Source: Pempheris klunzingeri
Lineage: Eukaryota > Chordata > Actinopteri > Acropomatiformes > Pempheridae
Assembly: GCF_042242105.1 (NCBI RefSeq)
Contig: NC_092035.1
Span: 1,430,083 to 1,494,082 of the forward strand
Reading direction: 5' to 3'
DNA length: 64,000 nucleotides
Numbering within the stretch: position 1 is the stretch's first letter; each line of letters begins with the position of its first letter. The position numbers were made by a program, and so were the translations under genes. Of the stretch, positions 1-64,000 are shown piece after piece. The notes under the pieces were generated by a model that was not told the DNA's origin, searched no databases, and saw only the letters and a list, made by a program, of their open reading frames with translations.

Positions 1-34
1 CTGTTCCCTCTGAATGTGCTCACACTTTATACGT

Positions 35-38
35 CTGT

Positions 39-82
<44 letters not shown>
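35..82. repeat. (GT)n microsatellite
   Basis: Uninterrupted TG/GT dinucleotides from 45 to 82 with a short imperfect left flank. Confidence 0.98.
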
Positions 83-83
<1 letters not shown>

Positions 84-3000
84 AATTATCATCAATACGT
101 CACACCAGCGTGTTTTTAAAACAACACAGAGCTCCGAGCCGATGCCACCACCTGATTGTTTTCCACTTCTCCTTTTCAAAGTGAGCAACAAACACGGATG
201 AGACCGACGCAGCAGACGGGACGCTGCCAACTTTTACACAAGTTAACTGATTCCAGCAAGTCGGGATTAAATAACAGCCTGAGTTTAGACTGAATAATTC
301 AAGTCAGACAAAATGAGAATCCAGTCTAAGATACACCAAAGGCCAAATGTACATCTTCTCTCAGATGTCTGCAGCATCCTTCAGCTGTGAGACAAAAACA
401 CCCCAAAAACACTAAAACCTCTCTTTCCTCATTGTCTCACTCAACAACAAACCCCCCCCCTCCCCAAAAAAACACACAATCAATCTCAACCTCTGCCTTT
501 AACTGAGCGGTTTGTGGATCAGTCGATGGGACCCAGACACGCCGACACAGATGTGCAGTCCAGCGGTGACATCATCAGTCTGAACTTGGCGGCTGCAAAA
601 GAGACAAAGCCTTTTCGTGAATAAAGATAAATGGCGGCTATAAATACACACTGGCTGGGAACCACGTGCTGCTTCAGGTCTGACCTACATGTTAAAGTCC
701 ACATTACAGCACAGCTCAGCTCTTTTTAAAGACTGATGAAAGTAAACAATACTGTTTCAGAAGGACTTCACAATTAATCATTTCACTCCATTTACTCCTA
801 ATGGTGCATTTCTACACAATTCATGACTACATAAAAAGTTCTTATATCTTAACAAATATATAGACATTTTGGTTTTTATTCCATGTATCTGCATTTAAAG
901 GTCATGTATGTCTTTGTCATTTACTTGTCTTTGTGAAGGATGTGACCACAGGACATGTTGTATAATGTCATCAAGGTTGATGGGTTCAGCTGCCTCCAGC
1001 TAGAGTTAAAAGGACAAAATCCTGTATTTTAAAACTGGGACCCATTTTTTTAAAGATATTTTAGGCTCAAAATGACAAAAAAACGTTGGCTGTGATGTTA
1101 ATCTTCAAGGCAACTGCACCTGATCACAGTAGGTCCACTAAAAGAGCTTGTTTGATCCACTGACAGGCTCAGAGTGTTATTCTAAGTGTGTGACAGCATC
1201 ATGGAAAGGATCCCTACAGAGAGAGACCTGGAAGATCCTTTTGGTTTAACCACAAACAGCACACACACCAGACTACATTCACTAAAACAGGGATTTTACC
1301 TGAAAGAGCATGGGAGTCATGCCTTCATCTGCTAGTTTGTTTGTGTTATTGTGTGTTACACAAATACTGTATTTGACCTGAACTAACCCTTTAAAACACC
1401 AAATTCACACAATAACACGAGCAAACTAACCAATGGAGGCAGTAAGCAGACCAGCAACTGCTACGTATAATTAGTGCTTTTGTCAATGGAGTCTGGTGGC
1501 TTTCAAGAGAACGATGTAATGGTGTCACAGCAAATCCAAAAGATGTCATGCGAACTGTTTTGCATTTTCCTGGACGTTCCCAACGAAATGATGGTATTAA
1601 CAGCGAAGCAGCATAACTTTGAGAACACAGGAACACACTAAAGTGTAACACCCACAGCACACCCACTCCAAATGTTTTCTATGCCCCATCAAGTTACATC
1701 ACTGTCCTACCTACATCTCAGCGCTGAGGTGTGTTTAGGCTCCAGAAAAGTAGCATGAATCCACAGACTGACAGTTTAGTAACTTGACAGCTGCTCCTGT
1801 CGGTACAACATGTCCGTTATGCTCCACGGTGAACGGCCACAGTCCCAAAAAGGAAGCCGACGCACCGGAGCTTCACATCTGAGCTTAAATAAATGTACCT
1901 CCTGCTGCTGCGATGTCTTACAAGATTAAAAAAACATGTTTTCTTCCACTGAATAACACAAGCAGAGGAGGGAGGCATGATTCATTTTGCATTCATGCAT
2001 CTTAATGAGCTCCATCCCAGACAGAGAAATGTCTGCAGAGGTAAACTCTGATGAAAGAAGCCTTTTAGTAACTCAATCAGTACTTCATTTCACTTGGCTC
2101 CTCCTTCCATGAGAAGAATCAAACTTCATTTAAATTCACTGAGCATGCTTGATGCCATCTTCTTTGTCTTTGTCACCTTGGTGACCTCTGAGCATCACAT
2201 CTGAGTTTCTGTCTCTTGATCATTTTCCTAACGCGCTCATCAAGTGCACCGATTTCAGTTTCTGCTCCGTGCACAGAGGGCTGTGTGGGTTTCATAACCC
2301 TGTGACTCATGAAATCTGTTCACGATGCGTTTATTTTAAAACAGTTTTGTTCCAAATGCTCCTCTCCTCTTCTGTTTGAAGCTTAGAGGAAAGACACTTC
2401 CACCTTTAAGACCAAACCCATGCTGCAGAGGAGAGTTTGCTGTGGTGCAACATCTCTTAACAACAACATAAGAAGACTTGAAGTTAAGATTAAACAACAT
2501 TACGATGCATCTGTGTGCCCTGACTGACACCCAGCTGTGTTAATCTCCCCAGCTGAGGCCTCTCGGTCGCCGTCGGCCGGTTTGACGCCGGCCGGCACCT
2601 TCTGACTGAACTCATCTGTTGCTCAGCTTCGGCCAATAAGAGCGCAAGCAGTCCAGTGACCTCATCAACTGGCGTCTCCCCAGCCATGTGTCTACAATAG
2701 TCAGCTATGTTCGTCTGATGTCTGATCTGATTTGCACTAATGCTCCCAGTAGGGTCTCGTCAAAGCCGCGTGGACTCCAAAGTACGTCCACTCATGACTG
2801 CCTTCCTGTCAGTGTGACTGTAGGTGGTGCTGAAGTGATCGGCCAATCAATCAATCAGTTAACGCACTGAAAAGTCAAACAATTATTCTAGTCATCATCA
2901 TGTGGCACTCTCCGGCTCCAGCTTCTCAAATGTGTGCATTTTCTGTTTATATCTGTTGGTCTGACGTTTGTTCTTAAAGAAATGAAATCAGATAATGAAA

Positions 3001-5479
3001 GCAGCTCCAGTTTTAGGTTTCAGTGTTTCAGAGAGGAAACATTTAACTTTTCCCTCCTCTACTCTTGTTATGACTTTACCCTCACCATAAGATAAATTAA
3101 CAGTAGATATTATTAAGACATCCTTTTTACTTCCTTCTTTCACGTCCGTCTTTTCCTCCAGACGACTGATCTGAACAGATCCAGTCTTTTAAATGTGTAT
3201 ATAGTTTTCACAGGGGAGGATTGTTGGATTCTTTCTCTGAAGGATTTTATCTCTTCAGGACTTTTCTGGCACTGAGGGTTGTGTGTGTAAAGTTTAGAAT
3301 TAAAGGGACCTCTTGAAGCGACATTAAAGCACAATGAGCAAAAACCCCAAAAGGCTTTTAACATAGTTTTAGGTGTTATTACTAGAGAACACCACACCAC
3401 ACAACACCAGACCATCTGCATAACACAACAGGTGTCACGCAGCAGATTTCTCCGACAGGAAAACGTCAACAACAAACAACGTGAGCGAGCGTATCACAGT
3501 CGTGACTGACGCCCAAAGCCTCGGCGACGGTGAGTAACAGCAGAACGAGGAGTGATATGACACAACCAACGGCCGGCGTGACTGTTCCTGGACCTGTCGC
3601 TGTGTGACAGTCCACTACCGCCAAGAATAAGTCCATCCAACTTCCTGTTCGAAACAGAACAGCAGAGCTGCTCCAGACAGACGGACACGTTAAACCTAAA
3701 AACATCATTCTGTAAACTCACTGCAGTCATCAGACGGATGTGACGGAGAGATTCTGAGCTGTAGACTGAATGAAAACAGTTTTTTTACTTTTACACAGTT
3801 ATTCAAGGTGAAGCATCAAAATAAATGTGTAAAACATGAAGCATCTAAATATGAAACAGTCCAAATATACAGCAGATCTCCTCTGCAACATTCCCACATG
3901 ATGCTATAACCTCAAAAAGGTTCAACCCAAAGTCATATTTTACACCCGGAAACATGACCTAAACACAAACAAGCAGTGATATTGTGTCAGAGACAAACAT
4001 GTAGTGATGAAATCAGGACCTCCGGTCGGTCTGATGGGGTCTGAGGCATGAGGGGAAGAAACGCTGAGCGGGAGCACAAAGCAGCCAAAGTGTTAAGAGG
4101 AAGGAAATTTTGAAAAGGGAGTGAAAGAGAAAGAAGAGAAAGGAGAGGGAGAGGAAGAAGAAAAAAGGCCAGTGGCCTTCCCACCATGTTGTGTTACGTA
4201 ACGGCCTCATCATGCATTACTCACTGCACTTCAGCTGTTCTCCAAATCACTTTGCATTGGCAACAAATACAAACCTCGTGTCCAAAGACGTTTCAGTGCA
4301 GGTGCACAAATATCTGCTCACAGTCACAAACACATACGGATTGTTCCTTTATACTTAAAGAAGCCTTTTTTAGACATTTACGGCTCCGAGATCGACGTGT
4401 TTTTAATCAATAAGCCTGCGACTAACAACTGCTCTCATTATCGACTCACCTCAGCTCTTTCCTCTGTTAACTGTTTACTACAAAATGTAAAAATCACAAT
4501 CATTTCCTTCAAGAACTTTATTCCCAATAACAGAGTCCTGAACCTTCACGCCTCGTTTGATCCACTTCAATCATTGATATCAATATCAAGAAGCATTAAT
4601 AAGACATAAAATAAACCAAACAAAACTCTTTGAATGTTGTATTTCCTTTTGACGTTACTGAAAATGACAGAAAACTAGTTGGTAACTATTTTGATGACTG
4701 ATTATCAAATGTTCTCTTCCTCCAGGATCTGAACTGTGAGGATTCTTTGGGTTTTGTACCTTTAATTTCACCAAATAAGTAAAATAAGTTTTAAAAGATG
4801 TCGTCTTTGACTTTAGGAAATCACCACTTTGTGATATTTTATAGACCAAACAATTAATCCAAAGGCTTCAATAAGGAAAATCCTTGCTGTAGTTGTAGCC
4901 AAACATTCCTGAATGATAAATCAAACTCCGGATGTGAGAAAGTATTTAAATGTGTTAACAAAAAGTCCTGAACATTAGCATCTCTTATTCTTTTAATTCG
5001 TTGAGCTAAATTAGTTAAAATAGCAGAACACAAATCAACATAAAGTAGTGAAACAAAGACTAAAACTCTGTGGACGATAAGAACATTTCCTCTGACAGCT
5101 GAAGCACATTCATATCACTGCTGATTCCCAAAGACACAATGTGATCTGAAGCCTTTGCCTTAAATCTGCTCCTCTCTCCATCACTGACCTGAGAAATGTG
5201 CCGGTCTGACCGAGCTGCAGCACGTCCTCACCCAAAAGCCTCTCTTCCCTCCTCGCCGTGTCTGCGCGCCTGCGGTCTAATGAGAAAATGAGCCGGAGCA
5301 CATGATGCAGACAGACCTCTCTCTGTCTCCCAGTGTTGTTCAGGAGCCAGCCAAGGTAACAGGCTGATGGGGGAGCTGCCAAAAACAGGCCTGTTCATGA
5401 CGAGCTCAGAGCGAGCTGCCAGCGTCCCGCCGCTCGCAGCGGAAGACCGAGTGTGTCACCGGTTTACATGTCAGCTTCC
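83..5479. other. Gene-poor stretch
   Basis: No exon could be supported on either strand apart from the repeat pair at 1195-1680. Open frames here are short, have biased composition and show no recognisable domain. A CCAAT-containing, CpG-richer patch lies at about 2550-2700 and may be regulatory. Confidence 0.5.
1195..1680. repeat. Inverted pair of dispersed repeat copies
   Basis: The plus-strand segment 1195-1395 and the minus-strand segment of about 1380-1680 are copies of the element also seen at 61420-61790. The arms meet head-to-head: CTAGTTTGTTTGTGTTATTG near 1332 pairs with CAATAACACGAGCAAACTA near 1410. The class is unknown; non-autonomous transposon-like. Confidence 0.65.
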
Positions 5480-5480
5480 G

Positions 5481-5547
5481 GGAGAGAGACAGAGAGAGAG
5501 AGGGGGAGAGAGACAGAGAGAGAGAGGGGGAGAGAGACAGAGAGAGA

Positions 5548-5627
<80 letters not shown>

Positions 5628-5646
5628 AGAGAGAGAGAGAGAGGGG
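5481..5646. repeat. (GA)n tract with AGAGAC and GGGG interruptions
   Basis: About 165 bases of GA dinucleotides with a partial 25-27 base higher-order period in its first half. It creates spurious Arg/Glu and Ser/Leu open frames. Confidence 0.98.
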
Positions 5647-5797
5647 TTGTTGTCGTCAATCACCCTGCCGATAACCTGGCACGCCAACCGCCATCCCTCT
5701 GCACATGTCGATCAATACCGGCCGGGTTGCAGTGGAAACGTGACAGTATGCAGGGGAGGACGTGGCTGGTGGTGTCACTGCATGTGAGCCTGTGTCA

Positions 5798-5798
<1 letters not shown>

Positions 5799-5844
<46 letters not shown>
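5799..5844. repeat. (GT)n microsatellite
   Basis: Uninterrupted GT dinucleotides over about 44 bases. Confidence 0.98.
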
Positions 5845-5846
<2 letters not shown>

Positions 5847-5860
5847 ACCACGGTCGGTCA

Positions 5861-5880
5861 GGACAGGACAGGACAGGACA
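5861..5880. repeat. (GGACA)4 pentamer repeat
   Basis: Four exact copies of GGACA, 17 bases after the (GT)n tract. Confidence 0.95.
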
Positions 5881-6069
5881 GCTCCAAGAACATGACTGAG
5901 GAATTCTGCTTCATACCAATCTTTGTTTGTGCAGTTTGAGGCTGTGGATCATATGATTTAAAACATAAACATCAGTGGACACCGTTAGTCCCTAAACACT
6001 GTTTGCTTTGTTGCAGCTTATCCAAAAAGGAAAAAGTAAAATAGGTATTTTGGAACCGAGTGCTTGAGT

Positions 6070-6300
6070 AGATTGTTAAAGGAATAGTTTGACATTTTGG
6101 GGAAAAGGCTCATTTGTTTTCTGGCAGGCAGAAGATGAGGAGACTGGATCCCACTCAGCATCACAGAAAGACTGGAAGGCAAAACCCCAAACTACTACTA
6201 CCAACACCCTCCTTATATCCCACTGGTTTACTCCACCCAAAAACCTAGAACACCACTTCCAGTCTTTAAGCTAACTATTGCTTTCATGGCTGTAAGCTGC
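6070..6300 (+). repeat. Diverged copy of a common teleost interspersed repeat
   Basis: It begins AAGGAATAGTTTGACATTTT and ends near TTAAGCTAACTATTGC then GGCTGTAAGC. These are hallmarks of a short element that I recognise from many fish genomes. The family name is not certain. Confidence 0.5.
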
Positions 6301-6315
6301 AGATTTGATCACCTA

Positions 6316-6331
6316 GTTGTTGTTGTTGTTG
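6316..6331. repeat. (GTT)n
   Basis: About five GTT triplets. Confidence 0.85.
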
Positions 6332-6868
6332 TCATCATCTGCTTCTTAATACTCTGAAATCAGGCAAATTGTGCTTTGATTTCTGAATTAAAATGAAGCA
6401 AATCTGAATTTCCAAATTGCTCAGCATCCTTGGAGAGCAGCAGAAGAGCATTGTGGACACAAAAGATGCAAAAAAACAACAAAAAACAGTCAATTTCAAG
6501 AAAGAATCTCAATTTCTATTCAGATCTGAATGTTAGTGAGGCTCCAAACCCATCAGGTGACTCACATCTCACATGGCTCTTTTTTTTTTACAGAACAACA
6601 ACAACATACTGTGACTTGTGCTGATGAACAGTGTCTGCAGCGGTCCACAGATCTCTCCCACAAGCACCCGCACGACTCCGGGAGATTAGGCACGACCGGC
6701 GGCGCCAAGAGGCCGAGGCGTTCTCACACCTCCTCAGACACTCGCTGAGCAGGTTACATAAGGCTCAGGGTGAATGGGCACCTCCTGTTATAAAACCCTG
6801 TGTAGCTGCTGTCATTTCCTCTGATTGGACAGAATGTGGAGAATCTGCTGATCGGGAATCAGTGAGAA

Positions 6869-6910
6869 GAGGAGGAGGAGGAGGAGGAGGAGGAGGAGGA
6901 GGAGGAGGAA
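6869..6910. repeat. (GGA)n microsatellite
   Basis: About 13 GGA triplets. Confidence 0.97.
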
Positions 6911-8971
6911 GACACTGAGGTCTTTGTGTGTGTCATACTCTGTTTTCACCCCGACAGCCTCCAACACATGCCACAGGAGGAACTATTTTAGTCCACAAAG
7001 TGTCAGAAGAAGTAACACAAGTTCCCAAAGCTCAATACAACCAAAATAGTCCGTTTGCAGTGACAGAACCAGAGCACGTCGGGCCTGCTGGCTAACACTG
7101 ACCGGTACTAATCAACTAACCATAACAGCACCGGTGGACTTAGTTTAAATCCTGGCATCTTTCCATCCTGTCCAATAGGAAAGGAACAGATAAGATAGTC
7201 ATTTTAATGCACTATGGCTGTACAGGAAAGGTTAAACGCAGCGACATCATCCAGTGAAACACTGACGATGTACCAGTGCAAAGTCCTGGGAGGTTGTTTG
7301 GAGAGAAAGGTCGCCATGGTGACTGTCATAGTATCATCAACTACTACGCACTGCTTTGGCATCTGACTAATCTTCAAACTCACGGAGGTGTTCCTCAAAG
7401 CGGGTCTCAGGAGCTCATGGATCTCTGCTGACATCTCCCATGATGCAGCTCAGCAGGGTGTTTCATTAAAGAGTAATATCAGGGTTAATATTTCAGAGAC
7501 GTCCCTTCAGAGGACGTTATAAAACAGAACACACCAGTTCAAAATCAATCCACATGCATATTTGTTTGATTTCTTTCCTCTTAAGCCAAATTGTTTGCTT
7601 GATCAGGTTAAAAAGCAGTTTAATGGTCCTCTGCTTCATCCGAGCAGCTCCGATAATCCTCATGTCTGTGTGGTCTGTTCACGGCAGATACAAAGATAAT
7701 GAGATTCGACTGAATGCCGAGCGGCCGGAGGCGAGGTCAGGCAGGCTCTGGATTAACAGCAGGCCTTTTACAATCAGGACTGGGGTCTGGTCCTAAATCA
7801 ATCAATCAAAAAAGTCCTTTTTCAACATCGTTCTTCACCTGCAAGTTCCTCCCGAGTGTCCTCAGACCTGCAGCGGCATGTCTGAATACCTCCTTACATA
7901 ACTGCCACCCTCACACAACAAGGCTTCTCTTCTTCACGCCGTCTTCATCCTGCTGCTCTGTATGACTGAACATCCCCCGACCGGCTCACTGTTCTCCCCG
8001 TCCACCGCTGCCCTGAGGGAGCTGCTCAGGAATATCAATGATGTTTGTCCCGGCGGAGGAGAATCTAAACTCAGGGTTACAGCCTGAATGTTTCCAGATC
8101 AACACAGGAGGAAGAAACAGCTGCTGCTGTCTCTCTGTTTCTTTCTTTGAGGTGTGATGTCGGGAAATCTGTGAGTTTTTACACCAAATGCTCAAAAGAG
8201 GAGGAAAGACGGTGCTTGTGAACGTGACTTGTCTGTAATCTTGTTACATTAAATGGGTGTTCATTCGTGTGTGATGTGTCAAACTACTGAGCCCATCAGC
8301 CTGGTATTTTTCTGTTTTCAGGCTTGTATGCTGAGCAGCTGCTTGTGTTTGCCTTGATTCACAGTTTTTGAGCTTATCGACTGATTTATGGCGTCGCTGC
8401 CTGCTGAGTCCTCACTCCTTCGAGCCAGCAAGTCATCGGCAACCGCTTCAGTCTGACATTTAAGAGCAAAAGGCTAAAGACAAGCCTGGTGTTCAGGACA
8501 ACTCCTCTATCTGTAGTACTATCAATGCACGGCCACAGAAAACATGGGAGATTCCCTTTAAGTTCTTTCAGGTACACTCAGATTGGGAAAGGACATATTG
8601 TACCTAGAGGAAAGCCAAGCCCAGAGAACCGGCACAGTGGAATCACAACCAAACCATCACAACACCAACTTCAACCCCACCGATCATCAGCAGGACTCCG
8701 TTATTACAACCGCTGCTTAATAATCTCTTTGAATTATTCATTTCATGCACTTCACGTGTCAGAAATACCCTTTTTTCCTGATTTCTGGCTCCGATAGAAA
8801 ATGATCAATAATAATTACGCTGCAATAATTAATCACACACAGACCCACGTGCAGGAATAACCCATGATCCTCTCTGCTCGCCCTTGCATGCCATCTCCAG
8901 TGACAGCGCAGCACGTGTGATCACACGACCTCATTGCTTCGGAGCAGAGAGAAGAGTGAGGCACGGAGTCT
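6911..8971. other. Noncoding stretch, nothing recognised
   Basis: No supported exon, RNA gene or clear repeat. A short open frame on the minus strand near 7204-7434 contains a chance GTGAGT but no partner exon. Confidence 0.5.
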
Positions 8972-9074
8972 GGTCACAGGTCACATGATCAGAGGTCACA
9001 GGTCACATGATCAGAGGTCACAGGTCACATGATCAGAGGTCACAGGTCACATGATCAGAGGTCACATGATCAGA
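8972..9074. repeat. 22-bp tandem array containing DR1 and E-box motifs
   Basis: Four exact copies of a 22-base unit (8972-8993, 8994-9015, 9016-9037, 9038-9059), then a 15-base partial copy (9060-9074). Three unit junctions form AGGTCACAGGTCA, a perfect nuclear-receptor direct repeat with one-base spacing. The first copy has TGGTCA in the left half. Each unit also carries TCACATGA. See findings. Confidence 0.97.
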
Positions 9075-11915
9075 AAAGAAGCTGTTTTATCTAAAGATAA
9101 AAAGATAAAGATAAAACTTCCACATCCAATTATTTTAAAAGTTCCTTTGCTGAAGAATGAGAGTTAAGATCAGCGGAACGATTAACAGATTTAAATCAAG
9201 TGCTGCAATGGTTAGTCAGCTAATCTATTACTTCATCTTTTGAGTCTCTCTGTGCTTTATATCAATAGATTTGTGAATAATCCAGATAATTCTTACCTGA
9301 AGCCTCATATAGACACACATTACATAAATATAATAACAACCTGAACAAATGAAAATGCAGATTTGTGAAGAAACTTTAGAAGTTTCTGATTATTTCTGGA
9401 CAAACTATTTTGTTTTTAAATGCTGTTTGTCCTCAGTAAACCCGAAGCAGGACCGGGCAACAGTTCTGAGGGGAGTCCAGACTCTCCTCTCTGCACCTGT
9501 CAGCTCCGAACATCTGGGCCTCAGCAGCCCGCAGGTCTCAGCTCGCTGTGTGAAGCTGTACACTAATTAGCAGCTATCATCACTGCTGGACCCTGAACGC
9601 CCCGTCTGACACAAACACCATTCTTCAGGAAAGACAACACGGGAAGAAACGCAACCTGAGACGACAACCTGTGTGCGTAGAAGCTCTTCAGGATGATGAA
9701 TGTCTGCCGGAGGAATGTGTGAGCATGTCGCTGCTGCACGTAAATAAAACTGTCCATGTTTCTTTTGTACAAGGTTGTAAGGAGCTGTTGAGTTCACCTG
9801 CTCAGTAGGAAGGTGTTAGAAACATGACTCATGCTCAGCGACCAAGTGTCTCACACACACGTAGCTCTGGTGAAAGTTAAGTTTGTTTAAAGATGATTAT
9901 TTAAAGGAATAATTCTCTTATTTTGCTTTATTCAGCGGCTGCCATCTTTGCTCCATCAAGGTTCACAGTCACTCACCCACATGGAGGCATAATGTTTTAT
10001 AATACATGGAGTATTTTAGAGTATTTTTTATTATAAATTATGGACCAAATCTATCAAATGATGAATATTATGTTTCTAATTATGAGCCACAGTATCTCTA
10101 ACTGAGGGAATAAACAAACTACTGGATAAGAAAGCTTTTTTATTATTGTATTTAAGAGGATGAATCTGATCAGGTCATTTCACGATGTGAATGTAACAAT
10201 CAATGAGTGTAAAAGCACAGACAGCCGGATGTTTAGTAGATCACAGTGACGCTGCAGCTGCTGGAGAAGAAACTCTGCCTCCCCTGCATCAGGCGGACGG
10301 GAGAGGGTGAGGACGAGGGAGACGGGGTGAGGGAGGATGCGAGCGGCACCATGCAGGAGATGTTGACCCACCAGTGGATCTGAAGCGACGTGTTGTGGCA
10401 TTTTCATTCCCCCAGTGGGGCTGCAGAGCGCGAGCCGTGCCGCCTGACTGCACCGATAAGACGGCGGTCTGACACACAGTGAATCCACAAAGAGCTCGCC
10501 GAGGGTTTTATCAGGCAGCAGCTCTGAGCACAGACTCAGCCTCACATCCTCTCACTGCTCCAGAACTTGACGCTCAAAACACGGGAGGAGCTCCTTTTCT
10601 CCATCACTTCCCTTTAACCTGGCTCCTGCTTCAGTTAGCAATGCCCTACATTTCCCAGAATGCCTGTCAGTGACCTCCAGAGAGCACGAATCCTGTTCAT
10701 CTGCACTGAGTTATAGATGAAGACACACTGGTGGCAGTTTAATTCAACCTGAATTGGAGCTGCAATGCATTCTGGTCTGTTTCCTGCCGCTGTGGGTGAG
10801 GAGTTGTTCCATTTCTTTGTCTCTGATGGGTTCATCCCTGTGCGGTTAGACACCAGATCCTGGTTCCCTCCACAAACAGCCAATAGGACTCTTCCACTGG
10901 ATCTTTGGATTCAAATACTTAAATGTTTTGTTCAGCAAGATAATCTTCACTAATGAACACCACTTTGATGATTATGAAGCTTAAACGCAGTCGGCAGAAG
11001 TAATATTAGGATATAAACGGTCACATGACTCCAAAATAGTACAAGCTGATGATGATGATGATGAAAGTCTGAGTTCATTTGCAGGCTTATGAGTCAAACT
11101 GAAACTGATGAGTCCATGTTTTCCTGCACACTTGCACCTGTCAGGTACGACTAGAAACCTCCAGACCTCCAGGTTTGAGGGCTTGTCCCTGCAGTAAGCT
11201 ACAGGGAGCAGAGACACTCCACCCAGGGTCAAAGTTCAGAACTCCTCAGCCTTTGGAAACCGCTGTGTCACGTCTTCTGTGACGCTGCATTGTGGGAAAT
11301 GTAGTGTTTTGGAGTGTGGCGCATACATATCTTGGCCTGTGCTGTTTATTTTCATCAAGGGGGGGCACTGCACTAAATTGTTCTGATCCTTCAAATATGT
11401 ACTTGAGTAAATGTAAACTGCACTGGAGACGTTTCGCTGCCTCCCTCTGAGCAGTGACTTAAAGCACATGAGGAAACCGTTAAGCCATAAGTGGGTCAGA
11501 TCCCTCTGCAGGAAGACCACATTAAAGACCGACATCACTTCACCTCAGAGTCATAAAATGAAGCTCATCGTGCAGGGAGCACCCCTGGGTGTCTCCAGCC
11601 CACAAGCTGCTCACACGCGTCACATTAAACGTCACATTAAAGTCTAAGGCTGCAAGTAACCATTATTTCCAATCCAAGTCCAAACACAAACCAAAAACAT
11701 CCCGTTCACGTTGCAATAAAACAGATTTAGTGGGTTTAAATGATCCAGAAACATCCAGGATACAATTCTGACAGCAACACCCTTTTACCTTCAGTGATTC
11801 TTCCACCACTGATCAGGAGATTAAACCTAAACTGAGCTTAAAGCTGGCTTGAGACCCCTTCAGGGACCTCTGGGAGAGCTCAGACTGGTGAGCACATCTC
11901 TCTCTGGTAAACACA
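9075..11915. other. Noncoding stretch
   Basis: No supported exon. A (GAT)n run lies at about 11047-11062. Open frames around 10180-10545 are GC-richer than the surroundings, but the translation is not recognisable and has no convincing splice partner. Confidence 0.45.
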
Positions 11916-11940
11916 CCATCCATCCATCCATCCATCCATC
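11916..11940. repeat. (CATC)n microsatellite
   Basis: Six CATC units. Confidence 0.95.
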
Positions 11941-12142
11941 TGGATGATCGACCCTGATGCGGGTCAGACCTGAACATGAAGCCCGCTGACAGCCCCAGTA
12001 TTTCAGCCCCAGGCCTCCTCTTCTGCTGGATCCACAACTAAACTCCTGCTTTTTATTCTCTGACAGCAGGTGAGTGCGTGCGTGTGCGTGTGTGCGCGCC
12101 TGAGACAAAAGAGACGCACCGTGCGCGTTAATCACCACTCAC

Positions 12143-12350
12143 CATCATCCCCGGCAGCCTGACGCGCCTCGTCCGCGTTCACATGACGGCAAACTGAGCC
12201 TCCTGAGCGGCGAACACCGACCATTTTCACCGCTTTCTTCCCCGAACTGGGTGTCCTTCCGTCGGTGAGGAGCTCCGTCTCCCCCCCGGCAGCCTGCGGG
12301 GCGGTGGATCCCCGGCCTGACTAGTCCTCCATGGGGGGGAAGACGCACAT
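12143..12350 (-). other. CpG-rich possible first exon of an unidentified gene running left
   Basis: A CpG-dense block ends on the minus strand in ATGATG followed by a perfect GTGAGT donor (exon end 12143). A well-placed ATG (AAAATGG context) at 12222-12224 opens 27 codons (MVGVRRSGGSVCRHV at the start) up to that donor. I do not recognise the peptide. No partner exon was found in the 12 kb to the left, so the rest would lie outside the window, or the region is simply an unmethylated CpG island. Confidence 0.3.
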
Positions 12351-14870
12351 GAACCGGGCTGAATGAGCAGAAACCCGGGTTACATGCCGGATAAACAGCA
12401 GAGCTGTGTGTGGAAACTGTAGAGGAGGTGCAGGAGCATCCAGGCTGTGCTCAGGATGGAGGGATGGAGGGAGGATATTGAGCCTCACGGTGCGTCGGGT
12501 GAGGAAGGTGGCCTCCGCTGCAAAAAGTGACGAGTCCAGTCTGCATCACATTTACTGACAGGAGAATAAAAGGCAGGAACATCCGCAGCGGCTCCCAGAG
12601 GATGAGGCCTCAAACACACCGTGAAATACCAACAAACACACTGATGTGTCTGATCTATATGCATTTATCTTTGTTTTTATTATTACTCTTATTAAAAGGC
12701 ACGGATATTTTAACATAAGCACCATAATGTATTTTATTTATTTAAATTCATGTTTGTGAATTTTATTTATTATTTAATCATTATGAATTTTATCTCCATG
12801 AGTTATTTTTCTCCTGTGGAAATTACTTTACTTCGCTTTGCCTTTTTTTTTTTTTTGCCTTCTGGGCTTCCGTAGCTCCTGGGCTTCCGTAGCTCCTCCC
12901 CTCTACCTGTCACATGCTGCTGCACCTTGCTGAGGTAGGTTGTGTGAGCGAAGTAAGCTGCAGTAATTATGTTGTTTTCTTTGGACATGTAGTCGTTGAA
13001 GTGATTCTCTTTGGTGTTTGTTCTTTATTGTTGTATACTTTTGTGTTGCCAGACTGTTTTGTGTTGATTTTACCGTCAGTATAAGTTTTATAGATGTTTT
13101 TAACCCGTCCTGCGTTAGCTAGTTTCTCTGTTAACTGTTAAATATTGTTTTTATGTTTAGGGGAGGAAAGTACAGTGAGATGACAATACTGCTGTGATTA
13201 GAAGAAGACATCTGATGTGTTTCTGTCCTCTTCAGATTAAAGGAGTTCTGGAAAGCGGTCCTGTTTCTGGTGCCCGTCCACCTGCATGGTGCGTTCAGGT
13301 GTATTTCTACTCACAGGTATTTTTCCGTGCACCAGCACCACAGTGAAAAGGACTAAATGTGCAAAAAGGAAAATAAAAGTCAAAGTTTTGAGCTTGTAAT
13401 CTTTTGCAGCGCTCAACGTGCTCACGCAGAGCGACGTCAAGCTGCTCAAAATTACGTCCACAGGAAGTGGGGTTGCGTAACCTTCAGAATAAAGGTGGCA
13501 CACATGTGGGAGCAGTCTGGTGGTACAGGAAGTGTAAATAAAAGTAGAAATACTCAATTTTATTCAAGTAAAAGATCAAAATGTACTTAGTATCAAAGGT
13601 ACTCGTGATGCAGCATGATTTCAGAATAACACTAAATGATTTAATTATTATTATTTATGCATTAATGTCAATCAGGAGCTCATTTTAATGACTATAAGAT
13701 ATAGATGAAGGCATTTTTATCCATAACAATACATCATAATGATTATACTCTTTCTTTTTAATCTCTAAAGCTGTCGAATAAATGTACTGAAGAAAACAGT
13801 CCAATATCTCCCTCTTGGGTGTGTGTAAATCAGAAATACTCAAAGACAGGAGGCCTACAAGTACCTGAACGTTACTTGAGTAAATGTGTTTAATTGTGTG
13901 TGTGGAAACACGGGAAAGAAATGAGTGGAAAAGATCTAGAGGAGACGGACTGGTTATAAATCATCCCCTAACATTTGCTGATTTGTGTGGTGAATATATG
14001 GAATTTGTCTCCTTTTATTAATAAATTCAAATTACTTTCTGCCTGATATGTAAATGAAGTGAGGTGTTACTCATGTTTTACTAACAAGAAACTGAATTTC
14101 AGAACATTTTCCACTGTTATTATGTTAAAAGTTATTATTTTCTATTTCTCTGGGACTGCAGAGATGAGACCTTGTGAAAATATACGTTTATTTGTGTAAT
14201 TATATCTCAACACTAGAAACTCATTCTAACCTTAGCTTTAGCTTTCTATGCACACACAGTCGTTCTTAAATCACTATTTTGTGTTAAAATACAGTTGTTT
14301 AGAGCTTAAAGCTTCCATCCAGCCTCCTAAAGCAGAGTAAGCATTAAAATCTGAGGAACAAAAGTGAACAGAGGACAAATTCAAAGCAAAGAAAAGCATA
14401 AAAACAATCAGAGTTGGCTGGTATCATGTGGTCACAGGGTGGTTTTCCTCCTGGTGGTCAGAGGGGGGCAGTGAGCACCCAGAGGACCTGAACACACTCT
14501 CTACACGCCTCGTTTAAACTTCAGGCAAGATACAGAGCAGCTAAAGAGGATTATTGAATCACAAGCTGGTAATAAACTGTGTGTGGAAAGTCCAGTCAGC
14601 AGCAGACTTCCTCTCTCCAGGGTCTAATATGTCATATTTCACTTCTTTTAACAGGAACTTCCCACTTTTCTGTGAGCAAATCGACAGAACAAGTGTGAAG
14701 TTGCCTCAAATTAACACATCATTCAATCAAACGATTGATCTGTCTGCATCATATATGATACATCATATATTCACACGTGTTTCTGTTATTCACATTTCAT
14801 TGGTAATGAATACGACGTACTGAGATCTGAAAAATAAACAGAGAGAATGATTTAAGCAGACGAGCTTCTT
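12351..14870. other. Noncoding stretch between the CpG block and the cyp27a 3' end
   Basis: A poly(T) run at 12843-12856 is followed by the 17-base duplication described separately. No exon is supported. Confidence 0.5.
12863..12896. repeat. 17-bp perfect tandem duplication
   Basis: TGGGCTTCCGTAGCTCC occurs twice head-to-tail (12863-12879 and 12880-12896), directly after a poly(T) run. It is a recent slippage or duplication event. Confidence 0.95.
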
Positions 14871-14873
14871 TCC

Positions 14874-14879
14874 TTTAAT
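14874..14879 (-). promoter_or_regulatory. Possible poly(A) signal of the cyp27a gene
   Basis: An ATTAAA hexamer reads on the minus strand about 145 bases beyond the cyp27a stop codon. It would give a very short 3'UTR. No canonical AATAAA was noticed on this strand in the same interval. Confidence 0.35.
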
Positions 14880-15022
14880 TTGGTCCCTCATAAGTAGTTT
14901 GTTGCATGAGTGGAAGACAGATGTCCTGGTCTCAGCTCCTGCACACCAGGCTTCATTCACCTCTGTTTAACCTCAGTGAAGTGGGAGCGTGTCTCTGCTA
15001 CACCTGTGCTGTGGCGCCGTCT

Positions 15023-18000
15023 TCATCGGGCTCTGGGCAGGAAGCGCAGGTTGATGGGCTTCCCGGGGACGAGCAGGGTTCGAGTTTTAGGCTCCACGAG
15101 CGGTGCGCCGTCCTCGGGCTGGACCTCGTAGTGCTGCATCAGCTGCAGGACGACACCGACGGATCACTGTGAACGCTGCCACTGCTCAAGAAACTTTATT
15201 CTGTTTGATATTTGATGATGAGTCATGTTTCAGTCTTCATGTTCTTCCAAACCTAAAACCTTTGGTGCATCACCTTCACCACAGAGGTCAAGATATCTCC
15301 AAAAGTTTGCAGATTTCAATTAAAGTCAAAGGTTTTTGGTGCTGTTTTTGCCTGGAAGGTTGAAGAAATATCTGAATCTACATAGAAAAACCCTTCGATG
15401 TGCCATTTGAGGGATAAGAGAAGAAAAGAAACTCACCCTGGACAGAGCAAAGTACATCTCCATCTCCGCCACCCTCTTGCCCACACAGGCTCGCACCCCG
15501 ACACCGAAGGGGATGAAGCTGTATGGGTGATGCTGGTAGAAGCAGGGGCCGCCGGGCGCCTCGGCTCGGAGCCACCGCTCCGGGACGAAGCGCTCGGCGT
15601 CCACAAACTCGGCCTCATCGTGGGTGACGGCATAATGACACAGGTGGAACTGAGTCTGGAAGGAAGAGCCGTTGGATTACTAACAGCTGAGCAAAGCGCT
15701 GAATATGTGAAACCTGAAGCGTCACATCCCACCTTCTTTGGGAACCAGTAGTCGTCCACGATCACCTCGCTCTCCGAGATGAAGCGTCCGTTTCCAGGGA
15801 CGACAGGATAAAGGCTGGAGGAGAAGGGCACAGAGGGGAGGACGTGACCCGGAGCACGCACTCATGCTGTTCACCTGTTTCCTCTTTGGCTTCGTGACTG
15901 CTGCTCCAGATGACAGAGATAACGACTGATGTGGGTTTGGCTCCCGACCGGACGCACCGGTCAGGCCGAACACACTCCAGTTAAAGTATTCAATGAGCAC
16001 AAAGCATTTAAAGTTAAGTCTCTATACTTTAGGTAAAAGCAGCTCCTTAAGTTATGACCATAAAGCTGATTTGATGATTTAAAACACGGTCGAGTCGAGT
16101 CAACATTTAGTTTAGAGTCTAAAAGGGACTATTTTATTATAGTATAATATAATAATATATATTTTATTCAGAAATGTGAATTTAAACAACTTTTCCTCAA
16201 TAACATTCTAAATTATTTTCTGTCCGTGTCCTCATGTGTCGTCTTATATTTATATTCTTTAATCACGGCTACATGAGCTCCACAAACAAGACCCACAGGT
16301 TTTACCTCCGACAGACAAACAGGTAAAACTCTGCTGAGAAAGTCTCTGTGTTCAAAGTCCACTTTTCCTTTAGCCTTTTATTTTGTCTCTGTAAAAGAGC
16401 TGTTCATCTAAATAAACAACTCTTTTAAATGTGGACACCTGGATGTTTTTCAGTTCCAGTTAAAGGGAGATCTAGAGTCCAGCCACATAGTTTAACCCTG
16501 AGATTGTAATATACAGTGATGCCAGATGGACTTATTAATATAATAATTTCACAATTCTACATGTGCAAACTCGGCCTGACTGATGAATGGAGGCTTTGTA
16601 ATCCGGACTGAGTGGATATTCATGTGCACAGTTGCATAAGATGATATTGTGAAAGCCCCAAACCTTGTTCTCCTGAGCCAGAGCCAGAGGAAAACTGTCC
16701 AGGAAGCTGGTGCATTCAGGGACCGACATTCCTGAACTGTCTCTCAGTGGCAGCATGAGGATATTAGAGACCTTTAACGTGCAAAGAATCTGAAAATCCT
16801 CCTCACGCTTGCAGGCTTTGAGCTCACTGGGGCAGGAACAGGATCCAGCAGCTTCTCCAAGCAGTTATCTGACTACAGTAAACCCAGTTTCTGGAGCTTG
16901 TTGGACGTTTTTTATGTTTTCTTATCCTGAGAGAACTTCATGTTCTGTTCTGTTTACAATAAGATAAGAGGGAAAGACTAACCCAGCTGTGATTACCACA
17001 CAAGACCAGCAGCATTTATGTGTGTTTGAGGTTATTCTGGATGTCAGTGGACTGATTTAGCACGGGAGGAAGAATAATATAGAAAAAATACAACGGAAAT
17101 TATAAATAATTGGATAACTGGGTACTTTGAAGAGCTTCTTTATCTTCCATCGTTAGATTGTTAGCTCACCGTAACGTCTCCTTGATGACGGCCTTCAGGT
17201 AGGGCATCCTGCTCAGGTCAGCCACGGTCGGCTCCCGTCCCTGTGGACACACAGAGTCCACCTCGCCGTGCAGGCGATCCTGAGCCCTGCGGTCCTTCGC
17301 CAGGCGGTACAGGGCCCACGACAGTGTGTTGGAGGTCTGAGGACAGAGGACGGAGATCAGAAGGCAATAATAATAGTAATATCTTTATTTATAGAGCAAC
17401 AAAATGCTGTTTTACATAAACAACAAACCCCCAAAAGAACAGCTCACATTTAACAGCAGTAACGTCAGAATAATAGATTTCCTAACAACAAGAGCCTGAA
17501 GTCCTGCAGACTCTCACAGGACACTCAGCTGAGCTGTGCAGCAGGTTCAGAGTGTTTTCCATCTGAAGAGGTTTGATTTGCTCTGACAGAGGAAAGAGAT
17601 GCTGCTTAAAAAACCCTTAAAATTTCCCTCCACCAAACTCCAGCCAAATATTTTTTAAGATATTTTGCAATCACGGAATAACAAATACAAAGATCGGACC
17701 GGTCGTATCAGGGAGTCACACCCCGTCGACTTCAGACGTTACAGCCAAGATAAACACAAACATCCAACGTGCAGCTAAAACAGCCGACAAGCCTCAACCT
17801 CACGAGGGAATGCAGCCAGACGAGCTCTGCCTTCGCCCGGACGCACTGAAACCAGCCTGTGCTCCATTTCTGCTTTTGATTCCCTCGGGCCAAAGTGCAC
17901 AGACTTCAGGCTGAGCAGCTTCAGGGAGTTAAATTCCTTAATAAATCTGTTCCCTGCCGACACAAACACAGTGAGTACAACAGGTGACGGCTGTTTTTAC

Positions 18001-19975
18001 ACCTTTACTCCTACAACAGCTCAGAGAAACAACTGATCGAAGTCCACACCTCTACATCTGTGTGCACGATCATTTGGGACAAAGCTCACAGATTTTAGCT
18101 TCAGCTCCTTCAGTCAGAACTTGTGCAGTTGAGTTAAATGACCCAAACAACACAAGGTCCAAGCAAACTATCAGGTTTCAGGGAGGAGAGAAGAACTGAG
18201 ACCGGTCCTGCACATGAAACCACAGATGGACAGAAGAGAGGATGTTCCTGCAGCAGTGACCTTCTCACCGTGTCCACTCCTCCCAGCAGCAGCTCAGTGA
18301 TGCTGGTGTAGATCTCTGCTCTGCTCAGCTTGTCAGAGGACAGCAGGTAGGTCAGGTACATGCCCTCCGCCGACTCGCCGCGGCTCACCTGAGCTTCAAT
18401 TTCAGCAACTCTCCGGTCGATGAGGGTCTGAGCTGCACACAGAAACCCAAACTGTTTACAGAGTCCAGACTTGGAGCTCCAGACGGCCTGACTTTTCCCT
18501 GTGGTGGTTTCTTTTACCGACGTCACAGAGGTCGTCCCACGCCTGAACGAAGCGCCTCCAGAAGGGGAGGACGGAGCGGCTCCAGCGAGGGAAGAGGACC
18601 ACGGTCTCCGACAGCGTCAGCATGTCGTTGGCGGCGCGGATGAAGCGCAGTGTGTCGTGGGGAATCTCCTCCAGCAGGCAGCCCAGCCGGGTCTCAAACA
18701 AGATGGCGGAGGTACCTGCAGGAGGTGAGACGAGGTTTAAAAGAATCAAAAGCTGCCGCCCGCTAACGTCGACCTGCAGTGTCACTGAATTCCCACCTTC
18801 AAATCCAAACTTGTAGAGCTCAGCGGCGAGATCTGGGACTGTGGCTCCATCCTGACTGAGCTGTCGGAGGCGCTCGATGCGTTGCAGCAGGTCTCCGACC
18901 ACCTGGTGGATGACGGGGGCGAAGGTCGACACTTCCTGCAGCTTCAGCATCTTGGGGTTCAGGGCGCTGCGGATTCTGTACCACGCTGGTCCAGTGCTGG
19001 AAAGGAAAAGAGTGTTAGAGGTTCTCCAAGGGCTCCGTGATGGAGCCCTGAGGAACTCCTTCACAGTGGGTTCATAAGACCAGAAGCCTGAACTTTCTTA
19101 GATTCTTTCAGGGATCATTTAAGGATCTTTTACACTTAAGAAACGTTGAGCTACAGAAGTTTAAACTTGATGGAACTCTTCGATACTGTCTCCACTCACT
19201 CCACGTGCAGACCGTAGGCCTGCCCTCTCAGGTCCCGGTACTCCTTCCAGTGAGGCAGCTCGGCTCGGACCGGGTATCGGCCCTCCTGGCGGATCACCTG
19301 AGCTATGAGGTCAGGACTCGCCACATTGACGATGTCAAAAGGGCCGAACCTGGAGCGCCAGATGGGCCCATAAAGACTCTTCTGCACATCCTGGAGAACA
19401 AATAAAGTAAATTCACAATATGAACCACTTCTTTAAATCAGAATAACCGCTGAGTAAAACTTCTGGACACTTGTAGGTTGTTGTGAACAAAGTTAATCCA
19501 CCTGAAAAGATGATTTTACACCACCACTGGAACCTCACATTACAATTTAGGATTAAATTATCACCTTAATACAATAACAATGACCCACTAGAAGTTATAC
19601 AGAACAAATTTAATTCACTGCTGAAGGCTGAGCTCATCTTCTGAGGCTGCTGTAGTGAAGCAGGCCAGTCTGCACTGGAGTTATTTCTAACTGAAGAAGA
19701 AGTGGTGATGATACCTGCAGCAGGTGGCTCTTGTCCGCAAACCCTTTGACAAACAGCCAGTACAGCGTGGTGGACAAACTGGGCCCCGGCAGGTCATCGA
19801 TGCTCCGCAGTTTGCGCTCCTCAGACGCCGCCTGGACGTTCAGGTGTCTTCTGGCCGCAGCAGCAGCAGCAGATCCGCCGCGTCGGAGCTCCGGACCGGA
19901 CCGAGCCGCCAACAGAGCCCCGGAGCGGAGCGCAGAGGGCCGCAGAGTCCAAGCTGCAGCCGCCGGAGAGCCCAT
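15023..19975 (-). CDS. cyp27a1-like: Mitochondrial cytochrome P450, CYP27A-type (sterol 26/27-hydroxylase-like)
   Basis: Nine coding exons on the minus strand: 19715-19975, 19200-19390, 18797-18996, 18518-18715, 18269-18432, 17170-17336, 15733-15814, 15437-15655, 15023-15142. They join in frame to 533 residues; human CYP27A1 has 531. The Ala/Arg-rich first 45 residues look like a mitochondrial targeting peptide. The I-helix reads GGVDTTSNT (about 334-342), the K-helix ETLR is 391-394, and the heme loop [10 protein letters not shown] places the thiolate Cys at 478. RQEGRYPVR followed by WKEYRD fits CYP27A better than CYP27B or CYP27C. Family members are inner-mitochondrial-membrane enzymes that take electrons from adrenodoxin and hydroxylate sterol side chains or vitamin D. 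I infer sterol or vitamin D substrates. Fish carry several cyp27a paralogues, so the exact symbol is open. The start is the first ATG of the frame (19973-19975). Confidence 0.93.
15815..17169 (-). other. cyp27a intron 6
   Basis: The longest intron of the gene (1.36 kb), between the exon that ends in ETL and the exon that begins LYPVVPGN. It is AT-rich and nothing else was recognised. Confidence 0.8.
17370..17460. repeat. Fragment of a fish retroelement tail in cyp27a intron 6
   Basis: TATCTTTATTTATAGAGCAA followed within 20 bases by TTTTACATAAACAACAA resembles the 3' part of a short interspersed element common in teleosts. It lies 34 bases upstream of cyp27a exon 6 on the gene strand side. 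Confidence 0.4.
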
Positions 19976-20924
19976 GGAGAGAGCTGGGTGTGACGGAGGA
20001 GACAGACTGTGTGTGTTGATCACTTTTCCAACAGAGGATTGTTGTCCAAGACCTCCTGCAGGGAAGCTCCGGTACTGCAGAAACTGTCAGCGAGATCAGT
20101 TCATTTCAGACATGATGGCAGGAAATGAACATCATGTCTTCGGTCTGACATCTGCACATGACAGCATCCTAACAAAACATGTGTCTCATCCAGTGTGCAG
20201 GAAGTGCATTCATACAAATAAAACCTACAAATAAAATAACTAAAATAACTAATGAATCCTGCTCTAAGCTTGGAAACACGTGTGAACATTCACATGTATA
20301 TTTGTACACTGTGAATACTTTGTTCCTGTCCTGCTTATGTTGCCTGAAGTAAAGAAAAGAGGGATTATATTTTCCTCTGTGATCTGTCAGCTTTGTCTTC
20401 CAGTTCAATCAAGGTATCCATCAACTCGAAGTTAAAAGGTTTTATTTTGAAAGTGTATAAAGGAAGTAGTACTAAGCTACTGTGTGTTTAATAAGTACAA
20501 CAAAACCTAAACTTTGTTTAATAAATATAAACAAAAAAAACAAAAGCATGTAGTCCCCTCAGAAACAAGTAGATTTTATTTATAGTCTAACATTTGAAAA
20601 CATCCTCTTTATTTCAGTATTGATTAAACATCTGTGGGATAATAATCATCTTTCTCCCAGAAAATATATCAGGAATAGTTTTGTTTTCCAGTTTGAAAGA
20701 AGATAAATCAGGAGGTGACGTCAGTTGTTGTTGTTGTTAGAGAGCACAGCTCTATTTCTTCTTCCTCTTTTGTTATTGTAATTGATTATATTCTTCTTCT
20801 TCATGCTGATTTATTTTTGTCTATTTGTATTTATTGTGGGTGACTTTTGTCACGAACCAACAGACAGCATCAATAATCAATATGGAACACCTCCATCAGT
20901 ATGTAACTACAATATGGCTTTTAT

Positions 20925-21460
20925 TTTGAAATCTTCAACCGGAAGCATTGATCGCATGTAGTTCGTCTAACTTTACATTAGAGTCGCTGTAGTTTCAAAC
21001 TATGGCCACTAGATGGCGTCAAACACATTGATCTCAATAGGATATAACTTTAATCTCGCTTTTGGTTTGATTATTGTTCTAAAAAGAAGTGAAGTTACCA
21101 ATAACCGTGCTTCAGTTTATCCGCGTGCTTCTGTGAGTTAGCTTAAAGTGTTAGCCGAAGCTAACGGAGGCTTTACGTTCCTCTGAAAAGAACCGTGTCC
21201 CAAGTGTTTCATCCGTTTCGTCCATCTACCGCAGTCTATCAGGAAATAAATTAAACAAGTTAAGAGGAGTCACGAGACTTCCGGTGAAGATATTCAACGT
21301 TGAAACGGAAATTGAACCACATTTTATTTCTGCAAACATAACCTTTATTTTGAATGTTTCAACCGGATGTTTTGCTCATATGTCAGTACGGCTAACTTTA
21401 CACTCGTGCGGTTGTAGTTACCAACTGTGACCACATGATGGCGCCAAACACCACGTTTTG
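20925..21460. repeat. Diverged direct duplication (two ~100-bp copies about 410 bp apart)
   Basis: Copy 1 (about 20928-21032) and copy 2 (about 21339-21455) share, in order, TTTATTTTGAA, TTCAACCGGA, CTAACTTTACA, TGTAGTT, and a tgRCCAC...GATGGCG block followed by CAAACAC. Divergence is substantial, so this is an old duplication or two copies of one dispersed element. Confidence 0.65.
21003..21020 (+). promoter_or_regulatory. CTCF-like motif, copy 1 of a duplicated block
   Basis: TGGCCACTAGATGGCGTC matches the CTCF core pattern CCAC-YAG-RKGGC. It lies about 1 kb upstream of the cyp27a start in the cyp27a-map3k2 intergenic space. Confidence 0.45.
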
Positions 21461-22057
21461 ACTATAACGTCGCTTAAAGTGCTGATTCTGTTTCGATTAT
21501 CGGCAGCAAATTAGCGCCTGACGTTCAGTTTAAACGTCACTTATAGTTTATTTTTTTTATTAAAATAATAAATCAAGCTCCGTCTGTGTTTATACTCAAA
21601 TATTAACTCCACAGTAAAACTCTGAAACTGTAGATTAAACCTGTAAAAACACACGGAGTTATAAATTATGTACCGGAAGACCGTGTAGTCACGTGACACA
21701 GCGAAGAGTAAAGACGGACATAATCTGCCATATTCATACTTCCGGTAAAGACCTTAAAAAAAAAAATAAAAGCTTCAAAATAGTATAAAAATGTATTTTT
21801 ATTTTCTTTAGTTTATATAAAGGTTATGACATAAAAACATCTTTGCAGTGCTTTTAGTGTTTTGAACTTGTATATTAAATTTTCTTTGCAACCATTTGCA
21901 TTTATGGATGTAAGATGTTGCACTAAAAACATAATTTATGTTTTTTCCCCCATTTTTAAAAAGTTATGTTGTGTGAATGAGTGGCTCTAAAAAAGATTTA
22001 TCTTCGTAACACACTCACAAAAAATTCAAGTAGCAACTTAATGTGAAATAAATATCT

Positions 22058-22063
22058 TTTATT
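22058..22063 (-). promoter_or_regulatory. Candidate distal poly(A) signal for map3k2
   Basis: AATAAA on the minus strand, followed by an A/T-rich stretch. It is the last good hexamer before the intergenic block toward cyp27a. An upstream alternative occurs near 23,330. Confidence 0.35.
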
Positions 22064-22528
22064 TTGTCATCGTCATAGTCATTGTTGTAATTATGAACAC
22101 AGAGCTGTCGCAATACTCCAGAATTTTGCCAAAAAACAGCAACCATTCAACGGCACCGCTGCGTCTCTCAGGACCCAACCATGCATAAAATCTCCCATTT
22201 AAAAAAAAGTAAAATAAAAAATATATATTAAAAAATTATGCGTACCACTGATATACAGATCTGATATAAACAGGCGTATTGGTCACAAACCAATTAGAAT
22301 TATAAACATGGCTTCTTTTACAATACACAGAGACCAAACATGTGGGATATAAGTGGACTTTTCTTTTTTTAAAAAAGGGTACATTTTCATTTTATACATT
22401 TGTACATGATTTTTTTTCTCATTTCTTGTTATTATTTTTAATGTTCTCAACCCCTACAGTCAGAATGCTCAAGGCATTTCGGGCGCAGTGTCCAAAAAGC
22501 ACAAAAATTGCAGTAAATGCACGTTTAC

Positions 22529-22577
22529 AAACACACACACACACACTCTGTCTCTCACACACACACACACACACACC
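22529..22577. repeat. (CA)n, interrupted
   Basis: Two CA runs separated by CTCTGTCTCT. Confidence 0.95.
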
Positions 22578-22747
22578 CAGGAGTGGCAGCAGTGGCTTTA
22601 GACACTAAAGAGAGAACTACAGGTGTATCTTGGCATTTGCAGGCGACAAAAACTGGTACCGAAGAGTTTAATCTGCGGTGGTGAATGAGGCCATTTGACG
22701 GTTAAAAAAAAATAAAAAGACATTACATTCATGTAGAGTCATTACCA

Positions 22748-22773
22748 ACACACACACACACACACACACACAC
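22748..22773. repeat. (CA)n
   Basis: Thirteen CA units. Confidence 0.95.
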
Positions 22774-24230
22774 CTGCTCACAATCACACTTGTGTAAAAA
22801 TAAAAAATAGTCTTTAAAATGTGCAAAGAAAAGGTCGCTGAACCGAGCTGCACGAGCAACAGCCGATGAGGGATCGTGAGAGAGCATCAGTGAATCTTCC
22901 ATAGTGCATAACGGGCGTGCGAACCACGGTTTACCAGTGCAGGCGGCTCTTAAACCCGATCTCCATCTGTACCAGACAGTTTACTGCGGGCCGCCTCAGA
23001 CTCGGCACACGAGCTCCCGTGACGCCAGGCCGAGTCACAGAGGGAGAGAATCTACCATGAAGTTTAGTTTTTCTGTAGCACGCATCGAGTCGGAGATGAA
23101 TAAATAAAAGCTTCGGCGAGCCGGACAATGCGGAGAAGTTTCCACAACCTGCGTGGATCAGACTATGGCGGATAATCAACCACAGACGAGTTCATTGATA
23201 AGTGCCTTCAGAGAAATGACGAAGCCGGGCGAGTCTTTAGTAACTTCAGCCGACACGTCGGGTCATTTCTTCACTACTAGTTTGGTATAAACTAAAGATT
23301 TAACAGGACTGGACTCAACCCAAGTGCTTTATTTCATATCAGAGTTCATTACTCATTAATTATTAAAAACATTCTCCATTCTGGCTGAGCAGAGACTCTC
23401 AGGAGCTGCTCTCAGATCAGTTACATCGTACTAGATCTCTTTGGGAAACCTATCTAACAAGAGAAATACCCACATTGTATATTCTGCTGAGCTTAGTGGA
23501 TTATTATTCTTCATGCTTTGACTAGAGAACCACAAACGTACCAAACCCTGAAGCTCACAAACTGCTGTACCGTTACATCCTCTTTCATCCAACGGGGCAG
23601 ACAACGAAATACACCTCACATGAACTCTCGCTACTGATGATCTTCAGTGCGCGTCACGTCCGAAGCTCTCCAGAGGGTCTGGAGGAGCTGAACTAAGTGC
23701 AGAGTGCATGCTGGGTAGCTGAGGGGGGGTCTGGGATGTTTGGAGCGTACCCAACCTGCCGACAAATCACAACAACAACGAATAAACTAGCTGAAATATC
23801 CAGCAACGCTTTAGGGGTCTTTGTTCCGGTAAAACATCACTGATTGCACCTTTAATAAGCTGCCTGGTGCCTGGACAACCTCAAAATGACCAAAATGTGA
23901 GTGGACTTTGGTTTGTTACTGATCGTTTCATTAATTACGTGTCGCTGGTTGTAGAAACTCCTGCTGTCCGCTGTGCACAGCCGGTTTGCGGCCTACTGGT
24001 GCATAGTTATGGAGCCGGTGTGATGAACGACGCCGATGTATCACGTGACCAACGCGGACGCTGTGGAAGCTCGGCCCGGCGGGACACGCTTTGGCTAAAG
24101 TGACGAGTTGACTTGGATGCATTTGATTTGGCAAAAGCAGCGACTGCAGCACCGACTGTTGTTGAAGGTACGAAGCTGTGAGATACTGTAAACGTCTTTA
24201 GGTGTGACTCTGATCTGTAGGAGTGCATGT

Positions 24231-24310
24231 GGGGGCAACAGGAGTTCTCCCACGTGGGGGCAACAGGAGTTCTCCCACGTGGGGGCAACAGGAGTTCTCC
24301 CACGTGGGGG
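24231..24310. repeat. 25-bp tandem repeat with a CACGTG core at each junction
   Basis: Three exact copies (24231-24255, 24256-24280, 24281-24305) and the start of a fourth. Each junction forms CCCACGTGGGGG, an E-box palindrome. The array lies in the presumed map3k2 3'UTR and makes unrelated repetitive open frames on both strands. Confidence 0.97.
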
Positions 24311-25693
24311 CACAGCGACGCCTCGGTGGGAAACACAAGAAGGTGGCGACTGCAGCAGCGAAGCAAAAAGCAGAAAATGTACCGTTGGTTCATGATGAGC
24401 AGCTGGATAAATCGCTCTACAAGTCCTTCGTTTGTTTGTTTAGTTTGAAATGAAAGCGACGACAGCAGGACAGCGTCATGCGGCCAAACCTCTGGCCGAT
24501 CAGCTGTGAGCTTCTTGCCTCCTCAAACACGCCTCTCCTGCTTCCAGTGATCAGAGGCGTCATGGCAGAAGGGCTCTGGTGTCTCCTGCTCTCTGTTGAG
24601 CAGTGACACTAAAGTTCTTTAAAATATCTTTAATGCAGATGAATTTAATTTTTTTTGATGAATCTTCTGATTATTTTTATCTCTAGTAGATTTCTTCTGT
24701 AAGTAAAGTCCTTGCATGACTCCTGTCTACAGTATTTTACTGTATTTCTAGTGCTGCAGACGTCATGACTGGATTTGAATGTGAACGAGTTCATTACAAA
24801 CTGAAATGAGACATTCTGCTCATTAACGGGAACATTTCTGGTCCGTGAGCTGCTAAAAGTTCTAGTGACGTACCGTTCATGTCTGCCATGACGGCCTCGA
24901 CCGATCAGATCAGTGAACACTTCAGGAAGCAGAGGAGAAAAGGGCGTTTTCGAAGAGAAGTACCATCATCTGGACGCTGCTGCCGTCTCTGAAGCAGGAC
25001 ACGTTTTTCACACAGGAAGTCTGAAGTATATTTGGTTACCAGGCAGAGCGGATGAGCTGAGCTGGGATCAGGGTGCTCCCCGCTCCACCGGGAGTCTGTC
25101 AGAGAAGAAGGCAGAAACGGACACGTCACGGCTGAACTGAGATCAGCTGGATTTGGGCGATAACGGTGCGAAGGCAGTTAATCCGGGAGGCAAAACAACA
25201 GTGAGAAACCTTGTAGCTCGGCTAAGAACGGAGATCCATGAAGTCAAGACTCACTCCTACAGCGCGCTTAAAAAACAGAAAAGGCACACGGCAAAGAACG
25301 AAGATGAAGGAGGACGACGGGGGAGGGGGGGAGGGGGGGAGGCAGCTCACAGACAGGAAAGCAGACGGACCAAACATTTGGTCTGAGGGGAAAAGGCCGG
25401 CGAGTGGAAACCGTTTTCGGGGAGCGCTCTCTGCGTCTGGGATTTAGGTTCGTCTATAGCAGCGGGCCCAGCTCATCACCGTCACTCTGGGTTTTGGCAG
25501 GAGACTACATTCTGGGGTCGGGTCAGCGAGATGGGGGGGGGGGCAGGGCCACTCGAGAGTCATGCATCACCTCCTGCAGGTCCACAACACCGACACTGTC
25601 CCACTCCGAAGGGTTTGAAGAGAGAAACCGTACAAACATAAAAAAGGAGACGTTTTCAAAGAGTTGTTTTTCATCGCTTCAGGAGGAGCTGCT

Positions 25694-25742
25694 CCGCCCT
25701 CCGCCCTCCACCCTCCACCCTCCACCCTCCACCCTCCACCCT
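25694..25742. repeat. Heptamer array, GGGTGGA/GGGCGGA on the map3k2 strand
   Basis: Seven exact head-to-tail heptamers: two CCGCCCT and five CCACCCT on the plus strand. In map3k2 RNA this is an evenly spaced series of GGG runs, 276 bases past the stop codon. Confidence 0.97.
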
Positions 25743-26017
25743 CCTGCTCGGACAAATTAAGGTGCAACTTGCGGAGAAAAATAAAATTAAAATTCATGTC
25801 CTCTATGGCAGTCTCATACAAACAGAGACAGGAGGAGCAGGGACGCGCCCCCTCCCCCCCCCGTGCCGACAAACCCCTCCTTCTTCCAGCCAGGTCCCAC
25901 TGGTCCACTATCTCAGTGTGCAGGTGGAGGGGGCGGGGCCAGAGGCGGGGACGCCCCGTCAGGTAAGGCCGAATCTGGCGTTTCGGCAGGCAGGCGGGGA
26001 CGAGGGGAGGGGGGGGG

Positions 26018-30924
<4,907 letters not shown>

Positions 30925-30987
30925 GGCACGGCGATTGACCCAGGAGGCCAGGAAAGAGGATTCTCCCATCAAAGGGATTCCTTTCTC
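30925..30987 (-). other. map3k2: map3k2 exon 2, 5'UTR part (open in frame)
   Basis: The exon that carries the MMM start begins at 30987 after a good acceptor (pyrimidine tract then CAG). The 63 bases before the annotated ATG are open in frame and hold an in-frame ATG at 30967-30969. Starting there would add 15 residues. Its context (T at -3, G at +4) is weaker than that of the downstream ATG (G at -3). Confidence 0.6.
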
Positions 30988-32670
30988 CTGCAACAGCAAA
31001 AGGACAACATAAATCCTGACATGCAGCTGATCAGGTCGAGCCTGAAGCTGCTGACTGATGGGCAGAACGGCGACTCTCTCCTGAGTGATGCAGGAAAAAA
31101 TGATCACAATAAGCGGAAAACATTGCTCCAGAACTATTTTAAACACAACGTCTGTTTAAGCACGGCAAATTTATTTAGACTGAAGTTGTCTAATTGCTGT
31201 TTATTACACTGACTTGCATGGTAACATGTCTTCACTAACCAACACTCACAATGTACGCCAGATATGTTTAATGTCAAACGAGTGAGCGCGACTGCTTGAC
31301 ATCGATGCATCGCAATTTCTTTTAATCACGATAAACCCAGTTTATGAGATCCATGCAGCTAAAAATAAGTCTGATTAACAGCCCTGCAATAAAGCCTATC
31401 TTCATGAAGGTTACAACGTTCATGGTGATCTTGGATTGGATTACATTATACTGAGAGGTGTTTCTCATACGTTTCCTAATATTTTGTCCAACACACGTAT
31501 GTAATTGAGGCATCAGTTTTAGCTGAGAGTGTCCAATACACTGGCAGACTCAGAGTATACGTGTATGTAACAGAGGATGTTTATCATTTTCTTTATTATA
31601 AATATCATTATTAGTTTTATAAACAGCATCAGAATGAGGACTATATATCATAGCTACTGCATTATATTATTGGGTTACTACAATTGCTGTTGAAGCTGGT
31701 AAACTACTTCATAAACATGTTATTTTATATTTGGTGATGTTTAGTGTGCAAAGTCTTAATCTGCAAAGTAACCAGGACATGCAGCTTTAAGTACTAACTG
31801 GTAATAAATCAATAATGGTTACTTGCAGACATCCCCGTGACATTGTATAAGAAACAGTAATCAATTAATGTATTCCCCATTGATTCTTCTGCACGACCAT
31901 CACTAGCTGTCCTGATCTTTTTGCTCAATGGTGGTTATTGATGTGAATTCGAGATGTCACCGTGCAGCCTTACAGACAGAGGCTGACTACAGTGAGTCTG
32001 GACGGTCAAGATGGCCTCTGCTGATGAGGAGCAGACTGAATATTGCTGATGAGAGTCAATGATCTCCACTGATTGATCACCACTGATTGATTTCTTTCTG
32101 CAAGTGGCATTAAAATCTGGCAATTCCATCACGCTGATGGGAGTGAGCTGTGGTATTAACATTAGCTTAGCACTTGGCGTGTTTCTACCAAATAACCTTC
32201 TTTTGCAAACCACTGAGGCGAGCTGGCTGCCTCGATCCGATGTCACTGCTCGCAGCAAAGTTGACACCGACAGCACTGCCACTATTATGGCTCCCAGTGG
32301 CAGATAAATAGCTTTAAATTAACTTGCTAGCGTTGACGTTAGCCGACTAGCCCCGCAAGCTAAAATAGACTAACAACTGTTGCTAGCTCATGTGGCATCA
32401 CGAGCTACGGCAAGATGGGTTTGATGAATGACATGGCATCTTGATATATGCACAAAACACGCAGTTAGCAACACAAATCCAGCTGATAAGAGAAGCTAAG
32501 TGGCTAATGCTAGCCGAGAGTTCCGTGTACAGCTAGCTGTCAGGCCAGGGAAGTTGTCAAGCTAAGCTAGTTAACTAGCCGCACTGCTAATCAAAGCTCT
32601 CCGTCAAAAACAACCGTTAAACGGACAAATGGCGAGTTTAAAACAAACGGGTTCGTCTTCATTGTCTTAC
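30988..32670 (-). other. map3k2 intron 1
   Basis: A 1.7-kb intron between the noncoding first exon and the exon with the start codon. It is rich in GCTAGC/TTAGC words at 32,300-32,600, close to the first exon. Confidence 0.45.
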
Positions 32671-32920
32671 CTGGTGGTTGGTTAGATATGTATTCACTTC
32701 CACATCCACAGGGCCGGTGACAGGAGCCCCGGGCCCCGCGGAGAGCCGCTGGAGGAAGCAGAAGTTTGGCAGTCCGCTCCCAACTTCACTCGAGTCCTGC
32801 TGGGCCACGACGACGAGGCCCGACGGCTGCCAGTTTATCCCGCTGGATGTTCCCAAGCAGAACAATGACAGGATAACGGCTCCCCCAACGGCGTTTATCC
32901 GCGTCTGTGCGGCAAGAAAA
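32671..32920 (-). other. map3k2: Predicted map3k2 noncoding first exon and GC-rich promoter edge
   Basis: A GC-rich block ends at a consensus donor (ACCAG then GTAAG, exon end 32671) 1.7 kb upstream of exon 2. Spliced to exon 2, the frame stays open back to a TAA near 32,930 but has no ATG before exon 2, so I call it 5'UTR. The left end is exact. The right end (transcription start) is a guess. ETS-like CCGGAAGT lies just upstream, at about 33,036. Confidence 0.5.
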
Positions 32921-34434
32921 CGGCAAAGTTAGTCGATAACTTTCATTTTGTTGCACTTTACAACCTGATTGACTGAAGCTTCGCTCGCTATTACCCTTCA
33001 GTTGTGTTAAGCTAACTGTAATCAACAAACGGATACCGGAAGTGGAGAGATTTAACTGACAAAATAAAATCACAAAACGCCTGGTTACATGATTTGTATT
33101 TTATTTTGATAGTTATTACCCGGAAAACTTATTTTATATTTATATTATTTTATACTCTTGACAGGTCTTAACCTCGAAACCTCGTTGGCAGAGTCCAACA
33201 AAAACACAACCTGTGATGTCACAGAAATGCATTGGTTTCCTGTCAACATTACATACATTTGATCGGTTTTATACTCTTTGCTATTAAAGAGCACAGTGTG
33301 GCCACTTTGAGCATTCACTATTAGAACATTTGCCCCTAAAACCTCCCTGTCAGAGGACATAATTTATGCAATAGTCCTTTTTTATGACTTATAGTGTGTG
33401 TGTGTACTGTATGTATCCTCACACAAAACATTCAACAGGACTGCAACCTGCTGTCACTCATAAATTGGAAAGGCAGGTTAATATGAAGGCTTACTGCAAT
33501 GTAATGTCACTGTAATGGTCCAATAATTTGTAAACACAGGAATAAAACAGGCCTTTATTTGAATAATTACCTAGATAGGCCGATAAACCGAAAAAGAAAA
33601 TGTATGAAAAGTGATTAACATCTAATTTAATCTGACCAGTGACTGCAAATGCTCATTACTCAGTAGTAATTTGTGAATAAATTTGACTGTGGAATCAAAC
33701 ATTTGGTATTTATGTTCAAAATACATCTTGACGTCTTTTACAAACAGCTTTGTAGTGTTGAAAATCACGTATAACCTTTTTGCAGTAAAATTAATATTGA
33801 TTCTGATGAATTTGTTTATTTTTTTCAAATGACATCAATATTGGCAAATCATGAAATAAAAACATGAATTGGATATATGTTATTCAGGATTTTAAAAAGC
33901 CTAATATCTATATATCTATATAATAATATCCATTCTGGGTATACAGAGTCATATTCCAATAAATGTCAGTTTACTCATTCCAAAAGAATGTTCTTTCTTT
34001 ATGTAATTCATTTTGTACTGTCCAATATTTTGTACAGTTCAATTATATGTAGAAAGGTTTGAATCTTTTGTATTTCTGTACCCTGCGTGCTTCTGGAATA
34101 ACTTTACAAACAGATAAAACTGTAATTGTGGGTAGCGGGTAAGTTACAAAATGCATTGAATTAATTTCTCAACGTCATGCATCTGTTTTTAGACATCATG
34201 CATTGTTTGTAATGCATGTGGTGCTCATTTGTATGAGGGCTTCATTGGAAGTTGTGTATAAAAACATGCCTCCATGCCAACAAGGCCTCACACCGGAAAG
34301 AGTCTTATTTTGAAAGAAGAGGCCCATTGCGTCACGTCCGCTTAATGGCGAAGTCTCATAACATCAAGCAGGAGTGAAAGCTAACGCCACATCTTTTGTC
34401 AGGATATTTTTCACACCACACACAGGGGGGAAAC
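32921..34434. other. Head-to-head map3k2/sumo1 promoter interval
   Basis: About 1.5 kb separates the two divergent first exons. Both ends carry ETS-like CCGGAA words. The middle (33,350-34,150) is AT-rich, with no exon recognised. Confidence 0.5.
34257..34263 (+). promoter_or_regulatory. TATA-like element of the sumo1 promoter
   Basis: TATAAAA lies about 175 bases upstream of the sumo1 ATG. Between it and the ATG are an ETS-like CACCGGAAAG (about 34,292) and a CRE-like GCGTCACGTCC (about 34,330). That order is what a promoter with a start near 34,290 would show. Confidence 0.4.
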
Positions 34435-36592
<2,158 letters not shown>

Positions 36593-36896
36593 ACCTCCTG
36601 CATTTCTAAATCTTTTTTTTATTTTATTTTGTATTTTATTTTGTATGTATGTACGTATTTTTGTTCAGTTTCAAACCATCTGGATCAAAATCGACTCTAT
36701 CGGGGCTTCCATGTGTGAGGGCAGGGAGGCGGACAGACTGTGGTGACGGCGGGGACGCTCGCGTTGTTGACCCAAGCAATAGCATTCAGTGTGAGTGTTA
36801 CACTGACAAACCTCTTGTTTTTGTTTGCTTTTATCGTGTCTTACTTGGTGTGTCAGCAGCCTTAAATATAGCTATTGAGGACGAATCAGCATTAAA

Positions 36897-37140
36897 GGAA
36901 TAGTTCACTCAAAAAGGATCATCAACTCACTAATTACAGGTGCATTATGGGGGAAGTTATCACCATATGATCTCACACACTGAGTGCACTCGCTCAGCTT
37001 CCTCCTGAAGAACTGAAGTGGCCGTTTACACGTTTTCCTATGAAATGATTTTTTTTTTTTTTTTAAAATAGCCCCTCCTGTATACATTCAGTGTTCTGAG
37101 GCAGTGCAAAAAAAAGTTTGTGGGATCATAAATGTCCAAA
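36897..37140. repeat. Fish interspersed repeat in the sumo1 3'UTR
   Basis: AGGAATAGTTCACTCAAAAA opens a roughly 240-base segment with a poly(T) run at about 37048-37063. Similar openings occur in many copies in fish genomes. It would be carried in the sumo1 mRNA. Confidence 0.45.
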
Positions 37141-39004
37141 CACAATAAGTCTGAGGTGCTGTACAGAGTCCACACGCGAGATAAAGCATGTGTGGAACAT
37201 TTATTGCCACCATGTGAGGTTTCTGTTTCAAGCCTTTCTTCAGACAGACGTGTTCTGAAGCTCAGCGGCTGCACTTAGGGTCCAAAAGGTTCAATATTTA
37301 AATGCTTGTCCTGTAAATTCCTAGTGTGTACTCTGCACCATGCTTTGGAAAATACTGTAGTAACCACTGAAGTCTGGTCACCAAAAAGTCTACGCACCAT
37401 ACGAGCACAAGTTCAGGTGCATCCTTGTGTCTTTGACTTCGGAGTCCTTGAAAATCCTTTTGCTTTAAAACCAAGTATTTGTACTGCAGATATTTGATGG
37501 TTGGGAAAACATGGACTCTGCAGCAAAAACCCAGTGGCCTCAGTTTGAGAAGGCGAAAGCAAAGCTGTGTCAGCTGAGCAGATAAAGTCAGAAGTAGGTT
37601 TTTTTGGATGTGCTGTTCCTTTTAACTCTCTTTCTAACACCTTTTTAAAGGACATTAAAAAAACAAGTTCTCTTGCCCTCCTGAGGAATTTGACACACCA
37701 AGTGAGACGTCAGAGATGCAGTTATTTGCACACAAGGCAGTTAATTCCACAGATCATCCGTCTAACATTCAGGGCATTTATTGCAGACGTTCCTACCAGA
37801 GAGAGGGTTCACTTTGACACAGTATGTGCTCATAAACAGCTGGATTACTGGGCAGTCTCTCCTCATCGCCACAACATTATGAAAAGGACTTTGTTAACAT
37901 TTGTTTCTGCGGATTGGAATAATTTACATTTACAGCCTCTGTGCCATGTTTGAAGAGCTGCACCCTCATGACAGTAGTAGTAAAATTCTGACAGTAATCG
38001 CCCTGATACAGTAATATTTGAGATTTTCAACACATTTTAAAATGATACTTGTGCTTTACTTGTATATGTTGTGTTCAGTATTGAGTGTGTTTGGATGATA
38101 TGCCGTATGTATCTCCAGTGTCGTCTTTTATTTATATTTGGGGGATTAATTCTGTAATGATATATCTAAATATATACCCGTTCTGGAAATATTTTGCTCG
38201 CTGACAGTCGCACAGTGTTTTAAACTCGGATGATTCTGTCCTCTTGCAGTTTGTTCAAGGAGAAATAGTCATCTTTGAGCAGTGACGTGTCGCACTGTGG
38301 CGTCAGCGCCTGTTTTTCAAAGCTTTTCTTTCTGTTTTTGGAATGAAACTCTTAATCTGTGTACTGTATGAAGTTCCTCAAGAAGGTTAAGATCATCAGC
38401 AGCCCCAAACTGCGGCATCTTTGTAGTTTGTGCGAGATAAACGAGAGATGAAGGTATTTGCACGATGGAGATGCTCGACCTCTGAAGGACAAAGTAACCA
38501 ACAAACAGCAGATGTGTGTTGACAGTCTGGTTATTTTGCTCTTCGCAGAAAGTCATGTTAACGCTGCAGTGGGTGACGGGTGAGCCGCACCTCTGGGACA
38601 CTTTCAGTGCTCATAGTATGAAATCAGAAGCGTGTCACCTTTCTCTACTGCCATGATGTTTGTCACAGCACCCGTAAAAACGGGGGTCACAAAAGCTACG
38701 ACAAAGGAAATGGATCCTTTCCTGAAAGAGTCAGTGAACACAGATTATTTCCCAGAGGTGTGTGTAACTGTCTTTCAAAGTCAAACCTTTCACTTGGATT
38801 TATTGCCCTGACCGACTGTCATCTTCTGTCCTTCGTGCGTCAGTGAGCGGCTCAGGTGAACTCCACCCCCAAACCCCCCCGACAGGAAGGGCTGTGATTT
38901 GAGCCATAACGCTGATCTCAGTGAGGTGAAGGGACTGTTCATCATTAGAGGAACATTGATACAGATGGTTTGAAATTCTGGAGATGAGCTTTTTGCTTTT
39001 TTTG

Positions 39005-39010
39005 AATAAA
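39005..39010 (+). promoter_or_regulatory. Poly(A) signal of sumo1
   Basis: Canonical AATAAA on the sense strand with a GT-rich downstream element about 25 bases later. Human SUMO1 mRNA also has a long 3'UTR. Confidence 0.5.
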
Positions 39011-39418
39011 ATATTTAAGAAAAAACTGCAGTGCTTTGTGCATTTTTCTTCCCAGCGTGGGTCTGTGTCATATTTAATCAGACTGTTTACTGCTAAAGAA
39101 CAACAAGAGAAGTCTGTCAACATACTGTACGGTCATTTATTAAACTTAGAACTATCTAAAAATGATCTTAAATATTAAAATGTAGATAGTAATACCTTCT
39201 TCTTTGTTACAGGAGTAAGATTAGATAAGAGAACATGAGCAGGTTTGCACTAATAGAGCGGAAATGAGCTGGTAAAGACGCTGCATTTACACCACAGTAC
39301 TTTCAGGGAGTTTCACATTATAATCACATTATATTATGTAATGCAAAGAAATAAAATAAAGACAGGTGACCGGGGGGGGTGGCAGCTACAGCAGGTATTC
39401 AACAACAACTGGTGCATC

Positions 39419-39424
39419 TTTATT
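39419..39424 (-). promoter_or_regulatory. Candidate poly(A) signal of the cldn34-like gene
   Basis: AATAAA on the minus strand about 965 bases past the claudin stop, followed by GTTGTTGTTG. The sumo1 and claudin transcripts would then end about 400 bases apart in convergent orientation. Confidence 0.35.
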
Positions 39425-39834
39425 TTGAGCACAGTGATGCTGATGTCCTGTGAATTACTCACAAAACAATAATACATACAAAATATAGTAGAAAATATAC
39501 AACATAGGTTTCTCATTCATTATTTAATTCACTGCTGTGAGGACTCAACAATACAGTTCATACAACAGCACTCCAGCTTTGAATGAAGTATTTCACAACT
39601 TTATATACATGAGAAAGAGTAGATCAGGTTATTATGTGATTGTATATGTTGTTATGGTTACAATCACGGCTTCGTTTACTGGAACAGGAACAAAAACAAA
39701 CAGTGAACAAAATAAGAAACTTTAATGTTACTGATGTGAACTGTGATGCTTTGGCACCAAGTTTGTCCGCAGTAAAGAGATGACTCATCGAGGTCTTCCT
39801 CCCTCACAGCATAAGATTAGACGACTGTTGCGTG

Positions 39835-39836
<2 letters not shown>

Positions 39837-39878
<42 letters not shown>
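39837..39878. repeat. (GT)n microsatellite
   Basis: Uninterrupted GT units between the sumo1 and claudin 3' ends. Confidence 0.97.
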
Positions 39879-39880
<2 letters not shown>

Positions 39881-40388
39881 TCTGCACTGGAGGTGCCACA
39901 GCTGTCTCTGATCTGTTGATAAGCAGGAGTGTGTGTGCAGCAGGGGAGTGCTACGTCCACTCCCTCCTTCACTGAGCCAACACCAGTTTGAAAGGTATGA
40001 TCTCTGTGAGGCGGTGGAGCCTGCCCAGGTGTTACGTTTTCATCAGCTGATCAGTGGCGTTCAGCTTTAAGTTGTGTAATCTACTTCTTGAATAAATATT
40101 TTCTACTCATAAATTAGTTTTTCCTGCTGTTCTTCCTGGTGGGTTCTTTTTTCCCTCTTCAACTAAACATCTTTTAGGTCGTAACAATAACTCACTGTAG
40201 GCGCCGTCGTCATTTGGACTGCCTAAATCAGTAAAATCAGTCATCTATAATGCATGTTGGAAACAGATGTTTAACTTAATTTAGAAAGTATCTTATGTGT
40301 AAACAGCATTTTTACTGTTTTCTCTCTTCAATCATCTCAGTTTGCTCCATATTAGTTTCTTCTGTGAGGTCTGACCCAGATAATCCGA

Positions 40389-41117
40389 TCACAAGTGTTC
40401 GTGAGACTCAAACGCTGGGTTATGTTTCCCCCCAGAGCTGGTGAAGGTCCCCCGGCTGTCAGGTGATGACCCCTCTCCTCTCAGAGATGACCGTGACCTC
40501 CCTGGTAACCTGTACGTGCAGAAAATAATCCCAGAGACGATCATCAGGAACGTCCCCACCAGACCGACCCCGATGCCGCTCCCCACGTGTTGAGAGTCAG
40601 GAGCCGGGGGCATTTTAAACTCAGGGGGGAACTTGATGGTCTGATTGTTCACCACTGAGCTCATGTTCCACAGGAGAGGTACCAGTGACATCACGGCGGC
40701 AAGCAGGCACAGCGCACCTGTGGTGAAGAACGCCGAACGGATTGGCGAGTTCTTATCCATCCCCATGTAGACGTTCCTCAAGGCATAGACGCCGGCAGCG
40801 TTCCCACAAAGGCCCACAAGCAGAGACAGGAGCGTGAGAACCTGACCGGCCACAATCTCCGGCGGCGTGAAGGCCTCGGTCGGGCTGATGTACCTGCAGT
40901 GCATGACCATAAAGCCAGGGGTCACCACGGCGTGGCTGTTGAAGCAGGCCCTCCACAGGCCCACCCAGGCCACGCCGGAGCTGATGACCTCTCTGTCGGA
41001 CACCTGCCAAACCCTCCACTGGACGAGTCCGAGGGCCACGGCGGTGAGCGTCCAGCCCACGAAGCCCAGCCAGAGGGCGCCGAGCTGGGCGTGGGCGGTG
41101 TGAGCCAGGTAGGTCAT
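40389..41117 (-). CDS. cldn34-like: Claudin-34-like tetraspan protein
   Basis: A single coding exon of 242 residues. The claudin/PMP22 signature is clear: Trp34, then W51-GLW(53-55), Cys58 and Cys74 in the first extracellular loop. Four hydrophobic segments lie at about 11-33, 87-112, 127-150 and 180-202. The start MTYLAHTAHAQLGALWLGFVG and the block ALRNVYMGM after the second segment resemble CLDN34 more than classical claudins. The C-tail is Ser/Gly-rich and ends HEHL, not the PDZ-binding YV of classical claudins. In human, CLDN34 lies beside SHROOM2 at Xp22.2, and here shroom2 is the next gene, which supports the call. The function of claudin-34 is little known; a membrane or junction role is inferred from the family. 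Confidence 0.88.
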   Translation of the reverse strand: MTYLAHTAHAQLGALWLGFVGWTLTAVALGLVQWRVWQVSDREVISSGVAWVGLWRACFNSHAVVTPGFMVMHCRYISPTEAFTPPEIVAGQVLTLLSLLVGLCGNAAGVYALRNVYMGMDKNSPIRSAFFTTGALCLLAAVMSLVPLLWNMSSVVNNQTIKFPPEFKMPPAPDSQHVGSGIGVGLVGTFLMIVSGIIFCTYRLPGRSRSSLRGEGSSPDSRGTFTSSGGKHNPAFESHEHL

Positions 41118-41207
41118 AGCAGAGGAGCCTCCACAGAGCGTCAGGTCACATCAGCATCACACTTTATATCCAGCAAGAGAGCTCTGAGGCTGCAGCTCCC
41201 TCTGAGA
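41118..41207 (-). other. cldn34-like: cldn34-like 5'UTR part of the coding exon
   Basis: A good acceptor (pyrimidine-rich tract ending CTCTCAG) lies 90 bases upstream of the ATG. This suggests that the coding exon begins near 41207 and is joined to an upstream noncoding exon. Confidence 0.4.
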
Positions 41208-42149
41208 GGACAGACACACAGACACAGGTGTTCATCAAGTGTAGCACCACCAGCTACAAAACAAAAGAGCAATGATTTGGTTTCCCGCTCTATTGTAAAG
41301 GTTTTCTGGAATGGTAAAATAGTATTAGACTGGAAACTTCCACAGTGGTGTGGCAATATAATAACAAGCTAAAAGTTTATTTTAATATAAAACACCATGT
41401 TTACAGGCTGTAAGCATGGTACTGTGTCCACATACTGTGTCAGTGCTAATTATTCAATGCAAACAACACCCTGCAGAAACATGTTAATTTATTTTAGAAT
41501 GTGCAGATGATCTGCAGTCACAGAAACCATGTTAGTATCAATAACAAATCTTTAAAGTTTCATTGTTCACATGATTTTTTTTGACATGTGACATGGCTGA
41601 GGGAAGCAAATGTACTAAATGTTTAAATTTCACATAAACCTCCACCAAAAAAACTCATCTTTAAGCATCTGGATATGATGGAAAATCACTTGTCGCAGAA
41701 TGTCCATATTCGTTGTTTTATTTTTATAAAAATACAGACGTGCAGAGCCGTTAAACAGACAAATGTGCACCATGATCTGTTGTTGTTGTCCAGGAGCTTT
41801 TTGATACACAAAGAAGACTAAACTGTATTTTTATTAAATAGTTTCCATGTTACAACTTAATATTACTACTTGTGTCAACTAATCAAAGGTTAATTATCTG
41901 AATTATCATATTTATGATTAGAATATCTTAATAATTAATCATCTTAATCACTGTTCAATTATCATCCAGTGACTGAAAGCACACATTAAACAACCCCATT
42001 CAAAACCAGCATAGAACTCGTATCACTTCAAATGTTGTAAATCAGGATGAAACCTGTGGTTCAAGAAACACATTTTACAAATAAGGCTCCTGTAAAATAA
42101 GCATTTAATCAAAATAAGTTTAATTCAGTGTCTTCATCTTGTCACGTAC

Positions 42150-42250
42150 CTGCGTGCTGTTTAAACCTTCACCAGGTCGATGCTCTTTATCCACAGCCGC
42201 AGCACAACTCTTCCTCTCCGTGGTGTTAATAACCCAGACGGTTTCCTGTC
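42150..42250 (-). other. Possible noncoding first exon of the cldn34-like gene
   Basis: A consensus donor (CGCAG then GTACGTG) reads on the minus strand with the exon end at 42150. It sits upstream of the claudin acceptor at 41207. The right boundary is approximate. This is inference from splice-site sequence alone. Confidence 0.3.
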
Positions 42251-44252
42251 AGGTCCTCAGACTGTAAATGATTGACAGTATACAGGCCCTGATGGAGAAG
42301 CTGGCTGCTATTGTTACCGTAATTTGTTTTTTATGTGTGACCTACTTTCAACTCACCTAACGTTTCTTTTCTTATCATGTGCTAGTCATCATCATGCATT
42401 TCTTACATTTCCAACAGGTAAGTTAAGAACTTCCTGTTGCAAAGGAACTCACTGCTGATCTACTTTTACAGACTTTGAATAAACCAGAGCAGCCTGTAGA
42501 TGCTGCCTGACAGCCTCTGATCAGGGTGAAGATGTGATCTGAAAAGGCTGAACAGAGCTGTTGGTTTGTTAAAGTGTGATTTCATAATGACAAAGTTTGT
42601 TAAAAGTCTAATTTTGTGGGTTTGTTATTTTACAATTTAATGAGAATAGATTCCAAAGTTCAAGTTTGCAAAAAATACAACTGAAATGAATTTCGGTTTC
42701 TGAAAAGGCATCAGGCTCCGACATAAACACGGTGTGTTGAGTGTGTGTTGTGTGCAGGCAGATTAAAACCAGAGTTTGTCATATTCTTGTAGGGACAGTT
42801 AAACTGTATCATGACCAACTTGTCTGAGCTTGTACCATGCAACACGTTATAATGTCTTTAAAAAGCCTCTGGTCCATTTAAATGGTATTCATTTCACTAA
42901 AGCAGATGGCTTTACCTAATGGACACTGTAGTTGGCCTCTTTGCCTCAGTTTTATCGTTGTGTGTGGTGAAGTTAAAGTCTGAAAGAAAGCCAAACACGT
43001 TGTTCTGGTCCTGAAGAGGATTTTGCAGGGAAATTGCTTTAAAGAACAAACTCACAACACTCAATATGAAACATAGGATCCTGATCCCTTATCAGAGGCG
43101 CAGCGGTGGCTAGCCCTATAAAACCCTATCTACCCCTATAATCCCAGCATGGGGCTGTAAAAGTGTGAGCCAGTGTTTACTTTACTATGTGTGTGTCACT
43201 ACGTTGTGCAATACCTGAAAATACGTGTGCGATCAGTTAAATATCAGATAACGTCTGTACTCCTTCTCCTGCATCTGTATTTTACATGATGATGACATTT
43301 CTGAAATGACTGCTGAGGACAGGAGCAGCACACAGTATGTTCAAGCTGAAAGTTAAATACATCCTGAGGCATAGACGTCTGTGATAACAAGTGAAAGTGA
43401 CATAAATAAAGACTTGACCTGCCCTGACCACTGATCTGTTATCAGATCTGATTAGAATCTTTCCCGCCTACCTCTTTCCAATTCAACCCTGCCCAACTAA
43501 AGCAAACAGTATAAACAGTAACTACTTTCAAAGGCCACAGCATAAGATCAGTCTGATACTGAGTGTGTCATCTGAAGGCCCTGACTGACCAATTTATTCA
43601 AGTCAGGACAGAAAACAAGCAAAACAAGCCCAAACTGTTATTTCAGATAAACCCTGGAGTTCACTCTGTAAGAACCAGTCAGTGTTTGAGCGAAAAAACA
43701 GGCCTGTTTTAGCCAATTATTGATCAAAAACATTACAAACTGAGACAGATTTTGTGTAGTGATACTCCTTGTGTTGTGAAATTGAGAGTATTAGTTTTAA
43801 TGTTGTGTTTTGATTGCTGCCGATGAAGCGACACCGTTTAAATGTGGATCACATGGGAGGTAAAAAGTTGTTCTTTAATTCGCTTCATTGTCTTGCAAAG
43901 CAAAAACTTTTAACAAACAGACCGACATCTAGGAAAAGACGCCCGTTTGCTCCCTCAGCCTAGCTTAGCACAAAAGATACGGGATACTTTGCAGCACACT
44001 TAGTAATTTAGAGCCTGTGTAGAAGCGTTTAGAAATACATTAATACAAGTATATAAGTGTATCTCTGCATGAATCTCATTGTCAGTTTCATTTGTATCTA
44101 CAAGTAAGTCCTTTAAGTTTGATTTTCTTAAAACAACAATCAACTTGTTTCAAATGTTTTCTTAAATAACATCTTTACGGCTTCGTGATGAATGATGTTG
44201 CTAAGTGAACTTTTCCAGTAAAAGCAATCACCAGGCCTCTCAACTTTATCAT
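42251..44252. other. Intergenic region, claudin 5' side to shroom2 3' end
   Basis: AT-rich, no exon recognised. CCTAGCTTAGCACAAAAGAT near 43,960 looks like part of a common fish repeat. Confidence 0.45.
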
Positions 44253-44258
44253 TTTATT
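44253..44258 (-). promoter_or_regulatory. Alternative distal poly(A) signal of shroom2
   Basis: AATAAA on the minus strand 1.5 kb past the shroom2 stop. If used, the 3'UTR would include the CTCF-like motif at 45243-45258. Confidence 0.25.
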
Positions 44259-45242
44259 GCTTTGAAAGTTGGTGAAAGAGTGCACTGCATACATGAAGTG
44301 TGTGGGCCGTACACAGTACCCAGGGGCACGCCCACATCAGTCCATGGAGTTCACAGTGGTGGGAGGCTACAGTAGGCACGTCTTCAAATAAATATATATG
44401 CAGAGAGTCCCCTGAAGGGGCCAAACCAGAGAGTAAAGTGCTAACTTTTAGAAAAACCTCCACAGAAACACCAGCTGCGTCTCAGTCCTTCAACTGAGAA
44501 AGTAGAAAAAGTCCAGTGGTGAGGATGAGACCATCCTGTAGTTTTTGGATGGGAGCTTCGGCTAAAAGCACCAAGTGTAAATGAAAACTTGTGAGGTTAC
44601 AGACAATAAAACCATCCGGGGGATAAATGTGTTGTGTCATATAGAAAACAAGTACTGCTGGAACAAGTCAGCATTGTCTTTAAGAGAAAAGAGTCCAGCT
44701 GTCAGATTCACCTCTTATTCTAGCACAACTTAAAGAGTTTCACTCCAAAATGAGATCTTCATCATATGTAAAAGTGACATCTACCTTTATAGCACGATAC
44801 ACAACACAAAGGAAGGGATGGTTTGTTGTAAAAGCAGGAATGATAACACTTTTAAAAACTGGATTGCAACCTAAAACAGGTTTGTAGCATTTTGGAATCA
44901 AACTCTTGATTTCATTTCATTTGAAAACAAAAATTACGCCATGAGTGAAAATAAATTACTGGGGAAACGTTTCCCCTTCCTCCATATAAGTCTTCAAAAA
45001 GGCTACAATAAATTACTAGAAAATATTACTGTAAAACTTAAAACACATGATGATAATTCATAACAAGCCCAGCGAGCTCATGATGCAACTTAAATACAAC
45101 AATTAGGAAACACAAATAATGAAAAGGAGACTGGAAACACTGTAAGATGAAGAGACGATCAAAGTTATGTGTTTACAAGACGGCTGAATTTGGTTTGAAT
45201 CATTTTCAGACAATTCACTTTGCTTCACTTTCCCAGCTTCGT

Positions 45243-45258
45243 CTCTAGGGGGCGCTGA
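45243..45258 (+). promoter_or_regulatory. Strong CTCF-like motif at the shroom2 3' end
   Basis: The 16-mer TCTCTAGGGGGCGCTG shares the AGGGGGCGCT core and flanking C positions with the vertebrate CTCF consensus. It lies 34-49 bases beyond the proximal poly(A) signal, between shroom2 and the claudin gene. Confidence 0.55.
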
Positions 45259-45291
45259 AGTACAGTCACATACAGGGCTCAATTAAACTGA

Positions 45292-45297
45292 TTTATT
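45292..45297 (-). promoter_or_regulatory. Candidate poly(A) signal of shroom2
   Basis: AATAAA on the minus strand about 480 bases beyond the stop codon at 45771, in the context of two overlapping AATAAA-like words. A more distal AATAAA occurs at 44253-44258. Confidence 0.45.
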
Positions 45298-45770
45298 GTT
45301 TATTTACTCTATGAAATTATTGTTCAAGAATCAAACCCTCTACAAAAAGTTTGCTGTGTGTGTCATATGACTATCAGCCCATATCGACCATTCAAATCTT
45401 CATTCAGATGCTTATTAAAGCAGAAAATCTGTCCACAGACACATAGCAGTGAATGTGTTTATCACAGATGGCAGCACACACAGAAGCAGTCTAAATAACC
45501 ATAGAGGCTCCTTGGGTATTAGAACTACTTGGGTCAAAAATGGCCACCTGGGAAATGTAGTATTCACTTTGAGAAACAACAACAATGCAGCGACACAGAG
45601 ATTTGAAATCACCTCAGCCACAAACTCAGACAGAATTTAGCAGTGACATTAATATCAAAATGCTACATGTAGCACCCGCAAATGCAGAAATTGTCCACCG
45701 ACTTCCCGGTGCCTCGGTCCTGATCCAGCATTCCTTCTGCAGAGCCAGAAGCTTTGGTCTGCAGAGGCTA

Positions 45771-48700
45771 TCAGAGCGGCGGCCTCTGCTCCAGCGGCAG
45801 ACTGTCCACCAGGCACTTCAGCTGCTCCTCGCCCAGCTTGATCTTGTCCTCCAGTTTACGCTGCTCGATGATGAGGGCCGACTTCATCTTCACAAAGTGC
45901 CGGTAGTCGTCCAGGCTCTCTGCGTCCAGGTGGGCCTCCATGATGCCGGAAACAAGCCGCTCCCGACGGTCCAGGTTCTCCTTCAGCTCCTTGGCATCCT
46001 CGTGCTGCCGCATCAGCAGCTTACGCTTCTCTGTCAGGGTTCTCTGATGAAGGAAGGATATCAGTAATGATTCAGTCATCTATGCATTATCCGACCAGAT
46101 TAACATGCCGTGTTTTTCCCCCCTAAGCTGTTACCTTCTCCTCTGGCGGGGCTTCGTCATCCAAGCTGTTGAGGGCGTTCTCCACCCGGGCGAGCCGCCC
46201 CGACAGCGACAGCAGCAGGCTCACCACCTTGTCCAGGTCGCCCACAAACATGCAGAACTTGTCGAGCTGGTTGGGCTGACACAGGCGCTGCACGGTCGCC
46301 TCTACTTTGCGGCCGAGAGCCTCGTTGTCCTCCACGTCCTCCTGCAGACTGTGCCGCGCCTCCCGCAGCACCTCCAGCTTCCCCGCCAGGCTGGTGATCA
46401 GCTCTTGCTGGAAAGCATGAAGAAGAAAAAAAGGGGTAAAATACACATATACCATTAAAACAAGAGAGATTATGTTCTTACTCCACTCACAGCCTGTGTT
46501 TTACCTTTTTACTGGCGAGGTCGACGTCCAGCTCGTCCTCAGAGTCCTGCTCCTCCAGCTGCTCCTGCATGTCCTTCATCTTGATGAGGAGCTCGGCTTT
46601 GGGAGCAGATGTGTTGTAGTAGGAGGAGCTGGGGACGAGGGAGGCTGCTGCTGATACAGACACGTCCTCCTCCTCCCTCCTGACACACACACACACACAC
46701 ACAGGTAAGTCTCTCACATCTTTAACTGAAACATGCTGTTTTTCTTCATGTTTCACCAATAATCATCATGTGATCATCATTAGGAGACATTAGGTATTAG
46801 GTAGGAGTATTAAAGCAACCAGCATTAGAAATAGTGGAAAGTAGTCCAGCTATTTTAAAATCCATGTGCTTCTGCAACCGGGAGATGAAAATTATTATTA
46901 TTATTATTAGCAACTATAAAGCAGGTCAACGCTCTTGCAGCTGTAATACGATGTTTGTCCACCAGGCGGCTGGACGGGAACAGAAATATCAAACCCTCAG
47001 CTCATTTCTGGGCTCTTAAAACTGAAAACTTTAAAATTAACAACAATTTGTTAATTCAGTTAATTGATATTGAGGTGACAGCATGTTCGGTAAAGTCCTG
47101 TCACAAAATGCAGACAAGAACAGTAAACCAGCTGTTGTGTTTCTGAAGCTGAAAAAGAGACGAGCAGTTCAAACTGAATTACTTTCACCCGCTGCTCCCT
47201 GGAAAGAGTTCGACCTGGCTGTGCTAATTGAATTTCCCACCTGTCCATGCTCCTGGGGGATGAGGTGGGCAGCCTGGAGCCGGCGGAGGCCCTCCTGCGG
47301 TGGTGGCCCCCCTGCAGGATCTGCTCCTCTGTGGGGAAGAGTCCCTCCATCAGGTCCATGGTGGTCATCCTGCCGCTCTGGTCCAGGATGTCCACCAGGG
47401 ACTTGTCTTTACCCATGATGTCCCTGGCCAGCTCCTCTCTCTTAGCGTCCTCCTCCGAGCACCGAGCCCCCGCTGAACTCGGCTCAGGGACCGACTCCTG
47501 GACCCGAGGCGGGTCCTGAGCCGCCTGGCGGGTGTAGGCGCTGAACAGGGACGAGGCAGGGCGCTCCGTGGTGCTCAGGGGGGGGATGTGGGGCGGCAGC
47601 TCGTAGACGCCGCAGGTCTCTGAGCTCTGAGTCAGGTAGGCTCTCCCCTCTCTCTCCGAGCTGCTCTCCGCGTGGACGATCCTCACGGGGACTTTCCTCA
47701 CCGGGCTGCTCACCTCCATCTCAGCCGGCGTCTTCAAATCATTCTCTAACCTGGACAGGAAACAAGCCGACAGTTATTCCTCTGTTAAGATGGAAAAAAT
47801 GTAGAAGAAAGACAGATATAGATGGAGTCAGTTCTTTAATCTCCTCTGATTCCTCTGACATGTTTTAATTTATAACAGAATATTTCAAACCTGTAAGACA
47901 GCCAAACATTTTATAATTCTAGGCCTTGCACATAAGTATTTTGTTTTTTAACCTAAACCACATCCATCACAAGACAGATGGAGACACACATTTTGATAAA
48001 CATCAGAGCCACACAGTCGTCGTTTCTAATTAAAGGATGGATAGTACAGTACAACTGCGACGGGAACCAAAGGTCACAGCAGCCGTGTGGCTTTAACAAA
48101 ATTACAGCCTCCAGTTTGATTTGTCCCAGGCAGCAGGGGAAATCAACTCCAAGCACAATCAAGCTCTGCTCTTCCTCCCTGTGGGCACATTTTACATTCT
48201 GGGCATTTTCAGCAGCTAACAGAACACAGTGACGATAAACATCTTCAGCAATAATCTGTTCTTTCTGCTCTCTTATTGTATTATTTATCTGTCGGACTCT
48301 TCCTTGTTGTTACTTAACGTTGTAAGTCAAAGCCTGGTCTAGTAGAGCACGAGGGGAAGGCTTTACATAACGAGGGGCAGCGAGGAGACCTCAAGCACTC
48401 CGGCTAAGCCGCTTACCTGAGCGGTGAGTCATCCTGCACGAACACGGCCGGCGGCCTGTCGGTCAGTCTCAGCGGTGCAAACTGTGGCGAAGGAGACCGC
48501 GCTCGGTCTGCTGTCCACGGGGTGAACAGAGACGAAGAGGAGGGCGGCCTCGGTTGCTCCTTCTCCTCTCCGTTTTCTGCACCTCCTCTGCTCATGTCTG
48601 CTCTGGACGTCTTAGTGAGGTGAGGGGAGCCGGCCGGGGCGGGGCCGGCGGAGGAGTCCTGGGCAGCAGCATGGTGCTGGGTGTCAGAGCTGGAGCTGGA

Positions 48701-51700
48701 CAGAGGCTGGAGCCCTGCTGGGTCTGCCTGGGCGCCAGTGAGGAATTCCTGGGAGGAGGATGTGGTTTCTGGGCCTAAATGGGGCCTGGGCGGTGGCAGG
48801 AGGCCCTTGGCTTGTGGAAGCTGGGATGGATGGTGAGAGCCAGGGTTGGGGCTGTGGCTGAGAGTGCCTGGGGAGTGTGTGGTGTGGGAAGGATTGCCAG
48901 TGTCTGGTTTGGTCCTGTGGTCGGCGAGGCTTGGGACCGGGCCCTCATCTCTGGGGACCGACGGAGCCGAATGTGGGCTGTGGTCGGGCTGGTAGTGCAG
49001 CCTGCTCTCTGTTTTTCCCCTGGAGGTCAAAATAAAACAAACTTCATCAGCACCTGAGGAAAAAGTCTTATCTTACCTTCTTTACCAGTATGGTCAGATG
49101 GTTTAAATATGTGTGAACATATAACAGGCTGCCAGGAGAAAAGGTTCCACACTCATGAATACGCTGCAGTGTGTTTTTCAGTGGTATTGGGAAGAAATTG
49201 GGCATCGACTCAAACCCTAACCCGAACTCATCAGACAGCGTGAGTCAGTGTTTTAGCTGGTTGAACCACAGCTCAGTGAAGGAAAACAGCTCTGTGACTT
49301 GTGGTGGTTCTAGTACATCCAAACAAACCCAAAGATTTTTATTCTGCAAGTCTGCAGGGATGTTTTTGATAGAATCAAGCTGGCAAATAATTAATTCATT
49401 AGCTCATACACCGCTATATTTACTCCATTAACATGTTGTCTGACTGGTTTCTTAGACCAGTACAACATATAATCATTCATGTATTAGTAGACTGAAGATT
49501 CACTCGTGACATGATCATAATATAAGTAACTTTACGGCCTTTTAAATATAAATAACGGCTTTTAGTAAAGCAAAAAAGGCAAAAAGCTTCTCAGACTGCT
49601 GTAGTTGGAAGTTTATCTCATTCAAGCACGACATACTAAAAAGGTTCATGAGGTAACACTAGAAAGAAGATGATGGAATATGAGAGAAGATATCTCAGTG
49701 TCAGGTCTGCTGCTGACGCTCTTGGTTGAATGTCATATTTTCTGAAAGGTGTTTTTGTCCCACCTTTCACACAAGTCAGCATGTCAACAAAAGGTGCAAG
49801 AGCTGTGGATTAATTTCACCATGTAGCCAAGAAAGTGATCATGTACGCAGAAGATAAGTGTTCTCTTTCAACAGGAGCGTAAGGATAAAATGATACACTC
49901 TCCACCCGCCGTAAATCTGGGTGTAGTTCACTACAGCAGCCTAGAAGATACTGTTCACCTCAACATGAGCTCCAACAACACCAGATAAGGTTGGAAATCT
50001 AGATCTATTATGACAGAAAATGATATTTTCTTTTCAGCTCAGGAAACCTGAAATGAGAAACTGAGGCGTGTTCTCTCCCTGCCCTGAAATCTCACCACTC
50101 AAATACATTCCACATTGACATGAAACTTCGCAGCAGACAGATCGGAGTGATCGCTGAGCGACTCTGATGGACACTGATGGATGGTTGACCGCTCTTTGAC
50201 TTGGCAAACACCGTGCCATCCTGTGCCACACAGTAAAAGTGTTCAGATTTTGTCTCACCTGCTGGTGTAGCTGCTCTGCTGGCTGTGAGTCTCTCTCCAC
50301 GGTGAGGGAATATTCTGCAAAAGAAAAGTGGAGGCCCTCTTTAAATTAGTTTATTTCATCATTATATTTATACATCTTGTCAAACAGGTACTTGAACAGA
50401 CTTTTCTAAATCAGCCAGTCATATAAATGTTCTGGTTCTCACCTGTGTGTAGAAGTCTGCAGAGGGAGAAGAGCGGGATCTCTCGTGGATGCACACAGGC
50501 TTCTCCTCTGCATCTGTATCCAAGATGTTCTCCGCTGAATGATACCTCCCTTGGGTCTTGGCCTCACATGACTTCTTCTGTTTGTTCCACGTGGCCTGGT
50601 ACTCAGCAAAGGTCCCGAGCCTCTGCTGCTCTAGCGAGACCTGCTTATGTCCGGGGCTGAGGTGGTTGGGGTCTGCGGATGGGTGAGCCTCCTCGGGAGT
50701 TCTCTCTTTGGGTTTGCCTGTCTCGCCAAGGTCTGTGCTCAAGTTTGAGCTCTGACTGGACTTCAGCACAGGCCTGGAAAACGCCGGTTTGGCCTCAAAG
50801 AACTTCCTCCGCTCTCCAAAAGACCCTGTTTGAGGTTCTCCCTCCACTCCAACTTTGTCTATCTTATCAGGCTCTGAGAAGGAGTGCGTCCTCTTGGCCA
50901 GGGGGAAGCGCTTACGTCCTCTAACCCGTCCATTGGAGGATTTGACTACCTGCACCTCCGGTCCAAGAGGCTCGAGGTCTCGTCTCTGGAAGGAGGTGGC
51001 CTGGAGGACTCTGGCCTGCGCCTCTTTCAGGTGGTCCTTGTAAGTGTTGGAGAAGGAGACACATGAAGACCTAGAACTCTCCCTGCACCTCCACTCCTCC
51101 GCCTCCTCATCCTCGGCGTCGCACGTCAGGGTTGCAGCGCTGCGACTCTTTTGCAGCTGGGCTCGTTTCTGCTGGATCTCATTGCGGAGGGTGGTGGCGT
51201 AGCGGTCGCTGCGCCGATTTGCTTTTCCACTGCTGGCCGCCAAGGTGTCGATGGCATCCTGCGTGGACAAAACACCCGCGGTCATAGCTGCTGGTTGCCT
51301 CTCAGCCAGACTCCTATTCTCCTGAGCCAGGGAGTGAAGAAGTGGAGTTTTCAGGGGGGATATTCGGTGATCTTCTTGAGGCACCCATGGGTCTTGGTTC
51401 CTTGGAAAACTGACCTTATGATCATTGCTTTTATGTGTTTGGAGGTGTCTTTTCATGTCATTAGAGTGCCCTTCGCCTCTCTTTGCAGGGTCCTCTGGGC
51501 TGCGGCTCCGAACAGCAAGTTCAGAGGGTTGATGGTCATAATGCAGACCATTCCCCAGATGGGAATGGCCATTACGCTCCTTATTTTCACTGTAAGGCAT
51601 CTGGGACTGAGGTAGAGAGTACTTTGCCTTAACGTTCGTCTTCAAGGAACTTGGGCAGCCTAAATCATTGCTATTTACCCAGTGGGGTTTCTCTGTTTCC

Positions 51701-54700
51701 ATCCTGCGGCCCTCTGCTTTGGCCTTCCTGGCCTGGAGCTCAGCAGTCTGCACTGCATGTTTGCTCAGTAGGCCAAAGTGTCTGCTGTGCCCGCAGTTCT
51801 CCAGGTTTGGGTTTGCGGCGGAGTGCCGGACCTGTCTGCGGCTGAAGGCGTTTGTGGGCAGATCCTGGAGGCTGCGATAGTAGCTTCCTACACTCTGAGT
51901 CTTGCTGGGAGGAGCTGACCTGGTCTGCAGGTAGAGGGGGCTTTCGTCACTGTATTGCCTCTGGTGGTAAGGTAGCTGTGTGTGCTGAGACTGTCTGACA
52001 TCATTGCTGGACAGGGAGAAGAGTTTGTTGGGATGCAGCTGGTTGTGGTTGTGGTCAGCTGCCATGTTGGGATGGAGAAAGTCTTTGGTGGGCAGAGGGT
52101 TGAGGCTACGCCTGGCCTCTAAAGTTTTCTCCTGGTGAGATCTGAGGCCGTTCTGGTCATTATTTTCTGCCAGTTTTTCACAGGACCTGCCTTTGCTCTT
52201 CGCTGGACCACCAGGCCCTTCAGAGTAAGGAAACACCTTTGTGGCGGCAAAGCTGTCACTGCGCAGCGGAGGAGGTGGGGGAGGAGGAGACTGGGACTTC
52301 TTCTTCTCCGGTATCTGCCACACTGGGCCGATGCCGGATCTCCCTGCGATGGAGACCCTTGAGGCAGGCTGTTCTTCAGCCCGTGACCCCTCCCAGCCTC
52401 CGTTCCCCAGCATTGGCTGTATGTAGCGGGACCGCTCGGCCTGCTGAGGCCCCTCACTCTGAAGACCCTTGAAGAAAATGTTTTCAGTGCTGGTTCCCTT
52501 CCTACCAGATGCGCTGGGGTCGTGAACAGGAACAGGAGGGCTGGAGCTGCTGGAGAAACAGCTGAACCCGGATTCTCTTTTGCCTCCTGGTTCACAGGGC
52601 GGCTCGGAGCTGCTGATGAATTTAGTCGGGGAAAGACGACCTGTCTGGTAGGGATGAGAGGGACGCTCCAGTCTCTCCATGTTGTTCACCGAGTTAAACT
52701 GGCTCGTTATCTGACGCTGGGTGCTCTGGTCCGCTTGAGTGGACGACTCTTTGGGCCTGGGGTTTAACATTAGAAACAAATCAGTGCTTGACTATGCTTT
52801 AAAGTAAAAGTATCACACAGATGAATAAAACATGTTTTCTGCCCTGTTTAACGCTCAGAGAACCTAAAAGTTTCACCTTGCTTCATGTTTTAGCTGCCAG
52901 ACTGGTGCTGCGGTGGCCTCGCTCCCTACGAGCTCCGACTCCTCTTCCGTCAGCTTGGAGGAGTGCCAGGAATTAAGCCGCGAGTCCAGATCATTCTTCC
53001 TGTGAGGCAGAGAGGCAACAAAACACAATCACAAGAGAGGATTTGACATTTCAGCCTTTTTTGCATTTTCCTTTTAAGACGAGCGCAATAGTTTAACACT
53101 GTTTCATGTGTTTTGTCACCACCATCCTTCTCCTCCTGTACAAGAGGAACAGCGTTGTGTTTCTATACAATTTGCATTTCATAAGACTTTAATGTTAAAT
53201 TGCATTACAGGACTTGTATTTGGCTTATTGTTCCGTATGAGCCATCCAAGCTTGGACTGTGAATTGGACTTAAATTGCAGTCTTGTATGGACTGGGACAA
53301 ATAGAATAATTTTCTAAATATATGTGTGCACATTTCAAATGTCCTCTTATAATATTAAGCACACCTTGGTAAGATAAACGGATAACATTACTGTGCTATC
53401 CACTATCCACGTACCCTTGTCTGAAGCGGTTTTTCCTGGACAGCATGTTGACAAAAGAAAAGAATTACATTTGTTCAATACGTACACCATAAATTCACAG
53501 AACAATTCAAGCCGGAGACATGCAAGTGTGACAAAAGTGATTAATAGTACACGAGGAGGACGAACATCACGACACCGAGCTCAACTTTAAAACAGGAACA
53601 CAGTACAGCTACAGAATATTTGGGTTTGGAGAACTGACACCACAATAATACAGAGAGCAGAAAACCACGAAGGAACTCGAGGACCAAAGATCACTTGGGT
53701 TCACCAGAACTACCAGCAAACACAACGGGCTGATGGTACCTCATGGAGCTTCGCAAAATCTTGGTGAGAAAGCTCCTCGCCACATGAACCTCCGTTTCTG
53801 ATGACATTGTGCGTGGCGACACAACATCGACCATTTTAGCCCTGATGGGCGGCCAGTGATGAAGGAAGAGGAGGAAGAGGAGGAGGAGGAGGAGGAGGAT
53901 ATGTCGGTAAAGAGACAGAATAACGTATCAGTTAAAACATGTTTCTTCTTTCTGAAACTTTTCTGGCCAAATTTAATTGAAGTGCAGCTCTTGGGTCTTG
54001 GAGCAGGCTTTCAGCGGACACAGAGGACACTATATATAGTGTAGGGTGGAACCTGTGACCCCTCTCTTATTTTGAAGGGCTTTCACAACAGGAGAGGGAG
54101 ACAGGTCTGTGATCTGTCACAGCCAGATGGCCCAGACGGAGCTTAGCTGCTGAGCTTTCAGAAAAACTAGATGAATGCGACCCACAGCCTTGCACCTTAC
54201 ATTAGGAAGTGATGTTTCACACTGAAAACAAGTTATTGTGACGATTGCATGTTTTGCAACCTTTACAAATACTTATATTCTGTAAAATTTCAAATGCTGA
54301 CACCCAGGGAGATTGTTTTCCCCGGTTCCCAAGTTCAAATGTCAGAACAAAGAGAAACATCGCCGCCAAGTGAGACTTCAGGCGCCCTGACTGAAACTTT
54401 AACCCTGATGGAGACGCTGCATTCTTTCAGTAAAGGAATGCAGGGAGGCCGGACAGCACCCTCGCTTCAAGTGGGACATCTATGTTGGCCATCTCCCAGG
54501 AGTCTGAGAGTCTCCCCGCTGAAGAAAGCGTGACGCCTTCTTTCTGACTTTCTACCAAAACTTCACCTGGATCTGATTTCTTTACAGATGCTGGGCTGTT
54601 GCGTGTAATCCCTCAGGGGACAGCCGGGATATTCTGGTTTGTTTATTCAGAGTGTTACTCTCCTTTTCAATAGTTATTTTATATTTATATGATTTTTTTC

Positions 54701-57700
54701 TTCATATTTCTGTGATTTTTATTTTAAATTTTGTCTTAATCTTTGGTGTTCAGCTCTGTTTGTCATGTTCTGTAGTGAGTGAGAGCGACACCTTCCTCCT
54801 TCTGGGTTTTCTGTTTGTTTGGTTTTTACAGTTCAGTCATTTCTGAGTTTGGAAATCAATATTCCATTTAAACCGGAGTAAACACTCATTATTTAGTGTT
54901 TCTACTCACACCACATCCAATTTAAAATGACAACTTAACATTTTCCACTTCAAATAAAAATACCTCCTTCAATAAAACCAAAGTTTAACATAACTGTAAC
55001 TTCGGCTGGATACAACCGTACAAATCTAAATCTAGCTCCCACTTGTCTCTACAGCTAGAAACCAGAGCAGAGCATCCACACATGTTGGAAAAGACAACAG
55101 CAGTAAACTGAGGGAACAGTAAACGAGCCGATTCATGATGGACATTTGTGTTCAATCCCAAACTGTTAAATTAAAGTTAAAAGCCTTTCCTCCCTGTGCT
55201 CCACGTGAAACACAAAGTAAGAGCTGTGCTGCCTCCAAACAAAACTCCAGCACAATGGAAATGCAAATGTCTCCTTTTCTAGAGGCTGAAGGTCTATTGT
55301 CAGGGCATCCAGCTGGTCTGTCACAGATATTCCACACAGGAGGAGACGCCACCGTGCTCTCCCAGGATATACGAGCCAAACTCAGGCCGAGTTCATTCAA
55401 GAGAAGAACTGAAGATGAAACCGAGACACAGCTGACCAGAGGGGGTTTGATAAAGCTTAAATATAAATGCAACTTTCCCCGTCGTGGGACTAATAAAGGA
55501 ATATCTTATCTATCCTCCTCACTGAGCATCATTCTCAACGAAACTGAACAATCTGTGCGCTCCTGCACTCGAGCAGCAGCATGTGGAGGAGATTATACCA
55601 GCGAGAGTCTATTAACAGTGTTGGACTTCCAGTGGAGGAGTGAGGTGAGTAAAAAGACTGATATCTGTATAAACACCCCAGGTGATACTGAAACTATGAT
55701 CAAAGTTCTTTATTCAGCTAAAATATCACAGATTCTCTGGTTCCAGCCTCTCAGATGTGAGGATCTGCCCTTTTAAATCAATGTAAACTGAATATCTTAA
55801 ATGATAAATCAATTAATTAAGCACTGGGAGAATCCTACATACAGGGTTTATTAAATATTAATTAAACAGCTGAACATCAAGTAATTTCTGTCTGTAATCA
55901 AGAACAAAAACTTTTACTTCAAGCTGACTTTTATTCTAACCATGTTGAATCTTTAAGGACTCAGAGTATGAGCATCTCCTACTGAACTAAAGTGAAACAA
56001 CAAACCCACAGTAACTCACCAGCTACCTACAGTGGTTTTGTCTCTGCTCCAAAAAGGACACTTCCGCTTCACAAACACTCCAGGACAGAAAGAAAGACGA
56101 CCTTCAACATCACGGCTACCATGAGTCTGACAGAGACGGGCGCTCTGAGGAATCTGGGAACTGCCTGACTGAAGAGCTGCCACCCTCCTCCTCCTCCTCC
56201 TCCTCCTCCTCCTCCTCCTCCTCCTCCTCCTCCTGGTATGAACACACTCACAAACACACTCCACCTTGTGCTGCGGAGGAGATTTCCTTGGGGATTATAA
56301 AGGGGGGGATTTGAGACGAGGGGGAGGAGTTATTGTCCTGCCCGGCGTCCTTGCTGTAATCTAGTGTTTGGGCCGTAAGTGGCTGCAGAGCCGCTGGGGC
56401 TGCTGGGAAAGCAGAGTCAACGCTGCTCACAGTTTGTCATCATGTAGAGATGCAGGTCCAAAATGTTACTGAACTATTACTGGCTGTTCACGAGCCAACA
56501 ACAGGTCACTATCAAGTCACTTCTGTCTGGAATTGAGTCCTTAACATCTTATTTAATGCTTGTGCTTCTAGTAAATCTGAATCTGTGTCCAGTCAGGCTC
56601 TGTGAGGCTCTGTGAGGCTTTGAGCTGCTGATATTTAGTCTCTATAATGTTAACGCTCTTCTTATTCTAGCATGTTAGTTTAGTCATTTTGAAGGTTTTT
56701 GATCACAAACCAAAGAACTAGACATAGTGAATTTTTTTCCTGATGGAGGAAAAGTGGCACCATGAATATTCATCCAATAGCTGATGAGATATTGTCGTTT
56801 GGAACATATTAGATTAGACTAGATTAGATTAGATTCAACTGTATTGTCATTACACCTGTACAGTACAAGGCAATGAAATGCAGTTTTAGTAGCAAGTGCA
56901 AAGATATATGGAAAGTATGTCCAGAATATACAGAGTGAGGATGTTTACAGATGCTATATACAGATTAGTGCTGTGAACATGTGTGCTAGTACACATAATA
57001 TATGGTTATATGGATGAATGAATGAATATAGACACGATATACAGGTTGTATAAATATAATAGACTAGATTAATATATATATATATAACAGAACAGTCAGT
57101 GGAAAGTGGCTGAAATATACTTTACTGTCACTCCACACTGTCTTCTTACATTTTATTACGACTTACAGTGATTATATTGTGCCGTATTTTCTATTATGAT
57201 GTTTTACTGAACTATATCCAGAAGATCCTGGACTCAAGAGATCATAACGGCAATACAACAAGATAAAAGTGAGGCAAGACTCAAGACTAATGGAGGATTT
57301 GAGGTTGTAGCCCAATTTCAAACTAGATGTCTAAATAATATATAGCACATTCTCTCTGTTAGCTTCGAAGTGGCTCCGATGTTTGGTTTTTAAACTTGAC
57401 ACTGGGGAACCTCTCTCACTGGTTCTGGGTCTATCAGCCTGCTATCTGAAACCAGACTCCATATTTCACAACCCTGTTTTTCTACTGAACATCTACTTCA
57501 GTGTCCTTGTCAGGAAACACAGCACAGACAGGAATGTTTGGCCCGGGCCCACGTCTGTTTTGAGAGATACCAGCCAATGTCAGGGTGAGGGGGAGGAGGG
57601 AGGCACATACTGAGACAGCTCCACCAGGAAGAGACTCCTCCACTGGGGAGGAGAGGCTGCCACCTCTTAAAATACAGATCATGTGTGTCTGAAGAGAAGC

Positions 57701-60700
57701 TTTCATCCACTCAGTGTTTCTGTACAGAGCCTGTGAGTCAACGTGTCTGTTTGTGTCTCATCAAATCTGTCAGCGGACCTAAAATCTCCAAAAATGTGAG
57801 TGAAATCTGGTTCAAACGAACTTCTTCACAACATTTGGGCTGTAAATATGAGAGAAAAGCTGGTAAATTAGAGATTTAAATAGAAGGAACTCACTGATGC
57901 TGCATTTCACCCTCATTTCAAGTGTCTCCACAGCAACAAATAGCTGCTATGACTGACAGAAATCGAGTTTCCTCACACACACTATATGTCGCACATGTGT
58001 GATATACAGTATACTGGTGACATGATGATATAGGTTCATCATAGGTGGCTCTCTGTCCAAAATCTCTAGTTATTTTATCCGTTAAAGGTTTCTCAGTTGA
58101 TTTAAAAACAAAATACATATTGATATTGCAAAGTCACCTCACTTAGCAAAAAGATCCGTGTATTTTATTTTTGGGATAGGAGCTCCTGTGACTAATAATC
58201 TGTCATCATCTATCTGCTGGTGTCTCGCTCAGGACTGTCAAACATCACCTGTCCTACCCATCATCCATCACTTTCTCACTGCACACACATGTTGCTGATT
58301 CACCAGCTTGCTGCAGTTTGAGTCCCAACAGCAGCAGCAGCAGCAGCAGCAGCATCGGTGGCGGCGGCGGCGGCCAGTTGGGCCGATCTCGCCCCGCTGA
58401 GCTCTAAACACGATGACACAATAGAAAGTGCCAGCGTCATCACAGCTGGGCTTATCTGTGTGTCACCGCCTGCACCGGCAACAAAAAATAAAGAGGGGGG
58501 GAGAGTAAAATGGACTGGAGAGAAAAGTAGAAAGTTTGTCACAGCGAAAACATGAAGATGATCAACAGCTGGAACATCTGGCTCTTCTCAAACCAGACCT
58601 ACTTTAAACTGCTTCTTGTGAAGCCAGTTCACTAATGATTGATCTGAATATTATTAATATGTCTCCAAAAAGCCTAAATGTAATGTAAAGCCTCAAAATA
58701 TTCAGTTTACTATCACATATTTACATGTGAGAAGCAGGAACGAGTGTATTTTCTACATTTTTCTTAATAAATGTTTAAATATCTGTCAAACAATTAACCT
58801 AATGATCTGCTTTTCATCTCTCATCTCTAGTAAAAACCTTTAAAAAGCTCATCCACCCAGCTGTTAATATGAAGAAGCACAACCCAAATTAAATGTACTT
58901 ACTTTGGCTGTTAAAGGTCATATTTCTGGACTTTTCTACTAAAATGAAGATACAACTTCAGTTTCTTTGTTAGACAGGAGGATGTGTTTGTGTTTTGGCT
59001 GAACTGACCCTTTAATGAACTCACAGTTTAGGATATCAGATATTTACTCTCATTATTAGCCTTAGTTATCAGGCCCTGATGCTTTTTATAAAACCTTCAC
59101 TAACCTGAAGGGAAAACTGTCCTCATACTAACACGACACATTTAGAAGGATCCTCTACACGGTTTCTAGTCTGTCAATCAGTCAGTTCTTCTGTTTGCTG
59201 CTAATATTTACGGTAAACTGTCATAATGTTGAGCACAGGGTCAGAAAACACTTGTAGCTCAGTGTGTGTGTGTGAATCAAAGCAAAAACCTCTGGAGGTG
59301 TTTATTACCTGAGTGTGTGTGTGTGTGTGTGAGACAGGCAACAGGTTTAAGAGCTCCAACAGCTTCAGTTTCACACAAATATTCAGTTTAGCTCATCAGT
59401 CGTCCTGCACTACTGTTGTCATCCATCCCTTCGCCACCTTTGGATAAATCAGGACAGTAAATGTTATGTTTAAAACAAAAAAAGTCGCCCTTCAAGCAGC
59501 GTGTCAGGTCTTTTTCTAAATGTATATTCGACTCACTGCCTCGACATCTAGACGAAGAAAACCCACAAGAAAAAACAGTATTTAAAACTCATTCACTGCT
59601 TCCTGATCTAATCCCACTGGTCAGGACACCAGAGGAGATGAAATAAAGAGGAACAGAGTACAAAGACAGACAGAGGTGGTACCTGGGAGTGAAAATCTTC
59701 TCTTTATCTTCTAAAAACCAAACATGTCCAGAGGGAGCAAAGAAGAGCAGACAGCAGCGCCCACCCCGTGCAGCCAAAGCCCCTGAAAACAATGGGCTCT
59801 GCTGATATGGCCTATCCCACTAAGCAGTGTCAACTCACCTAGGCAACATGGACCGTACCACTCCTCCTGCAAACAGGGGAGGACGGCTGCGCTGAAGCAG
59901 CACTGACGCCGACTCAACCACCTCTCAGGGCCACTTTTTAAACCCCCCCCCTCTCTCTCTCAGAGCCAGGCGTTTGCTCTGTAAACCCGCTCGGATCGAG
60001 ACTTTCCTCCGCAGCAGCAGGGTGTGGAAACACAAAAATCTGTCCACCTTTTCCCTCCCGGTGACTCGGCCCACTCTGCAAAGCTGAGCCCACGCCTGTG
60101 GCTTTGCAACTGGTAATTGGATTCAAGCGTTAAGACTCTGTTGCCATTATAATTCTGACAGGACAGGACATCAGGAACACATGTAGTAGGAAGGGTTTAA
60201 AAAGCAGATACAGGCTCTGACACAGCTCAGTTAACAGCACTGATGTGATTTTACTGCTGCTCGTGCTCTTATATCATGTTTGGAGTACAACTGTACACAT
60301 CTGCTAATTATTCTCTAATTATCTAACCTCTTAAAACTCTTCAGATTCCACTAAACGTCCCTGTTTTCCCTGTTTGAATCAGCACAAGAATAATCTGAGG
60401 TACAGATGTATTGGGGTGAACTAGTGTTCGCTTCTTAAAGACTTTTTACAGCAGTTCATCCACATCTATGCTAAAATTAGCTGTAAAGCTAAAGTTAGCT
60501 GCTCCAGAGGAGGGTAAGCTCATTATAACAGCAGATAGTCGTTCACAAAGTTATAGTAAGAGTGTCAATATTACATAGAACAGGTATCAGGTCAGTACTT
60601 TTGACCCACTAATATCCCAAAGATTTAATTCTTAAAATGTAAAAGAAGCAAATAAAAAATGAAAGTAAGGGATATTAAACACAAAGATCTTTGAGGCATA

Positions 60701-63700
60701 TCTGAAATATTAAATATGGAAATATTTGTCACAAAAACACAAAGTTAAACCAAAAGAAACAGATCCATCCATCTATCTCAGGCCTACACGGTTAATAAGG
60801 ACCCTCACAGCAGAGACAAAGACACTGTTGATGCACCGTCTAAGCCTGGAGATGATTCAGAATCCACTTGTTAAAAAGGGAGTAAAGGGATGTCTTACAG
60901 TTTGGAGAATATTTGTGTCCTACAGGACCCTGACACACACAAACAACAGACTCAAGCCTCCACAGGGTGGCGCTAGATCCACTCAGACCTGCCTAACTGG
61001 TGCAAATGTTGGTCCTACTTCCTTCAGCAGGTAACCTTTTTAAAAGTGAAGGTTTAAATATATGTTTCAGACTGTTGCAGCATCCCTTTTGGTTCCTCCG
61101 TCTGTTTTAAACCGTGAATGAACTGTGTTACTTTTCCAACATCCCCAAACCAACTCAGCGGATTGTCAGACAAACTAGAAGATTAGAAGTTACAACAGAT
61201 TAGTCGGTCATGGATACAAGAAACTCCCATTATCTCTTTGCCAGACAAGCAAACAAACACGCAGAGCAGAATCTGCTGCATTGGAGCCAAACAGCAACAC
61301 AGCTGACTTAAACGGACTCATTAAGACGACGAGCAGCAGGTATGTAGAGCGACTGCTTTCAGCTCCGCTATCTTTATCTATTTTGTGTGTTCGAAATGAC
61401 TGAAAAGTTTAGGACCTGGTCCATTAGATCAGTTCAAAGCCACCAGACTCCACTGACAAAAACAGTGATTTTACCTCACAGCACACAGGTGTTGCTGGTC
61501 CACCACTGCCTTCATCGGTTACTTTGTTTGTGCTCTTGTGGCACTTTGGTGTTTTAAAGAGTTAGTCTGGATCTAAACTACCAAAGTCACATCAACTAGA
61601 CTAGACAGAGAAGATCCCTGCAGAGATATGGACCTGTAAGATCCTTTTTGTTTAACTAGAAACCACCATTATCCCACTGAGTCCAAAGCCACCAGACTCC
61701 ATTGAAAAAAACAGTAATTTTAGAGTTGCTGGACTTGTTGCTCCGACTTTAGTATTTTAACACATCAGTTCTGATCCAAACACAATCTGGTTAAAATAAA
61801 TCCCGTTTAACTTCTAGGAAATTGTCACCTCAGAACCCATGAAACACCTCTTCATGAACATTTTGATCTGCACATGCCGCCATGACCTGACGCCAGCTGA
61901 CAGAGGGGACTCCTTTCTGCCTCATTTCGGAGTCATTATCTGCGCCCTGAAATAACAGTGTGGGCTGGAGCTCGGGCGCCTCCACAATACCCGCTTTTGT
62001 TTCACCGTCAGGGGCAAACAAGCAGCGAGAGGCCCCAGTGTGAGGCTGTCAGACTGGGTCTGCCTCAGCCGAACCTCCTTAATGAAAGAAATTAATGGCT
62101 GGAGAGGAAGCATGATGGGATTTTAGGACACACTGTGCTTATGAGCAACATGCTATGTCTGCTGAGTTTCTCTTTGTCACACAGTCTTCAGATGCATGTC
62201 AGGGAGCCGTGGCTTTGACCTCTGACCTCTTAATCCGAAACCTCAATATGTTTTTGGCCCTGGTGGAAATGTGTCTTTAGCCTGAAGGTCTGCATCAAAT
62301 GTCTCAGAGCTACAATCTTGTTCATCTACTTGTTTTTTTTGATCAGGTACTTCCTGATTTAAATGATAAATGTGGTCATTTTCTGTGCGTCAGGCAACAT
62401 TTAACACTTTCTACATGGGAAGAAAGAAAGAAAAGTGTTTTATTTTGATTTAAAAATCAGAATATCTGCTGCTACGGTACCTCCGGACCACCAGGGTCAA
62501 GGTCTTATGGGAGCTCTTCACCAGACAGATGGCCTCCTGGCGGGAGCCGCTGAGGGGAACGGCGTTCACGCTCACCATTTCATCACCGGCCTGGAGACGG
62601 ACTGCCGCCGCCACGCTGCCCTCCTCCACCTGAACACACACACAGACACACATAGACATCACAATGCTGACAGCAAAGCACAATAAAACTACTGATGTTC
62701 ATAAAGAAACAGGGAAATGATAAACACACGCTCCTCTCCTGTGTCCCTGTGTTCAAAACACAACCTTCAAAACACAACACATCCCCCTTATGAAGCCATA
62801 AAGAGACTCAAACCTAACCGTGGCGTTTTCACACACAGAAAAAGAGGTTGAAGGTCTCTAGACACACCAGGGACGTGGATTTATGTTGAAAAGACATTTA
62901 AAAAGTACAGTTTTGCACAATATGGGACCTTTAACATCTTATCTCCAAAGTAGCAGCACCATTACATATAGAGTCGATGCAAAGACGGGTCTCAGACGTC
63001 CTAAAATCATCACCCATCTTATGTTCTCTTTAGCCAGTAATGGTCAGAGATGCACTTTGTTGCGCTGAAATTAAAAACCAGCAAGTGACGACAGCTCCTG
63101 CGTCTGTTCTCGGCCATCTATTAAAGGTGGATGTTGCAGGTGGGACGCTGTCGCCGGCAACCTGAGCGCTCCGATTAAAAATTAAAACCCGCTCCGGCTG
63201 TAACCCGAGCACGCCGGTGGTGCACTGCTCCACGTCAAAAGCCTCCTGAATTTAAATGCTCTTTCAGATTCCATCATTTTTAATTTGAACGTACGTGCTG
63301 CCGCTCCAGTGGACCGACGTGACTGGAGGCTATAATAAGAGCTCAAAATGTGGCTCCTCAGTGTAACATCTCACACGTGGACGGTGTTTGAAGGGAGACG
63401 GCGCAGTTTGGCTTTCCGGTGATGCAGTTGATGGTCAATATTTCAGACACAGATGAAAGGCTGTGAATTCTGCACCACAAGTCTAATTGATAGGAAACTC
63501 ACAGCTGAATATTACTGCAGGTTTGATGAAGTATCTCATATTTCGGGCCTGGCCAATCAGTAGAGTTAAACTATTATTAATCAGCAATGATTTTTGGACA
63601 CTAATGCCTGATATTCTCTGGTTTTATCTGCACAGGGTTTGATGATTTGATGTTAGTACAACAAAACTACACTACAGTACAACAGGGCTCACTATCATCT

Positions 63701-63990
63701 GACATTTCTACATATTTGTGCTGAAACAACACCTGAGTTTTGGCACCAAAACAGGCCGATGTTGTTACCTTAGTGATGACCAGAGGCTCTCGGTGCTCGC
63801 TGCCTCCCCTCAGGGTGAAGCCCCAGGGCGCTTTGCCCCGGAGGAGTACCTCCACCAGCTCTTCATCCTTCTCGTCGTCCTCCTCCTCGTTCCTCGGCTG
63901 CACCGTGCCCCTCCACGTGTCCACCTCCCTCCACCACTTCATCATTCCCGCCGAAGCTCTCAGGTCGTCTCTGTAGTCCACGGCGTCCAT
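45771..63990 (-). CDS. shroom2: Shroom2, PDZ-containing long form
   Basis: Ten coding exons: 63769-63990, 62481-62629, 52877-52999, 50443-52756, 50259-50314, 48417-49019, 47241-47750, 46505-46679, 46135-46407, 45771-46043. They join to 1565 residues (human SHROOM2 1616). The PDZ domain spans about 45-122, with carboxylate loop APWGFTL and RQEAICLVK. The motif SWHSSKL follows in exon 3. A proline run lies near 320-330. ASD1, the actin-binding region, covers about 678-820 ([34 protein letters not shown]). ASD2, the Rho-kinase-binding coiled coil, covers about 1340-1560 ([53 protein letters not shown]). Shroom proteins recruit Rho kinase to actin at apical junctions and drive constriction. [10 protein letters not shown] and the claudin-34 neighbour favour Shroom2 over Shroom3 or Shroom4. 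The first ATG is 10 bases from the window edge in an open frame, so the true start could lie outside. Confidence 0.94.
46682..46703. repeat. (CA)n next to a shroom2 splice acceptor
   Basis: On the gene strand this is a (GT)n tract ending in TCAG, the acceptor of exon 8 at 46679. The usual pyrimidine tract is replaced by GT repeats. Confidence 0.9.
53415..53435 (-). CDS. shroom2: Possible 21-nt in-frame microexon, or second alternative start exon, of shroom2
   Basis: A 21-base segment lies between a CAG acceptor preceded by a T-rich tract and a strong GTACGT donor. Inserted between exon 2 (or the alternative exon) and exon 3 it adds seven residues (KNRFRQG) in the same phase. The bases just upstream also offer an in-frame ATG (MLS at 53436-53446, A at -3) that would make an 11-residue alternative start. 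I cannot tell which, if either, is used. Confidence 0.3.
53740..53807 (-). CDS. shroom2: Predicted alternative first coding exon of shroom2 (PDZ-less form)
   Basis: An ATG at 53805-53807 opens 22 codons (MSSETEVH at the start, KILRSSM at the end) and then AG before a GTACC donor. The phase is the same as that of PDZ exon 2, so it joins exon 3 as R-KNDLDSR without a frame change. The resulting protein would have about 1464 residues and lack the PDZ domain while keeping ASD1 and ASD2. A TATATATA palindrome lies about 225 bases upstream. PDZ-less Shroom isoforms from internal promoters are known for Shroom3. Here it is a prediction from frame, donor and promoter-like context. Confidence 0.5.
53862..53899. 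repeat. (GGA)n / (GAGGAA) purine tract
   Basis: Imperfect GAG/GAA triplets, pyrimidine-rich on the shroom2 strand. The tract lies between the TATA-like element and the alternative ATG, so it would be within the 5'UTR of the short transcript. Confidence 0.85.
54031..54038 (-). promoter_or_regulatory. TATA-like palindrome upstream of the PDZ-less shroom2 start
   Basis: TATATATA flanked by AC and GTGTAG. A minus-strand start about 30 bases downstream (near 54,005) would give a 5'UTR of roughly 200 bases that includes the pyrimidine-rich TCC repeat at 53862-53899. Confidence 0.35.
55478..55525 (+). repeat. 3' tail of a fish LINE-like element
   Basis: GTGGGACTAATAAAGGAATA then TCTTATCTATC is the typical ending of non-LTR retrotransposon copies in teleosts. 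Only the tail is recognisable. Confidence 0.5.
56184..56235. repeat. (CTC)n microsatellite
   Basis: About 17 uninterrupted CTC triplets in shroom2 intron 2. Confidence 0.98.
56811..57075 (+). repeat. Fish retroelement-derived repeat
   Basis: It opens with AGATTAGATTCAACTGTATT, then GTCATTACACCTGTACAGTA and AAGGCAATGAAATGCAGTTT. This phrase order is shared by a very common teleost element. It is flanked by (GATTA)n- and (TA)n-like sequence. Confidence 0.6.
58329..58373. repeat. (CAG)n followed by (GGC)n
   Basis: About eight CAG triplets at 58329-58353 and five GGC triplets at 58358-58373. It reads as a poly-Ala or Ser frame in places, but no gene is apparent. Confidence 0.9.
59313..59330. 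repeat. (GT)n
   Basis: Short GT run in shroom2 intron 2. Confidence 0.9.
60960..60975 (+). promoter_or_regulatory. CTCF-like motif in shroom2 intron 2
   Basis: CCACAGGGTGGCGCTA agrees with the CTCF consensus at about 13 of 16 positions. It lies inside the long intron between the PDZ exons and exon 3. Confidence 0.35.
61420..61790 (+). repeat. Two tandem direct copies of the same dispersed repeat
   Basis: CAAAGCCACCAGACTCCA occurs at about 61435 and again at about 61685. Each is followed by TTGAAAAA- or TGACAAA-type sequence and then TTTAGTATTTTAA or TTTGGTGTTTTAA. The left copy matches the reverse complement of 1381-1500 closely over more than 100 bases. Confidence 0.65.
62630..63768 (-). 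other. shroom2 intron 1
   Basis: A 1.1-kb phase-0 intron splitting the PDZ domain between ITK and VEEGS. It holds a short (CA)n by the acceptor and nothing else was recognised. Confidence 0.85.
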
Positions 63991-64000
63991 GATGTCTCCG

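Follow-up and report, generated by a model that had tools for sequence, protein, structure and literature searches.

A probable optional coding exon between the PDZ exons and exon 3 of a fish shroom2 gene

The window, the whole 64,000-nucleotide stretch of Pempheris klunzingeri DNA that was analysed, carries a shroom2 gene on its minus strand. Shroom proteins link actin and Rho-kinase. The PDZ exons (63990–62481) are followed by a large exon that contains ASD1 and by terminal exons that hold most of ASD2 (46407-45771), and the Pfam PDZ, ASD1 and ASD2 models all score above cut-off. The three domains were assigned to one gene from their order, their strand and a collinear copy on C6 of the same genome. 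Boundaries outside the intron under study were placed by eye. The exons of the gene are as follows.

63769..63990, minus strand: first coding exon found, start of the PDZ; ATG at 63990 assigned by eye
62481..62629, minus strand: second PDZ exon, ending in phase 2 with ..RR at AG/GTACCG
52877..52999, minus strand: shroom2 exon 3, with a homologous exon in C6
50443..52756, minus strand: large ASD1-containing shroom2 exon, its 3' end placed by eye
45771..46407, minus strand: final two exons, which hold most of ASD2 (the Rho-kinase binding region)

The last ASD2 exon was compared with the solved Shroom2 structure 5f4y at four loci (C23 left out), and the scores were 128 bits for C6, 111 for the window, 72 for C14 and 69 for C19. 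Domain content (PDZ, ASD1 and ASD2) together with an ASD2 nearest to Shroom2 among the scored loci classes the window gene as a predicted Shroom2 (SHROOM2/APXL). The C6 gene is a second shroom2, collinear with the window over the PDZ, ASD1 and ASD2 exons and the neighbouring gene. A claudin-like gene (Pfam Claudin_2) adjoins shroom2 at 40389-41150 on the minus strand of the window. The neighbour of the C6 copy matches it in translated comparison only, and the presence of this neighbour at both copies supports duplication of a block. Collinearity and divergence are consistent with the teleost genome duplication, which is presumably how and when the two copies arose.

The second PDZ exon and exon 3 are separated by a 9,481-base intron that contains the segment of interest.

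53740..53841, minus strand: proposed optional (cassette) coding exon of 102 nt, starting and ending in phase 2, its outer R codons common to the neighbours
53842..53946, minus strand: 3' splice site region with a pyrimidine (TCC)-rich tract, ending catcag/GG, the exon starting at 53841
53832..53834, minus strand: earliest in-frame ATG in the exon, in the context AAAATGG, which an ATG in C6 shares
53805..53807, minus strand: ATG picked in an earlier note on this DNA, 22 codons from the donor
54031..54038, minus strand: TATATATA, which precedes the exon by 197 nt and has no counterpart in the 600 nt ahead of the C6 exon

The earlier note had read this segment as the first exon of a PDZ-less Shroom2 transcribed from an internal promoter. 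The ATG at 53807, the 22 codons, the AG with its last exonic base at 53740 and the GTACC donor are all present on the minus strand, and TATATATA does lie upstream at 54038-54031. The phase match to exon 3 also holds, and the join of 53740 to the exon 3 start at 52999 reads in frame. The 3' splice site, the in-frame ATG at 53834 and a 21-nt microexon candidate did not figure in that account. The exon appears to be real and conserved, and its join to exon 3 fits, whereas the internal promoter and the PDZ-less start are not favoured given the acceptor in both copies, the PDZ phase and a TATATATA that is unmatched in the 600 nt ahead of the C6 exon. The earlier note put the PDZ-less product at about 1464 residues. 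A splice model gives 1445-1461 codons, but with 14 stops that stem from a wrongly placed exon 4/5 junction.

Because the end of the PDZ exon, the start of exon 3 and both ends of the 102-nt exon are all in phase 2, the exon can be inserted between the PDZ exon and exon 3, and the joined sequence reads in frame. The window acceptor is free of AG back to -105, and the last AG ahead of the C6 acceptor is nearer, at -30. Scored with self-written matrices, the window acceptor falls in the top 8.6% of all AG and the donor in the top 14.4% of all GT, compared to the top 10.6% and 11.1% for the acceptor and donor of the PDZ exon and the top 0.5% and 1.3% for those of the C6 exon. In the window the donor has the weak sequence GTACCA. 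The intron holds 43 open, phase-fitting ATG-to-GT stretches of 15-60 codons, and only the one belonging to the 102-nt exon ends in AG/GT. On its own this is weak evidence, and it is conservation in the paralogue that carries the case. The polypyrimidine tract at 53842-53900 is a (TCC)n repeat; it may differ in length among individuals and could thereby tune exon inclusion.

Conservation was assessed on one paralogue, in which the counterpart exon (C6:7049968-7049867) is exactly 102 nt long and has the same acceptor and donor positions and phase as in the window. Both copies have an acceptor and a donor, a length that is a multiple of three, the phase of their neighbours and an open frame. The encoded segments are 74% identical, and the final 17 residues are the same. 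Identity between window and C6 is 78% in the second PDZ exon, 80% and 62% in the ASD2 exons and 36% in the large exon, so that conservation of the 102-nt exon is similar to that of the PDZ and ASD2 exons and far above that of the large exon. Synonymous changes account for 11 of the 21 nucleotide differences in aligned codons, against 22% expected without selection (p = 0.002), and the last 18 codons hold 4 synonymous differences and 1 nonsynonymous difference. The nonsynonymous rate of the exon is 0.13, and that of the PDZ and ASD blocks is 0.09-0.24. In an ungapped comparison of window and C6, similarity stops at the exon ends, the microexon stretch aside. The same length, splice positions and phase, the identical core and the synonymous excess in C6 indicate that the 102-nt exon is very probably real and coding.

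We consider it likely, from the sequence comparison, that positions 53841-53740 of the minus strand form an optional internal exon of shroom2 behind a retained PDZ. The PDZ is most likely kept because the exon begins at an acceptor and can sit in frame behind the PDZ exon and ahead of exon 3. The two copies differ by a 3-nt indel on the acceptor side of the ATG and by another behind the ATG, which leaves length and PDZ frame the same in both and favours translation that enters the exon from the PDZ.

A PDZ-less Shroom2 could still be made through a separate leader exon, since both copies have an ATG in strong context. An alternative promoter would then drive a non-coding leader exon spliced to the acceptor at 53841, with translation starting at ATG 53834. 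The AAAATGG context is what a start exon would have, and a PDZ-less form is known for Shroom3. However, no convincing match was found between the upstream introns of the two copies (8,639 and 8,710 nt; one hit, E 0.23), although leader exons need not be conserved, and CpG observed/expected upstream of the exon (0.40 and 0.22) is close to the averages for the introns (0.37 and 0.30). The indel ahead of the ATG, which chance alone would leave in the PDZ frame one time in three, also counts against this start, and we regard it as unlikely.

In human SHROOM2 the PDZ is followed directly by the RPHSWH exon, which speaks against the 102-nt exon being a constitutive part of fish shroom2 instead of an optional one. 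The splice sites of the window copy are weak, although those of the PDZ exon are no stronger. The exon is symmetric and in frame and has good splice sites in C6, all of which a constitutive exon would share, but we judge constitutive inclusion to be highly improbable.

The start near 54005 proposed in the earlier note, with the segment as an unspliced first exon of a TATA-driven transcript, draws on the TATATATA at 54038. The motif matches at 5 window positions, which are one run of four overlapping matches and 54031..54038, and the 600 nt preceding the C6 exon contain neither TATATATA nor TATAWA. An acceptor common to both copies sits between TATATATA and the ATG, and the ungapped similarity does not extend past the exon ends. 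The motif is probably not a promoter, and such a start is barely credible. That the segment is a chance open frame and no exon is close to impossible: the intron does contain 255 exon-like frames of 60-150 nt, but the paralogue has the same exon with the same length, an identical 17-residue core and a synonymous excess.

Under the favoured reading of an optional exon behind the PDZ, inclusion would lengthen the stretch from the PDZ domain to exon 3 by 34 residues with the frame unchanged, and skipping would join the PDZ exon directly to exon 3. Cassette splicing with tissue-dependent inclusion is predicted. The exon places a basic segment directly behind the last PDZ strand. The role of the exon is most likely that of a helix, formed by the conserved basic 17-residue stretch beside the PDZ domain, which would alter partner binding or touch the membrane; the conserved segment shows no significant amphipathic (hydrophobic) moment (p 0.07 and 0.10).

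A second candidate exon lies 304 nt downstream of the 102-nt exon and before exon 3.

53415..53435, minus strand: candidate 21-nt microexon encoding KNRFRQG, phase-neutral, TGC at -10, gtccag/GAAAAACCGCTTCAGACAAGG/gtacgt
C6:7049503-7049486: 18-nt counterpart encoding KNRFKG, TGC at -10, ttcag/AAAGAATCGCTTTAAAGG/gtatgt

The PDZ exon, the 102-nt exon, the microexon and exon 3 are mutually phase-compatible. The microexon donors of the window and of C6 each rank within the top 1.9% of GT, and the acceptors are in the top 7.6% in the window and only the top 21% in C6. The two short introns hold 23 and 14 phase-fitting candidates, and the single matching pair, judged by eye, is the microexon. The local intron alignment that ends at the microexon is modest, its score being reached by 22 of 500 shuffles. 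The peptide match is not unique: comparing 292 x 251 candidate pairs across the whole intron gave two further pairs, with scores of 22 and 23. The case for the microexon is thus modest and is carried by position, TGC and donor.

According to PMC8797185 and PMC12626420, Srrm3/4 microexons carry UGC close to the acceptor, together with a tract rich in pyrimidines. The candidate is very short and in frame and shows both features. A 2026 paper (PMC13281805) reports that a zebrafish shroom2a microexon, DreEX0007899, is skipped in srrm3 mutants, and terms it zebrafish-specific. The candidate may be this microexon; if it is, the microexon is not specific to zebrafish. The linker between PDZ and exon 3 is probably a two-exon splicing switch, because the phase-neutral microexon candidate is laid out like Srrm3/4-dependent neural microexons. 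More tentatively, and as a possibility we would not rate as the probable outcome, fish Shroom2 may combine the 102-nt exon and its basic segment with an Srrm3/4-controlled microexon in a switch by which neurons or sensory cells would retarget the Rho-kinase/actin scaffold with the PDZ retained, kept in both copies since duplication.

The same genome contains further Shroom loci at C14:16963865-16967813, C19:7930686-7973478 and C23:3843668-3880821, and by their sequence C19 looks shroom3-like and C23 shroom4-like. The genome search gave no PDZ match at the C14 locus, as expected for a shroom1-like gene, and the genome-wide searches gave no match to the cassette there. No convincing cassette was found in 20,000 bases of the C23 gene, which include the entire PDZ-to-exon-3 intron, or in 20,000 bases of the C19 gene, which cover all but about 2 kb of that intron. 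The best C23 hit, QLKDVITQKAPSKND (E 0.002), was rejected, as the similarity is not continued and there is no matching donor. A genome-wide search with the exon returned six matches, four of which belong to the shroom2 pair. The other two, L005 (C5) and L006 (C1), are chance-like, with E values of 0.5 and 1.5 and an inner stop in each. A search for stray fish DNA in viral and genome contigs gave 55 and 32 pattern matches and no relative. The exon peptide matched no paper, and the 102-nt exon is undescribed in the literature listings on Shroom2 isoforms, PDZ, splicing and microexons, on shroom2a and on Shroom3 isoforms; the available parts of PMC6419433 and PMC6347642 contain nothing on it.

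A segment bordering the PDZ, if optional, would offer a testable means for one gene to act differently in epithelial and neural cells, and the reported Srrm3-dependent shroom2a microexon may gain a protein context. For annotation, an ATG followed by a donor does not make a first exon where an acceptor sits just upstream.

The short form of Shroom3 drops the PDZ. It resembles the present case in that a Shroom family gene makes alternative N-terminal isoforms at or near the PDZ. The difference is that the window exon begins at an acceptor and most likely leaves the PDZ in place. The passages of PMC10259099 that name a short and a long isoform of Shroom3 do not say how the two differ. The Drosophila Shroom isoforms A and B likewise differ in domains, but isoform B is described in PMC7875558 as lacking the actin-binding and putative EVH1 sites, which is not a linker insert. 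The 21/18-nt candidate resembles the neural microexons governed by Srrm3/Srrm4 (eMIC) in being phase-neutral and in having UGC at -10 and an upstream pyrimidine-rich tract in both copies; the 102-nt exon differs from them in not being a microexon. DreEX0007899 is called zebrafish-specific in PMC13281805, whereas both shroom2 genes of the fish analysed here have the candidate.
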